A DNA stretch of 64,000 nt, from NCBI RefSeq assembly GCF_004349065.1, contig NZ_SMKZ01000036.1, positions 1 to 64,000 of the forward strand, given 5' to 3'. A program made the position numbers and the translations under genes. The stretch is from Jiangella asiatica. GTDB lineage: Bacteria > Actinomycetota > Actinomycetes > Jiangellales > Jiangellaceae. The number at the start of each line of letters is the position of its first letter. Within the stretch, counting starts at the first letter, position 1. The notes under the pieces were generated by a model that saw only the letters and a list, made by a program, of their open reading frames with translations, was not told the origin of the DNA and ran no database searches. Of the stretch, positions 1 through 64,000 are shown piece by piece.

Positions 1-4
1 GGAG

Positions 5-1069
5 ATGGGTATAAGAGACACCACCCGAACGTCCCCACGTGCCCGCGCCCGCCCGACCCGGGGCGGGGCCGCCCTCCTCCTGGCCGGCGTGCTCGCCGCC
101 GCCGTCGTCGGCTGCGGCTCGGACGACGACGGCGGTTCAGACGGCGACGCGGACCCGGCCGCGGCCAGCGGCGACCCCTCGTCCGGCGCGCTGACCGAAC
201 CGGTCACCGTCGACAACTGCGGCGTCGAGGTCAGCGTCGACGCCCCGCCGGAGCGCGTGGTGACCATCAAGTCGACCTCGACGGAGATGATGCTCGCGCT
301 CGGCCTGGGCGACCTGCTGGTCGGAACGGCCTTCGCCGACGGCCCCCTGCCCGACGAGTACGCCGGCCAGCTCGACGCCGTCCCCGTGCTCTCGGACAAC
401 GTGCCCGGTCAGGAGGCGCTGCTCGACGTCGAACCGGACTTCGTCTACGGCGGCTGGGAGAGCAACTTCGCCGCCGACACCGCGGGCGAGCGTTCCTCGC
501 TGGCCGACTTCGGCATCGACACCTACGTGTCGCCGGCGGCCTGCCAGGACCCGGCCTACCAGCCGGACCCGATGACGTTCGACGAGCTGTTCGCCGAGAT
601 CCACGAGGTCGCGTCCTTCTTCGACGCCGAGGACCGGGCCCAGGACCTGGTCGCGGAGCAGCAGGCGCTGCTGGACCAGGTGGCCGAGCCCGGTGCCGGG
701 CTCACCGCGTTCTGGTTCAGCTCCGGGGAGGATGCGCCGTTCGTCGGCGGCGACATCGGTGCACCGGCGATGATCATGCGCGAGCTCGGCCTGGAGAACA
801 TCTTCGCCGACGTCGACGCGACCTGGTCCAACGTCAGCTGGGAGCAGGTCATCGACCGCGACCCCGACGTCATCGTCCTGGTCGACGCGGCCTGGAACAC
901 CGCGGACGACAAGATCGAGCGCCTGGAGAGCAACCCCGCCACCGCGGCACTGCCGGCCGTCGCCGAGCAGCGGTACCTGCGCCTGCCGTTCGCGGCCTCC
1001 GAGGCCGGGGTCCGCAACGCCCAGGCCGTCGTCGACCTGGCCGCCCAGCTGGCCGAGCTGGGGCTGTGA
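5..1069 (+). CDS. Substrate-binding lipoprotein of a BtuF/FepB-type ABC importer, probably the F420-0 cassette
   Basis: Solute-binding component of a cluster-A importer, tethered outside the membrane. A hydrophobic segment ends in VVGC, giving a lipobox with Cys37, followed by an acidic Gly/Ser/Asp linker and a periplasmic-binding fold of about 290 residues. The phrases NCGVEVSV, PPERVVTIKS and LVDAAWNT resemble, from memory, the actinobacterial family annotated as putative F420-0 transporter binding protein; a heme, cobalamin or siderophore ligand cannot be excluded. The stop overlaps the start region of the permease gene, so the three genes form one operon. The ATG lies directly behind GGAG at the window edge, too close for a normal ribosome binding site, so the true start may be upstream, outside the window. 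Confidence 0.85.
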   Translation: MGIRDTTRTSPRARARPTRGGAALLLAGVLAAAVVGCGSDDDGGSDGDADPAAASGDPSSGALTEPVTVDNCGVEVSVDAPPERVVTIKSTSTEMMLALGLGDLLVGTAFADGPLPDEYAGQLDAVPVLSDNVPGQEALLDVEPDFVYGGWESNFAADTAGERSSLADFGIDTYVSPAACQDPAYQPDPMTFDELFAEIHEVASFFDAEDRAQDLVAEQQALLDQVAEPGAGLTAFWFSSGEDAPFVGGDIGAPAMIMRELGLENIFADVDATWSNVSWEQVIDRDPDVIVLVDAAWNTADDKIERLESNPATAALPAVAEQRYLRLPFAASEAGVRNAQAVVDLAAQLAELGL

Positions 1070-1071
1070 CC

Positions 1072-2147
1072 ATGACCGCCGCTCCCGCGACCACGAGCCC
1101 GCCGGCACCGGCGCCCGCACCGGGCGCCGGTCGGCGTTCGAGCGGCGCCCGGACCGCGGCCTGGGTCACCGCGATGACGGCGGTGCTCGTCGCCTCGATC
1201 ACCCTCGCGGTCGTCATCGGGTCCGCCGACATCGCCCCGCTGGACGTTTGGCGCTCCATCGGCGACCACCTCGAGCTGACGTCGTCGTCGCTGTCGCAAC
1301 TGCGCGACGGCATCGTGTGGGAGCTGCGCCTGCCGCGCGTGCTGACGGCAGCCGCCGTCGGTGCGGCGCTGGCGCTGTGCGGCGCGGTCATGCAGACGCT
1401 GACCCGCAACCCGCTGGCCGACCCATACCTGCTGGGACTGTCGTCCGGCGCGTCGGTCGGCGCCGTGGCGGTGCTGGTGCTCGGGGTGGGCTGGCTGGGT
1501 CTGCCGGTCGCGGCGTTCGCCGGCGCCCTGCTCGCGCTCGTGGTCACGTTCGCGCTGGCCAACCGGCGCGGCGAGCTCGCGCCGACGCGCACCGTCCTGG
1601 CCGGGCTGGCGGTGTCGTACCTGTGCTCGGCGGCGACGTCGTTCGTCATCTTCTGGTCCGCCACCGGCGACTCCTACCGCGAGATCCTCAGCTGGCTGCT
1701 CGGCTCGCTGGGCGGCGCATCGTGGACCGACACCGCGATCGTGACGGTGGCGCTCGTGGTGGTCGGCACGGCGCTGGTGTCGCGGAGCCGGACGCTGGAC
1801 GCGTTCGCGTTCGGCGACAGCACCGCGTCCACGCTGGGCATCGACGTCAACGTCACCCGGTGGACGCTGCTGACCCTGGTGGCCCTGCTGACCGGGGCCG
1901 CGGTCGCGGTCAGCGGCGCCATCGGGTTCGTCGGGCTGATGCTGCCGCACGCCGTCCGGTTCGTCGTCGGCGCCGGGCACCGCCGAGTGCTGCCGCTGTC
2001 CGCGCTGGCCGGCGCCAGCTTCATGATCTGGGCCGACACGCTGGCCCGCACCCTGTTCGACCCGCGCGAGCTGCCGGTGGGCGTCGTCACCGCGTTCCTG
2101 GGCGCTCCCGCGTTCGCCGTCCTGCTCCGTCGCCGGAAGGTAGGCCG

Positions 2148-2151
<4 letters not shown>
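1072..2151 (+). CDS. FecCD-family ABC transporter permease
   Basis: Integral membrane permease of the same importer, 359 residues, with the many hydrophobic helices of the FecCD/BtuC family (about ten spans expected). Family landmarks are visible: LRLPRVLTAAAVGAALALCGAV near the N-terminus, NPLADPYLLGLSSGA in the first third, and GFVGLMLPHAVR near residue 285, the segment that contacts the ATPase. An in-frame GTG at 1066 overlaps the stop of the binding-protein gene; the ATG at 1072 is preferred. The 3' end overlaps the ATPase start in ATGA. In the proposed F420-0 cassettes the permease sits exactly between binding protein and ATPase, as here. Confidence 0.9.
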
Positions 2152-2957
<806 letters not shown>

Positions 2958-3004
2958 CCGGCGCCGCCGCCCCCGAGACCGGCCAGCCCTCGCCCCGGCA
3001 GCCG

Positions 3005-3079
3005 CGTCGATCTTGGAGTTTTCGCCGAGTTGCCGCCCCTTTCGTCCGAGAGATTCCGCGGAAACTCCAAGATCAACGG
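3005..3079. repeat. 75-nt nested palindromic repeat, copy A
   Basis: The outer arms read TCGATCTTGGAGTTT and AAACTCCAAGATCAACG, and the core carries GATTCCGCG. The same 75-nt layout recurs at 62183-62257 with most positions identical, so this is a dispersed element and not a simple terminator. It lies between two convergent genes, where it could also end transcription from both sides. Confidence 0.75.
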
Positions 3080-3119
3080 TGTGGCTGACGGGGCGAGGGC
3101 GATGCCGACGGCCCAGGGC

Positions 3120-4115
3120 TCAAACGGCCAGCTTGGGAAGGACCTCGCGGCCGAAGGTGTCGATCCAGGTGCGCTGGTCCGATCCGGCCTGGTGCAGGTA
3201 GACGTGGGTGGCGCCGAGGTCGAGGTAGCTCTGGATCTCGTGCCGGTGGGCGTCGAGGTCGGCGGAGATGAGCACGCGGCCCTCGAAGTCCTCGGGCCGG
3301 ACCATCCGGGCCAGCTGCTCGAAGTCGTGCGGCGAGCGGATGTCGGCCTTGGAGAAGCGCATGCCGCCGTTGGGCCACTCGGCGACCGCCTGCGCCGCGG
3401 CCTGCGCCGGGTCCGGCGCCCACGACAGGTGCACCTGGACGATCTTCGCCAGCACCGCCGGGTCCTTGCCGACCGACCGGGCGCCGTCGTCGAACCGCGC
3501 GAACAGGGTGGCGACCTTCTCCAGTGTGGACGCGACCGTGATCATCCCGTCGCAGGTGGCGCCGGCCCGGCGCGCGGTCACCGGGCCGGAGGTGGCGACG
3601 TAGACCGGCGGCGGTGCGGCCGGCATGGTCCACAGCCGGCTGCGCTCCAGGGTGAAGAAGCGGCCGTCATGGCGGACGTCGCGGCCGGTGAAGAGCTTCT
3701 GGATGATCTCGATCGCCTCGAACATGCGGGCGATCCGCTGCGGCGCCTCGGGCCAGTAGCCGCCGACGACGTGCTCGCTGACGGCCTCACCCGAGCCGAC
3801 GCCGAGCCAGTGCCGGCCTGGGTACAGCTGCTCCAGCGTGGCGGCGGCCTGCGCGACGACCGCCGGGTGCCAGCGGAACGACGGGCAGGTGGCGCCGACG
3901 CCGACGGTGCCGCGGGTCCGCTCGGCCATCGCCGTCATGACGTTCCAGACGAAGCCCGACTGGCCTTGGTGCGGAGTCCAGGGCTGGAAGTGATCGTCGG
4001 CCATGACGCCGTCGAACCCTGCGTTCTCGGCCGCGACCGTCAGCTCGACGACCTCCGAGGGCGCGAAACGCTCCAACATCGCCGAATAACCGACCGGCGC
4101 CTTCCCCGAGGTCAT
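3120..4115 (-). CDS. LLM-class F420-dependent oxidoreductase, F420-G6PDH-like family
   Basis: A 331-residue TIM-barrel enzyme of the luciferase-like superfamily using coenzyme F420 for hydride transfer. It closely follows F420-dependent glucose-6-phosphate dehydrogenase: DDHFQPW contains the equivalents of the active-site His and Trp (His42, Trp46), and GVGSGEA holds the equivalent of the catalytic Glu (Glu110). Conserved FRWHPAVVAQA and VYVATSGP also match the family. The length is usual. A purine-rich GAGAGGGAG precedes the ATG. The substrate is unknown, because many paralogues in actinomycetes do not use glucose 6-phosphate. The adjacent importer cassette of the proposed F420-0 type makes a cofactor link plausible. 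Confidence 0.87.
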   Translation of the reverse strand: MTSGKAPVGYSAMLERFAPSEVVELTVAAENAGFDGVMADDHFQPWTPHQGQSGFVWNVMTAMAERTRGTVGVGATCPSFRWHPAVVAQAAATLEQLYPGRHWLGVGSGEAVSEHVVGGYWPEAPQRIARMFEAIEIIQKLFTGRDVRHDGRFFTLERSRLWTMPAAPPPVYVATSGPVTARRAGATCDGMITVASTLEKVATLFARFDDGARSVGKDPAVLAKIVQVHLSWAPDPAQAAAQAVAEWPNGGMRFSKADIRSPHDFEQLARMVRPEDFEGRVLISADLDAHRHEIQSYLDLGATHVYLHQAGSDQRTWIDTFGREVLPKLAV

Positions 4116-4228
4116 CGGCTCCCTCTCGACCCTGCCCAGCGGACGAACGAACGCGGCTGCTCCGGCAGACTATCTCCTGACATCCTGGGCCGGCTCGCGA
4201 CGGTGCCGGCCCAGGGCAGGCGGCGGCG

Positions 4229-6142
4229 TCAGGCCAGCGGCGCGCGCCTGGTCTCGTCCAACGGAAGGTGCAGGAGGGCGGCTCCGTCAGGTGCCGCGTT
4301 GCCGTCGGCGAGCGCCGCCACCTCGGCCGCCGACGCCGCGCGGTCGAGCAGCCAGGCCTCGTCGACGGCGCCGGTGAGCTGGTTGGCGCCGTCCGGGCGC
4401 ACCCCGAGGTGCAGCCCGGCGGTGGCGTCGGCGGTGACGGTGCCCGTGATCGGCGCCGTCGTTGCGACCGGCGCCCCGTCGACGTAGAGGATGATCGCCT
4501 CCACGGACCGCACCAGCGCGACGTGGTGCCAGGCGCCGTCGGCGTAGCCGCCGGTCGCCGACAGCGACGCCGACGACGTGTCGGTGTCGACCAGCGCCCG
4601 GATGCGGTTCGCGCCGGGCTCGAGCCGCACCCACCACTGGTTGCGGTTGCTGCCGACGCCGTACGCCCAGAGCAGCGCCTGGTCGGTCTGACCGTCGCTG
4701 CGGAACCACGCCGCGGCGGTGAACGGGCCGGCGCCGACGTCGAGCCGCGCGCTCATCGGCACCGCGACGTGCTCGCCGGCGGCGAACTCCAGCGCACCGG
4801 CGAAGACGCCGTCCACCTGGTCCGGCGAGCCCGCGACCTCGCCGTCCTGGCCGTTGCCCGAGGCGTCCGGGGTGATCACGGCCGGCTGGCCGGGCGTGGG
4901 CCGGTCGAGCAGCACGGTCGGCACGCTGGCGTAGGTGATGCGCTCGTAGATGCCGGAGTCGCCGTTCTCGTAGAGCACACCGAGCGTCCGGCGGCCGACG
5001 TCGACCAGGTCGGAGTACGCGGCCGGTCCGTCGTGCAGCGTCAGGCCCTCCCGCCAGGTGTCGCCCTCGTCGAAGCTGTAGCGCAGGGTGAGCTCGGCGC
5101 GCGCGGACGGGTCGGCCGGGCCGGAGTAGACCAGCCGGTCCTCCTCGCCCGGCAGGCGGATCACCGACCCCTGCACGACCGGCGTCACCAGGCCCTCCAC
5201 CAGCTGGTACGGCGCGTCGAAGGAGGCGCCGCCGTCGCTGCTGGTGGTGGAGCCGCGGGTGCCGAGGCTGCCGCCGTTCTGGTCGCGGGCGTTGAAGTAC
5301 AGCGTACCGTCGGCCAGCTCTGTGACGGTGTTCTCGTTCGGGTTGAGCACACCGTTCAGCGGCGTGTCGATGCCGCCGATCTGCCAGGTCAGGCCGCCGT
5401 CGTCGCTGTACAGCGAGTGGGCACCGTAGTACTTGGCCTCCTGTCCGGTGTCGGCGGAGCCCGGCGCCGGGCTGGTGGAGTGGTTCGCGGGTGCGACCAG
5501 CCGGCCGGCGTGCTCGCCGTGCTCCAGCGCGATGGCGTGCAGCGGACCGGTGGCATACCAGCGCCACTCCGGCAGCTTCGTGTCGGCGGTGATGTCGACC
5601 GGCGCCGACCAGGTGGCACCGTCGTCGGTGCTGCGCTGGACCGCGACGCGGCGGCTCTGCTCGGGCGTGACCTCGCCACGCATGATCTCCGCCTCCGAGG
5701 CGTCGCCGGCGTTGTGCGTGCTGAGCAGGACGATGTCGCCGGTCGCTGGGTCGACGACGGGAGTGGGGTTGCCGAACACGTTGGGGCCGTTGTCGCCGAC
5801 CACCTGGAGCGGCCCCCAGCTGTAGCCGCCGTCGAACGACCGGCGCAGCACCAGGTCGATGTCGCCGGTGTCGCCGCCACCGCCCACCCGGCCCTCGGCG
5901 AACGCGAGCAACGTCCCCTCGTCGGTACGGACGATCGCGGGGATGCGGAACGTGTCGTAGCCCGCGGTCCCGGACTCGAAGACGACGGTCTGCCGGATGC
6001 CGCGGGTGTCGGCGCTGGACGCTGACGCCGTCGACGGTAGCGTCGCCGCGCTGGCCGCGGAGAGGACGGCGGCAGGTAGAGCGGCGGCGAGAAGAGCAGC
6101 GGTAGCCGCGACGACGCCGCGCGGACGAGCCGATGTCACCAC
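4229..6142 (-). CDS. Secreted exo-alpha-sialidase with C-terminal LamG-like domain
   Basis: Releases terminal sialic acid from glycoconjugates outside the cell. With the GTG at 6142 (AAGGAGG at 6149-6155, six bases away) the protein has 637 residues: a signal peptide of about 32, a six-bladed sialidase propeller to about residue 400, then a concanavalin/LamG-like sugar-binding domain to the end. The FRIP motif is at 65-68 with catalytic Arg66. Five Asp-box repeats (S-x-D-x-G-x-T/S-W/F) are visible, for example RSFDGGYSW and RSTDDGATW. Upstream in-frame starts would put extra residues before the signal peptide and lack a ribosome site. It is divergent from the mutarotase gene at 6295. Confidence 0.92.
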   Translation of the reverse strand: MVTSARPRGVVAATAALLAAALPAAVLSAASAATLPSTASASSADTRGIRQTVVFESGTAGYDTFRIPAIVRTDEGTLLAFAEGRVGGGGDTGDIDLVLRRSFDGGYSWGPLQVVGDNGPNVFGNPTPVVDPATGDIVLLSTHNAGDASEAEIMRGEVTPEQSRRVAVQRSTDDGATWSAPVDITADTKLPEWRWYATGPLHAIALEHGEHAGRLVAPANHSTSPAPGSADTGQEAKYYGAHSLYSDDGGLTWQIGGIDTPLNGVLNPNENTVTELADGTLYFNARDQNGGSLGTRGSTTSSDGGASFDAPYQLVEGLVTPVVQGSVIRLPGEEDRLVYSGPADPSARAELTLRYSFDEGDTWREGLTLHDGPAAYSDLVDVGRRTLGVLYENGDSGIYERITYASVPTVLLDRPTPGQPAVITPDASGNGQDGEVAGSPDQVDGVFAGALEFAAGEHVAVPMSARLDVGAGPFTAAAWFRSDGQTDQALLWAYGVGSNRNQWWVRLEPGANRIRALVDTDTSSASLSATGGYADGAWHHVALVRSVEAIILYVDGAPVATTAPITGTVTADATAGLHLGVRPDGANQLTGAVDEAWLLDRAASAAEVAALADGNAAPDGAALLHLPLDETRRAPLA

Positions 6143-6181
6143 GAGAAACCTCCTTGGTCGGAGTTGTCCCCGTGGTAATAA

Positions 6182-6260
6182 ATCCCACATCACATATGGG
6201 ATATGTGTCAAGAATGTGTCAAGGTCTTGACGACGGGTGATTGGACTTGTTCTATATCCG
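6182..6260. promoter_or_regulatory. Shared divergent control region of the sialidase and mutarotase genes
   Basis: This AT-richer gap contains an inverted repeat ATCCCA/TGGGAT (6182-6202) overlapping a 15-bp dyad ACATAT-GGG-ATATGT (6192-6206), a candidate operator. Reading leftward, two TTGACA hexamers lie in CTTGACACAT repeats, with the dyad covering the likely -10 of the sialidase. Reading rightward, TTGACG at 6227-6232 is followed 17 bases later by TTCTAT. A GntR- or LacI-type sialic-acid repressor would fit, but no regulator gene is adjacent. Confidence 0.45.
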
Positions 6261-6294
6261 ACATCCCACTCATGTGGCGCACGGGGAGGCGGAC

Positions 6295-7539
6295 ATGACC
6301 CAGCTGAGCCGACGACGCACCCTGGCCCTCGGTGCCGCGGCCACCGGCGCTGCGTGGGCCGCCGGCACCGTCCCGGCCGGAGCCACGGGCACGACCGGAG
6401 CCGCCGGCGAGCGCGGCGCGTCGTGGACCCAGCTCGCCGACGTCCCCCCGAACACCACGGACTGGCACGAGGCCGTCCCCGTCGGCGAGCCCTACTGGGG
6501 CCAGCCCGGCCTGGCCGGCCCTATCGCCGGCACGCACGGCGACCATCTCATCGTCGCCGGTGGCGCAAACTTCCCGGAACCGGCCCGCACCGCCACCAGG
6601 ACGAACACGCTCGGCAAGGTGTACTGGACCGACGCCTTCGTGCTGCGCCGCGACGGCGACGACCACCGCTGGCTCGACACCGACCTGCGGCTCCCGGACG
6701 CCGTCGGCTACGCGGCCACCGTCAGCACCGACGACGGCATGCTGGTGATCGGCGGCGAGGGGTTCCGCGGCGGACCCGCCGGCACCGCGCAGCGGCCGGC
6801 GGAGAAGTTCGCCGACGTCTACTACCTGCGCTGGAACGCCGGCCGCGGCACCCTGGAGCGCGAGGATCTGCCGGATCTCCCTCGGCCGATGTCGTACGCC
6901 GTGGCCGGCATCGTCGACGACGTCGTGTATGTCGCGGAGGGCGCGGACTTCGTCGCCCTCGACCTCGACCGTCCCGACCGCGGCTGGACCGCGCTGCCCA
7001 CCTGGCCGGGCGACCCGCGCACCGTCGCCGTCGGCGCCGCACAGGACGGCCGGTTCTACGTCATGAGCGGGCGAGCACAGCACGCGGACAAGAGCTGGAC
7101 CTTCTACCGCGACGCCTACGCCTACGAGCCGCGCCGGCACGGCTGGCGGCGGGTGGCCGACCTGCCGTGGTGCGTGACGGCAGGTCTCGCCCACGCCGTG
7201 GGCCGCACCGGCATCGTCGTCGCCGGCGGCGACAAGGACATCGACCGCTGGAACCTCATCGAGCACCACGTCGCGCTGCGCAACGCCGCGGCGCCCGGCT
7301 CGGAGGAGTGGAACCGGCACAACGACGTCGTCACCTGGATCTACGACCACCACACCGGCTTCAACGTGGAGGTGCTCCGCTACGACACGCGCCGCGACCG
7401 CTGGCAGCCCGACGGGTTCTTCCCCGGCCCGCCGCCGGCCACCACGCCCGCCGTCGACTGGGACGGTGACCTCGTCGTCGCCAGTGGCGAGATCGGCCCC
7501 GGCATCCGGACCCCGCGCGTCTGGAAGGCGCGCTTCTAG
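6295..7539 (+). CDS. Tat-exported Kelch-type cyclically permuted mutarotase (N-acetylneuraminate epimerase family)
   Basis: A 414-residue beta-propeller protein with Kelch-like blades (VAGGANFP, VIGGEGF, VMSGRAQ, VAGGDKD). This matches the permuted-mutarotase branch of the NanM/YjhT family, which interconverts anomers of N-acetylneuraminic acid. The N-terminus has a twin-arginine signal (SRRRTLALG followed by an Ala-rich segment), so the enzyme is exported folded. The ATG at 6295 follows GGGGAGG with five bases between; the upstream in-frame TTG at 6241 would put residues before the Tat motif. Paired with the divergent sialidase it would equilibrate freshly released sialic acid outside the cell. 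Transport and catabolic genes are not in the window. Its last four bases overlap the stop of the convergent lipoprotein gene through CTAG. Confidence 0.85.
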   Translation: MTQLSRRRTLALGAAATGAAWAAGTVPAGATGTTGAAGERGASWTQLADVPPNTTDWHEAVPVGEPYWGQPGLAGPIAGTHGDHLIVAGGANFPEPARTATRTNTLGKVYWTDAFVLRRDGDDHRWLDTDLRLPDAVGYAATVSTDDGMLVIGGEGFRGGPAGTAQRPAEKFADVYYLRWNAGRGTLEREDLPDLPRPMSYAVAGIVDDVVYVAEGADFVALDLDRPDRGWTALPTWPGDPRTVAVGAAQDGRFYVMSGRAQHADKSWTFYRDAYAYEPRRHGWRRVADLPWCVTAGLAHAVGRTGIVVAGGDKDIDRWNLIEHHVALRNAAAPGSEEWNRHNDVVTWIYDHHTGFNVEVLRYDTRRDRWQPDGFFPGPPPATTPAVDWDGDLVVASGEIGPGIRTPRVWKARF

Positions 7540-8255
7540 GCGCTGAGCAGGCCGACGGCGGAGGCGGCGGGCCAGTGCCCGACCATGTCGTGCCCGCCGA
7601 CGACGAACGGCAGCCCAGAGTCGCTGCCGGACGGCTCGTAGTTGATCGGAGCGCCGTCGCCCTCGGCCGGGAGGTCGCCGCGGTCGACGGGCGCGCCGCC
7701 GGGGTCGCCGCGTTCCGGCGGGAACAGCTCGTCCAGCTCGTCGGCGGTGGGTGGATGCGCGCCGGCGACGGCGTCGGCGAGCGCCTCGCGGTCCACGGTG
7801 CCGACGCCCGCGCCGAGGGCGACCGCGACCCCGTCGTGCACGGCGACGTACTCGTGCTGGTCGCCGCTGACGCGGTACCAGCCGTCGCCCTCGGCGGTGC
7901 ACTCCACGGCGGCCGCGGGATCGGCGGCCGTGGCCAGCGGCCGGGCCGGGCAGTCGGCGTCGGTCATGCCGCGCGGGTCGACGGTGAGCATCGCGACAGC
8001 GCCGTCCGTCGAGACGTAGGCGGCGTTGTAGCCGGAGTCGCCGTGCACACCGATCGACTGCCACGCCGGCGCGAACCCGTCCAGCGAGACCGCGTACATC
8101 ATCTCCGGCGCGACGCCGATCTCGGCCGCCCGGTCGGCGAGCTGGTCGGCCGGCGCGGGCCCGGCCGCCGACTCCGTCCCGCATGCCGCGAGCGCCAGCA
8201 CCGACAGCCCGGACAGCAGCAGGGTCCAGCGGCGGGCGTACGTCACGTCAGCCAT
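7536..8255 (-). CDS. Hypothetical lipoprotein
   Basis: A 239-residue exported protein of unknown function. With the ATG at 8255 the signal sequence ends in ALAAC, giving a lipidated Cys25. The mature part is acidic and contains one or two further cysteine positions (DADCPAR and VECTAEG), possibly a disulfide. No catalytic motif is recognised. An in-frame start at 8306 would place 17 residues before the signal peptide and is not preferred. It converges on the mutarotase gene with a shared CTAG stop. A role in sialic acid use cannot be argued from the sequence. Confidence 0.7.
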   Translation of the reverse strand: MADVTYARRWTLLLSGLSVLALAACGTESAAGPAPADQLADRAAEIGVAPEMMYAVSLDGFAPAWQSIGVHGDSGYNAAYVSTDGAVAMLTVDPRGMTDADCPARPLATAADPAAAVECTAEGDGWYRVSGDQHEYVAVHDGVAVALGAGVGTVDREALADAVAGAHPPTADELDELFPPERGDPGGAPVDRGDLPAEGDGAPINYEPSGSDSGLPFVVGGHDMVGHWPAASAVGLLSA

Positions 8256-8338
8256 GGTCTCAGGGCACCGCGACAGGCGAACGGCCCGGGCACACCATCG
8301 GGGCACCCGGGCCGTCGCCGGAACGGTTGAACCGGACC

Positions 8339-10033
<1,695 letters not shown>

Positions 10034-10068
10034 TCAGGGCGTCGTCACTCACATGGATGACCGGCGCG

Positions 10069-10368
10069 TCACTTCTGCACGATGGCGAGAACGTCACGGC
10101 CGGAGAGGATCAGCAGCTCGTCGCCGCCGTACTTCACCTCGGTGCCGCCGTACTTGGAGTAGAGCACCACGTCACCGACCTTGACGTCGAGCGGGATACG
10201 CTTCTCGCCGTCCTCGTCCCAACGGCCCTCGCCGACGGCGACGACCTCGCCCTCCTGGGGCTTCTCCTTGGCGGTGTCAGGGATGACGAGCCCGGACGCC
10301 GTGGTCTGCTCCGCCTCCAGCGGCTTGACCACGATGCGGTCCTCGAGTGGCTTGATGGAGACCGACAC
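10069..10368 (-). CDS. groES: 10-kDa co-chaperonin GroES
   Basis: Lid of the GroEL chamber, 99 residues. It begins [17 protein letters not shown], carries the mobile-loop sequence [19 protein letters not shown], and ends in [12 protein letters not shown], all typical. The GTG start is preceded by GGGGAGG eight bases away. First gene of the groESL operon; the upstream region contains two CIRCE operators and a sigma-70-like promoter. Confidence 0.97.
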
Positions 10369-10460
10369 TTGTCTGACCTCCCCTTTCGCGGGATGTCACG
10401 AATGATTGCTTGTGGACCGGCCGCATGCCGCCGTCGTCGCGGGTGCCGGCGGAAGGACCG

Positions 10461-10487
10461 TTGGCACTCTCGAGGTGAAAGTGCCAA
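10461..10487. promoter_or_regulatory. CIRCE operator, proximal copy
   Basis: TTGGCACTC, nine bases, then AAGTGCCAA: a near-perfect 9-9-9 inverted repeat of the HrcA-binding CIRCE type. It lies about 95 bases upstream of groES and downstream of the predicted start of transcription, so HrcA bound here would block elongation or open-complex formation. Confidence 0.85.
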
Positions 10488-10492
10488 CACTC

Positions 10493-10521
10493 AACGTAGT
10501 CCGTGCTTAGCACTCGGTCAA
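10493..10521 (-). promoter_or_regulatory. groESL promoter
   Basis: On the minus strand, TTGACC (10516-10521) and TACGTT (10493-10498) are separated by exactly 17 bases. The -35 lies in the spacer of the distal CIRCE and the -10 lies just upstream of the proximal CIRCE, an arrangement that suits HrcA repression. Confidence 0.65.
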
Positions 10522-10533
10522 GGTGAGTGCCAG
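10507..10533. promoter_or_regulatory. CIRCE operator, distal copy
   Basis: TTAGCACTC, nine bases, then GAGTGCCAG. The left arm is canonical and the right arm departs in its last three bases. The nine-base spacer holds most of the -35 hexamer of the groES promoter. The right arm lies inside the 21-bp direct repeat that flanks the integrated element, so that half-site is duplicated at 11991-11999. Confidence 0.82.
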
Positions 10534-10537
10534 ACGA
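10517..10537. repeat. attL-like direct repeat
   Basis: This 21-bp sequence beginning GTCAAGGTGAGTGCC is repeated exactly at 11983-12003; flanking bases differ on both sides. It contains most of the -35 hexamer and the right arm of the distal CIRCE of groESL, so integration here left the promoter intact. Confidence 0.75.
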
Positions 10538-10584
10538 ACCATGTCGATCTTTCGACCTGGCCGCATCAAGCCTGGTCACCGCCG

Positions 10585-10850
10585 TCATGACGACCGGCGA
10601 CGACGACGCTTGGAGCCACGAACGGCTCGCGTGGTCCCCATCAGGTCCCCCAACACCCGATTCATGTGTTCAAGACCGCTCCGATTCTCACTCGACGGCA
10701 GGAAGTGCGTACGTGTCGAGCGTCAGCGTCGCGCTGCTGTGGCCGAGCCAGGCTTGTACAGTCTTGGGCGGGACGCCGCTGGACAACCACATTGTCGCGG
10801 CCGTGTGCCGCAGGTCGTGCACCCGCGCGTTCGAGGAGCGCCATTCACTG
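10585..10850 (-). pseudogene. C-terminal remnant of a tyrosine recombinase (phage-type integrase), frameshifted
   Basis: Conceptual reading on the minus strand gives SEWRSSNARVHDLRHTAATM, then SGVPPKTVQAWLGHSSATLT and LDTYA. This is the catalytic end of a phage integrase, with the HxxR box, the LGH histidine and the nucleophilic tyrosine (codon 10709-10711). One base is missing directly after the tyrosine; in the next frame the reading continues HFLPSSENRSGLEHMNRVLG to a stop at 10585, as expected for such integrases. The N-terminal DNA-binding part and most of the catalytic domain are absent, and an in-frame stop lies just upstream within the end of the GNAT gene. The protein cannot be functional. 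It marks the segment as the scar of an integrated element. Confidence 0.85.
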
Positions 10851-11258
10851 GCTCAGCCGGAACCAGTAGTTGACGGTCGGCCCTTCTGACGCCAACCCAC
10901 CACCCTCAGCGTCGTAGAGGGCACGCGCGGCGAGGTTGTCCGCGCCGGTGGTGAGAAACATCTTCGTTGCGCCGGCCGTCGCTCCCGCTGCCATGAACGC
11001 GCAGAGTAGCTTCCGGCCGATTCCAGAACGACGATGCGCCTGGTCGACCTCGAGCTGATGGAGGTACAGCATCGATGAACCGTCGGGTCGGACTAGGTGA
11101 TACCCCCACGCCCACCCGCAGGTGGTGGTACCGACAGACGCCACGAACGCCAGAGTGCCTGGTGCGTCGGTGAAGGCAGCGCCGGCATCGGTGTCCATGA
11201 ACCGGCGAACGGCCAGTGTGAGCGAGCCCGGGTCGGCCGGCGTGATGCGAACGTTCAT
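10845..11258 (-). CDS. GNAT-family N-acetyltransferase, AAC(3)-I-like
   Basis: A 137-residue single-domain acetyltransferase. The acetyl-CoA binding A motif is seen in VDQAHRRSGIGRKLLCAF, and the preceding strand YLHQLEV and the later MFLTTGADNLAARALYDAEGG follow the layout of AAC(3)-I aminoglycoside acetyltransferases and related small-molecule GNATs. The acceptor is unknown. The ATG at 11258 lies four bases after the stop of the kinase gene, so the two are co-transcribed and probably co-translated; the longer in-frame opening to 11567 only overlaps the kinase gene. It is cargo of the decayed element: its stop abuts the recombinase remnant, which marks a deletion junction. Confidence 0.75.
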   Translation of the reverse strand: MNVRITPADPGSLTLAVRRFMDTDAGAAFTDAPGTLAFVASVGTTTCGWAWGYHLVRPDGSSMLYLHQLEVDQAHRRSGIGRKLLCAFMAAGATAGATKMFLTTGADNLAARALYDAEGGGLASEGPTVNYWFRLSQ

Positions 11259-11262
11259 ACGC

Positions 11263-11814
11263 TCACCACCGTGACTCAAGCTGATCGACCCATCCGGCCC
11301 GGACGAGGATCTCGCGAGCAACTTCGGCGACGCTGCGGTCATTGGCGACGACGAAGTCCTCAACGGCGGCCGCTTCAAGCTCCGCCTCGTGCCGCGTGAG
11401 TGTCGAAAGTAGCCCTTCGAGCTTCGCCCCTTCCTCTCGTGCGCGGAGACGCCGGCGGACGGTATCGGTCGGGGCCACCAGCCGACACATCGTGACCTCA
11501 CATCCGGTAAGGCTCGCGATGTACTCCTCTCGCACGGCGAGATGATCAATGCAGCCAGCCACCACAACGAAGCGGGCGCCCAGCTCTTTGAAGTTCGTCC
11601 AGACCGAGGACACGTTGGCGCACTTCAAGCGGTCGTAAAACGCTCGGCGGTCCGCCAGCGGTTCGCCCTCCATCGCGGGCCCGAACTGGGCAAGCGCGTC
11701 AGCGTCTACAAGGGCGATGACCTTTCCGGCGGCGACGAGAGACCGGCCGATCTCGCTCGAGATCGTCGACTTCCCAACACCAGCAACGCCGCTGAGCAGC
11801 AATCCTCGATGCAC
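11263..11814 (-). CDS. P-loop kinase-like ATPase
   Basis: A 183-residue protein with a Walker A motif GVAGVGKST at residues 9-17 directly after the first strand. This is the architecture of small-molecule or nucleotide kinases (adenylylsulfate kinase, gluconate kinase, chloramphenicol phosphotransferase and related). A D-A-D segment (ALVDADAL) follows at the second strand, and a basic stretch TVRRRLRARE resembles the lid. No close family is recognised, so the substrate is open. The GTG start at 11814 follows GGAGG. With the GNAT gene four bases downstream it forms a two-gene cassette inside the integrated element, which suggests modification or detoxification of a shared small molecule. That is inference only. 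Confidence 0.65.
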   Translation of the reverse strand: MHRGLLLSGVAGVGKSTISSEIGRSLVAAGKVIALVDADALAQFGPAMEGEPLADRRAFYDRLKCANVSSVWTNFKELGARFVVVAGCIDHLAVREEYIASLTGCEVTMCRLVAPTDTVRRRLRAREEGAKLEGLLSTLTRHEAELEAAAVEDFVVANDRSVAEVAREILVRAGWVDQLESRW

Positions 11815-12219
11815 GAAGACCTCCAGTTACAGCCCGAACGTTAACCAATCGACGCGAACCGACGTCGTTGGGTCCCCGAGAGGTCCCCGCACGACGACGA
11901 GAGCAGCAACAAGCGGCCGATACGCAACGGGATCAACGCCTGTCACGTGCCGCGTCGCGCGGTGCAGGGTGTGCACATCGCAGTCAAGGTGAGTGCCAGA
12001 CGACCCCTCCGGGGGCGGAGAACGGCTCGAAACGGTCGTCGTTCTCCACCACGATCTGCGTCCTGGAAGCCCTTCTCGCGCGGGAACGGGCGCGGGGAGT
12101 CCCGCCGGACGTCACCGAGGCGCGCCCGCGCGGCAGGAACACCTCCTGGATCGCCGGCTGTTCCGGCGGAAGCCGACCCGTGGAGCGATCGAGCGCGATC
12201 GTAGGGTCGGCTCCGGCGT
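11815..12219. other. Gene-poor stretch around the right end of the element
   Basis: No convincing gene. The first part carries the ribosome site of the kinase gene (GGAGG near 11820) and a GGTCCCC repeat near 11871-11890, then the 21-bp direct repeat. A minus-strand open frame 11984-12319 has a partly protein-like end but no recognisable family and overlaps the remnant on the other strand, so I do not call it. Confidence 0.5.
11983..12003. repeat. attR-like direct repeat
   Basis: Exact second copy of the 21-bp sequence at 10517-10537. It lacks the groES-side flank and the -10 box, so it is the distal end of the insertion; the original chromosome resumes at 12004. Confidence 0.75.
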
Positions 12220-12380
12220 GACCGCTTCGCGTTCCCGACCTGGTGGCACTACGACGGGCGCTGGACAACCGCCATCCCGGCGCGATGCCGGTCAACTGGA
12301 CGAGGGCGAGGGACGGCACCAGCCGATGGAACGCCCTGCGTGCGCTGCGCGTGCTGGACTGGAGCTTCGCACGGGGCTGA
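12220..12380 (+). pseudogene. Remnant of a squalene-cyclase-like (alpha/alpha toroid) hypothetical gene
   Basis: The first frame reads DRFAFPTWWHYDGRW (from 12220). A different frame continues from 12261 with LDNRHPGAMPV, then SRWNALRALRVLDW and a stop at 12378-12380. Both pieces match, from memory, the C-terminal part of a common actinobacterial family of hypothetical proteins related to prenyltransferase or squalene-cyclase repeats. The middle is deleted and the frame is lost at the junction near 12258. The start and N-terminal part are missing. It lies just outside the right direct repeat and shows that this locus has decayed on both sides. Confidence 0.6.
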
Positions 12381-12462
12381 ACCGGGTTCCCGGAGCCGGC
12401 ACGAGGCCGCGCCGGCCGGAAGGTCCGCTGAGCGCGCCGCGGGCCTGTGCGAGGGTGTGGCC

Positions 12463-13635
12463 GTGGACGTCGAAACCCTCCGCACGCTCAGCTCACCAGC
12501 CGGGTCCGCGCTGCTCGCCGAAGCGTCCGCGGCGTACGGCCGGGAGGACGAGTTCGCGCTGGGCACCCGGCTGCGCCGCCGACACCCGCCGGCGCTGGTG
12601 GCCACGGCACTCACCCAGGCGCGGCTGCGAGCCCGCGCCGTCGACAAGTTCGACGCCGCCGACGCGGCCCGGCTGCTGTTCACCGTCGACGGCTACGAGC
12701 AGGCCACCCGGGCCGCCGTCGCCCGGCACCGGGCCGCCCGGATCGCCGCGACGCTCGGAGCCGGTGCGCGCGTCGCCGACCTGTGCTGCGGCATCGGCGG
12801 CGACCTGATCGAGCTGGCCCGGGCCGGCCTGGACGTGACCGCGGTGGAGGCCGATCCACTGACCGCGCACGTGGCCGGCGCGAACGTGGCCGCGCTCGGC
12901 CTGGCGGCGTCGGTCGTCGAGGCTGACGCCGCCGCCGTCGACCGGTCGGACTTCGCCGCCGTCGTCTGCGACCCGGCGCGGCGCACCGGCCGCGGCCGGG
13001 TGTTCGACCCCGACGCCTACCGGCCGCCGTGGCCGTTCGTCCTCGAGCTGCTGGCGTCGACGGCGTGCGTCAAGGTCGCGCCCGGCATCCCGCACTCGCG
13101 GCTCCCGGACGGGGTCGAGGCGGAGTGGGTGTCCGAACGCGGCGAGGTGAAGGAGGCGGCGCTGTGGTCTGGCCGGTTCGCCGCCGCCGGGGTACGGCGG
13201 CGGGCCACGCTGCTGCCGTCGGGCGCGACCCTCACCGACGCCGACGACCCGGGCTCCGGCGTCCGCGACCCCGGCCGCTACCTCTACGAGCCCGACGGGG
13301 CGGTGATCCGGGCCGGGCTGGTGACGGCGGTCGCGGACGCCGTCGGCGGCGCGCTGGTGGACCCGACCATCGCCTACGTGGCGGCCGACCGGCACGTGCC
13401 GACCCCGTTCGCGCGTGCGTACCGGATCACCGACCGGCTCCCCTACGACGTCAAGGCGCTGCGCCGGCACGTCCGCGAGCACGGGATCGGCACCCTGACG
13501 GTGAAGAAGCGCGGCGTCGACGTGCTGCCGGAGCGGCTGCGCGCGGCCGTCCGGCCCCGCGGCGACGCGGCGGCCACGTTCGTCGTCACCCGGGTGTCGG
13601 GGCGCGCGACGGTGCTGGTGGCGCAGCCCGTATGA
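12463..13635 (+). CDS. SAM-dependent methyltransferase-like protein with THUMP-like C-terminus
   Basis: A 390-residue protein. A Rossmann methyltransferase core begins at about residue 105: VADLCCGIGGDLIELA is the glycine-rich SAM loop, TAVEADPL the acidic strand end, and VVCDPARRTGRGR replaces the usual catalytic N/D-PPY. The C-terminal part, about residues 290-390 with VKALRRHVREHGIGTLTVKKRG, matches the THUMP-like domain of actinobacterial class I methyltransferases. An RNA substrate is likely but unproven. The GTG at 12463 is preferred because GCGAGGG lies seven bases upstream; the GTG at 12457 is too close to it. Its stop overlaps an in-frame ATG of the Nudix gene in ATGA. Confidence 0.82.
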   Translation: MDVETLRTLSSPAGSALLAEASAAYGREDEFALGTRLRRRHPPALVATALTQARLRARAVDKFDAADAARLLFTVDGYEQATRAAVARHRAARIAATLGAGARVADLCCGIGGDLIELARAGLDVTAVEADPLTAHVAGANVAALGLAASVVEADAAAVDRSDFAAVVCDPARRTGRGRVFDPDAYRPPWPFVLELLASTACVKVAPGIPHSRLPDGVEAEWVSERGEVKEAALWSGRFAAAGVRRRATLLPSGATLTDADDPGSGVRDPGRYLYEPDGAVIRAGLVTAVADAVGGALVDPTIAYVAADRHVPTPFARAYRITDRLPYDVKALRRHVREHGIGTLTVKKRGVDVLPERLRAAVRPRGDAAATFVVTRVSGRATVLVAQPV

Positions 13636-13661
13636 CCGGGAACCTACGGCAGACTCGTGCC

Positions 13662-14123
13662 ATGGCGGGCAAGCGGAGCGCGGGCATCGTGCTGTGGCGG
13701 ACCGGGCCGGACGGCGTCGAGGTGCTGCTCGGGCACATGGGTGGGCCGTTCTGGACGCGCAAGGACGCCGGAGCCTGGTCCATCCCGAAGGGCGAGTACG
13801 ACGACGACGAGGAACCGGCGGCGGCCGCGCGCCGCGAGTTCACCGAGGAGCTCGGCCTGCCGGTCCCGGACGGCGACCTCGTCGAGCTCGGCACGGTGAA
13901 GCAGTCCGGCGGCAAGACGGTGACGGCGTGGGCGCTGGCCGGCGACCTCGACCCGGCCGCGGTCGTCCCCGGGACGTTCGAGTTGGAGTGGCCCCCGCGC
14001 TCGGGGCGGCGGCAGGCGTTCCCCGAGGTCGACCGGGTGGCGTGGTTCGACTTGGGTACCGCCCGGGAGAAGATCGTCAAGGCCCAGGCGGCCTTCCTGG
14101 ATCGCCTCGGCGCCCAGGTGTGA
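13662..14123 (+). CDS. Nudix hydrolase
   Basis: A 153-residue hydrolase of nucleoside-diphosphate-linked compounds. The full Nudix box is present: G, five residues, E, seven residues, then REFTEELGL, starting at GEYDDDEEP. The N-terminal KRSAGIVLWR and the later WPPRSGRRQAFPEVDRVAWF are typical of the small actinobacterial Nudix proteins annotated as NTP pyrophosphohydrolases. An alternative ATG at 13632 overlaps the methyltransferase stop and would add ten residues; coupling to that gene is likely in either case. The substrate is not predictable. Confidence 0.88.
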   Translation: MAGKRSAGIVLWRTGPDGVEVLLGHMGGPFWTRKDAGAWSIPKGEYDDDEEPAAAARREFTEELGLPVPDGDLVELGTVKQSGGKTVTAWALAGDLDPAAVVPGTFELEWPPRSGRRQAFPEVDRVAWFDLGTAREKIVKAQAAFLDRLGAQV

Positions 14124-14148
14124 GTGCGAACCGCCACACGGCCGCACG

Positions 14149-14844
14149 TCACCGAAGGGCTGCGATCGCGGCCAGCATGCGCTCGACGTGGTTGCCGTAG
14201 ACGGCGTCGACGCCGGTGGCGACGAGCCGGGTCAGTGCCGAGCGGCTGTGCGCGTCCCAGCCGAACGCGTACACGCCCGCGTCGTGGAAGAGCCCGACGT
14301 ACAGCTCCGTCCAGTCCAGCCAGTGCAGGTTGACCGCGTCGATGCCGCGCGCGGCCAGGGTCGCGGCGCGCTGGCGGACCCCGTCGGACATCCGGCTCAC
14401 CCGGGTGGAGTCGACCAGGCGGACATCCAGGGCCAGCGACCGCCACGACGCCAGCAGCTCCAGCTCCGGGTGGCACAGCCAGAGGCGGCGCGGCACGTCG
14501 GGCCCGGCGGCCCGGGCGATCTCGACGATGCGCGGAACCGCTGCGGGGTCCTTGACGTCCAGGGACAGCTCGAAGCCGGTGCCGCAGACGGCGTACAGCT
14601 CGTCGAGGGTCATGACGTGGCCGGGCAGGTCGGTGCGGGCGATCTCGGCCATCGGGCGGCGCCGCGGCCGGCGGCCGACGATGCCGTCGTGGTCCAGCGC
14701 CACCTGCCCGTCGGCCGTCAGCCAGGCGTCGCTCTCCAGGCCGGTGGCGCCCTGCCGCAGCGCCAGCTCGAACGCCTCGCGGGTGTTCTCGCGCGCCTGC
14801 GCCATGGCGCCGCGGTGCGCGAAGGCGATCGGCGGGTTCCTCAC
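14149..14844 (-). CDS. Glycerophosphodiester phosphodiesterase
   Basis: A 231-residue TIM-barrel enzyme that splits glycerophosphodiesters into glycerol 3-phosphate and alcohol. The family opening FAHRGAMAQARENTREAF contains catalytic His and Arg; GLESDAWLTADGQVALDHD supplies the metal-binding Glu and Asp and the second catalytic His. No signal peptide is present, so it is cytoplasmic. It starts with GTG overlapping the stop of the nitronate monooxygenase gene (GTGA), so both are one transcript on the minus strand. Confidence 0.9.
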   Translation of the reverse strand: MRNPPIAFAHRGAMAQARENTREAFELALRQGATGLESDAWLTADGQVALDHDGIVGRRPRRRPMAEIARTDLPGHVMTLDELYAVCGTGFELSLDVKDPAAVPRIVEIARAAGPDVPRRLWLCHPELELLASWRSLALDVRLVDSTRVSRMSDGVRQRAATLAARGIDAVNLHWLDWTELYVGLFHDAGVYAFGWDAHSRSALTRLVATGVDAVYGNHVERMLAAIAALR

Positions 14845-15812
14845 GACGCCAGCGACCTCCGCGCGCCGTCCAGTGCGGCGCTCGCCTGCATCACCATGCG
14901 ATCGATGATCTCGCGGACCGGCGCCACGTCGTGCACCAGCGCCGCGGACTGACCGGCAAACGGCAGGTACTCGTGCAGGCGGCCGGCCCCGATGGCGTCG
15001 AGGATCTCGCCGCGCAGCCGGCCGGACGCCGCGGCGGCACCGTCGGGATCGGCGTTCCAGCGGTCGACGAACGGCGTGCGCAGCACCCGTGGCACGGCCC
15101 GATACCCGCCGGGGGACAGCGGCGGCAGCACCGCGTCGGCGAAATCGGCCTTCACCGCGTCCGTCGCGTCGGCGGCGACGAGCGACTCCTTCCAGGACGC
15201 AGCGACGGACGCCTCGGCGCTGGCCAGGAACCGGGTGCCGAGGCTGATCCCCTGCGCACCGAGCGCGAGCGCCGCCGCGAGGCCCCGACCGTCGGCGATG
15301 CCGCCGGCCGCGACCACCGGGATGTCACCGGCGATGTCGACCACGGCCGGGACGATGACCATCGTGGACACCTGGCCGCCGTTGCCACCGGCCTCGCCGC
15401 CCTGCGCGACGATGACGTCCACGCCCAGATCCACGGCGCGGCGGGCCTGGTCGAGGTCGAACACCTGCTGCATCCAGCGGATCCCGGCGTCGTGCGCCCG
15501 CGCCACCAGATCACCGGGGTCGCCGATGTGGAAGGAGATGACGGCGGGACGCTCGGTCAGCGTCGCTTCGAAGGCGTCGCGGTCGAGAGGGCGCATGGTG
15601 TGGTTGATGGCGAACGGCCGGCCGGTGAGCCCGCGCAGCCGCGCCCACTGGTCGCGCAGCACCGGCAGCGGCGTGACCGCGGTGCCGAGGCTGCCCAGAC
15701 CACCGGCCTCGCACACCGCAGCCGCCAGCTCGACCTGTTCCCACGGCCCGAACGGAGCGCAGATCACTGGGACGTCGATTCCGAGCACGTCGCACAACGG
15801 GGTCCGCATCAT
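14841..15812 (-). CDS. Nitronate monooxygenase / 2-nitropropane dioxygenase family FMN enzyme
   Basis: A 323-residue TIM-barrel flavoenzyme that oxidises alkyl nitronates. Visible landmarks are PVICAPFGPW at the N-terminus, the FMN and phosphate loops VIVAQGGEAGGNGGQ and VVAAGGIADGRGLAAALALGAQGISLGTRF, and the family end around VREIIDRM. The ATG at 15812 has AAGGAGG six bases upstream, which fixes the start; a second ATG follows directly. The gene precedes and overlaps the GDPD gene. Some members of the family act as enoyl reductases, so the true substrate is open. Confidence 0.87.
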   Translation of the reverse strand: MMRTPLCDVLGIDVPVICAPFGPWEQVELAAAVCEAGGLGSLGTAVTPLPVLRDQWARLRGLTGRPFAINHTMRPLDRDAFEATLTERPAVISFHIGDPGDLVARAHDAGIRWMQQVFDLDQARRAVDLGVDVIVAQGGEAGGNGGQVSTMVIVPAVVDIAGDIPVVAAGGIADGRGLAAALALGAQGISLGTRFLASAEASVAASWKESLVAADATDAVKADFADAVLPPLSPGGYRAVPRVLRTPFVDRWNADPDGAAAASGRLRGEILDAIGAGRLHEYLPFAGQSAALVHDVAPVREIIDRMVMQASAALDGARRSLAS

Positions 15813-15993
15813 GGCCTGCCTCCTTGCCCGTGCCAACGCCGCGATGGTGGCGCAGGACTGCTCGCAAGGCAAGGTCCGCGTCTTGTCAGCGCTCCGACCC
15901 GAGTGCGAAAATGGATCTTCACCAGCCCACGGGTGTGACTCGCGCTCCCCGGACGCAGTTCCGCGACTCGCACTCTCGGCCGAGCGATGCCTT

Positions 15994-16023
15994 TTGTCAT
16001 CTCGTTCAGTCACTTTCTGTAAT
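15994..16023 (+). promoter_or_regulatory. Candidate promoter of the carboxylate-amine ligase gene
   Basis: TTGTCA (15994-15999) and TGTAAT (16018-16023) are separated by 18 bases in a locally AT-rich stretch about 57 bases before the ATG. The gap 15813-16079 holds nothing else recognised. Confidence 0.4.
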
Positions 16024-16079
16024 AAACGACGTGAGACAGGGCGTTCCATAATTACCGGGATACATGTCACACTCCGGGC

Positions 16080-17213
16080 ATGCAGATTCCTTTTACGCCG
16101 TCCGATCGCAGCAGTCTGGGTGTCGAATGGGAACTGCAGTTGGTCGACATAGAGACCCGCGAACTCACCGCCGGCGCCGTCGAGATCCTCGAGGAGATCC
16201 GGCCGGCCGGCGCCGAGGAGCACCCCAAGGCCAAGCACGAGCTGCTGCAGTCGACGGTCGAGGTCGTCACCGGCGTCTGCGGCACCGTCGCCGAGGCACG
16301 GGCCGATCTGGCCGCCACGGTCGGTACCGTCGCCGCCGCCGCGGAGCGCCGCGGGCTGGGGCTCATGTGTGCGGGCACCCACCCGATCAGCAACTGGGCC
16401 AACCAGAAGATCAGTCCCAAGCCACGGTACGAGCAGCTGGTCGAGAACCTCCAGTGGCTCGCCCGTCGGCTGCAGATCTTCGGCGTGCACGTCCACGTCG
16501 GGGTCCGGTCACCGCGGAAAGTCATCCCGATTGTCAATGCGCTGACCACGTACGTGCCGCACTTCCTGGCGCTGTCCGCGTCATCGCCGTACTGGGTGGG
16601 TCACGACACCGGGCTGGCGTCGTCGCGCAGCAAGGTGTTCGAGTCGCTGCCCACCGCCGGGCTGCCGTACCAGCTGTCGGGCTGGGACCAGTTCGAGAGC
16701 TACATGGACACGCTGATCTCGACCCAGACCATCGAGTCGGTCCGCGAGGTGTGGTGGGACATCCGGCCACACCCCGACTTCGGCACCGTCGAGCTCCGGA
16801 TCTGTGACGGGCTGCCCACCCTGGACGAGGTGTGCACCATCGCCGCACTCGCCCAGTGCGTCGTCGAACGGCTCGATCGGGAGCTGGACCGCGGCTATAC
16901 GCTGCCGGTGCCGAAGAACTGGGTAGTGCGCGAGAACAAGTGGCGCGCGGCCCGGTGGGGCCTGGACGCGGAGGTCATCGTAGACGACCAGGACACCGTG
17001 GTGCCGCTGCGCCAAGCTTTGCTCGATTTGGCCGACGAACTCATGCCCATTGCCCGTAGACTGTCCTGCGCTGAAGAGCTTGCGGGTATTGAACGCATTG
17101 TCGCGCACGGCGCGAGCTACCAGCGACAGCGAACAACTGCAGAGGCGAACGGCGGTGATTTGACGAAGGTCGTCGACAGCCTCTTGGAAGAGATGGCGAC
17201 GGGGTTGACGTAA
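16080..17213 (+). CDS. Glutamate-cysteine ligase-like carboxylate-amine ligase (GCS2/YbdK family)
   Basis: A 377-residue ATP-grasp-related ligase that couples glutamate to an amine, in the best known members to cysteine. Family signatures are GVEWELQLVD at residues 14-23, HELLQSTVEVVTG with the acidic metal ligands, the histidine-rich strand IFGVHVHVGV, and DFGTVELRICDGLPT. Actinomycetes use mycothiol in place of glutathione, so such genes often serve ergothioneine synthesis or unknown amide formation. No egt genes are adjacent. It abuts the following M20 gene with no gap (TAA then GTG), so it shares a transcript with a peptidase-like amidohydrolase. Confidence 0.85.
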   Translation: MQIPFTPSDRSSLGVEWELQLVDIETRELTAGAVEILEEIRPAGAEEHPKAKHELLQSTVEVVTGVCGTVAEARADLAATVGTVAAAAERRGLGLMCAGTHPISNWANQKISPKPRYEQLVENLQWLARRLQIFGVHVHVGVRSPRKVIPIVNALTTYVPHFLALSASSPYWVGHDTGLASSRSKVFESLPTAGLPYQLSGWDQFESYMDTLISTQTIESVREVWWDIRPHPDFGTVELRICDGLPTLDEVCTIAALAQCVVERLDRELDRGYTLPVPKNWVVRENKWRAARWGLDAEVIVDDQDTVVPLRQALLDLADELMPIARRLSCAEELAGIERIVAHGASYQRQRTTAEANGGDLTKVVDSLLEEMATGLT

Positions 17214-18401
17214 GTGGCCTATGACTGGCTCGCGAGCTGGCTGGACCTTCATACCGACGAACTGATCGCGCTACGGCGCATGGTGCACGCACGGCCGGAG
17301 CTCGGCCTCAACGAGTACCAGACGACGGACCTGCTCGTCCGGCAGCTCGCCGCATCCGGCCTCGAGCCGCGGGTGCTGCCGCGCGGCACCGGTGTCGTCG
17401 TCGACATCGGCTCCGGTCCGCGCACGGTCGCGCTGCGAGCCGACATCGACGCGCTTCCGCTGCCCGACCTCAAGGACGTGCCGTACCGCTCCACCGTCGA
17501 CGGCGTGTGCCACGCCTGCGGCCACGACGCGCACACCGTGATGGCACTGGGCGCGGCGATGGCGCTGGCGAAGGTGCCGAAGCTGCCGGGCCGGGTCCGG
17601 GTCATCTTCCAGCCGGCGGAGGAGATCATGGCAGGCGCCCGCGAGGTCATCGCGGCCGGCGCCCTGGACGGCGTCGAGCGGGCGTTCGCACTGCACTGCG
17701 ATCCGCGGCTGCCGGTCGGCCAGGTCGGCATCCGTCCCGGCCCCATCACCGCGGCCTGCGACCTCGTCGAGGTGCGCGTCGGCGGCCCAGGCGGGCACAC
17801 CGCGCGGCCGCAGCTGACCGTCGACATCGTCGACGTCCTGTCGCGCATCGCCGTCGACACCCCGGCCCTGCTGGCCCGTCAGATCGACATCCGCGCCGGG
17901 TTCTCGTTGGTGTGGGGCGCCATCCAGGCCGGCGGCCCGCCCAACGCCATCCCGTCCGAAGGCATCCTGCGCGGAACCGTCCGCGTGCTCGACCACTCGG
18001 CGTGGGCCGACGCGGAGAAGTTCGTGCGCGCCGTCGTCCGCGACATCGCCTCGCCCAGCGGCGCCAGCGTCGACGTGCATTACGAGCGCGGGGTCCCGCC
18101 GGTGGTCAACGACGAGTCCTGCGTGCGGCTGCTGCGCCAGGCCGTCACCGCCGAGCTGGGCGAGTACTCGCTCACCGGCACCGAGACCAGCATGGGCGGC
18201 GAGGACTTCGCCTGGTACGGCGAGCGGGTGCCGCTGGCGCTGGCCCGCGTCGGCGTGCACGGCAGCAGCCTGCCCAAGATGGGCGACCTGCACCAGGGCG
18301 ACTTCGACATCGACGAGAAGGCGCTCGCTTACGGTGTGCGGGTCATGGTCAGCACGGCGCTGACGGCTCTGGCTGCGTCGTCCACCCCGCCGCGTCCCTG
18401 A
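17214..18401 (+). CDS. M20-family amidohydrolase (aminoacylase/amidohydrolase type)
   Basis: A 395-residue metal-dependent hydrolase of N-acyl or peptide bonds. Metal-site motifs are RADIDALPL, the CHACGHDAHT cluster and FQPAEE, and the dimerisation-domain signature GGPGGHTARP is present. The second-metal ligand lies in TSMGGEDFAWYGE near the end. The length is typical for the M20D group, which hydrolyses N-acyl amino acids or IAA-amino acid conjugates. It starts with GTG immediately after the ligase stop and is therefore translationally linked to it. Confidence 0.9.
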   Translation: MAYDWLASWLDLHTDELIALRRMVHARPELGLNEYQTTDLLVRQLAASGLEPRVLPRGTGVVVDIGSGPRTVALRADIDALPLPDLKDVPYRSTVDGVCHACGHDAHTVMALGAAMALAKVPKLPGRVRVIFQPAEEIMAGAREVIAAGALDGVERAFALHCDPRLPVGQVGIRPGPITAACDLVEVRVGGPGGHTARPQLTVDIVDVLSRIAVDTPALLARQIDIRAGFSLVWGAIQAGGPPNAIPSEGILRGTVRVLDHSAWADAEKFVRAVVRDIASPSGASVDVHYERGVPPVVNDESCVRLLRQAVTAELGEYSLTGTETSMGGEDFAWYGERVPLALARVGVHGSSLPKMGDLHQGDFDIDEKALAYGVRVMVSTALTALAASSTPPRP

Positions 18402-18480
18402 CACCCTGCCGATACTGGGGGCCGATATTGGGGCTCGCGACCGATCTGTGTGGTTCTTGCGGCCGTTACGAGGACTTCTC

Positions 18481-18590
18481 GCGCCTCACGAGGCTTGCAA
18501 GCATGGTGCGACACGAGATCTCGTGCTGAACGTGATCATTTCGAGGGTCCTACGCATCCCACGGAAAGCGGCAGGAGAGCCTCATTCCCC
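18481..18590. repeat. Dispersed ~100-nt element, copy 1
   Basis: Shares GCATGGTGCGACACGAGATC and the continuation through CTGAACGTGATCATT with 49728-49766, plus weaker similarity on both sides, from CTCAC upstream to CCTCATTC downstream. A perfect 14-bp palindrome CACGAGATCTCGTG is at its centre. It fills the convergent gap between the M20 gene and the propeller-protein gene. Confidence 0.65.
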
Positions 18591-21500
18591 GGGCGACGCG
18601 GGGCGGACGGGGGTCGGTGACGTGCGGTCGGTCGTGCTGCCGTCGCCGAGCTGACCGCGGTCGTTCGCGCCCCAGCAGGACAGCGCACCGGTCACGCTCA
18701 CCGCACAGCTCTGGAACTGCCGGCTCGCCAGCGCCGCCACGGCACCGAACGGTTCGCCGTCCGCCGCAAGCACGGTGCCGGCGACGTCGCGGTCCGCGGT
18801 GCGGCCGTCGCCGAGCTGGCCGCTCTCGTTGAGGCCCCAGCAGGTGGCGCCGGCGGCGGCCGTGACGGCGCACGAGTGCAGCCCGCCGACGCCCAGGCCG
18901 GCGATACCGGCGAGCGGCTCGCCGGTGGCACCGTCGACCACCGGAAGCGGCACCGAGCTGTTGGCCGGCGCGGCGGCGTTGCCGAGCTGCCCGTACGCGT
19001 TCTGGCCCCAGCAATGCGCGGTGGCGTCGGCGAGGACGGCGCAGGTGTGCACGTTGCCGGCGCCGATCTCGGCGATGCCGGTCAGCGGCTCGCCCGAGGC
19101 GCCGGCGACGACGGCGGAGGGCAGCGTGGTGGGCCCGGGGTTGGCCCGGCCGATGCCGAGCTGACCGGCGACGTTCCAGCCCCAGCAGTACGCCGCGCCG
19201 CCCTCGACCACCGCACACGTGTGGTAGCTGCCCGCGCTGAGCTGGGTCAGCCCGGAGAACGGGCGACTGGTGTCGGCGGGGTCGACGACGGCGGCGGGCA
19301 CGGTTCGCTGCCCGATGGACCCGGTGCCCAGCGCGCCCCAGTAGTTGTAGCCCCAGCAGCGGGCGGTGCCGTCGCTCAGCAGGGCACAGGTGTGCGTGCT
19401 ACCGGCCACGATGTCGACGACGCCGGTCAGCGGGGCCCCGCCGGCCTCGGAGGCCACCACGGTGCGCGGCTGGGCGGAGCTGACCTCGTCGCCGGTGCCG
19501 AGCCGGCCCGCGCCGTTGAAGCCCCAGCACGACACCGTCGTGTCGACGTGCAGGGCGCAGGTGTGCTCGGAACCGGCGGCAAGGTCGGTCACGTCGGTGA
19601 GCACCCGGACCGGCACAACGGTGGGCTCTTCGCCGGACGTGCCGGTGCCGAGCTGACCGGAGAGGTTGTGGCCCCAGCAGTACGCCGTGCCGCCCTCGAC
19701 CAGCGCACAGGTGTGCTCCTCGCCCATCGCGATGTTCTCCACGCCCAGCACGTCCAGCGGCAGCTCGGCCGTCGCGGTGGAGCCGCGGGCATCGGTGACC
19801 GTGACGGCGACCGTCGCCGGTGCGGCGTCGGTGACGGCCGGCGCCGCCGCGTCGGTGCCGATCAGGCCCGACGACGGGGTCAGTGTCAGGCCGGGCGGCA
19901 GGCCGGTCGCGGCCCAGGTGTACGGCGCCTCGCCGCCGGAGGCGCGCAGGGTGGCGCCGTAGGCCTCCAGCACGTTCAGCGGCGGCAGCGCGGTGGTGGT
20001 GACGGCGAGCCGGCCCGGCTTCGGGTCGATCTCGATCTCGACTGGGTCGGCGCAGGTGTCGGTGCCGGCCACGCAGAGCCGGTACTCGAACGTCGTCACC
20101 GCACGGACCCGGCCCAGCTCATCGGTGTACGCACCATCGTTGGCCGTGGTGGCCAGCAGCTCCCCGTCGCGGTAGACGTCGAGCTCGTCGCCGGGTGCGC
20201 CGGCCCACGTCAGGTGCGTCCGGTAGTAGAACGGCCGGACCCGTTCCGCCTCGACCGCCAGCTCGAACGCGGCCGGCTCGGCCACCGTCAGCGTCGCCGG
20301 CACGGCCACCAGCGGCCGTACGGGGTCGTCAGTCTCCACGCACAGCGTCGCGGCGTGCTCTCCCGCCGGCAGCCCGGCGGCGTCGTAGCCGATCGTCACC
20401 TCGCTGGTCGCGCCCGGCGCCGTAGTACCGGCGGCGGGCGTGGCCGACAGCCACTCCGGCAGCGTGCACACCGGCCGCTCGCCGCCGGTGACCGCGAGCA
20501 CCAGGTGCATGTCCGGCGAGCCGAGCTCGGCCACGGGCGTCGGCTCCGGGGTGTCGCACCCGGCCGCGGCCGCGTACGTCGGCGCGGTCTCGCCGGCGGC
20601 GTTGGAGCCGGGGTAGAACGCGCCGGTACCGGACAACGTCGGTGCCACGATCTCGACGACCAGGGTGGAGCCGGCCGGCGCCCAACCGGTCACCGGCACG
20701 CTCACCATGGTGAACGCCTGGAACTCAAGCTCCTGGGTGGCGGTGCCGATTCGGGTCAGGTTGGCGTAGGTCAGCTCGCCGTCCAGCGTGTAGAGGTTCA
20801 CCGTGATCGGCGCGGTGGTGTTGAGCCGCTGCACGCCGAAGGTCACCTCGGAGACGTCGAAGTCGTCGACGATGCCGAAGTCGGCCAGCGTGAACGTGCG
20901 CAGGTACGCGGTCTCGTCGGTGGTCCCGAGCGGGCCGCTGCAGGCGAGGCTGTGGTCGCGGACGATCTCGGTGGACGCGGAATGGGTCAGCGTCACCTGG
21001 TCGCCTGGCGCCGCGAACGGCTCGGCCGGCGCGGCCGCGTCGCCGCCGCCGGCCTCGGTGTCGGTGCCGAAGCCGGTCGGGCTGTCGGTGCCGGCGACGG
21101 TGTCCGGGACGGTCGCCGGTCCGGCCGGGTGCAGCACGGAGCCCGTGCCGGCGGCCGCCGCGCCGTCGGTGCCCAGGACGCTCCAGGTCAGCGGCGCCTC
21201 GCCGGTGTTGCCGATGGCGACGGTGTCGGTGCCGGTCTCCCCCGCCACGACCTCGGCGCTGAGCGCGTCCGGCGTCACGTCCGCGGCCGGGACCGGCGGG
21301 GTGCCGGTGCCGGTGAGGGTCAGCGGCAGCCAGTCGGTGCGCGCGTCGCTGGTGACGGTGACCGTGCCGGTCGCGCGGCCGTCGACGGACGGGGCGAACG
21401 TGTAGTCCAGCGTGCAGCTGGCGCCGGGTGCCAGCGTGAACGGTGCCGCGCCGCAGGTACCGCCCGCGGCTTCGAACGGCGCGTCCGGCGCGGTCACGGA

Positions 21501-23936
21501 CGCGACGGCGATGTCGTCGTCGCCGGCGTTGGTCAGCGTCACGCGGGTCGGTTCCGTGCTCGCACCGATGGTGACGGTGCCGAACTCCACCTCGGCCGGC
21601 GTCGCCACCAGGTCCAGCGGACCGTAGGACGCCAGGTTCCAGGCCGGCAGGCCGCCGCTGGTGCTGAACGACCCGCCCACCGTCAGCTCGTCGCCGCGGG
21701 CCAGCAACGCGGACACCGCGCCGTCGGTACCGTTGCCGGCCGGCCCGGTCAACGCGGACCAGGCGGTGCCGTCCCAGCGCGCGACCCGGTCGGCACGCAC
21801 CCGGCCGGCCTCGACGAAGGAGCCGGCCGCGATGAGGTCGCCCTGGAACTCGATGAGCTCGGTGGCGGAGTTGTTCAGGCCGAGGTCGAGCGGCGACCAC
21901 GCTTCGCCGTCCCAGCGGGCGATCCGGTCAACCCGCTCGCCGCCGGCCTCGAGGAAGCCGCCGGACGCGATGATGTCGCCGTCGTACACGGCCAGTGCGT
22001 CGACCTGGCTGCTCGTACCGGCGCCCAGCGGCGACCAGGCGGCGCCGTCCCAGCGCGCGACCTTGTTGACCTCGACACCACCGGCCTGCGAGAACGCGCC
22101 GCCGACCACGAGGTCGCCGTCGTGGACGGTGAGCGCACGCACGCGGTCGTCAACGCCGTCGCCCAGCGGGGTCCAGGTCTCGCCGTCCCAGGACGCGATG
22201 CGGTTCGCCGGCACGCCGCCGGCCTCGGTGAAGGAGCCGCCCGCGACCAGGTCGCCGTCGAGCACCGCCAGGGCACGGACCTCGCGGTCGACGCCGCCGC
22301 CCAGCGACGACCACGTGCTGCCGTTCCAGCTGGCGAGGTTGCGGACCCCGGCGTCGCCGGCCCGGCTGAAGTTGCCGGCGGCCACGAGGACGCCGTCGTG
22401 GACGAGGAGGTCGTTGACGGCGAACCCGTCGATGCCGCCGCCCAGCGGCGCCCAGGTGGTGCCGTCCCAGCGGGCGATCATGCTCGCGACGGCGTCGCCG
22501 GCCGCGCCGAACGACCCGGCCGCCACGATGTCGCCGTCGTACTCGACCAGGTCGTGGATGACCGGGCCGCCGCCGCTCAGGCCGGTGGACCCGAGGCCGG
22601 CGAGCGCCGTCCAGGCCGCCCCGTCCCAGGACGCGAGGTTGTTCGCGACCGTCCCGCCGGCGGTGTCGAACCCGCCGACCACCACGAGCCGTCCGTCGTA
22701 GGACACGAGGCCGTTGACGGCCGCGCTGAACTCCGCGGCCACACCGGTGCCGCCGGCCCCCGCCAGCGGCGCCCAGGCGGCGCCGTCCCAGTGGGCGACC
22801 CGGTTGACCTGGGTACCGCCGCTGGTTCCGAAGGTGCCGCCGGCGTAGAGCGCGCCGTCCACCACGGTCAGCGTGTTCGCCGCGTTGTCGAAGCCGGCGC
22901 CCAGCGGGGACCACGTCGTGCCGTCCCACCGCACGACGTTGCCGGCCGCGACCGTCCCCATGCCGGAGAAGAACCCGCCGGCCACGAGGTCGCCGTCGAG
23001 CACGGCGAAGGACATGACGCTCGGGATGCCGAAGCCGGTCAGGCCGGTCCCGGCACCGGCCGGAGCGGTCCACTGCAGGCCGTCCCAGCGGGCGATGCCG
23101 TTGATCTGCGTCTCGCCGGCCTCGGTGAAGCGCCCGCCGACCATGAGGTCGCCGTCGTACACCGCCAGCGCCGTGACGGCGGCCGCGGACGGGACGTTCA
23201 GGTGCCGCACACCGGGGCGGGTCTCGCCCTGCAGGGGCGACCAGCCGGTGCCGTCCCAACGGGCGACGTGATTGACGGGGACTCCGCCGGCGTGGCTGAA
23301 CGAGCCGCCGACCAGCAGCGCGCCGTCGTAGACCGTCATCGCCAGCACGGCCGGCTCGCGCTCGTGCGAGACGCCGGCGCCGGCCGGGCCGTCCAGCGGT
23401 GACCACCTGATGCCGTCCCAGCGGGCGATCTGGTTGACCCGCACGCCGCCGGCCCGGCTGAACGAGCCGCCGACGATCAGGTCGCCGTCGTACACCGCGA
23501 GCGAGTAGACCGAGCCGCTGACACCGACGCCGTCCGGCCCGGCCAGCGGCGTCCAGCTGGTGCCGTCCCAGCGGGCGATCTGGTTGACCACCTGCGAGCC
23601 GGCCGTGCGGAACAGGCCGCCGACATACAGGGCCGGGCCGGTGCCGTCGTCCCAGACCGTCGCCGCGGTGACGGTGCCGTCCAGGCCCGGGCCGAAGAAG
23701 GCCGCGTCCCAGCCGAGGACCGAGCCGCCGACGGGGTCCGCGACGCCGTCGGCGGCCGGATCGGCGGCCGGGTCAGCGGTGAGCGCTTCCGGCCCGGGCG
23801 GTTCGACGACCCCCACCGCCGGCCCGGGGGACAACGCGAGCACGGACATCATCGCGAGTGCCACCAGCGCCAGCACTCCTCCGCGCCGCGTTCGAGCCAA
23901 GCGGTAGGGATCGTCCATCAGCACAGGGTGCTGCAT
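18582..23936 (-). CDS. Giant secreted propeller protein with 13 WDG repeats and 7 RCC1 repeats
   Basis: A 1784-residue exported protein of unknown function. In order: a signal peptide or anchor to about residue 42; 13 repeats of about 50 residues built on A-R-W-D-G-x-x-W with a VYDGDLIVGGSF strand (about 100-770), which should form beta-propellers; an immunoglobulin-like choice-of-anchor domain (about 775-880); a 165-residue module also present in the S8 protease (about 982-1148); a BACON-like and an Fn3-like domain; a putative Ig domain; and seven RCC1 repeats with E/S-HTCAL and CWG-N-GQLG motifs (about 1400-1780) making one more propeller. RCC1 cysteines recur twice per repeat and may pair outside the cell. 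No catalytic motif and no LPxTG anchor. The start has no clear ribosome site; a second ATG at 23918 is possible. It lies 31 bases downstream of a LuxR regulator gene. Confidence 0.85.
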   Translation of the reverse strand: MQHPVLMDDPYRLARTRRGGVLALVALAMMSVLALSPGPAVGVVEPPGPEALTADPAADPAADGVADPVGGSVLGWDAAFFGPGLDGTVTAATVWDDGTGPALYVGGLFRTAGSQVVNQIARWDGTSWTPLAGPDGVGVSGSVYSLAVYDGDLIVGGSFSRAGGVRVNQIARWDGIRWSPLDGPAGAGVSHEREPAVLAMTVYDGALLVGGSFSHAGGVPVNHVARWDGTGWSPLQGETRPGVRHLNVPSAAAVTALAVYDGDLMVGGRFTEAGETQINGIARWDGLQWTAPAGAGTGLTGFGIPSVMSFAVLDGDLVAGGFFSGMGTVAAGNVVRWDGTTWSPLGAGFDNAANTLTVVDGALYAGGTFGTSGGTQVNRVAHWDGAAWAPLAGAGGTGVAAEFSAAVNGLVSYDGRLVVVGGFDTAGGTVANNLASWDGAAWTALAGLGSTGLSGGGPVIHDLVEYDGDIVAAGSFGAAGDAVASMIARWDGTTWAPLGGGIDGFAVNDLLVHDGVLVAAGNFSRAGDAGVRNLASWNGSTWSSLGGGVDREVRALAVLDGDLVAGGSFTEAGGVPANRIASWDGETWTPLGDGVDDRVRALTVHDGDLVVGGAFSQAGGVEVNKVARWDGAAWSPLGAGTSSQVDALAVYDGDIIASGGFLEAGGERVDRIARWDGEAWSPLDLGLNNSATELIEFQGDLIAAGSFVEAGRVRADRVARWDGTAWSALTGPAGNGTDGAVSALLARGDELTVGGSFSTSGGLPAWNLASYGPLDLVATPAEVEFGTVTIGASTEPTRVTLTNAGDDDIAVASVTAPDAPFEAAGGTCGAAPFTLAPGASCTLDYTFAPSVDGRATGTVTVTSDARTDWLPLTLTGTGTPPVPAADVTPDALSAEVVAGETGTDTVAIGNTGEAPLTWSVLGTDGAAAAGTGSVLHPAGPATVPDTVAGTDSPTGFGTDTEAGGGDAAAPAEPFAAPGDQVTLTHSASTEIVRDHSLACSGPLGTTDETAYLRTFTLADFGIVDDFDVSEVTFGVQRLNTTAPITVNLYTLDGELTYANLTRIGTATQELEFQAFTMVSVPVTGWAPAGSTLVVEIVAPTLSGTGAFYPGSNAAGETAPTYAAAAGCDTPEPTPVAELGSPDMHLVLAVTGGERPVCTLPEWLSATPAAGTTAPGATSEVTIGYDAAGLPAGEHAATLCVETDDPVRPLVAVPATLTVAEPAAFELAVEAERVRPFYYRTHLTWAGAPGDELDVYRDGELLATTANDGAYTDELGRVRAVTTFEYRLCVAGTDTCADPVEIEIDPKPGRLAVTTTALPPLNVLEAYGATLRASGGEAPYTWAATGLPPGLTLTPSSGLIGTDAAAPAVTDAAPATVAVTVTDARGSTATAELPLDVLGVENIAMGEEHTCALVEGGTAYCWGHNLSGQLGTGTSGEEPTVVPVRVLTDVTDLAAGSEHTCALHVDTTVSCWGFNGAGRLGTGDEVSSAQPRTVVASEAGGAPLTGVVDIVAGSTHTCALLSDGTARCWGYNYWGALGTGSIGQRTVPAAVVDPADTSRPFSGLTQLSAGSYHTCAVVEGGAAYCWGWNVAGQLGIGRANPGPTTLPSAVVAGASGEPLTGIAEIGAGNVHTCAVLADATAHCWGQNAYGQLGNAAAPANSSVPLPVVDGATGEPLAGIAGLGVGGLHSCAVTAAAGATCWGLNESGQLGDGRTADRDVAGTVLAADGEPFGAVAALASRQFQSCAVSVTGALSCWGANDRGQLGDGSTTDRTSPTPVRPASPGE

Positions 23937-23967
23937 CGTCGTCCGGGATGACTATGACGAATAGTCG

Positions 23968-26874
23968 TCAATTTTGCTGGCCGCCCGTCTCGACCTGGCC
24001 GGCCTCGTCGCGCAGCCGGTGGATGATCGCCACCCTGGACGTGACGCCGAGCTTGCGCATGGCCGCGGTGATGTGCCGGGCCACGGTGTTGACCGAGAGG
24101 TACAGGTCGGCCGCGATCTCCTTGTTGGTGCGCCCGGCCGCGGCGAGCTCGGCCACCTCGCGCTCGCGCGGCGACAGCTCCGCGCCGTAGCTCGGCCGGC
24201 CGCCGCGGTGGTGCACCGGGACGGTGACACCGTGCTGCCGGGCCGCCTGCGCCACCCGGCCGGCGTCCCAGGACGCGCCCAGCTCGCGGAACCCGGCCAG
24301 CGCCGCCCGCAGCGCCCCGCCGGCGTCGTCGGCCCGGTCGGCCTCCAGCAGCGCCAGGCCGGCCCGCTCCCGCGCCTGCGCCGCCTCGTACGGGCAGCTC
24401 AGCGCGGCGTAGTGGTCGGCGGCCACGGTCAGCTCGCGCGCCGCCGACGCGGGGTCGCCGGCTTGGAGGATCCCGCGAGCGTGATGGAACGCAGGCACCG
24501 CCAGCGGGGTGTCCAGCCCGGCCACCGCGGCCTCGTACCGGTCGACGACGATGGCCGCCTCGGCCCCGCGCCCGGCGGCCACAAGTGCCTCGACCGCGGC
24601 GGGCAAGGCACGCACGCCCGCCGCCCAGACGCCCTTCGGTTCGACGACGGCGAGCAGCCGGTCCGCGGTGGCCGCCGCGAGCGCGACGTCGTCGCGGGCC
24701 AGGGCCAGCCGGATCAGCGCCGTCACCGGCAGCGGGAGGACGTCGAACCCGCCGAGCTCCTCGATCTGGTCGACCAGGTCGCCCAGCAGCCGGTGCGCCT
24801 CGTCCAGCTCACCGCGGGCCAGCGCCAGCACCGCCGGGACGACCTGGACGTCGATGCTCGCCCGCGGGTGGCCGGCCAGTTCGTCGATGAGCACGCCGAC
24901 CTCGTCGCCCAGGCCGGTCCAGGAGCCGCGGCACAGGTCGAGCAGGGCGAGGGCCGAGCGCAGGCTGAGCGCCAGCCGCGCGCTCTCGCTGGCGTCGGCG
25001 ACCCGCCGCCCGGTGGTGAGCAGCCGGTCGGCCACGTCGTAGTGGCCGGCGAAGCAGGCCTCGGCTCCGACCGACCAGTAGGCGTTCACCTCGCGCCGGT
25101 GCCGAGGCTGGCCGCCGGTGCGTGCCTCGATCCGGGCCAGCAGCTCGCGCCAGACCGGGTCGCCGATGGGCACGAGCACCATGGCGATCTTGCCGAGCAG
25201 GAACACCTCGAACGGCGGGTCGCCGACGTCGGGGATGACCTCGAGCGCCCGCATCAGCCACGGCCGGTACTCCGCGAGCGCGACGTCCGGCGTCACCGGG
25301 ATGCCGAGCATGACCATGGCCCAGGCCTTGAGATCGGGCCGGTCGTCCAGCTCGTCGACGGCGGCCGCGAACAGCCGGGCTGCCCGCTTGGGATCGTCGC
25401 CGGCCTCGTGGAGCACCAGCCCGAGCCGGAACCGCAGCTCGCCGCGGACCTCCGGCGCCAGGTCGAGGTCGAGCACGGCGCCGACGAGGTCGACGACCTC
25501 CCCGGCTCGCAGCGCCTCGATGGCCGACCGGGCCAGCGTCACCGCCAGCGGCCCGGCCTGCTCCGGCGTGAGCGGCGCGTGTCGCAGCACCGCCTCCAGC
25601 AGCCGCACCGCCTCGGCGTCGTTGCCCAGCCCGATGGCCTGGTCGGCCGCCCGACCGGCCGCGACCGCCCACTCCTCCAGCCGGCCGGCGTAGCGCAGGT
25701 GGTGGGCGACCTGTCCGAGCGGGACCGGGGTGTTCACCCGCAGCGCGTCAGCAGCCCGGCCGTGCAGCTCACCGCGGCGCGGCTGCGGGATCGCCTCGTA
25801 CACCGCCTGCGCGGCCAGCAGGTGCCGGAAGCCGTAGTCGCCGCGCTGCGCGGCCAGCACCCCGGCGCTCAGCGCCTCCTCCAGCGCCCGGTTGCCCTGC
25901 TCACCTGTCCAGCCGGCGGTGGCGAACAGCACCCCGTGTGCCACCGGCACCTGCAGGACGGCCGCGACCTCCACCAGCGTGCGCGCCGGCGTGGTCAGCC
26001 CGCTGACCCGCTCCAGGACGGAGTCGCGGATGCCGGCCGGCACGTCCAGCTCGTCCAGGGCGCGGCGGGCCCAGCCGCTGCCCCGCCGGATCAGGGTGCC
26101 GCGCGCCCGCATCAGCGCCAGCAGCTCCTCGATGGCGAAAGGCAGCCCGGACGTGCGTTCGCGCAGGTAGCCGGCGAACTCATCGGACACCCGGTTGAGG
26201 TCCATGATGGCCGCGGCCAGCTCGCCGGTGCGCTCGCGGTCCAGCGGAGCGAGCACGATCTCGGCCCGGCCGGTGGCCGCCGGCAGCGCCGCGGTCAGCG
26301 CCCGGATGCCCGGCTCGACCTCCTCGCCGCGGAACGTCAGCACCAGCGACAGCTTCGGCGGCGGCTCGGCCAGCAGGTAGCGGACGAAGTCGGCGGTCTG
26401 CTCGTCGGCCCAGTGGAGGTCTTCGAGCACCAGCACCGCCGGGCTCAGCGACTCCAGCAGCCCGACCAGCCCGCGGAACATGCGGTGCCGCTCGGCCGCG
26501 CGGTCGTCCAACGGCTCCGGCGCCGGCGGCAGCAGGTCGGCCAGCTCGGGCAGCAGCGGCCGCAGCGCCCCGGCCACCGGCGACAACGTCACCGCGGCCA
26601 GCGCCTCGCCCACGCCGCGCAGGGCTTCGATGACCGGGCCGAGGGGGAAGGACTCGCGGATGCGGTGGCAGCGCCCCACCAGCAGCCGCTGGTCGGCGAC
26701 CTCGGGCCGGGCGGCCAGCTCGGTGACCAGACGGGTCTTGCCGATGCCCGCCTCGCCGTCGACCACCACCACCGACGGCGGCGACGACACCACGGCGGCT
26801 AGGCGCTCCAGCTCGGCGGAGCGGCCCACCAGCGTGGGCGAGACCACCCGCCTGCCGTCCGTGCTCGTGCTCAC
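23968..26874 (-). CDS. Large AAA/TPR LuxR-family transcriptional regulator
   Basis: A 968-residue regulator of the LAL/MalT-like class. The N-terminal STAND ATPase has Walker A DGEAGIGKTRLV and Walker B LVLEDLHWADEQT. The long middle region is helical with TPR-like repeats, and the C-terminal 65 residues are a LuxR helix-turn-helix (LSPREREVAELAAAGRTNKEI through ADLYLSVNTVARHI). Such proteins bind DNA after the sensor part recognises a ligand. The GTG at 26874 is preferred because GAGGTG lies six bases upstream; a GTG three codons earlier is possible. It is transcribed toward the giant propeller gene with 31 bases between, so it may share or control that transcript. The gap contains a small GACTAT/ATAGTC hairpin. 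Confidence 0.9.
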   Translation of the reverse strand: MSTSTDGRRVVSPTLVGRSAELERLAAVVSSPPSVVVVDGEAGIGKTRLVTELAARPEVADQRLLVGRCHRIRESFPLGPVIEALRGVGEALAAVTLSPVAGALRPLLPELADLLPPAPEPLDDRAAERHRMFRGLVGLLESLSPAVLVLEDLHWADEQTADFVRYLLAEPPPKLSLVLTFRGEEVEPGIRALTAALPAATGRAEIVLAPLDRERTGELAAAIMDLNRVSDEFAGYLRERTSGLPFAIEELLALMRARGTLIRRGSGWARRALDELDVPAGIRDSVLERVSGLTTPARTLVEVAAVLQVPVAHGVLFATAGWTGEQGNRALEEALSAGVLAAQRGDYGFRHLLAAQAVYEAIPQPRRGELHGRAADALRVNTPVPLGQVAHHLRYAGRLEEWAVAAGRAADQAIGLGNDAEAVRLLEAVLRHAPLTPEQAGPLAVTLARSAIEALRAGEVVDLVGAVLDLDLAPEVRGELRFRLGLVLHEAGDDPKRAARLFAAAVDELDDRPDLKAWAMVMLGIPVTPDVALAEYRPWLMRALEVIPDVGDPPFEVFLLGKIAMVLVPIGDPVWRELLARIEARTGGQPRHRREVNAYWSVGAEACFAGHYDVADRLLTTGRRVADASESARLALSLRSALALLDLCRGSWTGLGDEVGVLIDELAGHPRASIDVQVVPAVLALARGELDEAHRLLGDLVDQIEELGGFDVLPLPVTALIRLALARDDVALAAATADRLLAVVEPKGVWAAGVRALPAAVEALVAAGRGAEAAIVVDRYEAAVAGLDTPLAVPAFHHARGILQAGDPASAARELTVAADHYAALSCPYEAAQARERAGLALLEADRADDAGGALRAALAGFRELGASWDAGRVAQAARQHGVTVPVHHRGGRPSYGAELSPREREVAELAAAGRTNKEIAADLYLSVNTVARHITAAMRKLGVTSRVAIIHRLRDEAGQVETGGQQN

Positions 26875-26970
26875 CGGCGCCACCTCGACGGCAGTGTAGC
26901 CCGCTGGTCACCGCCGTGCCGCGGTCTCATCGCGCCGGCCGGCGTGGACGGCCAGCGGACCAGGAGACGC

Positions 26971-27126
26971 TCAGACTTCGACCCAGCCGTCGTCGTCCCC
27001 GGGGTCCGGTGGCTCCCGCACCGGCTCTGGGACCGGTGCGGGAGCCGGTTCCGGCCCGTCCGTGGTGTCGTCGAACGCGGGCTCGTCGCCGCTGGCCATC
27101 GGGCGGCCGGGTTGGTTCAGGTTCAC
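26971..27126 (-). CDS. Possible small acidic proline-rich protein
   Basis: A 51-residue open frame from GTG at 27126 (or ATG at codon 10), reading VNLNQPGRPMASGDEPAF and ending in DDDGWVEV. It is strongly acidic with a Pro-Glu-Ala-Pro middle, and its third codon positions are largely G or C. There is no clear ribosome site, and a perfect hairpin lies inside it, so it may be non-coding. It follows the S8 protease gene on the same strand. No family recognised. Confidence 0.25.
   Translation of the reverse strand: MNLNQPGRPMASGDEPAFDDTTDGPEPAPAPVPEPVREPPDPGDDDGWVEV
27012..27045 (-). terminator. Hairpin downstream of the S8 protease gene
   Basis: A perfect 13-bp stem (GCTCCCGCACCGG and its complement) with an 8-base loop, about 125 bases past the protease stop. 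There is no T tract. It may end the protease transcript, or simply reflect Pro/Ala codons of the possible small protein that overlaps it. Confidence 0.35.
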
Positions 27127-27169
27127 GGTCTTGACCACGTCACCCGTTCGTCACCAGGAGAAATAGCTG

Positions 27170-30100
27170 TCAACGCGGGTGGTCCAGCTGACCGACCCCC
27201 ACACGTACCTCCGCGGAGCACCAGGCCGCGGGCCCAGCGGGCGCACTGGCCGGCTCGGCCGCACTGGCCGCGCCAGCTGCGTCGTCGGGTGAGACACAGA
27301 CCTGGTACGTGTGGACCGTCCCCGGCCGGGGCCGGCCGAGCTGATCGGTGTACGTGCCGTCGTTGTCCGTCGTTGCGAGTAGGTGACCATCGCGTCGAAC
27401 CTCCACTTCCTGCGATGTCGGCCCGGACCACTGGAGAACGGCGTCGTACCCGGTCCGGACCCTGGAGACGTCCGCGCTGAGCGTGACGTCGGCGGCCTCC
27501 TCCACCGTCAGGGTCACCGGGACGGTGACCCGCGGGGAGGCAGGATCGTTGCTGTTCACGCACAGCTGGGCGGTGTAGGCACCGGCGGCCAGGCCAGTGG
27601 CGTCCACGGTGACCGTCGCCGTGCCGGTGCTGCCGGCCACTGCGGTGCCGGCGTCCGGCGTGACGTCGAGCCACGCGATGTCCTCGGGGGTGTCGCACGC
27701 CGGCGCCGGGGTGGCCGTGCCGGTGACCGTGAACGGCAGGCCCAGCGCAGTCCCGGTGCCGGCGTCCACGACGGCCAGCCAGGTGCCGGAGGCGCCGAGC
27801 TGGCGGCCGTCGCCGGTCACCCGCTCGCCGGGGACGGTGACCGGCGGCTGCCACGGCCCAGTGCCGGAGTCCGCGGCGAACTGCCAGTCCAGCCAGTAGG
27901 TGCCCGGCTCCAGGTGGACCCCGGCCGCCGCCGTCACCGTCATGACCGGCCGCGCGGTGTCGAGGTTGGTCTCCGACACCCGGTAGGCGCCGGACCACGC
28001 GGTGTCGCTGCGCCGGTCGGTGGTGGTGTCGCCGAATACGACCTCGCTGCCGGGCGCGCCGGGCTCACCGTCCCAGATCCGCAGCGTCACCCCGTCGATG
28101 GTCGAGTCCGTCGACGACCCGGTCTGGTACGCGAGGAACGTGACGGCCTCGACGTCCCAGCCGTACGGGTCGGTGACGGTGAAGTCGTCGGCCAGGCGGT
28201 TGCCCGCGGACGCGCCGCCGTTGACGCCGAGCGTCGTCATGCCCAGCGTGACGTTCTGCATCACGCTGCGGTCCGAGCCGTCCGGTCCGGCCGCCGGGTG
28301 GGTGACGACCGGCCCGTTGTCGTACAGCGCTCCGTCCGCGGCCGTGGCGCTGTTCGCCGCCGGTGCGCCGGCCGCCGTCTCGATCGACCACTCCAGCAGG
28401 CCGTCGCCGACGTTGGCGATGGCGAGCTCGTGCTCGGTGATGGTGTCCGTCGGCTGCGCGACGTCGAGCGCCTGCGGAGCCACGTCGATGGCGGGGATCT
28501 CCTCGACGACCAGCCGCACCGGAACCGGGCGCAGCGGCCGGACGGCGTCGTTGCTGCGCAGGCAGAGCGTGGCGTCGTGAGTGCCGGCGGACATCCCGGC
28601 GGAGTCGAGCACCACCTCGACCTGCTGCTCGCCGCCGGGCCCGACGGTGCCCGACAGTGGCCGCACCTGCGCCCACGGCGTCTGCGCGGGAAGGTCGCAC
28701 GCGGGGGTGTCGGCCTCGCCGATGACGTTCATGACGATGTGCATGCCGTCGCGGCCGATCTCGGCGACGTCGGTGGGCTCGGTCAGACCGCAGCCCGGCG
28801 CGGCGATGTAGGACGGTGCGCTCTGCCCCGCGCCGTTGGCGCCGATGAAGAACGCGCCGGCGCCGGCCGCGTCGGGCGCCGCGACCTCGACCACCAGCGT
28901 CGCGCCGTCCGGCACCATGCCGGTGACCGGGACCTCGACCATGGTCAGGCTCTGCGGCTCCACCTCGATGCTGGCCGTGCCGATAGGGGTGAGGTTGGCG
29001 TACGTCAGCGGCTGCGCGTCCAGCGTGTACAGGTTGACGTCCATGGTCTGCGGCGACCCGGCGACGGCTTCGACGCCGAACGACACCGCGGTCACGCCGA
29101 ACTCGCCGGTGATACCGAACTCGCGCGGGGTGAACGTGCGCAGGTAGGAGTTCGCGACGGTGCTCTGGCCGTCGTCGGGGCTGCAGGCCGCGGAGGCTCC
29201 CGGCTGGATTCCCTGCGACGCGGAGTGGGTCAGCGTGGTCGTGTACTGGTCCGCCTGCGACGTCGACTCCGGGACGACGACGGCGCCCGGCTCGCCGCGG
29301 GTGCTGAGCTGGGCCGAGCCGTCACCGGTCGACGACGTGCGCGCGGTGGCGTCCTCGGCCGTCGCGATCGGGGCCGTCTCGACGACGGGCGTGCGCGGGC
29401 CCGCCTCGTCGGTCACGCTCCAGGTCAGGTCCGCGTTTCCGGTATTGCCGATGCTGAGCATGTGCGACGTGGTCTCGTCCGGCCCTTGGGTCGACGCGAC
29501 CTCTCCGGGGTCCAGCGTCATCGACGGCGCCGCCGCCTCCGGCACGACGACCACCGGGTAGTGGGTGCCGGCCACCGCAGCACCGTCGGGGTGCGTGGCC
29601 GTCGTCTCCAGCCCGACGTCGCCGAACACCCGCTCGCCCTCCGGCAGGCCACTTACGTCGGCGGTGACGACCAGCTCTTGGGTCGCGCCCGGTGCCAGGG
29701 TGAACGTCTCCGGCGAGACCGTGACGGTCATGCCGGGCGGAGCCTCGATTACCGCGGTGTAGCTGGCCTCGACATCGGCGGCGTTGCGTACGCTGCGGGT
29801 CCAGTCGCAGGTCTCGACGCAGCCGTTGCTGACCAGGGCCGGCAGGTTCAAGGTCTTGGGGTCGCCGCCGATGGCCGGGTCCGCGGCGGCGAAGTTCGCG
29901 TGGGTCTCGTCCATGACCAGCCCGACCCGCCCGGCTTGCTCCAGGTCCAGCCGGCCCGAGCCCATCGCCATCGGGGTCGCGGCGGTCCGGCCGTCCTCGG
30001 CCAGCACGCTGTCGTCGTCGGCGGTCGACGCCAGGGCGGACCGGATCTCGGCCGGCGACCAGTCCGGGTGCAGCGCGGTCAGCAGCGCCCCCGCGCCGGC

Positions 30101-31915
30101 GGCGTGCGGCGACGACATGGACGTGCCCTGCAGCACCAGGTAGTGGTCGGCCTCGTCGCTGCTGCCGGCGCCGGCGGCCAGGATGTTCACGCCCGGCGCG
30201 GTGAACGTCGGCGCCAGCATCTCGAACCGGGACGGGCCGCGCGAGCTGAACCCGCCCATCACGTCGTTCCAGCTCTCGTCGAACTGCAGGGTCACCGCGG
30301 CGCCGAGGCGCACGGTCACCGACGCGGCCGTGGCCAGCTCGCGCAGCGCCTCGCCGGCATCGCGCGTCGTCATCACGGACGGGATGGCGGAGGTCTCCAG
30401 GTCGCCCATGACGATCGGCGGGCTGTCGAACGTGTCATAGACGACGACGGCGACCGCGCCGGCCGCCGCCGCGTAGCCGACCTTGTCGGCGAACGTGCAC
30501 CCGCCGCGCTCGATCAGGGCGATCGCACCGTCGAAGATGGCGCCGGCGAACGGAGCGCAGGCGGTGCGGTTGGCGTCGTCGGCGACGCGCAGCTCGCCCT
30601 CGAGGTCGGCGGTGATCGCCGGGCCGGTGCCGGGGACCGCGGGCAGCCCGGCCGGGCCGTCCGCGGGGGCGGTCACGTCCAGCTCCTGGGCGAAGATCCG
30701 GCTGTGGCTGCTGGCCGCGACCGAGGCGTTCCACGGGCCGCTCTTGGCGACGGTGCCGGCTCCCGGTCCGTCGTTGCCGGCCGACGCGGAGACGTAGATC
30801 CCGGCCTCGAAGGCGTCCAGGAACGCCAGGTCGACCGGGTCGTGCCACGGGTCGTCGGTGCCGGAGATCGAGTAGTTGAGGACGTCGACGCCGTCGGCGA
30901 TGGCCTGGTCGACCGCTGCCAGCACGCTCGACGACGGGCACTGCGGCGAGCACACCAGGTACGAGATGATGTTCGCCCGAGGTGCCACGCCCTGCACGGT
31001 GCGGGTGATCGTGTCGGCCCCGGCCTGGACGGCCGCCTCGTGCACGTTGCCGGCGGCGGTGCTGGCGGTGTGGCTGCCGTGGCCGTCGTCGTCGCGGGCA
31101 TCGTTCGCGGCCGGGTGGAAGGCCCAGGCGCCGATGAGCTTGTCGTTGCAGATCGCCTCGTGCTCGGGGTGGTCGGGGTCGCAGACGCCGAGGTAGGTGC
31201 CCGAGCCGAGCGGGTTGGTGTGCGTGTACCCGTCGCCGTCGGTGGCCGCGAACGCGGGGTGCTCGGGGTTGATGCCGGAGTCGATGACGCCGACGACGAC
31301 GCCCTCGCCGCGGGTGCCGGTCCCGGACGCCGTCTCGCCCTCCCACACCGCGGCCGAGCCGATGAGCTCGTGGCTGACGTCGGTCTCCAGCTCGCGTTCG
31401 GTATCGGGGTAGACCGCGACGACCCCGTCCAGCCCGGTGAGCGCCGCCGCCTCGTCCGCGTCGACCTGAAGGGCCAGGCCATTGAACGCGTTGAGGTAGC
31501 GGTGCTCCACGGGGACGTCGCGGCCCAGCTCGTCGTCGATACGCTCGAGCACGTCGTCCTGCTCCGCGCGCAGGTGGTCACGGTAGGCGCGGCTGGCCGC
31601 GGTACCGGTGTCCAGCTCGTCGGCGCCGGTCAGCCGTGGGCTGGTCGCGGCCAAGCCCTCGACCTCGCCGCCGTAGGCCGCCACCGCGGGCTCCTCCAGC
31701 TGGACGATCCACAGCCCGGTGGTGTCGTCAGGCAGCGTCTCGGCCGTGGGTTCGTCGCCGGGTTCGTCGCCGGTTCGGAGGTCGGCCGGCGCCTCCGGCT
31801 GCGCCGCCGCGGATCGCACGTCGGCACCGGCCATCAGCGAGAGCACCAGCACGAGTCCCGCCGCGAGGCAGGGCCGCAGGACGCTGTGAGCGGGGAGGAC
31901 GCCGGCCTTCTCCAT
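27170..31915 (-). CDS. Secreted multidomain S8 (subtilisin-like) serine protease with PA domain
   Basis: A 1581-residue exported protease. A signal peptide (about 1-38) precedes an I9-type propeptide (YLNAFNGLALQVDADEAAAL) and the catalytic domain with Asp212 (VIDSGINPEHP), His282 (DGHGSHTAS) and Ser599 (GTSMSSPHAAG). A PA insert lies between His and Ser. Downstream are Fn3/Ig-like domains, a module shared with the giant propeller protein (about 890-1065), BACON-like repeats and a terminal Fn3-like domain. This is the pattern of large secreted actinobacterial subtilases that degrade extracellular protein. The extreme C-terminus looks frameshifted in a run of five G: the alternative frame ends SVSWTTRVDSYFSW at 27151. 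Upstream, TCACCAA/TTGGTGA repeats near 31952-31988 may be an operator. Confidence 0.9.
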   Translation of the reverse strand: MEKAGVLPAHSVLRPCLAAGLVLVLSLMAGADVRSAAAQPEAPADLRTGDEPGDEPTAETLPDDTTGLWIVQLEEPAVAAYGGEVEGLAATSPRLTGADELDTGTAASRAYRDHLRAEQDDVLERIDDELGRDVPVEHRYLNAFNGLALQVDADEAAALTGLDGVVAVYPDTERELETDVSHELIGSAAVWEGETASGTGTRGEGVVVGVIDSGINPEHPAFAATDGDGYTHTNPLGSGTYLGVCDPDHPEHEAICNDKLIGAWAFHPAANDARDDDGHGSHTASTAAGNVHEAAVQAGADTITRTVQGVAPRANIISYLVCSPQCPSSSVLAAVDQAIADGVDVLNYSISGTDDPWHDPVDLAFLDAFEAGIYVSASAGNDGPGAGTVAKSGPWNASVAASSHSRIFAQELDVTAPADGPAGLPAVPGTGPAITADLEGELRVADDANRTACAPFAGAIFDGAIALIERGGCTFADKVGYAAAAGAVAVVVYDTFDSPPIVMGDLETSAIPSVMTTRDAGEALRELATAASVTVRLGAAVTLQFDESWNDVMGGFSSRGPSRFEMLAPTFTAPGVNILAAGAGSSDEADHYLVLQGTSMSSPHAAGAGALLTALHPDWSPAEIRSALASTADDDSVLAEDGRTAATPMAMGSGRLDLEQAGRVGLVMDETHANFAAADPAIGGDPKTLNLPALVSNGCVETCDWTRSVRNAADVEASYTAVIEAPPGMTVTVSPETFTLAPGATQELVVTADVSGLPEGERVFGDVGLETTATHPDGAAVAGTHYPVVVVPEAAAPSMTLDPGEVASTQGPDETTSHMLSIGNTGNADLTWSVTDEAGPRTPVVETAPIATAEDATARTSSTGDGSAQLSTRGEPGAVVVPESTSQADQYTTTLTHSASQGIQPGASAACSPDDGQSTVANSYLRTFTPREFGITGEFGVTAVSFGVEAVAGSPQTMDVNLYTLDAQPLTYANLTPIGTASIEVEPQSLTMVEVPVTGMVPDGATLVVEVAAPDAAGAGAFFIGANGAGQSAPSYIAAPGCGLTEPTDVAEIGRDGMHIVMNVIGEADTPACDLPAQTPWAQVRPLSGTVGPGGEQQVEVVLDSAGMSAGTHDATLCLRSNDAVRPLRPVPVRLVVEEIPAIDVAPQALDVAQPTDTITEHELAIANVGDGLLEWSIETAAGAPAANSATAADGALYDNGPVVTHPAAGPDGSDRSVMQNVTLGMTTLGVNGGASAGNRLADDFTVTDPYGWDVEAVTFLAYQTGSSTDSTIDGVTLRIWDGEPGAPGSEVVFGDTTTDRRSDTAWSGAYRVSETNLDTARPVMTVTAAAGVHLEPGTYWLDWQFAADSGTGPWQPPVTVPGERVTGDGRQLGASGTWLAVVDAGTGTALGLPFTVTGTATPAPACDTPEDIAWLDVTPDAGTAVAGSTGTATVTVDATGLAAGAYTAQLCVNSNDPASPRVTVPVTLTVEEAADVTLSADVSRVRTGYDAVLQWSGPTSQEVEVRRDGHLLATTDNDGTYTDQLGRPRPGTVHTYQVCVSPDDAAGAASAAEPASAPAGPAAWCSAEVRVGVGQLDHPR

Positions 31916-32134
31916 TCCGGCAGTCTGTGGCCGCGCACCTTTCCCGATCCATCACCAATGGTCACCATTTTTGCTGTCCGCTTGGTGAGTGGTCACTTCC
32001 CAGCTCGCCGGCCTGGGGCGTCGCCGCCCCTGCTGGCCCCTTGATCATCAACGATCGCCGACATCACGAGGATCGTGTGTGCTCCACCACGCTCGTAACC
32101 CTGGTGAGGCACAGGAACGCCTGGTGATGTGGGG

Positions 32135-33751
32135 TCAGCCGGGGCAGCCCTGCTGTTCGACGCCGTCGACGAGGACCGGCAGCATTCCGGCGGCCGGTGC
32201 GGCGCCGCGGAGCACGTCGACGAGGGCCCGGAACGCTCCCGGCGTCCGGCCGTACAACGCGATCCGGACCCGGGCGTCGCTCGCGCCCAGCGCGTACGGC
32301 GTGTCCAGGGCGACGACCACGTCACCGGCGCCGGAGTCGGTGCCGCCCAACAACCGCACCACCTCGCCGCTGGAGCCGACGGTGAGCCCGGCCGCCTGGG
32401 CCGCCTCGGTGAAGCGGGCCCGGTCGAGGTCGGTGCCGCCGACCACCTGGACCGTGTCGCCGACCAGCGGACCCTCGCAGGCACCGGCCACCACCGTCAC
32501 GCCGGCCAGGGACTCCTCGTACGACAACCCGCCATTCGACCCCACCACGCCCGGGTCCGGCGGTGCTCCAGCGGCTGCCTGGTGCAACATCAGCGCGATC
32601 CCTCGGATGGCCGCCTCCGCCAGCCGCTGGGCGGGCAGCTCCCCGGAGGCGACGGCGTCGACGATGGCCTGGTGGGCGGCCCGGGGATCGGCCGGCATCA
32701 GCACGATGTCGGCGCCGGCCGCGAGCGAGCGCACCGCCGCGGCACCGGAGCCGTAACCGTCGCTGATGGCGGCCATGTCCTGCGCGTCGGTGACCACGAC
32801 GCCGTCGAACCCGAGCTCGTCGCGGAGCAGCCCGATGACCGCCGGCGACAGCGACGACGGCACGCCCGGGTCCACGGCTTCCACGTCGATGTGCGCGACC
32901 ATGACGGCTTCCGCGCCGGCAGCGACCGCGGCCTGGAACGGCACGAAGTCGCGGGCGCGCAGCTCGTCGAGACCGGCGCTCTGCACGGGCAGCTCCTCGT
33001 GGCTGTCCGCCGGCACCGAGCCGTGGCCCGGGAAGTGCTTGGCGACGGCGACGATGCCGGACTCGGCGTACCCGGCCAGCGACGCCGAGACGATGTCGGC
33101 GACCAGCGCAGGATCCGACGAGGCCGAGCGGCTGCCGATGGTGGGGTCGTCCGGGCCGGTGGTGACGTCGGCATCCGGCGCGAACACCATGGTCAAGCCC
33201 ATCGCGCGGAGCTCCTCGCCGCTGGCGCGGGCGGCGTCGGTGGCCATCGCGGTGTCGCGGGAAGCGCCGAGCGTCATGTAGGCCGGGAACTCCGTGGCCG
33301 GTTCGCGGATGCGGGCGACCGAGCCGCCCTCCTGGTCGATCCCGACGATGACCGGGTAGTCGCCGGCACCGGCCTCCTGGATGGCGGCGCTCGCCCGGCT
33401 GACCTGTTCCGGCGACTCGACGTTGTCGCCCATCAGGATGACGCCGCCCAGGCCCAGCTCAGCGATGAGGTCGACCGGCGGCTCCAGCCCGGCGTACCGG
33501 GCGACGATGACCTGCCCGGCCTGCCGCTCGACCGAAAGGTCCGAGACGATCCGCGCGGCTTCGTCGTACTCGGCCTGGGTCGGCCCCCACGCCAGCGGCG
33601 GCGGGGTGGGCGTCGGCGACGGTGTCTCGGACGGGCTCGTGGTCGGCGGGCTGGCCGTGGGCTCGGTGGGCTGGGTCGCCGGACCGGAGCCGTCGTCGGA
33701 ACAGGCCGCCAGCACCAGGGCGCCGACGAGTAGGAGGAGCAGTCGCCGCAT
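32135..33751 (-). CDS. Glycoside hydrolase family 3 lipoprotein (beta-N-acetylhexosaminidase-like)
   Basis: A 538-residue surface lipoprotein: the signal ends in LVLAAC, followed by a Thr/Pro/Ser linker. The GH3 barrel shows VIVGIDQEGGSVARI, the NagZ-type loop KHFPGHG that carries the catalytic His, and the nucleophile Asp in VVVTDAQDM. These mark the N-acetylglucosaminidase branch of GH3, which removes GlcNAc from peptidoglycan or chitin fragments. The C-terminal 140 residues form an extra domain not seen in single-domain NagZ. It stands alone on the minus strand, divergent from the P450 gene. Position next to secreted hydrolases suggests extracellular polymer turnover. Confidence 0.9.
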   Translation of the reverse strand: MRRLLLLLVGALVLAACSDDGSGPATQPTEPTASPPTTSPSETPSPTPTPPPLAWGPTQAEYDEAARIVSDLSVERQAGQVIVARYAGLEPPVDLIAELGLGGVILMGDNVESPEQVSRASAAIQEAGAGDYPVIVGIDQEGGSVARIREPATEFPAYMTLGASRDTAMATDAARASGEELRAMGLTMVFAPDADVTTGPDDPTIGSRSASSDPALVADIVSASLAGYAESGIVAVAKHFPGHGSVPADSHEELPVQSAGLDELRARDFVPFQAAVAAGAEAVMVAHIDVEAVDPGVPSSLSPAVIGLLRDELGFDGVVVTDAQDMAAISDGYGSGAAAVRSLAAGADIVLMPADPRAAHQAIVDAVASGELPAQRLAEAAIRGIALMLHQAAAGAPPDPGVVGSNGGLSYEESLAGVTVVAGACEGPLVGDTVQVVGGTDLDRARFTEAAQAAGLTVGSSGEVVRLLGGTDSGAGDVVVALDTPYALGASDARVRIALYGRTPGAFRALVDVLRGAAPAAGMLPVLVDGVEQQGCPG

Positions 33752-33831
33752 TGACGCCAGTCTGCCACGGCCCGCAACCGGCCGGGCCGGAACGCTGGCG
33801 GCGACGGGTCGGCGCTCGTAGCGTCAGAGGT

Positions 33832-35157
33832 ATGCCCAGCCGCTCGCTGCCCGTGGTCGGCGACCTGCTCACGTTCCAGGCCGACCGGCTCGGCTTCGTC
33901 ACCGCGGTCCAGCGCGAGCACGGCGACGTCGCCAGGTTCCGCCTCGGCCCGTACCCGGTCTGGCAGCTCAGCCACCCCGACCACGTGCGCTCGGTGCTGG
34001 TGAGCGATGCCGCGCGATTCCGCAAGGGCATGGTCCTGCAGCGAGCCCGGGTGGTCCTCGGCGACGGACTGCTCACCGCCGAGGGCGACGTGCACCGGCA
34101 GCACCGCGTGGTCGTCCAGCCGGCCTTCCACTCCCGGCGCGTGGACGGGTACGCCCGGGTCATGGCCGAGCGGGCCGCCGTCACGTCGACGTCGTGGCGG
34201 CCCGGCGAGCCGGTCGACGTGCACGCCGCGACGGTCCGGATGACGCTCGAGACAGCGGGCGCGACCCTGCTCGGCACCGACCTGGACGCCGACGTCGCCA
34301 CGGTCGAGGCTGCGCTCGCCGACCTGCTCAGCGCGTACAAGCTGGCGTTCCTGCCGTTCAGCGAGCGGCTGCAGGGGCTGCCGGTCGGCCCGCTGCGGCG
34401 GCTGCGGCGGGGCCGGACCAGCCTGCACGACCTGGTCGACCGGATGCTCGCCGACCGTGAGCGCTCCGGCGAGGACGGCGGCGACCTGCTGTCCGCGCTG
34501 CTGCTGGGCTCGGGGAACGGTGCCGGGGACGGGGTCACCGGCGGCTCGCCGGTCGCCCGTTCCGCCGTCCGCGACCACGCCGTCACCCTTCTTCTGGCCG
34601 GTCACGAGACGACGGCCAACACGCTCGCCTTCGCGCTGCACCTGCTGGCTCACCACCCGGCCGTACAGGCCCGGGTGCATGCCGAGGTCGACGCGGCCGC
34701 CGGGGACGAGCCACCGGACCTGGACCGCTTCCCGCTCTGCCGGGCGGTCGTCTCCGAGGCGCTGCGGCTGTATCCGCCGTCGTGGATGATGGGCCGCCAG
34801 GCCATCGCCGACCACGAGGTCGACGGGCAGGTCATCGCCGCCGGCGACCTCGTCGTGCTGCCGCAGTGGGTGGTCCACCACGATCATCGCTGGTGGCCGC
34901 GGCCCTACGCGTTCGAGCCGGACCGCTGGCTCGGCGACGGCGACCCCGGCCGGCCGCGGTGGGCGTTCTTCCCGTTCGGCGCCGGGTTGCGCCGGTGCAT
35001 CGGCGAGGGCTTCGCGTGGACCGAGGCGGTGCTCGGGCTGGTCACCATCGCCCGGCGCTGGCGGCTGCGCCCGGTGCCGGACCGCCCCCTGCGCCTGGAC
35101 CCGCTGATCACCCTGCGCCCGCGCCGCGGCCTCTGGCTGATCCCCGACCCCCGTTGA
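33832..35157 (+). CDS. Cytochrome P450
   Basis: A 441-residue soluble haem monooxygenase. The I-helix oxygen motif AGHETT, the ExxR in SEALRLYPP, the aromatic FEPDRW and the haem loop FPFGAGLRRCIGEGFA with the Cys ligand are all present. The sequence style resembles the pentalenene-oxygenase/CYP4-like bacterial class, with no N-terminal membrane anchor. The ATG at 33832 follows AGAGGT. No ferredoxin or reductase gene is adjacent, so electrons must come from elsewhere. The substrate is unknown; terpenoid or fatty acid are possibilities for this class. Confidence 0.93.
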   Translation: MPSRSLPVVGDLLTFQADRLGFVTAVQREHGDVARFRLGPYPVWQLSHPDHVRSVLVSDAARFRKGMVLQRARVVLGDGLLTAEGDVHRQHRVVVQPAFHSRRVDGYARVMAERAAVTSTSWRPGEPVDVHAATVRMTLETAGATLLGTDLDADVATVEAALADLLSAYKLAFLPFSERLQGLPVGPLRRLRRGRTSLHDLVDRMLADRERSGEDGGDLLSALLLGSGNGAGDGVTGGSPVARSAVRDHAVTLLLAGHETTANTLAFALHLLAHHPAVQARVHAEVDAAAGDEPPDLDRFPLCRAVVSEALRLYPPSWMMGRQAIADHEVDGQVIAAGDLVVLPQWVVHHDHRWWPRPYAFEPDRWLGDGDPGRPRWAFFPFGAGLRRCIGEGFAWTEAVLGLVTIARRWRLRPVPDRPLRLDPLITLRPRRGLWLIPDPR

Positions 35158-35205
35158 CCTTCGATCCCCCCGTTGAGTGAGCGCGGCTGGCGCTAGCGTG
35201 GCCGC

Positions 35206-35850
35206 ATGGATGCTGTGGTCTTCGACCTGGACGGCGTGCTGGTCGACTCGGAGCGGGCGTGGGACGAGGTGCGGCGGTCGGTGGTCGCCGCGCACGGTGG
35301 CGCCTGGACCGACGCCGCCACCAGGGCCATGCAGGGCATGAGCACCCCGGAGTGGGCCGCCTACCTGGTCGAGGGACTGGGCGCACGGCTCGCCCCGGAC
35401 GAGGCCGCCGAGCGGGTGGTGACCGAGATGGCGCGCCGGTACGCCGCCGGTCCGCCGGTGCTGCCGGGCGCGGTCGAGACCGTCCGGGCCGTCGCCGCGG
35501 CGCGGCCGGTGGCGATCGCCAGCTCGTCGCCACCGGTGCTGATCAGGTCGTTCCTGGGGTTCGCCGGCCTCGACGACGTGGTGCGGGTCGCGGTGTCGAG
35601 TGAGGAGGTGTCCGCCGGCAAGCCCGCGCCGGATGTGTACCTCGAGGCCGCGCGGCAGCTGGGCGTCGACCCGGGCCGCTGCGTCGCGGTCGAGGACTCC
35701 ACCAATGGGCTGCGCTCGGCACTGGCCGCCGCCATGACCGTCGTCGCCGTCCCGAATCCGCACTTCCCGCCGGACCCGGACGTGGTGAAGGAGGTGGCGG
35801 TGGTGCTGGACGACCTGGGCGAGCTGCCCGCCGTCGTCGACCGCCTCTAA
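35206..35850 (+). CDS. HAD-superfamily phosphatase, beta-phosphoglucomutase-like subgroup
   Basis: A 214-residue hydrolase. Motif I is [11 protein letters not shown] at the N-terminus with the nucleophilic Asp, motif II is ASSSPP, motif III contains [11 protein letters not shown], and motif IV is VEDSTNG. The small helical cap belongs to subclass I. Such proteins dephosphorylate sugar phosphates or phosphoglycolate; the exact substrate cannot be read. It follows the P450 gene by 49 bases on the same strand and converges on tsaD with a 4-base overlap. Confidence 0.9.
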
Positions 35851-36902
35851 CCGACCAGCACCTCGGTGACCGGGAGCGAGGAGTCCGAGGCGAAGTCCAA
35901 CGACGACGGCGGCAGGCCGCGCTCCACGACGGCGGCGCCCAAGGCCGCGATCATGGCGCCGTTGTCGGTGCACAGGGAGAACCGCGGCTGCCGCAGCTCG
36001 ATGCCGGCGTCCGCGCACCGCTGCTGGGTCAGCTCCCGCAGTCGAGCGTTCGCTGCGACGCCTCCGGCCAGCACCATGGTCGAGATGCCGCGCTCCTGGC
36101 AGGCCAGCACGGCCTTGCGGGTCAGCACGTCGGCGACGGCCTCCTGGAAGCCGGCCGCCACGTCGGCCACGGGCACCGCGTCGCCGTCACGTTCCGCCGT
36201 CTCGACCCAGCGGGCCACGGCGGTCTTGAGGCCGGAGAACGAGAAGTCGTAGCGGTGCCGGTCCATGTCGCGCGGGCTGGTCAGGCCGCGCGGGAACCGG
36301 ATGGCCGAAGGGTCGCCGTCGATGGCCGCGCGCTGGATGCTGGGGCCGCCCGGGTACTTCAGGCCGATCAGCCGGGCCACCTTGTCGAACGCCTCGCCGG
36401 CGGCGTCGTCGAGGGTCTGGCCGAGCAGCTGCGCGGCGGTGGCGATGTCGTCGACCTGCAGGATCTCGGTGTGCCCGCCGGACACCAGCAGTGCGACCAC
36501 CGGGTCGGTGAGCGGGCCGTTCTCCAACTGCTCGGCGGCCACGTGCCCGACCAGGTGGTTGACGCCGTACAAGGGCTTGTCCAGCGCCACCGCGAGCGCC
36601 TTGGCCGCGGACACCCCGACCATGAGCGCTCCGGCGAGCCCGGGCCCGGCCGTCACGGCGACGGCGTCGACGTCACCGAGGGTGACCCCGGCCTCGTCCA
36701 GTCCACGGTGCAGCGTCGGCACGATGGCCTCCAGGTGCGCCCTGCTGGCCACCTCCGGCACGACGCCGCCGAAGCGGACGTGCTCGTCGACGGAGCTGGC
36801 GACGGCGTTGGCCAGCAGCGTGGTCCCGCGCACGAGGCCGACACCGGTCTCGTCGCACGAGGTCTCGATGCCGAGGATCAAGGGTTGGTCGGTCACGGTC
36901 AC
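35847..36902 (-). CDS. tsaD: tRNA N6-adenosine threonylcarbamoyltransferase TsaD
   Basis: Transfers threonylcarbamoyl to A37 of ANN-decoding tRNAs (t6A), acting with TsaB and TsaE. It has 351 residues, an ASKHA fold with [14 protein letters not shown] at the start, the metal-binding histidines in [14 protein letters not shown] for phosphate contact, and a C-terminal [12 protein letters not shown] with the metal-binding Asp. The GTG start overlaps the rimI stop by four bases. Last gene of the tsaB-rimI-tsaD run; in related actinomycetes groES follows soon after, but here about 25 kb separate them. Confidence 0.97.
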
Positions 36903-37363
36903 CGATTATCCGGCAGCCGCTTGCGCAGGACGAAACCGTCGCGCCGCCCGGCGTAGTAGTTGCGTCGCACCGCGATGCGTTCGAAGCCGTGCCGCTGGTA
37001 GAACGCTTGGGCCGGCTCGTTGTCGGCGCGCACCTCGAGCAGCAGCTCCGCGGCACCGCGCCGCCGTGCCTCGCCGGACAGGGCGTCCAGCAGAACGGTG
37101 CCGATGCCGGAACGCTGGGCCGAAGCGGCGACGGCGATGGTGAGGACGTCCGCGGTGTCGCCGGGCATCGCGGGTGCGGACAGCCCGGCGTAGCCGACCA
37201 GCTCGTCGGCGGCCTCGGCCACCACGTACCAGCGCGTGTCGGGCACGCCGGACAGCTCGGACCAGAACTGCTCCGCGCTCCACGGCGGGTCGCCGGCGAA
37301 CAGCTCTTCCTCCAGTGGGAGCACCGTCTCGATGTCCCACCACCGCATCGGCCGCAGCCGCAC
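36899..37363 (-). CDS. rimI: Ribosomal-protein-alanine N-acetyltransferase RimI
   Basis: A 154-residue GNAT enzyme that acetylates the N-terminal alanine of ribosomal protein S18. The CoA motif is [18 protein letters not shown], followed by [24 protein letters not shown] and the typical [14 protein letters not shown] end. The GTG start lies eight bases after tsaB, and the stop overlaps tsaD, which is the standard tsaB-rimI-tsaD arrangement and supports the assignment over other GNATs. Confidence 0.93.
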
Positions 37364-37371
37364 CGTCGACG

Positions 37372-38028
37372 TCAGGCGAGCACGCTCTTCCGGGCGGCCG
37401 GCGGGGTGGCGTCGGGCCGGCGCAGGTACAAGGGGTCGGGCGGGAGGATGTCGGCGGCCTTGTCGACGACGACGGCGGCGAGGTCGGCCGCGGCGGGGTA
37501 CTCCGGCTCCAGCGCCGGCCCGAACGCCTCCGGGTACAGCCGCGCCCCGGCGCCGGCGGCGGGCAGCACGGCCCCGAGCTCAGCGGCGATCGCGGTGGCG
37601 GGCCCGACCTCCGGGCCGACCGTGCGCGTGCCGGACGCGTCGTACGCGGCCCAGTACACCTCGCGGCGACGGGCGTCGGTGGCGACGACGAACGGCCCGG
37701 CCGGCGACTCTGCCGCTACGGCGCCGTGGGCGACGACGTCCAGGCCGCAGACCCCGCGCACCGGGATGTCCAGGACCGCGCCCATCGTGCGGGCGGCGGC
37801 AAGGCCGACCCGCAGCCCGGTGAACGGGCCCGGCCCGACCCCGACGGCGATCTCGGTGAGGTCGCCGCGGGCGGCCCCTGCGTCCCGCAGCACCGACGTG
37901 ACCAGCGGCATCAGCAGCTCGGTGTGACGGCGCGGGTCGACCGTGGTCGCGTGCGCGAGCACCCGCCCGCCGTCGTGCAGCGCGACGGTCACCGCGGGCG
38001 TCGACGTGTCCATGGCCAGCAACAGCAC
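37372..38028 (-). CDS. tsaB: t6A biosynthesis protein TsaB
   Basis: A 218-residue ASKHA-fold partner of TsaD. It begins LLLAMDTSTPAVTVALHDG and contains the AVGVGPGPFTGLRVGLAAARTMG signature. It is catalytically inactive itself and scaffolds TsaD and TsaE. The GTG start at 38028 is the first in-frame start of the conserved opening. A vapBC pair and a pentapeptide-repeat gene separate it from tsaE, although in most relatives tsaE directly precedes tsaB. Confidence 0.95.
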   Translation of the reverse strand: MLLLAMDTSTPAVTVALHDGGRVLAHATTVDPRRHTELLMPLVTSVLRDAGAARGDLTEIAVGVGPGPFTGLRVGLAAARTMGAVLDIPVRGVCGLDVVAHGAVAAESPAGPFVVATDARRREVYWAAYDASGTRTVGPEVGPATAIAAELGAVLPAAGAGARLYPEAFGPALEPEYPAAADLAAVVVDKAADILPPDPLYLRRPDATPPAARKSVLA

Positions 38029-38120
38029 CCGCCTACCCTACGTCGCCCCCGTCGCCGGTGAACGACCCGGACCGCTAGCACGGGTTACGTGCAGCGCGTA
38101 TCCTGTGCTGGGAGGCGACG

Positions 38121-38354
38121 ATGACGAACCTGACTCTGAAGATCGACGACGATCTCCTGCGGCTCGCGCGAATTCGCGCCTTGGAACGGGGCACCTCGGT
38201 CAATGCCGTGATCCGGCAACGCCTCGAGGAGTTCGTGGGCGACGATCCCCGCGCGGAGAGCCTGCGGCGGTTCGTCGACCTGGCGAGCACGTCGCACTCC
38301 GGGAGCGGCGAGGACGGGCGGACGTGGCGGCGAGACGACCTCTATGACCGGTGA
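38121..38354 (+). CDS. vapB: VapB-like antitoxin (ribbon-helix-helix)
   Basis: A 77-residue protein. The first 45 residues (TNLTLKIDDDLLRLARIRAL followed by ERGTSVNAVIRQRLEEFV) are a ribbon-helix-helix DNA-binding fold; the remainder is a flexible tail that would wrap the toxin. GGGAGG lies five bases before the ATG. The 3' end overlaps the toxin gene by 11 bases. Such antitoxins repress their own operon together with the toxin. The pair runs opposite to the surrounding housekeeping genes, as for a later arrival. Confidence 0.88.
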   Translation: MTNLTLKIDDDLLRLARIRALERGTSVNAVIRQRLEEFVGDDPRAESLRRFVDLASTSHSGSGEDGRTWRRDDLYDR

Positions 38355-38790
38355 CCTGCCGGCGGCGCTCGCGGGCCCGGGCCGCATCTTCATCGACACC
38401 AACATCCTCGTGTACAGCTACGACCACGATGAGCCGCGGAAGCAGCGGGCGGCGACTCAGACGCTGCTCGCGATCGGTGGCGAGCGAGCGGTGCTGAGCG
38501 CCCAGGTACTGAACGAGTTCTACATCACGGTCACCCGCAAGCTGAAGCGGCCGCTCGACGGGTTCCGCGCCCGGGAGGCGATCGACGTACTCGGCCAGCT
38601 CGACGTCGTCCCGATCGACGCCGGCCTCGTCGCGGCCGCAGTGGTCCGGTCGCAGCAATCGCAGCTCTCGTTGTGGGACTCCCTCGTCGTGGAAGCGGCC
38701 AGGCGAGCCAGGTGCGGAGTCCTGCTGACCGAGGACCTGAACGCAGGTGCTGTGTTCGGCGGCGTGCGAGTGGTCGACCCGTTCGCCTGA
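38344..38790 (+). CDS. vapC: VapC-like PIN-domain toxin
   Basis: A 148-residue PIN ribonuclease. The acidic active-site set is visible: Asp in FIDTNILVY, Glu in LNEFYI, Asp in LSLWDSLVVEAA and Asp in LLTEDLNAG. VapC toxins cut specific tRNAs or rRNA when the antitoxin is degraded. Overlap with vapB makes the pair one transcript. The catalytic residues appear intact, so the module should be active. Its place between tRNA-modification genes may be chance. Confidence 0.9.
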   Translation: MTGDLPAALAGPGRIFIDTNILVYSYDHDEPRKQRAATQTLLAIGGERAVLSAQVLNEFYITVTRKLKRPLDGFRAREAIDVLGQLDVVPIDAGLVAAAVVRSQQSQLSLWDSLVVEAARRARCGVLLTEDLNAGAVFGGVRVVDPFA

Positions 38791-38802
38791 CCGCCGTGAG
38801 AG

Positions 38803-39522
38803 TCAGCCGTCGACGACGATGCCGAGCTGGCCGAGGATGGCCGCGGCCTGGCTCGCGCTGATCGTGGCGCCGGAGAGCAGGTGGGCGTCCTGGAACGCGA
38901 AGTCGCCGAGGTCGGCGCCACGCAGGTCCGCGCCGTCCAGCTCGGCGGCGCGCAGCAGCACGCCGCGCAGGCGGGAGTCGGTCCACACGGTGTCACGCAG
39001 GTCGGCGCCGGACAGGACGGCGTCGTCGAGGCGCAGCCCGTCGAGCTCCTGCCCGCGCAGGCTGATGCCGTTCAGGCCGGCCAGCATGAGGTTGCAGCGC
39101 CGGAACGTGCAGCCCAGGCCGCGGGACTCGTCGAACCGGGCGCCCACCAGGCGGCACCCGGTGAACGCGGTTCCGGCGATCATGGTGCCGCGCCACGTCG
39201 TGTTGGCGAGATCGACGCCGGTGAACGTGGCGTCGGAGACGTCGCCGGAGGAGAAGTCGGCGCGGGCGGCCGAGCCGCCGGTGAACGTGGCGCCGTCGAG
39301 CACCGCGCGGCGCAGGTTGGCACCGTCGAGCGTGCACGCCTCGAACGTCGCGCTCAGCAGGGACGCCCGGGACAGATCCGCCTCGGTGAGGTCGCAGCGC
39401 CGGAACACCCGCGGCTGCGGTGCCGGCGACTCCAGCAGGTTGGACAGGTCCTGGCCGGTGAGGTCGGCGTCGACCAGCTCACCGCCGGCGGCCAGCCGCT
39501 CCGCGACGGCGTCGTCGCTCAT
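38803..39522 (-). CDS. Pentapeptide-repeat protein
   Basis: A 239-residue right-handed quadrilateral beta-helix. A(D/N)(L/F)xx repeats run from about residue 18 to 215: VDADLTGQDLSNL, CDLTEADLSRASLL, GANLRRAVLDGATF and so on through ADLRGADLGDFAF. The C-terminal ISASQAAAILGQLGIVV is a short helical cap like that used for dimerisation in MfpA/Qnr-type proteins. Those mimic DNA and shield DNA gyrase from quinolones, but most pentapeptide proteins have no known role and this one lacks proof of either. Its ATG overlaps the tsaE stop by four bases, so it is translated with tsaE. Confidence 0.9.
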   Translation of the reverse strand: MSDDAVAERLAAGGELVDADLTGQDLSNLLESPAPQPRVFRRCDLTEADLSRASLLSATFEACTLDGANLRRAVLDGATFTGGSAARADFSSGDVSDATFTGVDLANTTWRGTMIAGTAFTGCRLVGARFDESRGLGCTFRRCNLMLAGLNGISLRGQELDGLRLDDAVLSGADLRDTVWTDSRLRGVLLRAAELDGADLRGADLGDFAFQDAHLLSGATISASQAAAILGQLGIVVDG

Positions 39523-39998
39523 CGGCGCACCACCGCCGCCAGCTCGCGCTCATCCCAGCGGCCGCCGACGGGCGTGACCCGCACGTGGCGCACCTCGCCC
39601 TCGTCGGCGTCGTGGGGGCGGTCGATGTGGATCTCCAGGCGGTCGCCGGCCAGCCCTTCGGCCACGCCCTCGCCCCACTCGACGAGCGTCACGGCCTCGT
39701 CGAGCGTGGCCTCGAGGTCGATGTCCTCCAGCTCGTCCCAGCCGCCGAGCCGGTACGCGTCGACATGCACCAGCGGCGGCCCGCCCACCAGCGACGGGTG
39801 CACGCGGGCGATGACGAACGTCGGCGACGTGACCGGGCCGCGCACGCGAAGGCCCGCGCCGACGCCCTGCGCCAGCGTCGTCTTGCCGGCGCCGAGGTCG
39901 CCGCCGAGCAGCACGAGGTCGCCGGCGCGCAGCAAGCCCGCGAGCCGTTCGCCCAGCGCCGTCATGGTGTCCGCGTCCGGGACGTCGAGGTGGATCAC
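39519..39998 (-). CDS. tsaE: t6A biosynthesis ATPase TsaE
   Basis: A 159-residue P-loop ATPase that resets the TsaBD complex. Walker A GDLGAGKTTLAQGV, the switch-like SPTFVIAR, HVDAYRLGGWDEL and LVEWGEGV are all diagnostic. The GTG at 39998 overlaps the stop of the alpha/beta hydrolase in GTGA; a longer in-frame opening to 40079 would only extend into that gene. The downstream pentapeptide gene overlaps it. Normal neighbours tsaB and rimI lie 1.5 kb further on. Confidence 0.95.
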   Translation of the reverse strand: MIHLDVPDADTMTALGERLAGLLRAGDLVLLGGDLGAGKTTLAQGVGAGLRVRGPVTSPTFVIARVHPSLVGGPPLVHVDAYRLGGWDELEDIDLEATLDEAVTLVEWGEGVAEGLAGDRLEIHIDRPHDADEGEVRHVRVTPVGGRWDERELAAVVRR

Positions 39999-41161
39999 CG
40001 GGTTCCCTTCCCACGTTTCGGCAGCTTCGCGGCGCTCGTCGCCCGCCTGACGGCCGCGATCCGGGTGCTGGTGCGCCACGGCCGGCTCCTGCCGCGGCCG
40101 GCGCGAGCGACCCGCTCGACGAGGTCGCGCAGACCCTGGGTGACCAGCTCGTTTCGTTCCAGCAGCACCATGTGGCCGGCGTCGGTGGCCTCGATGTACT
40201 CGACGTCGGCCAGCGCCTCGGCCAGCTCACGGCCGTGCCGGACCGGCGTCATCTGGTCGTGCTCGGCGGCCACGACGAGCACCGGCGCCCTGGACAGCAC
40301 CGGGACCGCGCCGGCGGCGTCGAGCTCGCCGAACAGCGGGTAGAACCTCGCCACGACGTCGAAGGGCACGGCGGCGTTCATCATCGCGGTGAACTCGACC
40401 AGTCGCGGCGAGCCGCCCTCGGCGAACGCGTACCGCCGGGTCAGCACGTAGGCGAGGTCGCTGCCCATGCGCCGGCCCCGCTCGACCAGCTCGGGCCGGC
40501 GGGCCAGGACGGTGACCGCTCCCGGCGCCGCCCGGCCGGCGAGCTTGCCGAGATACCCGGGCAGCCCGAGACCGGACACGTCGAGGCGCTGTCCGCTGGT
40601 GGCGATGAGCGCGACGCCGACGATGCGGTCGCCGAACAGCTCCGACCGGGCCTCGGCCAGCGCCTGGAGGGTCATGCCGCCCATCGAGTGGCCGACCAGG
40701 ATCACCGGCCCGGCCGGCGCGACGGCGTCGACGACCTGGCCGAGGTCGGTGCCCAGCCGGTGGAACGACAGCTCGGCGTCCTCCGGCAGCGCGGCGGAGC
40801 GGCCGTGGCCGCGTTGGTCCCAGAAGACCAGCCGGGCGGTGCCGCGCAGGTCGCGACGCTGGAAGTGCCAGGCGTCCTGGGTGAGTGCGAAGCCGTGACA
40901 GAAGACCAGGGTGAGGTCGGTGTCGCCGTCGGCGGGCTCGTCGACTTCGACGTGCAAGTCGACGCCGTCGTCGGTCGTCACCACCCGCGGCTCGCCTCGC
41001 AGCGTGCCGAACGGCTCGGTGGCGTGCGGGTCGTCCTTCTTCAGCGACCGGCCCATGACGTAGCGTTCGGCGGCGAACCCGACGGCCGCGCCCGCGGTGG
41101 CCACGCCCAGCCAGGTGCCGATGAGCCCGGCGGTCCGGCCAGCGGCGACGAGCTTGCTCAC
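39995..41161 (-). CDS. Alpha/beta-fold hydrolase
   Basis: A 388-residue hydrolase with one hydrophobic N-terminal segment (GLIGTWLGVATAGAAVGFAA), probably a membrane anchor. The fold is intact: oxyanion HGFALTQD, DQRGHGRS, nucleophile elbow VGHSMGG, acid in AAEHDQMTP and catalytic His in DAGHMVLLE. The basic C-terminal tail after residue 365 is unusual. The gene sits between alr and tsaE and overlaps both by four bases, a conserved actinobacterial position. The substrate is unknown; esterase or lipase is likely. Confidence 0.88.
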   Translation of the reverse strand: MSKLVAAGRTAGLIGTWLGVATAGAAVGFAAERYVMGRSLKKDDPHATEPFGTLRGEPRVVTTDDGVDLHVEVDEPADGDTDLTLVFCHGFALTQDAWHFQRRDLRGTARLVFWDQRGHGRSAALPEDAELSFHRLGTDLGQVVDAVAPAGPVILVGHSMGGMTLQALAEARSELFGDRIVGVALIATSGQRLDVSGLGLPGYLGKLAGRAAPGAVTVLARRPELVERGRRMGSDLAYVLTRRYAFAEGGSPRLVEFTAMMNAAVPFDVVARFYPLFGELDAAGAVPVLSRAPVLVVAAEHDQMTPVRHGRELAEALADVEYIEATDAGHMVLLERNELVTQGLRDLVERVARAGRGRSRPWRTSTRIAAVRRATSAAKLPKRGKGTR

Positions 41162-42345
41162 CGCGGCTCCGCGAGGGCGGCGTCGACGTACACGCGCGGC
41201 AGCCGCGGCGCGAACCGGGTGACGATCTCGTAGGAAATGGTGCCACAGGCCTCGGCCCAGTCCTGCGCGGACGGCTCACCGGCCGCCGGGTCGCCGAACA
41301 GGACGACCTCGTCGCCGGCGCTGACGTCGTCGTCGCGGAGGTCGACCACGAACTGGTCCATGCACACCCGGCCGGCGATGCGTCGCGTGACGCCGGCCAC
41401 CAGTACCGGAGCACCGGGGCCGGCCGAGCCGCCCGAGCCGTGCCGGGGCACCCCGTCGGCGTAGCCAAGCGGCACCAGGCCCAGCGTGGACTCGCGGTCG
41501 GTGACGTAGAGGTGGCCGTAGGACACCCCATGCCCGGCCGGCACCCGCTTCACCAGCGCCAGCCTGGCCCGCACCGACATGGCCGGCCGCAGCCCCACGT
41601 CGGCCGGCGACACCACCGCCGGCATCGGCGACAGCCCGTACGCGGCCAGGCCGACCCGGACGAGATCGAGGTGGGAGTCGGGCATGGTGAGCGTCGCCGC
41701 GGAGTTGGCCAGGTGCACGACCTCGGGCCGGGCGCCGTGCCGCCTGGCCTGCGCCACCGCCTCGAGGAACACCGCCAGCTGGCTGTCGTTGGCCGGATGC
41801 TCCGGCTCGTCGGCGCAGGCCAGATGCGACCACAGGCCGACGACCTCGACCAGCCCTTCGGCCTGGGCCTTCAGCGCCGTGTCCACCAGCTCCGGCCAGC
41901 CGCTCACCGGCACTCCGGAGCGGCCGAGCCCGGTGTCGACCTTGAGGTGCAGCCGCGCGACCCGGCCGGTGTCGCGCGCGGCGGCGGCGATCTCGGCGAC
42001 CGCCCACGGCGCGGACGCGGACACATCGACGTCCGCGGCCAGCGCGTCGGCCCACCGCTCTCCGGGCGAGCTCAGCCACGCCATCAGCCGGCCGGTGACC
42101 CCGGCCGCACGCAGCGTCAGCGCCTCGGCCAGCACCGCGGTGCCCAGCCAGGTGGCCCCGCCGGCCTGGGCCGCGCGGGCCGCGGGCACCAGGCCGTGGC
42201 CGTACGCGTCCGCCTTCACCACCATCATGACCTCGGCCCGGCCGACACGGACCGAGAGCTCCGCCACGTTGTCGCGGATGGCGGCGAGGTCGACCCGCAC
42301 CTGCGCGTGCGGCACGGGCCCTCGGCCGTACTCGTCGGTGACCAC
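41158..42345 (-). CDS. alr: Alanine racemase
   Basis: Makes D-alanine for peptidoglycan with pyridoxal phosphate; 395 residues. The PLP lysine is in VVKADAYGHGL, GLGRSGV and HLANSAATL line the barrel, and the second catalytic base Tyr lies in GVSYGHLY. The C-terminal domain includes GRVCMDQFVVDL. The GTG at 42345 begins the family-typical N-terminus; the opening upstream to 42828 is out of family. Its stop overlaps the hydrolase start. Part of the nnr-alr-hydrolase-tsaE operon. Confidence 0.96.
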   Translation of the reverse strand: MVTDEYGRGPVPHAQVRVDLAAIRDNVAELSVRVGRAEVMMVVKADAYGHGLVPAARAAQAGGATWLGTAVLAEALTLRAAGVTGRLMAWLSSPGERWADALAADVDVSASAPWAVAEIAAAARDTGRVARLHLKVDTGLGRSGVPVSGWPELVDTALKAQAEGLVEVVGLWSHLACADEPEHPANDSQLAVFLEAVAQARRHGARPEVVHLANSAATLTMPDSHLDLVRVGLAAYGLSPMPAVVSPADVGLRPAMSVRARLALVKRVPAGHGVSYGHLYVTDRESTLGLVPLGYADGVPRHGSGGSAGPGAPVLVAGVTRRIAGRVCMDQFVVDLRDDDVSAGDEVVLFGDPAAGEPSAQDWAEACGTISYEIVTRFAPRLPRVYVDAALAEPR

Positions 42346-42493
42346 GGCACCGATTGTGTCAGCCGGTGCCGACAGGGGCGGCCACCCCTCGCAGCGCGCC
42401 GTCCGCCGACCGTGGTCCCCGCGACGCGCTGTGCAGTCGCGAACCCTGTCCCGCGGGGGAATCCGGCGGCCGACAGACGAGGTGAGCCCGGCG

Positions 42494-43945
42494 TCACCCC
42501 TGCGCGGTGTCCGCCTGGCGCAGGGAGCCGAGCACGGCAGGCAGCTGCTGGAGGACGTCGCCGGCGCTCGGGTAGCCGCCCGCCGCGGCCGCCCGCTGGC
42601 CGGCCAGCCCGTGCACATAGGCCGCCACACTGCCGGCGTCCAGCGGCTCCAGCCCCGCGGCCAGCAGCGATCCGGCGAGCCCGGCGAGCACGTCGCCGGT
42701 GCCCGCGGCCGCCAGCGCCGACGTGCCGGTGGAGTTGACCCGGACCCGCCCGTCGGGTGCCACCACGAGCGTCGTCGTCCCCTTGAGCAGGACCGTGGCG
42801 TTCCAGCGTCCAGCGGCGGCGCGGGCATGATGCAGCCGGCGCGCCTCGATCTCCGCCCGCTCGACGCCGAGTAGCCGGGCCAACTCGCCCGCGTGCGGGG
42901 TCAGCAAGGCGGGCCCGGCGAACCGGTCCGGCAGCGACCGCAGCCCGTCGGCGTCGACCAGGACCGGCAGCCCTGCCCCGACCGCGGCGGCGACATCGGC
43001 ACCGCGGCCGTCGCCGAGCCCGGAGCCGACGGTCCACGCCTGCACCCGCCCGACCTCCGCGACCGACGGCCCGGCGATCGTCTCCGGCCAGCGAGAACGC
43101 ACCGTCGCGGCGACGGCGTCCGGCCCGGCGTAGCGGACCATACCGGCGCCACCGCGCAGCGCACCGCCGACAGCCAGCAGCGCCGCGCCCGGGTACTGCC
43201 CGGACCCGGCCAGCACCCCGACGACCCCTCGCGAGTACTTGTCCGACTCGCGGCCCGGCTCCGGGAGCAGCGCGGCGACGTCGGCGTCCTCGAGCACCGT
43301 CGTGCGCGGCCCCGGCAGGTACGGCGCCAGTCCGATGTCGACGGCGTGGACGGCGCCCGCCGCGGCCGCCGCGGGGTCGACCACGAGCGCCGTCTTCCCG
43401 GTGCCGAAGGTCACGGTGACGTCGGCGACGACGTGCGCGCCGGGTGCCTCGCCGGTGTCGGGGTCGACACCGCTGGGCAGGTCGACCGCGATGATCAGGC
43501 CGGCATCGGCCCGGGCCCGGGCGGCCAGCTCAGCGGCGTCGTCGGACAGGCCGCCACGCCCGCCGATGCCGAGGATGCCGTCGAGGACCAGGTCGGCCCG
43601 GGCCAGCGCGGCACCGGCGCGGACGTCGTCGCCGGCGGTCACCCGGCCTCCGGCGTCGCGGAAGGCCGCCAGACCCTCGGGGTGCGCGCGGTCCGGACGC
43701 AACAGGACGGCGTCGACGCTGGCACCGCGGCCGGCCAGGCGGGCGCCGGCCCACAGCGCGTCGCCGCCGTTGTTGCCGCCGCCGGCCAGCACGACGACGC
43801 GGGCACCGTACGGCCCACCGAGGATGCGGGCGCAGGTGGAGACCAGCCCGGCCACCGCGCGTTGCATGAGCGCGCCCGGCGGCAGCGTCGCCATCAGGGC
43901 GTCCTCCGCGGCCCGGATCTCCTCGACGGTGTGGACGGTCCTCAC
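42494..43945 (-). CDS. nnr: Bifunctional NAD(P)H-hydrate epimerase / ADP-dependent dehydratase
   Basis: Repairs hydrated NADH and NADPH; 483 residues. The N-terminal half (about 1-210) is the YjeF_N epimerase with [21 protein letters not shown] and [15 protein letters not shown]. The C-terminal half is the ribokinase-like dehydratase with [28 protein letters not shown], the KGTTTLV strand and the [17 protein letters not shown] anion hole. AAGGAG lies seven bases upstream of the GTG, and this start overlaps the acpS stop. The fused form is usual in bacteria. Confidence 0.95.
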
Positions 43946-44301
43946 ACCGGATCTCCTTCCAGCACGACCATGGCCGACGCGACCCCGGCGTCGTGCGACA
44001 GCGACAGGTGGAGCGTCCGGACCCCCAGCGCGTCGCACCGCTTGCGGACCGAGCCGCGCACCTCGAACCAGGGACGTCCGTCGTCATCGCTGACCACCTC
44101 GGCGTCCTGCCAGAGCAGGCCCTCGGGCGCGCCGAGCGCCTTGGCCAGCGCCTCCTTCGCGGCGAACCGGGCCGCCTGAGACGCGATCGACCGGGCCCGC
44201 TCGCCGGGCGTGAAGACGCGCTCGGCGAACGCCGGCGTCCGTTCCAGCGTCTCTGCGAACCGCCGGATGTCGACGACGTCGATTCCCACGCCCACGATCA
44301 C
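43942..44301 (-). CDS. acpS: Holo-[acyl-carrier-protein] synthase AcpS
   Basis: Attaches phosphopantetheine to acyl carrier proteins; 119 residues with the GTG at 44301, matching the family's short size. [14 protein letters not shown] is the diagnostic opening with the metal-binding Asp, [13 protein letters not shown] holds the catalytic Glu and Lys, and [15 protein letters not shown] ends the protein. Other in-frame GTGs at 44307 and 44310 would add two or three residues. Overlaps nnr by four bases. Confidence 0.95.
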
Positions 44302-44375
44302 CCGCACCACCCTAGACTGACTGTGACCACGTGGTTCCGCATGCCGATACGGCACGCTCGACCTAGACTCCGCGT

Positions 44376-44894
44376 ATGGGCGAATTGACTCTCGTGGGCG
44401 GAATGGCCGGCGAGCACGTCGTCCTGCGACCGGTGAGCGCCGACGACGTCCCGGTCCTGCTGCACATCATCAGCACCCCCGAGGTCAAGCAGTGGTGGGA
44501 CGCCGCCGACCTCGACGCCGGCTGGCCGCTGTCCGACGGCTCCGCCTCGACCCGCTTCACCATCCTGGCCGGTCGGCGCATCGCCGGGCTCATCCAGTAC
44601 TGGGAAAACGACGACCCCCGTGACCGGCACGCGGGCCTGGAGATCTTCCTCGACCCCGACCTGCACGGGCGCGGGCTGGGCCGCGACGCCGTCCGGACGC
44701 TCGCCCGGCACCTGTTCGGCGAGCGCGGTCATCACCGCATCGTCATCGACCCGGCCGCCACCAACGAGGTGGCCATCCGCTGCTGCGCGGCGGTCGGCTT
44801 CCGCCCGGTCGGCATGATGCACCGGCGCGAGCGGCACACCAACAGCGTCCGCGACGGCCTGGTCATGGACCTGCTGTCGTCGGAGTTCGGCTGA
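44376..44894 (+). CDS. GNAT acetyltransferase, AAC(6')-like
   Basis: A 172-residue acetyltransferase. [21 protein letters not shown] and [20 protein letters not shown] (CoA loop), then [22 protein letters not shown], follow the AAC(6')-Ib and siderophore-acylating GNAT branch. The family includes true aminoglycoside 6'-acetyltransferases, but environmental actinomycetes have many homologues without resistance activity, so the acceptor stays open. It runs away from acpS and is followed two bases later by a membrane-protein gene, with which it is probably co-transcribed. Confidence 0.85.
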
Positions 44895-44896
44895 GC

Positions 44897-45367
44897 GTGG
44901 AGCTCGCCGACGTGGTGACGGCCGCCGTCGCGGTCGCGCACGTCGGGCTGGCCGCGGCGTGGCTGGGCTCCATGCTCTACGGCCTGCTCATCGTCCAGCC
45001 GCGGCTGGCCCGCCTGCTGTCGGCGGACGACGAGCTCCTGGAGGAACTGCTCACCCGGCTCGGCGCCGGCAACCGGCGGCCGGTGCTCGCCATCATCGTG
45101 GGACTGCTGGTCACCGCGCCGCTGCTGGCGGTGGCGGTGGATGCCGACGGAGCCCAGGTCGCGCTGCTGGCGGCGGACGGGGCGCTGGTGCTGGCCGCGG
45201 GCGGCACGTTCGCCCGAGTGTCGTGGCGGCTGTGGCCGCGCCGCGTGTTCGCCCTGCCGTCCGAACGCCCAGCACACCGTGCGGCTCTGCGCCGCCACGC
45301 CCTGTTCATGGTCGCGCTCGTAGGCGGCGCCTTCACCGCCGCCGTAACCGCCCTGGCCATCAGCTGA
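44897..45367 (+). CDS. Hypothetical four-helix membrane protein
   Basis: A 156-residue protein with four hydrophobic stretches (residues about 5-32, 60-80, 88-105 and 135-155) separated by short basic or acidic loops, so probably a four-span inner-membrane protein. The first helix carries VAHVGLAAAWLGSML, reminiscent of the CopD/DUF-type family where a His and Trp occupy a similar place, but no cofactor site can be confirmed. The GTG start lies two bases after the GNAT stop. Confidence 0.65.
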   Translation: MELADVVTAAVAVAHVGLAAAWLGSMLYGLLIVQPRLARLLSADDELLEELLTRLGAGNRRPVLAIIVGLLVTAPLLAVAVDADGAQVALLAADGALVLAAGGTFARVSWRLWPRRVFALPSERPAHRAALRRHALFMVALVGGAFTAAVTALAIS

Positions 45368-45458
45368 CCCATCGCCCACCAGAACGGCATCGACGGCGAC
45401 CCGCACCCGCCCAGCAAGGACGACGGGCACGCGGCCGCCCGGGCTGGGTGATGCCGGC

Positions 45459-45599
45459 CAGGGTTCGGTCGGGCATCGGAGGCGAGGAACGAGCCGACGC
45501 GGGCGCGGCGGCGGCTGGCGCTGCTCGACAGGGTTCGGTCGGGCATCGGAGGCGAGGAACGAGCCGACGCGGGCGAGGCGAGCAGCGCCAGCCGCCGCC
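45459..45599. repeat. Tandem 47-bp direct repeat with a 21-bp inverted repeat
   Basis: A 47-bp unit (beginning CAGGGTTCGGTCGGGCATCG) occurs at 45459-45505 and again, perfectly, at 45529-45575, a 70-bp period. GGCGGCGGCTGGCGCTGCTCG at 45507-45527 is the exact reverse complement of 45579-45599, so the second unit sits in the loop of a long hairpin. The element fills the convergent gap between the membrane-protein gene and glmS. Confidence 0.85.
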
Positions 45600-45621
45600 C
45601 GCCCACAGCACCCCAGCGGCC

Positions 45622-47469
<1,848 letters not shown>

Positions 47470-47540
47470 GGCGGTCAGCGTAACCGCACCAGACCCCGAA
47501 TGACGCATCGCCCGGACAAGTCGGCCAGAATGAGGCCATC

Positions 47541-48488
47541 ATGGCTGTTGTCCACGACTCCTCGCCGTTCGTCGACCTGTCCCGCGCCGACTGGGCCCGG
47601 CTGCGTGACGAGACCCCGCTGTCGTTGACGGCGGCGGAGCTGGAGGAACTCCGCGGCCTCGGCGACTTCGTCGACCTGGACGAGGTGCGCGATGTCTACC
47701 TCCCGCTGTCCCGGCTGCTCAACCTGCGCCATCGCGCCGCCGTGCGACTACACGAGGCCACCACGACCTTCCTGGGCGGCTTCGCCGAGCGGACCCCGTT
47801 CGTCATCGGGATCGCCGGCTCGGTCGCCGTCGGGAAGTCGACGACGGCGCGCCTGCTGCGGCTGTTGCTCGCCCGCTGGGCCGAGCACCCGCGGGTGTCG
47901 CTCGTCACCACCGACGGCTTCCTGCTGCCCAACGCCGAGCTGGAGCGGCGCGGCCTGATGCAGCGCAAGGGCTTTCCGGAGTCCTACGACCGCCGGGCGC
48001 TGCTGCGGTTCGTCTCCGCGGTGAAGTCCGGCGAGCAGGTCGTGACGGCGCCGGTGTACTCGCACCTGACGTACGACATCGTCCCCGGTGCGCAGATCAC
48101 CGTCGAGAGCCCCGACATCCTCCTGATCGAAGGGCTCAACGTGCTGCAGCCTGCCCGGGCCCGCCCGGACGGCGTCGCCGGCCTCGCGGTCAGCGACTTC
48201 TTCGACTTCTCCATCTACGTCGACGCCTCGGCCAAGGACGTGCGCCGCTGGTACGTCGAGCGTTTCCTGCGGCTGCGCGAGACGGCCTTCCAACGGCCGG
48301 AGTCGTACTTCCGCCGCTACGGCGACCTCGACCACGACGCCGCGGTCAAGCAGGCCGAGCAGCTCTGGGACACCATCAACGGGCCCAACCTGGCGCAGAA
48401 CATCCTGCCGACACGCGGCCGTGCCACCCTCAGCCTCGGCAAGGGCCCGGACCACTCCGTGCAGCGCATCCGCCTCCGCAAGATCTGA
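47541..48488 (+). CDS. coaA: Type I pantothenate kinase
   Basis: First step of coenzyme A synthesis; 315 residues, the usual length. The P-loop is [18 protein letters not shown], followed by [28 protein letters not shown] and LIEGLNVLQ, all diagnostic of CoaA. It is oriented against its glm neighbours and divergent from glmS; the 71-bp gap must contain both promoters. Confidence 0.97.
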
Positions 48489-48524
48489 ATGTGATCGGGC
48501 ACGACGCCGGCTGAGAGCGGGCGG

Positions 48525-49517
48525 TCAGAGCGTGCGCTGGTACCCGGCGGACCATCCGGCGACTCGGTACCCGAGCGTCTCGTTGATGGCGATCATGTGG
48601 CCGTTGGAATCGGCGTTCCACGTCCAGATCGACTTGATGCCCGGCCGGTCCGCGAGCACCTCCCGTAGGTTGGCCGCCTTGACCAGCAGACCGAGCCGAT
48701 GACCCCGGTGCGCCGGGTCGACGATGGTGGTGTCCTGGAAGCCGGTTTCGTCGCTGTCGGCGGAGAGCCCGATGATGGTCAGCCCGGCCATGGTGCCGTC
48801 GGCCGCGAACGCCGCAGCGTTCCAGGAGCTTCGTCGCATCCGTTCGCGGCGAGCCTCGCCGGTGCGGACCCGTGCCTCGTCCCACACCTCGACCTCGTAC
48901 TCCAGCTCACCCAGCGGCGGGTCGGTGCTCATGCGAGCCTGTAGGCGCGCGTACTCGTCGAGGTACTCGGCGGGGACGGCGTCGCGCCAGGTGGCGATGC
49001 GGTAGTCGGTGGCGTGCGGCCGGGCCGCCTCCTCGGCCGCAGCGATGCCCTCGAGGTCGAACGGGGGCCGTTGCACGCGCGCGATCTCGGTGATGCGGCG
49101 CGTGAAGCCGTTCTTCTCGGCGAAGGCGGTGCCGGTGGATTCGGTGGTGTCGACCGGGCCTTCGAGGTATGTGAGCAGGCTGGTGCGACCGGCGGACTCG
49201 GCGGCGCTCTCGAGTTCGCGCAGCAGCGCCGTGCCGATGCCGCGGCGCCGGTGCTCCGGACGGACGTAGACCTCCGGCTCGCCGAGGCTGAGGTTGTCGC
49301 GCAGCGGAAGCCCCAGGAGCGCGGCGCCGACGGCCTTGCCGTCGTCCTCGGCCAGCCAGAGCAGCGCGTCGTGCTGGTCGGAACCCTCGTAGATGACCTT
49401 CAGCTCGTGTTCGAGCCAGCGCGGGCCGTCCGGGTAGTCGGCGTCCCAGGCCGCGACGTACACGTCGTACCACCCGGCGAAGGCGTCGTCCTGGGCGTTG
49501 ATCGGTCGGATCTCCAC
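48525..49517 (-). CDS. Tandem-domain GNAT acetyltransferase
   Basis: A 330-residue protein with two GNAT domains. The first has the CoA loop VRPEHRRRGIGTALLRELES (about residues 85-105); the second has VDPAHRGHRLGLLVKAANLR and ends SNGHMIAINETLGYRVAG, in which the usual loop is altered. This architecture resembles mycothiol synthase (MshD), but the sequence fits the general actinobacterial tandem GNAT family better, so function is open. The GTG at 49517 opens the family-like VEIRPINAQDDAF; earlier in-frame starts add an unlikely basic leader. Confidence 0.8.
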   Translation of the reverse strand: MEIRPINAQDDAFAGWYDVYVAAWDADYPDGPRWLEHELKVIYEGSDQHDALLWLAEDDGKAVGAALLGLPLRDNLSLGEPEVYVRPEHRRRGIGTALLRELESAAESAGRTSLLTYLEGPVDTTESTGTAFAEKNGFTRRITEIARVQRPPFDLEGIAAAEEAARPHATDYRIATWRDAVPAEYLDEYARLQARMSTDPPLGELEYEVEVWDEARVRTGEARRERMRRSSWNAAAFAADGTMAGLTIIGLSADSDETGFQDTTIVDPAHRGHRLGLLVKAANLREVLADRPGIKSIWTWNADSNGHMIAINETLGYRVAGWSAGYQRTL

Positions 49518-49817
49518 CGGACGAGCGTCCTCGGTCGCGACGCGGGTACGCAACAGGTTTTCCGGCCGTCCGGCGCCGTGCCTACAGCTCTTGACGCCCG
49601 CGCCGACAGGCCTGTTTCCCACGCGCTCTTGCCGTCGTGCCGTCCTGCGGGGCTCGCGCACGCTGAACGTGATCATTCGAGATGATCACGTTCAGCAGGA
49701 TCACCCGAGCCTCACCATGATTGCGAGCATGGTGCGACACGAGATCTCGTGCTGAACGTGATCATTCGAGGCCACGCGCACCTACGGAAGCTGCCGAAGA
49801 TCCTCATTCGGGGAGGG
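49518..49817. repeat. Intergenic hairpin and dispersed element, copy 2
   Basis: No gene. It holds a perfect 15-bp stem (GCTGAACGTGATCAT, loop TCGAG, complement) at 49662-49696. GCTGAACGTGATCATTCGAG from the left arm and loop recurs directly at 49751-49770. The region 49705-49810 is a copy of the element at 18481-18590, with GCATGGTGCGACACGAGATC at its core and CACGAGATCTCGTG as a 14-bp palindrome. The element ends just before the glmM stop. Confidence 0.7.
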
Positions 49818-51164
49818 TCATAGGGCGAGCTCGGCTTGCACGGTGGCGGCCAGACGGCGGGCGACGGAGTCGGCCTGCTCGGCGGTGGGGGCCTCGACCA
49901 TCACCCGGACCACCGGCTCGGTGCCGGAGGGACGCAGCAGGACACGGCCGGTGTCGCCCAGCTCGGCCTCGGCCTCGGCGACGGCGACGCGGACGCCCTC
50001 GTCGACGGTCACCCGGCCCTTGTCGACGCCCTTGACGTTGATGAGGACCTGCGGGAGCCGCTGCATGACGGCGGCCAGCTCGCCCAGCGATCGGCCGGAC
50101 GAGGCGACCTGGGCGAGCAGGTGCACCGCGGTCAGCACGCCGTCGCCGGTGGTGGCGTGGTCGAGCATGACGACGTGGCCGGACTGCTCGCCGCCCAGGG
50201 AGTAGCCGCCGGCCTTCATCGCCTCCAGGACGTAACGGTCGCCGACGGCGGTGTCGATGACCTCGATGCCCGCCGCGCGCATGCCCAGCCGGAAGCCCTC
50301 GTTGGACATGACCGTGGCCACGACGCAGTCGCGGCGCAGCGTGCCCTTCTCGCGCATCGCCAGCGCGAGGATCGCCAGGATCTGGTCGCCGTCGACCACC
50401 TCACCGGTGGCATCGACGGCCAGGCAGCGGTCGGCGTCGCCGTCGTGGGCGATGCCGAGGTCCGCGCCCGCGGCGACCACCTCGGCGGCCACCACGTCGA
50501 GGTGGGTGGAGCCGCAGTTGTGGTTGATGTTGAGCCCGTCGGGCTCGGCACAGACGGCGGTGACGTCAGCGCCCAGCCGGCGCAGCGCCTCCGGTGCGGC
50601 GCGGTAGGCCGCGCCGTGCGCACAGTCGACGACGACGCGCAGACCCTCGAGCCGAGCCGGCGCGGTGCCGACGATGTGCGAGATGTAAGTCTCCAGGCCC
50701 TCCGGGTGCTCGCGGACCCGGCCGACGTCGGCGCCGGTGGGGCGGCTCCAGGGCTCGCGCAGCCGCGCCTCGATGGCGTCCTCGATGGCGTCCTCGAGCT
50801 TCTGCCCGCCCTTGGCGAAGAACTTGATGCCGTTGTCGGGCATCGGGTTGTGGCTGGCCGACAGCATGACGCCGAGGTCGGCGTCGAGCATGCCGGTCAG
50901 GAACGCCACCGCGGGGGTGGGCAGCACGCCCACCTTCAGCACGTCGGCGCCGGCGCTGGCCAGGCCCGCCACGACGGCCGCCTCCAGGAACTCGCCGGAG
51001 GCGCGAGGGTCGCGGCCGACCACCGCCACCGGGCGGCCGTTGCCGAACGCGCCGGTCTCACCCAGGACGTGCGCGGCCGCGACGGAGAGGTCGAGTGCCA
51101 GCTCGGCGGTGAGGTCGGAGTTGGCCAGGCCGCGAACGCCATCGGTGCCGAAGAGACGGGCCAC
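49818..51164 (-). CDS. glmM: Phosphoglucosamine mutase
   Basis: Converts glucosamine 6-phosphate to glucosamine 1-phosphate on the way to UDP-GlcNAc; 448 residues. It starts [13 protein letters not shown], the active serine loop is [17 protein letters not shown], the metal loop is [13 protein letters not shown], and the phosphate-binding [16 protein letters not shown] is near the end. Follows rpsI on the same strand across a hairpin, the usual actinobacterial rplM-rpsI-glmM order. Confidence 0.98.
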
Positions 51165-51201
51165 GGAGTGTGCTCCTTGCAGAGAGAACGGTGAGGAACG
51201 C

Positions 51202-51238
51202 CAACGGCCCCGGAGCCGTGCAACCCCCGGGGCCGTTG
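51202..51238 (-). terminator. Hairpin terminator between rpsI and glmM
   Basis: A perfect 12-bp stem CAACGGCCCCGG / CCGGGGCCGTTG with a 13-base loop, 24 bases past the rpsI stop. There is no T tract, as is common in GC-rich actinomycetes. It would end or attenuate the rplM-rpsI transcript before glmM. Confidence 0.65.
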
Positions 51239-51261
51239 ACGTGTCGCGCGGGATGCGCGGA

Positions 51262-51750
51262 TCAGCGCTTGCTGTACTGCGGAGCCTTGCGAGCCTTCTT
51301 CAGCCCGGCCTTCTTGCGCTCGGTGACCCGGGCGTCGCGGGTGAGGAAGCCGGCCTTCTTCAGCGCCGGACGGTTGTTCTCGGCGTCGGCGGCGTTGAGG
51401 GCCCGGGCGATGCCCAGCCGCAGCGCGCCGGCCTGGCCGCTGACGCCGCCGCCGTCGATGCGGGCGACGATGTCGTAGCGGTCGGACAGCTCCAGCTCGA
51501 CCAGCGGCGAGCTGACCAGCTGCTGGTGCACCTTGTTCGGGAAGTACGCCTCGAGCGTGCGGCCGTTGATGGTCCAGTTGCCACTGCCCGGTGCGATCCG
51601 GACGCGGGCGATGGCCTGCTTGCGCCGACCGGTGGCGGCCGCGGGCTCGATGGCCGAGTTGCGCGACGGCGCGGACTCGGACGTGTAGCTCTGCGGGGTC
51701 TCTTCGGTGTCGACCTCGTCGACGGTGGTCTCAGTCATGTCCTCACTCAC
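51262..51750 (-). CDS. rpsI: 30S ribosomal protein S9
   Basis: A 162-residue small-subunit protein. The conserved body runs from [17 protein letters not shown], through [19 protein letters not shown], to the strictly conserved basic end [12 protein letters not shown] that reaches the P site. An acidic N-terminal extension of about 40 residues ([19 protein letters not shown]) is typical of actinobacterial S9. The GTG at 51750 overlaps the rplM stop; an ATG at 51738 is a possible alternative. Confidence 0.98.
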
Positions 51751-52190
51751 TGCGCGACCTGGCCGATCTCGAACGGCACGGGCTGCTGGGCCTGGTGCGG
51801 GTGCTCCGGGCCCGCGTACACCTTCAGCTTGGTCAGCATCTGCCGGCCCAGGCTGTTGTGGGGGAGCATCCCCTTGACGGCCTTCTCGATGGCCCGGCGC
51901 GGGTTCTTCTCGAGCAGGTCCTGGTAGGAGGTGGAGCGCAGGCCGCCGGGCCGGCCAGAGTGCCGGTAGTCGACCTTCTGCTCGCGCTTGTTGCCGGTGA
52001 GCGCGACCTTCTCGGCGTTCACCACGATGACGAAGTCACCGGTGTCGACGTGCGGGGCGTAGACGGGCTTGTGCTTGCCGCGCAGCAGGGTCGCGGTCTG
52101 GCTGGCGAGCCTGCCGAGGACGATGTCGGTGGCATCGATGACATGCCACTGGCGCTGGACATCGCCGGGCTTGGGGCTGTACGTGCGCAC
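51747..52190 (-). CDS. rplM: 50S ribosomal protein L13
   Basis: A 147-residue large-subunit protein: [35 protein letters not shown], the RHSGRPGG loop and [13 protein letters not shown] are diagnostic. GTG start. First gene of the rplM-rpsI pair, overlapping rpsI by four bases. Its upstream gap toward the frameshifted GNAT gene is about 108 bases and must hold the promoter. Confidence 0.98.
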
Positions 52191-52298
52191 GGTCGTAGGC
52201 CTTCGCTTGGTCGAGAGAATGAATCTGGTCAGTGGCTGGCGTGCCGCGCTCCGGTACGCACAACGACACGACAGAATACCTGGGCGGCCGCCACATGG

Positions 52299-53208
52299 TC
52301 AAAACGTCGGGAAACCCGCCGAGCGCCGGTCAGCCGTACGCACCATCTCATACTGCGCCAGCTCCTCGCGAACCCAGCCGGTCGCGGCGAAGAACTCCGC
52401 GCCGGCAGCCTCCGGGACCACCGGCGTCACCGTCCAGCTCCGTCCAGGCAGAGCGTCGCGCAACCCGGCAAGCAGCGCTCGTGCATGTCCCTGGCGCCGC
52501 CGCGACGGCGCCGTGTGGACGGCGGTCAGCGCCGCGGTGGTCTCACCGACGGTGACCAGCGCCGATGCCGGGCCCAACGCGTACGCCCGGCGCGGCGGCA
52601 CGGCGGCGGCCAGCGTCTCCGGCGCCAGCTGCCACGGCGGCTCGTCGGCTCCGGCCAGGCCGGCGGCCACGTCGCGCGCGAATCGGACCGGGTCGATCTC
52701 CACCGGGCCTGACTGTGCCGGCCGGCCGTCCGCCCGCGCGTCGCCCTCCCACCGGTAACCCACCAGCCTCCGGGTGATCTGGAACCCGAGCCGCTCGTAC
52801 AGTCGCACCGCCGCCGCGTTGCCGGCGATGACCTCGAGCGTCACCCTGGTCGCACCGGCCCGCGCGCACCGGGCGAGCGCCCGCTCCATGAGCGCCCGGC
52901 CCACGCCGCGCCCGCGGTACGCCGGTGCGCAGCCGAAGCCGCCGATGCGCGCCGTCGTCCCCCCGCCGGGTGACCAGGCAGATGCCGGCGAGCTCGTCGC
53001 CGTCGAGGTACACCTCGCTGAGGTATCGGTCGAGGTGCTCGGCACCGAAGCGCCGCTCGAAGGCCGGCCCGTCCAGGACGACCGGCACGACGTACCCCTC
53101 GAACGACCGCGTCATCGCCTCGGCGGCCTGGTCCGCGGTGAGGGTGGCGACCGGCCGCGCCGTCAGCGCGCCGGCCTGGGTGTGTACGACGGAGGTGGCA
53201 TCGGGCAT
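52299..53208 (-). pseudogene. Tandem GNAT acetyltransferase gene interrupted by a frameshift
   Basis: The N-terminal frame (ATG at 53208, MPDATSVVHTQAGALTARPV) runs to LAGICLVTRRGDDGAHRR. The GNAT core then continues in the next frame as ARIGGFGCAPAYRGRGVGRALMERA and on to the stop at 52299. The switch point is a run of six C at 52959-52964 (six G on the coding strand); one base fewer restores a single frame of about 302 residues with two GNAT domains. Either a real recent mutation or a sequencing error in a homopolymer. The downstream part holds a second GNAT-like CoA segment APSRRRQGHARALLAG. The acceptor is unknown. Confidence 0.75.
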
Positions 53209-53300
53209 GACGACGATTCTGCCCCGCGACCGGTCCGCGGCCTCGCGCGTGCTGCGGTAGCTTGGCCACCAGGACGCCAGCGCGGCTCGTGGGGGCGCTC

Positions 53301-54956
53301 ATGACCACAAACGAGGCACGAGCACGGGGCCGGGCCGCCTTCGACGGGCAGGCCTGGGCGGACGCGTACGCCCAGCTCTCCGCCGCCGATGCCCGCTCGC
53401 CGCTCTCCCCCGACGATCTCGAGCTCCTGGCGATGGCCGCCTACCTGTTCGGCAGGGACGACGAGTGCACCACCGCGTTGGACCGCGCTCACCACGAGCT
53501 GCTGCGGCTCGGCCGTACCGCGGCGGCGGTCCGGTGCACGTTCTGGCTGGCGACGTTACTGCTGAGCAGCGGCGACGTAGCGCGCGGCGGCGGCTGGCTG
53601 GCCCGCGGCGAACGCCTCCTCGACGAGTGCGGCCGCGACCGTCCCGAGAGCGGCTACCTGCTGACCGTGCGTGCCCGGCAGGCGCTGGATGGCGGCGAAC
53701 CGGCGATGTCGGCGACGATGTTCGCCGAGGCGGTCGCGGTCGGCGAGCGGCACCACGACCTCGGGCTCACGACGCTCGGCCGGATGGGCCAGGGCCGGGC
53801 GCTGGTGGAGCTGGGCAAGGTCATCGAGGGCCTGGCTCTGCTGGACGACGCGATGGTGACGGTGACCGCGGGCGAGGTCGACCCCGTCGTCACCGGCATG
53901 GTCTACTGCGCCGTGCAGGACGCCTGCGAGGTGACGTTCGACGTGCGGCGGGCCCGGGAGTGGACGGAGGCGCTGAGCCGCTGGTGCGAGTCGCAGCCAG
54001 ACCTGGTGCCGTTCCGCGGCGAGTGCGAGGTCCACCGCGTCCAGGTGATGCGGCTGCAGGGCACCTGGCCGGACGCGTTGGCCGAGGCCGACCGGGCGTG
54101 CCGGCGGCTCTCGGGACAACCGGCAGCCGGTGCGGCGCTGTACGAGCAGGCCGAGCTGCACCGGCTGCGCGGCGAGGCCGGCGCCGCCGAGGACGCCTAC
54201 CGGCTGGCCAGCGCCTGGGGGCAGGAACCACAGCCCGGGCTGGGACTGCTGCGGCTGGCGCAGGGACAGGTGGCCGCCGCCGTAGCCGGATTGCGCCGCG
54301 CCCTGGACGAGACGCCGAGCGTGATAGCGCGCCCGGCGCTGCTCGCGGCGCTGGTCGACGCCCTGCTGGCGGTGGGGGACCTCGCGGCGGCCCGGTCCGC
54401 GGCCACGGAGCTGGCTGATGTCACCGACGGAACCGGGATGCCGGTGCTGGCGGCGATGACGGCGTACGCGGCGGCCTCGGTCCGGCTGTCCGACGGCGAC
54501 CCTGCCGGCGCGCTGGGCGCCGCCCGCGGTTCGTGGAGCGTCTGGCACGAGTTCGACGCACCCTACGAGGCCGCCCGAGCACGGGTCCTCATCGGGCTGG
54601 CCTGCCGCGACCTCGGCGATGTCGATGCCGCCAGGATGGAGCTCGACACCGCCGAGCAGACCTTCCGCCGGCTGGACGCCGTGCCCGACCTCGCGCGGCT
54701 GCGGCGCCTGATGCACGACCCTGCCTCGGCCGGTTGGTCGGGCCGGCTGACCGCGCGCGAGCTCGAGGTGCTGCGTCTGGTGGCCGCCGGCCGGACCAAC
54801 CGGGCGATCGCCGCCGAGCTCTACCTGAGCGAGAAGACCGTCGCCCGGCACGTCAGCAACATCTTCGCCAAGCTGGACGTCTCGTCGCGGGCGGCCGCCA
54901 CCGCGTACGCCTATGAGCACGACCTGATCCAGCACCCGGTAGCCCCGCCTCCATGA
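53301..54956 (+). CDS. LuxR-family regulator with helical TPR-like sensor region
   Basis: A 551-residue protein. Residues 1 to about 470 are helical repeats of TPR type ([22 protein letters not shown] and similar). The C-terminal 65 residues form a LuxR helix-turn-helix ([21 protein letters not shown] to [14 protein letters not shown]). It lacks the ATPase domain that large LAL regulators have, so it resembles the short actinobacterial TPR-LuxR class. The ATG at 53301 follows a GGGGG stretch. The gene ends inside the left arm of a long hairpin, then comes a monooxygenase gene on the same strand. Confidence 0.85.
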
Positions 54957-55011
54957 TCATGTTCCCTCGCGGCGCCTGAGCGACCGCAAGGGAACATGAT
55001 CATGGAGGCGG
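54945..55011 (+). terminator. Long perfect hairpin after the LuxR gene
   Basis: A perfect 23-bp stem (left arm begins CCGCCTCCATGATCATG, at 54945-54967; right arm 54989-55011) with a 21-base loop. It includes the LuxR stop codon. The arms hold the palindrome ATGATCAT. The stem is longer than typical terminators, so it may be another palindromic repeat used as one. Confidence 0.6.
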
Positions 55012-55146
55012 GTGGTCGTACACAGATCTACCCATCCGCGCCACGGCACCGATCTGCATGGTCCTCCCGACGCGCCACGCGCCCGTCCTCCCTACCGTCG
55101 AAGCCTGGCCGCAAGCCTGGCCTATCGCGACATCGGGGAGGACACG

Positions 55147-56277
55147 ATGGACAACCCGCAGCACATCGAGACGATCGTCGTCGGCGGCGGCCAGGCAGGG
55201 CTCTGCGTGGGCTATCACCTGGCGCGGCTCGGCCGGCCGTTCGTGATCCTCGACGAGCAGCGCCGCACCGGCGACAACTGGCGCCGGCACTGGGACTCCC
55301 TGCGGCTCTACACCCCGGCACGCTACGACGGGCTGCCGGGGATGCCGTTCCCCGGACCGCGGTCGGCGTTCCCGACGAAGGACCAGGTGGCCGACTACCT
55401 GGAAGCCTACGCGGCCCGATTCGACCTGCCGATCCGTCACGGTGTCAAGGTACGGGAAGTCACCGCGAACGGCCGCGGATACGTCGTCGACGGCGGGGAC
55501 CAGCGGTTCGAGGCGGACAACGTGGTGGTCGCCACCGGCACGTTCGGCACGCGGAGGTACGTGCCTCCGTTCGCCGCCGAGCTGGACCCGTCCATCGACC
55601 AGCTGCACTCCAGCGAGTATCACCGCCTGTCGCAGCTGCAGCCGGGAGCCGTGCTCGTCGTCGGCGCGTCGCACTCCGGGGCGGACATCGCGTTCGAGGC
55701 CGCCCGCGAGCACCACACGGTCCTGTGCGGCCGCCCGACCGGGCAGATCCCGGTCCCGCTGGAGTCGCGCCGGGCCCGCGCCGTCTTCCCGGTGCTCTGG
55801 TTCCTTGCCCGGCACGTGTTCATGCTGCGCACGCCGATCGGGCGGAAGATGCGTCCGGAGATCCGGACGCACGGCGGGCCGCTGCTGCGGATCCAGGCGT
55901 CCGATCTCGCCGCGGTCGGCGTCGAGCGCGTCACCGAGCGGGTCGGCGGCGTGCGCGACGGGCGGCCGATGCTCGACGGCGGCCGAGTGCTCGATGTCGC
56001 GACGGTCGTCTGGTGCACCGGATTCCGGCAGGACCTCAGCTGGATCCGGCTGCCGGTGCTCGACGACGACGGCTGGCCGATCGAGCAGCGCGGCGTCGTG
56101 CCGTCCGCACCCGGCCTCTACTTCACCGGGCTGGCGTTCCAGCGGTCATTCAGCTCCATGCTGGTCGGTGGCGCCGGGACGGACGCGAAACACATCGCAT
56201 CTCACATCGCCGACCACCGGGCCGCCGACGGTGTCACGGCTGCTCGAGCACGGCGACCGTCCGAGCAGGCACGCTGA
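55147..56277 (+). CDS. FAD-dependent monooxygenase (flavin-containing / CzcO-like)
   Basis: A 376-residue flavoprotein. The FAD Rossmann motif VVGGGQAGLCVGYHL is at residues 11-25, the NAD(P) motif LVVGASHSGADIAFEA in the middle, and VWCTGFRQDLSWI plus GLYFTGLAFQRSF near the end bind FAD. It resembles the CzcO family of trunk monooxygenases; the substrate is unknown. GGGGAGG lies five bases before the ATG. The 3' end overlaps the convergent pullulanase gene by 44 bases, so the last 14 codons are read in both directions. Confidence 0.87.
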   Translation: MDNPQHIETIVVGGGQAGLCVGYHLARLGRPFVILDEQRRTGDNWRRHWDSLRLYTPARYDGLPGMPFPGPRSAFPTKDQVADYLEAYAARFDLPIRHGVKVREVTANGRGYVVDGGDQRFEADNVVVATGTFGTRRYVPPFAAELDPSIDQLHSSEYHRLSQLQPGAVLVVGASHSGADIAFEAAREHHTVLCGRPTGQIPVPLESRRARAVFPVLWFLARHVFMLRTPIGRKMRPEIRTHGGPLLRIQASDLAAVGVERVTERVGGVRDGRPMLDGGRVLDVATVVWCTGFRQDLSWIRLPVLDDDGWPIEQRGVVPSAPGLYFTGLAFQRSFSSMLVGGAGTDAKHIASHIADHRAADGVTAARARRPSEQAR

Positions 56278-59200
56278 TCCCGGTGTCGGTCACGGCCGTC
56301 GAGCGGACGACGGGGTCCGTGCCGGCCGCCTGGACCGGGTGCAGCCGCAGGCCGGCCGCGTCGTCGACCGGGACGGTGACCTCCGACGGCGTCGCGTTGA
56401 ACACGACGACGATGCGCTCGCGGTCCGGGTCGAGGTCGGTGCCGGCGCGATCGTCGATCTCCATCACGATGACCCCCGGCGCCTGGGACGGTCCGCCGTC
56501 GCCGAACGACACCCGATCCTCGACCAGCGACGCCGACCCGAGCCGGAACAGCGGCGAGGAGAATCGCAGCCGGAGCAGGTCCTGCGCCATCGCCGTCGAC
56601 ATCGTCATGGCGCCGGGCCCGGGCTTCAACGCCGGCGACCCGAGCAGCGGCCGCATGAAGTCCCACTTCGCCTCGTTGTCCGTCGCCGGAGGCAGCCCTG
56701 AGCCGAACGTGCTCTCCTGACCGGTCCAGTCGATCCGGTTGAACCAGTCGCCGGAGTCGTAGGAGTTGCGGTCCAGCGACTTCGAGCGCAGCAGGTCCGC
56801 GCCGGCGTGCCAGAACGACGGGCCCTGGCCGAGCGCCGTCGTCGCCAGCGCCAGGACGTTCATGCGGACCCGGTCGGCCATCGGGGTGTCGGCGGGCAGC
56901 TTGTAGGCCAGCACGTCGTACAGCGTCTCGTTGTCGTGTGCGTCGACGTAGGTGATGACCTCCTCCGGGTCGGCGGTGTAGCCGGCCGACGAGCCGTTGT
57001 AGTCGACGTCGGCGCCGGTCACCGTCGCGCCGGTGCGGTCGACGAACGTGTAGTCGCGCAGGTTGCCGGCGAGCCCGACCTTGATGAGGTCCTGGTGGTG
57101 CAGCAGCCGTTCGCGCTGCTCGTCGGGGGTCCCGTTCACCGGGGCGCCGTTCGGGTCGGTGAACAGGCCGCTGGCGAAGCCCTGCAGCCGCGGGTCCTCG
57201 TCGAACGGGCCGCCGCCACGGACCCCGTCGCGCAGCCGGTCGTTGAACGTGCCGATGCCGGCGCCGAACATCTCCAGCTGGGTGGCCTGCACGAACCGGG
57301 CGTTGTCGGCGACCTCGCCGAAGTTCCAGCCCTCGCCGTATACGTAGATGCTCGACCCGTCCACGCCGTCGGCTTCCGGGGTCAGCTCGTCCAGCGCCGC
57401 GCGCACCCGCTCCATCGTCGCCCGGCTGTGGTGGCCCATCAGGTCGAAGCGGAAACCGTCGACCTTGTAGTCGCGAGCCCAGGTGAGCACCGAGTCCACG
57501 ATCAGCTTCTCCATCATGGCGTGCTCGGACGCGGTGTTGGCGCAGCACGTGGACGTCTCCAGCGCACCGGTCGCGGACAGCCGTTGGTAGTAGCCGGGCA
57601 CGATCCGGTCCAGCACCGACTTCTCGTCCTGGCCGGCGGCGTGGGTGTGGTTGTAGACGACGTCCATGACGACGCGCAGTCCCGTGCCGTTGAGCGCGGC
57701 CACCATCTCGCGGAACTCGCGGGTTCGGGCGGTGCCCTGCGGGTCGGTGGCGTAGGACCCCTCGGGGACCGTGTAGTGCAGCGGGTCGTAGCCCCAGTTG
57801 AACCCGTCCTGCCCAGTCGCGGCCGTGACGCAGTCTTGTTGCGCCTGGCCGGCCGGGTCCGCCGCGGTCAGCCCCGCCAGGTCGCAGTCGGGCACCGCCT
57901 GGTCGGCGCGGACCTCCGGGATGGTCGCGATGTCGAACACCGGCAGTAGGTGGACGGTGTTGAGTCCGGCGCCGGCCAGCGCGGACAGGTGCCGCATGCC
58001 GGAGCCCTCGGCATGCGTGAAGGCCCGGTACGTGCCGCGGTCGGCGGCCGGCACGGTCTCGTCGTCGACGGAGAAGTCGCGCAGGTGGAACTCGTAGATG
58101 GTCGTGTCCTCGGGCTGCGGCAGCTCGGGCTTGTCCAGGTCGTCCCAGCCGGTGGGCTTCAGCGCCGCGTCGGACAGGTCGACCACGAGCGACCGCCGCG
58201 AGTTCGTCGTCAGTGCGACGCTGTACGGGTCGGTGACGACGTTCGTCTCGACGGCGTCGGTTTCCGGCACGTACACCTGGACCGCGAACGCGTAGGACGC
58301 GCCCCGCCAGCGCGGGTTGCCGCGGGCGACCCAGACGCCGTCGCGGTCGCGGCGCATCGGCACAGTGGTCTCGGTGCTCGATCCCGGCAGCGTCAGCATT
58401 AGGTCGACGTGCTTGGACGTCGGCGCCCAGACCGCGATGTCCGGCCGCCGCCCCTGCCAGACGACGCCGAGCTCACGGTCGGCCGCGCCCGCGTAGACGT
58501 CGTCGAGCACACCGGGGAGCTGGACCCCCGTGGCGTCGACCAGCCGACCGAGGTCGTCGTAGGCGGCGACCGCGAGCTGGCCGGTGAGCAGGTCCTCAGC
58601 CTGGGCCGCGTCGCGGGACACGAGCCGCAGCGCGCCGTACGAGGCCAGGTGCGGGTACTTCTCGCGGACGGCGTCCGGCAGGCCGTCGCCGTCCAGCGTC
58701 AGCGGGTACGACGTCGCGCCGGTGACCGCCTCCGCGTCCAGTCCGAGCCCGCCGGCCGGGGCCGCGTGCAGCCGGAAGCTCCAGCCCGCGGCCGCCTCCG
58801 GCAGGTCCCACGCGAGCAGCCCGCGCTCCAGCCAGTGCGCCTTCTGCCGGGTCAGGTCGGCCTGCGAGGTTGCCGCCGACGACGTCACCGTCAGCACATG
58901 GGTGGCGACGTCGTAGCTCATCGTGGTGCGCGCCCCGGCCGGCACGGTGAACGCGATGTTCGACCCGTCCGCGGCGCCGCCGGCTCCGTAGTTCTCGTCC
59001 CAGGTCAACCCGTGCGTGACCTTGGCCTCGTACGACCCGGCGGCGATGCCCGTCGTGGTGAGCGTGTAGACGCCGTCGCCGTCGGGATCCTTCAGCCAGG
59101 ACCGCATGCACGACGGGTCCCAGTCGTCCGGGCAGCCCAGCTCGGACTGGAACGAACCGGGCACGGTGACGACCGGGTCCTGGGCGTCGCTGGTGATCCA

Positions 59201-62005
59201 GTGAGTACCGTGGTCGTAGTAGAACGTGACGTCGGTCGGCGCGGCCAGCGGCAGCGGGATGTTGGGCCCGTCGCGGCGGGCGCCGGCACCATAGTTCTCC
59301 GCCCACGAGCCGTCGATGGCGGCCTTGTACTCGAACTCGCCGGCCGGCAGCGTGAACGTCCCCTTCCAGACGTCGTCCTTCGTGTCGAGGGTCAACCCGG
59401 CCTGGACGCACGTTGGGTCCCAGTCGCCGGCACAGCCGATCTCGCTGTTGAGGCTGCCCGGGACGGTGACCCGGTCCGGCTGCTCGACCGGGCCGCCGCC
59501 GCCCGGCTCCTCGCCCTCGTCCACCGGGTCGCCGACCACGCCGTACGTCGACGCCACCGAGAGGTTGCCGGAGTGGTCCTTCAGCACTGCCCGGTACTCG
59601 ACCAGCGTGCCGTGCGCGAGGTCCGTGACGTCGTGGAAGACGCGGTACGGGGCGTTGTCGTCGGTGCCGATGACCTGCCACTCGGAAGTCCCGAGCGGGC
59701 GCCAGGCCAGCGTGACCTGGTTGAACCCGCCGTCCGGCACCGAGACCCCCACCTCGGCGCGGCCGCCGACGGTGCCACCGGGGCCGGGGGCGCGGAAGTG
59801 CGTCGCGGGCGCGTCCTTCGACTCCCTCAGCGGCTTCGACGCCTCCCAGACGACGGCGCTGAGCGGCGGGACGGTGACGGTGACACGTCCCTCGGCGTCG
59901 GAGCGGACGGCCTCGGTGTCGGCGGGCCAGACCGGGCCGAACGTGGTGCGTGCGTTGAAGGTGTCGAAGCTCGCGGTCCGTGCCTCGGTCGTGTTGTTGG
60001 CGGCGACGACATACTCGACCTGCTCGTCGGCGTCGATGCGGCTGAACGCGTAGACGCCCGCGTCGTCGCTGGCGTAGCGGTGGATCTGCGCGCCGTCGGC
60101 CAGCGCCGGGTGCTCGTCGCGCAGCGCCGACAGCTCGGCCAGGCGCTGGTAGATCGGGTGCTCAGGGTCGAAGTTCTCCTCAGCCGTGGTGGCGTCGGTG
60201 CCGATGAGGTCGTCGTCGTTGTAGCTGGCGACGGCGCTGGGGAACATGTCCTGGCGGGCGTCCTTGTCGCCGCCGTCGCCGGTGAAGCCCTGCTCGTCGC
60301 CGTAGTACACGACCGGCTGGCCGCGAGTGAAGTACATGAGCTCGTGTGCCAGCAGGTCCCGCTCGAGCTGCTCCTGCGCGGCGACGCCGGTGTCCTGGAC
60401 GAACCTCCCGATGCGGCCCATGTCGTGGTTCCCGAGGAACGTCGGCAACGAGTACGCGTTGGAGTCCGCGTCGGTGTAGTAGTCGTCGCCGGCGAACAGG
60501 TCACGCAGCTCCGTCGTGGGCCGGCCGGTCGCGAAGCCCTGCGCCCGGGCCTGGAAGCCGAAGTCGATGGTGGCCTGCAGCCCGCCCTCGGTCGTGTAGC
60601 GCGACATCGCCGCCGGGTTGGCGTCGAAGACCTCGCCGAACATGAAGAAGTCGTCGGCGCCGGAACCGTGCGCGGCGTCCAGCACCTCGGGCGCGAACTT
60701 CTGCCAGAACTCCATGTTGACGTGCTTGACGGTGTCGATGCGGAAGCCGTCGACGCCGAACGCTGCCCAGAACCGGTAGACGTCGATCATCCCGTCCCGC
60801 ACCGCCGGCTGCTCGGTGAACAGGTCGTCCAGGCCGACGAAGTCGCCGTACAGGTCGCCCTCGGTGCCGTCAAAGGCCGCGTTGCCGCGGTTGTGGTAGA
60901 GCGTGGGATCGTTCAGCCAGGCCGGGACCTTGACGGTGGCGTCCTCGGGCGTGCGGAAGAACGGCGTGTACGGGAACGACGTCCGCGGGTCCAGTGGCGG
61001 GAAGGTCTCGCCGGCGGCGTACTGGCTGTCGTCGAAGACGTTGCCGGCCGCGTCGACGTAGGGGACGTCCCCCGTGGGGATGTAGGTGTACGCGCCCTCT
61101 TCGTAGTCGATGACGTCGGCGGTGTGGTTCGTGATGATGTCGAAGAAGACCTTGATCCCCCGGGCATGTGCCTCGTCGATCAGTTGGCGCAGCTCCTCGT
61201 TCGTGCCCAGGTGCGGGTCGATCTGGGTGAAGTCGGTGATCCAGTAGCCGTGGTACCCGGCGCTGACGTCGGCGCCGCTCCCCTGCACGGGGCGGTTCTT
61301 GAACGACGGCGTCATCCAGATCGAGGTGACACCCATGTCCTCGATGTAGTCGAGCCTCCGCAGGATGCCGGCGATGTCGCCGCCGTGGTAGAAGCCCTTG
61401 TCAGCCGGGTCGTAGCCGTGGGTCAGCCGGGGCTCTTCGGTGCCGGGCGGTACCGCGTGGCCGCCGGTGTCGTTCGACGGGTCGCCGTTGTCGAACCGGT
61501 CGGCCATCACGAAGTAGAAACGCTCGTCGGTGAGGTCGTCGCGCAGGCTGGTGCCGGCCAGCTCGCGGTCGGGCTCGGTGAGGCCGGGCTGCTCCTGGGT
61601 CGGCGCGACGGCGATCCGGTGCGTCGCGTGGTCGTAGGAGAACGTCACGTCGGCGTCCTCGGCCAGCACCAGCGGGAGGTTCGGCCCGTTCGCGACACCG
61701 TCCGCGCCGTAGTTCTCGTCCCACCCACCGTTCAGCGCGACCTTGAACTCGTAGCTGCCGGCCGGGAGGGTGACGCTGATCGCGTACACGCCGTCGGCGG
61801 TAGCCGTCAGACGGGTCTGCGCGCAGGCCGGATCCCAGTCGCCGCCGCAGCCCAGCTCGCTCTGCAAGCTGCCCGCCAGCGTGACGCTGCTGGGCGCCGG
61901 CGTGTGATCGGCCGCGGCCGGTGTCGTCGCCGCGGCGACCGCCGTGACGAGCAGCCCGAGCGCGGCGAGTGGGGCGACGAAGCGGCGCGGAGTCGAGGTC
62001 GGCAT
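56234..62005 (-). CDS. Secreted alpha-amylase / type I pullulanase fusion with three X25 domains
   Basis: A 1923-residue exported enzyme for starch and branched glucan breakdown. In order: a signal peptide (about 1-32); an X25 domain ([21 protein letters not shown]); a GH13 alpha-amylase (about 150-720) with catalytic residues in [19 protein letters not shown] and GNHDMGR; an Fn3-like segment; two more X25 domains (about 845-1050); and a GH13 pullulanase with [34 protein letters not shown] and [10 protein letters not shown], then a C-terminal beta domain. The amylase would cut alpha-1,4 bonds and the pullulanase alpha-1,6 branches. TGGGAG lies close upstream of the ATG. A CTTGCAGCAAG operator upstream suggests LacI-type maltose control. 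Confidence 0.93.
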
Positions 62006-62071
62006 CGGGCACTCCCACGGCGGACGGCGATGTCACGGCGCCTGTGACGCTAGCCACCCCTCGCGACGGAT

Positions 62072-62088
62072 GCAAGGCTTGCAGCAAG
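62072..62088. promoter_or_regulatory. Candidate LacI/MalR-type operator upstream of the pullulanase
   Basis: GCAAG-G-CTTGC and CTTGC-A-GCAAG overlap in 17 bases. CTTGCAG-type repeats precede amylase genes in Streptomyces, where MalR-like LacI repressors act. The site lies 67 bases before the start codon. The rest of the 316-base gap (62006-62321) holds only the palindromic repeat copy B. Confidence 0.5.
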
Positions 62089-62182
62089 CTTTCATCGATC
62101 TTCCCGCGGCCCGCCCGGCTCACCTCCGCTCACCGCACCGCTCACCCCGCACCCCTCCCACCGCACGGCTCACCCCCTCCCG

Positions 62183-62257
62183 CGTTGATCGTGGAGTAGT
62201 CGCGGAATCGCCGCCCGATATGTCCGATGGATTCCGCGGTCGCTCCAAGATCAACGG
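62183..62257. repeat. 75-nt nested palindromic repeat, copy B
   Basis: Same layout as 3005-3079: CGTTGATC-TGGAGT outside, CGCGGAAT and ATTCCGCG inside, CTCCAAGATCAACGG at the end. The internal stem is better preserved here than in copy A, whereas the outer stem is better in copy A, so compensating changes can be compared. Confidence 0.75.
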
Positions 62258-62321
62258 GTTGGTCGCACCAGGACGGGACCAACACGGGACCGGCGTGCGC
62301 CCGAGAGGTCCCGGCTGAACG

Positions 62322-63473
62322 TCAAGCGGCGGGGACGGGCACGGGCGGCGGCGGGCCGACGTACCGCGCCGCCGGTCGGATGATCTTGCTGTCGGCGGCC
62401 TGCTCGAGGATGTTCGCAGCCCAGCCGACCACCCGGGCGACCGCGAACGTCGGAGTGAACATCGCCCGCGGCAGGCCGCACTGCTCCATCACCACGCCGG
62501 CGTAGAACTCCACGTTCGTGTGCAGCGCACGGTTGGGCTTGAGCTCGGCCAGGGTCGCCTCGACCTGCCGCTCGACCTCGACGGCGAAGTCGACCAGCTG
62601 GCCGCCGAAGCGCTGGGCGATGCCGCGCAGCATCCGCGAGCGCGGGTCCTCCGTGCGGTAGACGGGATGGCCGAAGCCCATGATGCGTTCGCCGCCCAGC
62701 ACCTGCTCGCGCACCCAGGCCTCGGTGCGGTCCGGGGTCCCGATGGCGTCCAGCGAGTCCAGTGCCCGGCTCGGCGCACCGCCGTGCAGTGGACCGGACA
62801 GCGCGCCGACGGCCCCGGCCAGGCAGGCCGCGACGTCGGCGCCGGTGGAGGCGATGACCCGGGCGGTGAACGTGGATGCGTTGAAGCCGTGGTCGACGGT
62901 CGAGATGAGGTACTGCTCGATGGCGCGCGCGTATTCCGGGGCCGGCTCCTGGCCGGTCATCATGTACAGGTAGTTCGCGGCATGCCCCAGGTCCGCGCGC
63001 GGCTCGACCGGCGCCAGGCCCTGCCCCAGCCGGTACAGCGCCGCGAGCAGCGTCGGCGTGACGGCGCAGGCGAGCAGCGCGTCGGCCCGCCGCTGGTCGA
63101 CGTCGAGGTCGTAGACGGGCTGGAAGCCGGCGGACGCCCCGGTCAGGGACAGCATGGTGCGCAGCCCGGTCATCGCCCCGGTCGGTCCGCTGGCGCGGAC
63201 GATCGCCGGTAGTGCGTCCGCGACGTCGCCGGGCAGCCGGCGCAGGCCCGCCACCCTCGCGGCGAACGCCTCGGCCCGGGCCGGGTCGGGCAGCTCACCG
63301 AAGAACATCAGGTGCCAGACGTCCTCGAACGTCCGGGTCTCGGCCAGCTCGACGGCGGAGTACTCCCGGTAGTGGTAAAAGCCCTCCAGCCCGCGGACGT
63401 CGCCCAGTGCCGTCTCCGTGACGACCACGCCGGCCAGGCCGCGCGGAACGTCGATCGATCCATGGGTCGCCAT
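62322..63473 (-). CDS. Citrate synthase family protein (citrate synthase 2 / methylcitrate synthase-like)
   Basis: Condenses acetyl- or propionyl-CoA with oxaloacetate; 383 residues. Active-site His are in GALSGPLHGGAP and IMGFGHPVYR, and the C-terminal NVEFYAGVVMEQCGLP with the conserved Asp-equivalent region and FAVARVVGWAANILEQ close the fold. The N-terminus GLAGVVVTETALGDVRGLEG is that of the short gram-positive type. The ATG at 63473 follows GGGAGGAG. The Pro/Val tail is short. It is divergent from a second citrate-synthase-like gene with an N-terminal helix-turn-helix, with an operator-rich gap between. Confidence 0.93.
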   Translation of the reverse strand: MATHGSIDVPRGLAGVVVTETALGDVRGLEGFYHYREYSAVELAETRTFEDVWHLMFFGELPDPARAEAFAARVAGLRRLPGDVADALPAIVRASGPTGAMTGLRTMLSLTGASAGFQPVYDLDVDQRRADALLACAVTPTLLAALYRLGQGLAPVEPRADLGHAANYLYMMTGQEPAPEYARAIEQYLISTVDHGFNASTFTARVIASTGADVAACLAGAVGALSGPLHGGAPSRALDSLDAIGTPDRTEAWVREQVLGGERIMGFGHPVYRTEDPRSRMLRGIAQRFGGQLVDFAVEVERQVEATLAELKPNRALHTNVEFYAGVVMEQCGLPRAMFTPTFAVARVVGWAANILEQAADSKIIRPAARYVGPPPPVPVPAA

Positions 63474-63490
63474 GTTCGCTCCTCCCGCCA

Positions 63491-63533
63491 TCAATGATTG
63501 ATGTCAATCGTAGATATATTGATTTCCGTCAAT
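63491..63533. promoter_or_regulatory. Operator cluster between the two citrate-synthase genes
   Basis: Alternating ATTGA and TCAAT half-sites: TCAAT-G-ATTGA (63491-63501), ATTGA-TG-TCAAT (63497-63508) and ATTGAT-TTCCG-TCAAT (63518-63533). This is the most AT-rich stretch nearby and must hold both divergent promoters. A dimeric repressor binding all dyads would co-regulate the two genes. Confidence 0.55.
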
Positions 63534-63553
63534 ATCGGTCGGGAGGTGCGACG

Positions 63554-64000
63554 ATGGCGGAGCCACGACGGCTGACGACGCGGCAGGTGGCCATCCGGCT
63601 CGGGGTCAAGCCGGCGACGGTGTACGCCTACGTCAGCCGCGGACTGCTCACCAGCCGGCGCGGCCTGGGCGGGCGCGCCAGCACGTTCGACGCCGACGAG
63701 GTCGAACGGCTCGCGCAGCGCGGCCGCGGCGGGCGCCCCATCGACGACGGTGCCCCGGTCGGCGGCGTGGTCGGCGACAGGGCTGGGGCACCGGCGAGCG
63801 CGGACGGCGGCACCCACCACGGCGACGACGGCGCAGGCGCGGCGCTCCGTCCGGCGGCGGCCGCGATCGGGCCCACGTACAGCTCGGTCACGCTGATCGA
63901 GGCCGACCGCCACTACCACCGGGGTGTCGACGCGCTGGCCCTGGCCGCGGGATACCGCTACGAGGAGATCGCCTGGTGGCTGTGGACCGGCACCATGACG
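63554..64000 (+). CDS. Citrate synthase-like protein with N-terminal helix-turn-helix, truncated by the window end
   Basis: A partial gene, 149 codons visible. It starts at ATG 63554 with GGGAGG upstream. The first 60 residues are a MerR/Xre-like helix-turn-helix (LTTRQVAIRLGVKPATVYAY and SRGLLTSRRGLGGRAS). A Gly/Ala/Asp-rich linker follows, then the opening of a citrate synthase (TYSSVTLIEADRHYHRGVDA and YEEIAWWLWTG). Such fusions are known in actinobacteria next to a plain citrate synthase. Whether the HTH binds DNA or serves assembly is unknown; the gap operators just upstream are natural targets. The reading frame is open to the last base. Confidence 0.8.
   Translation, partial: MAEPRRLTTRQVAIRLGVKPATVYAYVSRGLLTSRRGLGGRASTFDADEVERLAQRGRGGRPIDDGAPVGGVVGDRAGAPASADGGTHHGDDGAGAALRPAAAAIGPTYSSVTLIEADRHYHRGVDALALAAGYRYEEIAWWLWTGTMT

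Follow-up and report, generated by a model that had tools for sequence, protein, structure and literature searches.

In this study, we describe a short integrated segment next to the chaperonin operon of Jiangella asiatica. The window is the whole stretch of DNA analysed, 64,000 nucleotides of contig NZ_SMKZ01000036.1 (positions 1 to 64,000), and within it the groESL genes are followed, on their promoter side, by a segment that begins and ends with the same 21-bp sequence. The features of the locus are as follows:

8339..9952 (-), groEL, intact (ORF list)
10069..10368 (-), groES, intact (ORF list; congener groES 96-100% identical)
10493..10521 (-), predicted groESL promoter (read from sequence)
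10507..10533 (-), distal CIRCE (HrcA operator), complete at the groES-side junction (sequence)
10517..10537 (+), attL core, 21 bp, within the CIRCE and -35 (repeat search; empty-site comparison)
10585..10825 (-), tyrosine integrase 3' fragment (...HDLRHTAA...LGH...LDTYA...) (ORFs, profile match)
10633..10650 (+), putative arm-type site GGTCCCC-ATCA-GGTCCCC, 95 nt inside attL
10845..11258 (-), GNAT acetyltransferase, 137 aa, intact cargo (PF00583, E = 4.5e-12)
11263..11814 (-), P-loop kinase-like protein (AAA_18/AAA_33), 183 aa, intact cargo (family match)
11871..11888 (+), putative arm-type site GGTCCCC-GAGA-GGTCCCC, 94 nt inside attR
11983..12003 (+), attR core, displaced half-CIRCE and TTGAC (repeat search)

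The predicted groESL promoter consists of the -35 box TTGACC (10516-10521), a 17-bp spacer and the -10 box TACGTT. Its -35 box overlaps the spacer of the distal CIRCE, which reads CTGGCACTC-ACCTTGACC-GAGTGCTAA on the promoter strand with TTGACC inside the spacer; a second CIRCE-like dyad lies downstream of TACGTT on that strand, and the genome has a gene for HrcA itself (PF01628, E = 3e-55). A preliminary description of this DNA held that an identical 21-bp sequence flanks a segment with a recombinase remnant and covers most of the -35 hexamer and one arm of the distal CIRCE, and all of this was borne out. The exact 21-mer GTCAAGGTGAGTGCCAGACGA is found at 10517-10537 and 11983-12003, and the groES-side copy spans TTGAC, five bases of TTGACC, together with one distal CIRCE arm, the block of identity starting one base inside the CIRCE spacer and extending through the distal arm. 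The attR copy is accompanied neither by the other CIRCE arm nor by any good -10. The 21-mer is not a common genomic repeat, as these two copies are the only ones in the whole 7.03 Mb genome even with up to 3 mismatches allowed, and when the 3-kb region was shuffled 200 times under a first-order Markov model, the longest exact repeat reached at most 16 bp (mean 12), below the 21 bp observed. The core lies at the CIRCE and overlaps no tRNA or tmRNA gene, the sole tRNA within the window being a tRNA-Asp at 21478.

The recombinase remnant (RVHDLRHTAATMWLSSGVPPKTVQAWLGHSSATLTLDTYA / HFLPSSEN..., with a frameshift near 10705) has lost the 5' part of its gene and hence the N-terminal part of the protein; read across the frameshift, it matches PF00589 with E = 4e-9. 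It points at the groES-side core with its stop codon 47 nt away, and in this form, as a 3' fragment only, a tyrosine recombinase gene stands beside one att site. The closest intact integrase found, in Plantibacter (L098), is 85% identical over 40 aa and lies beside tRNA-Val, and relatives of the fragment in the class adjoin tRNA-Arg(CCT), -Val, -Ala, -Lys and -Leu genes. Searches for integrase relatives in GTDB contigs, IMG/VR and 394 genomes of the class found none near groES.

While the repeat and the recombinase remnant of the earlier segment description stand, it left unlisted the two arm-type repeats and two intact genes, the GNAT acetyltransferase and the kinase, which are the only intact genes between the cores. 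Replication, transfer and phage structural genes, by which an ICE or a prophage would be recognized, are absent between the cores. In another genus of the family (G016), a GNAT homologue 76% identical to that of the element stands beside a kinase homologue 72% identical, and the DNA at 10839-11839 is 78-80% identical to this pair. The G016 pair (L168:9735-10845) adjoins a MazF-like gene and a tRNA Gly/Cys/Val cluster, not groES. In the genomes searched, no part of the segment other than the GNAT-kinase pair recurs elsewhere (72-76% identical), and none has the same segment between unrelated flanks, an arrangement in relatives named beforehand as evidence against integration at this site. Among the 394 genomes, the kinase is found in one other only (E <= 1e-20). 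Judged from sequence comparison, the two genes read as a small mobile cargo pair and may be what selection has retained; PADLOC gave no convincing match for a role in defence. Elsewhere in the same genome, G000:C112:98215-98442 (L166, L169) holds a C-terminal fragment that shares 53% identity with the kinase of the element.

The empty site in close relatives that the preliminary description had called for was found in 11/11 congeners. In all of them the segment is absent from the alignment to the window, which runs to about 10533 and resumes from about 12441-12502, and the CIRCE/core stretch is single, with sequence divergence. A direct-repeat core at both ends is thus paired with a single copy in element-free relatives. 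Since the congeners align on both sides without the segment, the segment is an insertion in this lineage. In 10/11 congeners a methyltransferase gene lies about 35-120 bp from the CIRCE, and in the eleventh (G010) it lies about 1.3 kb away, beyond different sequence (L020, 13686-14987), in which no integrase was detected.

The 437 bp between attR and the methyltransferase gene (12004-12440) are likewise missing from 11/11 congeners, so that the sequence to the right of the core before integration is defined only approximately. This stretch (GC 72-74%) gave no protein family match, a search for a coding origin found none, and a short open frame at 12231-12377 had very weak matches only. It was considered as part of the element and rejected, because the arm site lies 94 nt from the core at 11983 and GC climbs directly past that core, from 62-67% inside the element to 69-80% to its right; we treat it as a separate change. 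This GC step favours an inserted element; against it, the GC of the groES side is no different from that of the element.

The two GGTCCCC-N4-GGTCCCC pairs are the only copies of this motif in the genome, both lie inside the element, and the symmetry of their distances from the cores (95 and 94 nt) has a probability of about 0.002 (~0.2%) under random placement. From their position, they look like arm-type sites of the integrase, and viral contigs with the same motif on both sides of tRNA 3' ends (below), as in phage attP sites, favour this reading. A comparable pair in Plantibacter, GGGGACGCCACGGGGAC (GGGGAC-N5-GGGGAC), occurs once in 20 kb, in the interval separating the integrase from its target and at 87 nt from the tRNA; unlike here, the target is tRNA-Val(TAC), and the other end of that element was not found within 20 kb. 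Across 104 pooled integrase loci such motifs occur near the chance rate, Plantibacter being the single supportive case. The GGTCCCC pairs offer a testable arm motif with which attP sites of integrases of this kind could be located.

The absence of the segment from 11/11 congeners, the unique repeat, the integrase 3' end beside a core, the symmetric arms and the location of the integrase relatives at tRNA genes give good support to site-specific integration at the groESL promoter by a tyrosine integrase. We regard the segment, with a probability of about 0.88, as what remains of an integrative element that a tyrosine integrase inserted, either a small island or a phage satellite. The favoured targets of tyrosine integrases are tRNA genes, which are conserved sequences with short dyads in them. 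In tRNA-targeted elements the tRNA 3' end is supplied by attP (PMC4383910). Here, an integrase of a tRNA-targeting lineage would have recognised the CIRCE dyad instead of a tRNA arm; the layout suggests that the CIRCE arms act as core-type sites. The attP of the element would have borne the distal half of the CIRCE together with most of the -35, so that after crossover the groES side would have a complete groESL promoter and operator, with a half-CIRCE left at the opposite end. The idea that integration rebuilt the promoter can be kept in the sense familiar from tRNA genes, the half borne by attP completing it unchanged. A later deletion probably took the 5' part of the integrase and other genes and left attL, attR, both arms and the GNAT-kinase pair, and the element would now be immobile unless a related integrase acted in trans. 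The evidence base is one locus in one draft genome, and as no intact element with this core was found, we infer the crossover and the role of the arms. Longer elements with the same ends, which the preliminary description had proposed to look for in relatives, did not come to light among the matches from the 394 class genomes, GTDB contigs, IMG/VR, plasmids or the groES regions: a 17-mer of the core had four chance matches in viral contigs, the arms with GTGAGTGC had one, in a repetitive coding stretch without an integrase, and the plasmid search gave no match.

An insertion by transposition or illegitimate recombination, with the 21 bp duplicated by chance and the integrase fragment carried as cargo, appears improbable. 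The locus has undergone rearrangement, given that 12004-12440 is likewise lineage-specific, and the cargo pair is present elsewhere without the integrase of the element; however, the integrase frame ends close to one core in the usual orientation, the arm pairs are placed almost equally from both cores, and neither terminal inverted repeats nor a transposase were seen.

Even less probable is a live or trans-mobilised switch that couples excision to heat shock, in which excision would alter groESL output. It is true that the site lies on the HrcA operator, and that both cores and both arm pairs are perfect, so that a related integrase could still excise the element. However, the integrase is truncated and frameshifted, and the genome has no close full-length partner for it, the best other integrases sharing only about 45-52% identity with the fragment over 44-52 aa. 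Moreover, CIRCE, -35 and -10 would be identical before and after excision, integration altering only DNA upstream of the distal CIRCE, and no second species was seen with such an arrangement among the matches listed or the groES regions surveyed. With a broken integrase, no close relative of it in the genome, and operator and hexamers unchanged, the link between excision and the stress response that the preliminary description had raised is unsupported; as far as can be read from the DNA, the element is most likely inert. That the second half-CIRCE is a native regulatory copy made by local duplication or slippage, and not an att site, is the least credible account: the repeat does belong to the HrcA operator, but the far copy is without a second CIRCE arm or a good -10, and the congeners carry a single copy and lack intervening DNA of this kind.

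Whether tyrosine integrases use this site elsewhere in the class was also considered. The groES upstream regions examined numbered 119: 100 taken throughout the class, each about 4 kb long unless a contig end made it shorter, and, mostly as longer stretches, 11 from congeners and 8 from further genera of the family. A CIRCE-like dyad was present upstream of groES in 117/119 of these actinomycete regions. With 82 integrases as queries (E <= 1e-6), a tyrosine integrase was found upstream of groES in 0/119, and the window region, used as a control, gave 75 matches. A degenerate motif search of the 394 genomes returned no other closely spaced pair among the matches listed. The lack of another case in the survey suggests that the CIRCE site of groES is rarely used by integrases. 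A wider proposal, that the CIRCE dyad has replaced tRNA arms as the core of a lineage of actinobacterial tyrosine integrases, that the groESL operator of HrcA is a conserved attachment site at which HrcA and integrase compete, and that intact elements exist unsampled, is in our opinion unlikely.

No report of a CIRCE or groESL promoter as an integrase core was found in the open-access literature. Islands placed by tyrosine integrases in tRNA genes have been mapped, for example, in Islander (PMC4383910). As in such tRNA islands and prophages (PMC4383910), the integrase here lies by the regenerated target with a displaced target fragment at the far end, the core extends from a dyad as far as the target's end, and paired short direct repeats stand in both arms; unlike them, the target is the HrcA operator with the groESL -35, and the element has decayed to 1.4 kb. 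Tyrosine integrases of Mycobacterium abscessus prophages also use non-tRNA attB sites, including regulatory ones (PMC8092301, PMC9262239). Their cores lie outside tRNA genes, as here, and two overlap a ribosome-binding site and start codon, but the downstream gene then needs a prophage promoter, whereas the host promoter is kept in J. asiatica; none was reported at groES (PMC8092301). Islands at dusA share a target at the 5' end of a gene, with putative promoter elements before and after integration, although their core is in the dusA coding sequence and they form a large, widespread family (PMC4482086). PAISt, at bacA in Streptomyces, is similar in that a tyrosine recombinase acts on a palindrome other than a tRNA arm, and differs in being an active 674-kb element with an 8-bp palindrome at the 3' end of the gene (PMC4057263). 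The attachment site of mycobacteriophage Bxb1 is likewise in a chaperonin locus, groEL1, but its integrase is a serine integrase acting within the coding sequence, by which groEL1 is inactivated (PMC9262239).

CIRCE is another conserved dyad besides those of tRNA genes, and the present locus suggests that a conserved operator can replace a tRNA as the target and that, with the missing half carried by attP, an essential promoter can survive integration.

Some further repeat motifs deserve mention. A scan of viral contigs for three half-sites at attP spacing gave 42 contigs, many of them coding or simple repeats, and six of the 42 have a tRNA T-arm motif between the half-sites (L195, L218, L222, L225, L232 and L235), L218 with an integrase alongside. 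Pairs resembling GGTCCCCATTGCGGTCCCC recur at similar positions, about 2.5-4 kb upstream of an integrase match, in related Streptomyces elements and one viral contig (L117, L126, L131, L133, L141 and L068). The viral contigs L200, L204, L210, L214, L215, L221, L226, L228 and L229 have in common a conserved region of about 240 bp, in which numerous GGTCCCC copies, both direct and inverted, surround an alternating GTGCGCGTGCGCGCGCATGCGCGTGTGC stretch; this region could be an attachment or replication site.

Follow-up and report, generated by a model that had tools for sequence, protein, structure and literature searches.

BACON domains are regarded as spacers, and BACON_2 is already known from Actinomycetota (PMC11216935). 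We searched the literature for an inserted BACON domain and found no description of one, and BACON goes unmentioned in the main text of a survey that covered 48,551 domain insertions (PMC13114784). For the lectin-like domain of the secreted protease Cwp84, its authors allow another function (PMC4089489). Here, we describe a module, M1, that is nested in BACON domains of two proteins of Jiangella asiatica. The window analysed is the 64,000-nucleotide stretch formed by positions 1–64,000 (forward strand) of contig NZ_SMKZ01000036.1 (GCF_004349065.1), from an actinobacterial genome of 7.03 Mb in 134 contigs.

Both proteins are of the secreted type and are presumably exported (Table 1). The domains recognised in P0001 are propeller repeats (DUF5122/Rax2-like), a choice-of-anchor D domain, a BACON domain carrying M1, an Ig/fn3-like tail and RCC1 repeats. 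P0002 contains an S8 subtilase (with I9 propeptide, PA insert and fn3_6), a first BACON domain carrying M1 (slot 1), a second carrying a different guest, M2 (slot 2), and an Ig/fn3-like tail. The subtilase was assigned by profile match (PF00082, E 3.4e-40), and the catalytic Asp, His and Ser motifs (VIDSGIN, DGHGSHTA and GTSMSSPHAAG) are all present in the translation. The two genes are separated by a 971-aa ORF (23968–26883, minus strand) that by eye resembles a LuxR-type regulator bearing an ATPase domain; it shares its strand with both, and the three are possibly co-regulated. ARAGORN called a tRNA-Asp at 21478–21567 (plus strand), antisense within the coding sequence of P0001; this call lies inside coding DNA and is probably a false positive. 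A 1,923-aa protein (56234–62005, minus strand) appears by eye to hold two glycosidase units, one alpha-amylase-like and one pullulanase-like, in a single chain.

Table 1. Coordinates of the two genes and of the domains associated with M1 and M2 in the window
Feature	Position	Strand	Protein residues	Remarks
P0001	18582..23936	-		1784 aa; long open frame, Pfam/NCBIfam domain matches
N-terminal half of BACON host, copy A	21162..21299	-	P0001 880-925	joined halves, BACON_2 profile 4-84
M1 copy A	20484..20996	-	P0001 ~981-1151	guest within BACON_2-type domain
C-terminal half of BACON host, copy A	20271..20474	-	P0001 1155-1222	BACON_2 profile 42-84
Ig/fn3-like tail domain, P0001	20013..20267	-		after BACON host; alignment to P0002 and relatives' proteases
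P0002	27170..31915	-		1581 aa; long open frame, Pfam domain matches
N-terminal half of BACON slot 1	29399..29530	-	P0002 796-839	BACON_2 profile 2-41; model residues 1-37
M1 copy B	28715..29239	-	P0002 ~893-1067	guest within BACON slot 1 of S8 protease
C-terminal half of BACON slot 1	28490..28705	-	P0002 1071-1142	BACON_2 profile 43-86
N-terminal half of BACON slot 2	28367..28495	-	P0002 1141-1183	joined halves, BACON_2 profile 2-85
Guest M2	27704..28366	-	P0002 1184-1404	~220 aa, same loop of BACON slot 2
C-terminal half of BACON slot 2	27488..27703	-	P0002 1405-1476	
Ig/fn3-like tail domain, P0002	27173..27487	-		C terminus of P0002

The original prediction held that both proteins share a module of ~165 residues, and this is borne out: the two copies (171–175 aa) are 55% identical, their Smith-Waterman score of 428 far exceeds the highest value from 500 shuffles (69), and the motifs that had been listed, from LTHSAS to MH-V, are present in each. 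Exactly two copies, A and B, occur in the 7.03 Mb genome. The two proteins had been described as otherwise different; they are less independent than this implies, as a longer cassette is common to both, consisting of a BACON half, a linker, M1, the other BACON half and the Ig/fn3-like tail. The BLASTP match between P0001 and P0002 (E 6e-61, 46% over 341 aa) spans M1 and its flanks. The earlier view that the module corresponds to no named domain also stands. No Pfam-A family matches the query copy, and the best hit of all 15 M1 members at E≤10, Neopullulanase-like_C, is insignificant (E 0.058); the 15 members have no NCBIfam match, and a 15-row M1 profile retrieved nothing from PDB sequences at E≤10. 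As judged from these searches, M1 is a new sequence family without a name, on known folds, and not a new kind of system. The 15-row alignment has 25 invariant columns, including C19, C150, R34, E118, N135, Y144 and H167, and hydrophobic residues, Gly, Pro and Cys predominate at its most conserved positions.

The module had also been placed ahead of a BACON-like domain. Instead, one half of a BACON domain precedes M1 and the other half follows it, and the best explanation is that M1 interrupts a single BACON domain between positions 41 and 42 of BACON_2 (PF19190). When matched alone, the host halves cover complementary, non-overlapping parts of the profile (2–41 or 42–86). Once joined, they give a single alignment in P0001 (4–84, 30.1 bits), in P0002 slot 1 (2–86, 29.8 bits) and slot 2 (2–85, 31.6 bits), and in one Isoptericola host (2–85, 31.4 bits), all above the gathering cut-off of 25 bits; a Krasilnikoviella host reaches only 17.5 bits. 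Halves joined in the wrong order gave 25.4–29.5 bits summed over pieces, only 2–5 bits lower; since these joins also pass 25 bits, the score alone is no proof of nesting, which is founded on the single continuous alignment, the AlphaFold model and a relative with an uninterrupted host. In the predicted model of P0002 797–1144, the host strands have pLDDT values of about 70–93, and residues 1–37 and 285–340 are packed together. With the guest skipped, the host model (1..343) aligned by VIA-align to 7n6g_4C (Z 13.8, rmsd 1.6 Å, 100 aligned) and to the BoGH5A BACON domain 3zmr (Z 10.6, rmsd 2.3 Å, 88 aligned); the matched structures are single Ig-like (ASH/PapD/BACON) domains of ~100 residues, and the model is a prediction, not a solved structure. 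The relative is an S8 orthologue from another genus of the family (L026). It contains an uninterrupted BACON_2 (profile 5–81) where a congener orthologue (L022) has ~215–225 extra residues made up of linker and M1, and the two are 70% identical over the S8 part. The flanks could instead be two separate incomplete Ig-like repeats with M1 merely between them, given that the C half alone scores 13–23 bits against BACON_2 and that halves joined in the wrong order come close to this score when their pieces are summed. We consider this very improbable in view of the complementarity of the halves, their union in one modelled domain at Z 13.8 and the contiguous BACON at the same place in L026. The splitting of the domain by the guest explains why annotation by profile search recovers no more than half-BACON fragments from proteins of this kind.

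The modelled structure of M1 is all beta save one helix turn, and it is a weak model (pLDDT averaging 62 and falling below 50 at residues 132–167, with a poor C-terminal third; six sequences). A Foldseek search matched it to the CBM22 4xup (E 1.8e-4). Structural alignment gave Z 8.6 with the Cwp84 lectin-like domain 4ci7 (rmsd 4.1 Å, 140 aligned, 12% identity), Z 8.4 with the BT0996-C CBM (3.5 Å, 109 aligned), with which other jelly rolls tie, and VIA Z values of 7–8.4 for CBM types, CBM35/6/36 among the matches; as Z 8–9 is common among beta-sandwich models and close to their usual background, these matches make the jelly-roll class likely but single out no family within it. The best matches are mostly beta jelly rolls, and the PDB matches include jelly rolls with non-sugar roles, while Foldseek against BFVD returned generic phage and viral matches only. 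M1 is likely to be a CBM/lectin-like beta jelly roll, as far as the model goes, and the jelly-roll or lectin-like fold proposed at the outset was recovered, at moderate confidence only. The two invariant cysteines, C19 and C150, probably form one disulfide.

Searching with a profile, as originally suggested, did reveal further occurrences, few and patchy. The M1 profile matched 5 of the 11 other sampled genomes of the genus, each with two copies in one S8 protein, and a single genome of a sister genus within the family (L026), with one copy. Four Isoptericola/Krasilnikoviella genomes encode M1 in S8 proteins that also have carboxypeptidase-regulatory-like repeats; the one scan by named genome yielded Promicromonosporaceae only. 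In a distant actinobacterial order, M1 was found in 2 of 30 genomes (L006/L025/L030), as the N-terminal part of a protein that also has cadherin/Ig domains; in L025 this protein carries three CWB2 repeats, confirmed by Pfam. In L025 and L030, M1 is outside any BACON domain, which shows that nesting is not a requirement. When 394 genomes of the class were scanned, positives came from the family of the window alone, and M1 is rare and patchy. The genome searches were centred on members of this phylum; sequences resembling M1 presumably occur in other phyla as well. Three further candidates look like chance matches: L003 (E 0.26), L004 (E 0.64) and L029, a 52-residue match in an unrelated protein. 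No copy was found by tblastn in phage and plasmid records, and four scans of viral contigs yielded no relatives; there is thus no sign of a phage origin.

Within the protease family, every close orthologue found in congeners carries M1, and a precedent exists (PMC4089489) for a role tied to the activity or specificity of the protease. We nevertheless regard such a role as quite unlikely, because M1 also occurs in P0001 and in the L025 protein, neither of which has a protease domain, and within the protease chain it lies a long way from the S8 domain. M1 is absent from five proteins read of another S8 paralogue, present in the same genome and in most congeners; by eye only, the tail of this paralogue looks PPC-, DUF11- and Calx-beta-like. 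In the S8 orthologues of congeners (L022–L024), an FG-GAP propeller lies between two M1-bearing BACON units. The protease of the window has no propeller, and a different propeller protein nearby, P0001, carries such a unit.

The guest of slot 2, M2 ('...VMQNVTLGMTTLGVNGG...NRLADDFTV...GTYWLDWQ...LPFTVTG'), has no Pfam family and was absent from all 197 other phylum genomes sampled. Profile comparison gave no sign that M1 and M2 share an origin (hmmsearch score -0.7, hhalign probability 0.5%). In congeners, the C-terminal BACON domain corresponding to slot 2 holds M1, not M2, and related species have a second copy of the M1-bearing BACON cassette within the protease itself. The tail domain that follows (~85–100 aa; LTWxG...V.RDG.LLATT.NDG.YTDxLGR...Y..CV) is present in P0001, P0002 and the proteases of relatives, and has no Pfam match above cut-off. 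In the M1 tree, the P0001 copy groups with the C-terminal copies of congeners (support 90/88), and the P0001 host is nearest to slot-2 hosts, with 52% identity to that of P0002 and 46% to that of L022, although the host tree is weak (support 72/71). It is plausible that a BACON–M1–tail cassette like the C-terminal one of congeners moved into the propeller protein, the protease slot 2 now having M2. On a more tentative note, to which we would give somewhat less than even credence, actinobacterial BACON_2 may be a general docking frame, in which a fixed loop takes unrelated guests (M1, M2 or none) and secreted proteins exchange these guests among themselves. If so, nature would have a plug-in system for displaying extracellular binding domains.

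With regard to function, we consider it probable that M1 is an exchangeable jelly-roll guest in a BACON_2 loop that acts as a sideways, non-catalytic binding module on an extracellular or surface target, most likely a glycan. It would form a compact extracellular jelly-roll of ~172 residues (CBM, galactose-binding or lectin-like), likely closed by one disulfide, and would be joined to the BACON_2 loop by a low-complexity N-terminal linker of ~45–55 residues and a short C-terminal linker. The BACON host would be a spacer within a beads-on-a-string C-terminal stalk, from which M1 may jut sideways and tether the S8 protease and, independently of it, the propeller/RCC1 protein to a target outside the cell or on a surface, for which a glycan or glycosylated polymer is the most likely candidate. 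Such a guest would be exchangeable, orthologous or paralogous BACON slots being empty, occupied by M1 or occupied by the unrelated M2. The putative binding role, and with it the putative glycan ligand, is favoured by the jelly-roll matches, the Cwp84 parallel and the use of BACON as a spacer; the N-terminal M1 in a protein with three CWB2 repeats in L025, a surface context, was also counted in its favour. No aromatic binding platform has been demonstrated in M1.

Alternatively, M1 could be purely structural, a beta-sandwich without a ligand of its own that thickens or stabilizes the stalk, and spaces and protects the protease. Its position in a string of Ig-like domains and the mostly hydrophobic, Gly, Pro and Cys character of its top conserved residues fit this, as do the view of BACON itself as a spacer (PMC11216935) and the latitude that the Cwp84 authors leave for the function of its lectin-like domain (PMC4089489). 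We find it unlikely, though less so than a protease-linked role, because another serial Ig repeat would be a simpler spacer, a loop guest adds little length, and the conserved polar residues R34, E118, N135 and H167 would be left unexplained. M1 adds an unnamed extracellular domain family, possibly a new CBM-like or lectin-like one. The arrangement is uncommon: the guest sits within a BACON spacer, and the same or a paralogous slot has empty and different-guest counterparts. It also makes it easy to test whether BACON can accommodate inserted domains.

Among known systems, the host is closest to BACON and BACON_2 (PF13004/PF19190), exemplified by 3zmr: its halves form one BACON_2 alignment, and both are Ig-like spacers in secreted multidomain proteins. 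Unlike the BACON domain of BoGH5A (3zmr), the host described here is broken by a linker and guest of ~220 residues and is not N-terminal. The choice-of-anchor D/ASH domain (NF012200, PF15780), just upstream in P0001, has the same Ig-like fold class as the host, but it is a separate, uninterrupted domain (residues 778–866). M1 resembles CBM6/22/35/36-type modules in its predicted beta jelly-roll and its similar size, and differs from them in sequence, as none of the Pfam CBM families matches it (identity 7–18%). The lectin-like domain of Cwp84 (4ci7) is likewise a beta-sandwich accessory domain of ~170 residues in a secreted protease, one bearing CWB2 repeats; however, Cwp84 is a cysteine protease, not an S8 enzyme, and its lectin-like domain is serial, not nested. 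We therefore take Cwp84 as an instructive parallel, by analogy and with no claim of kinship to the M1 proteins.
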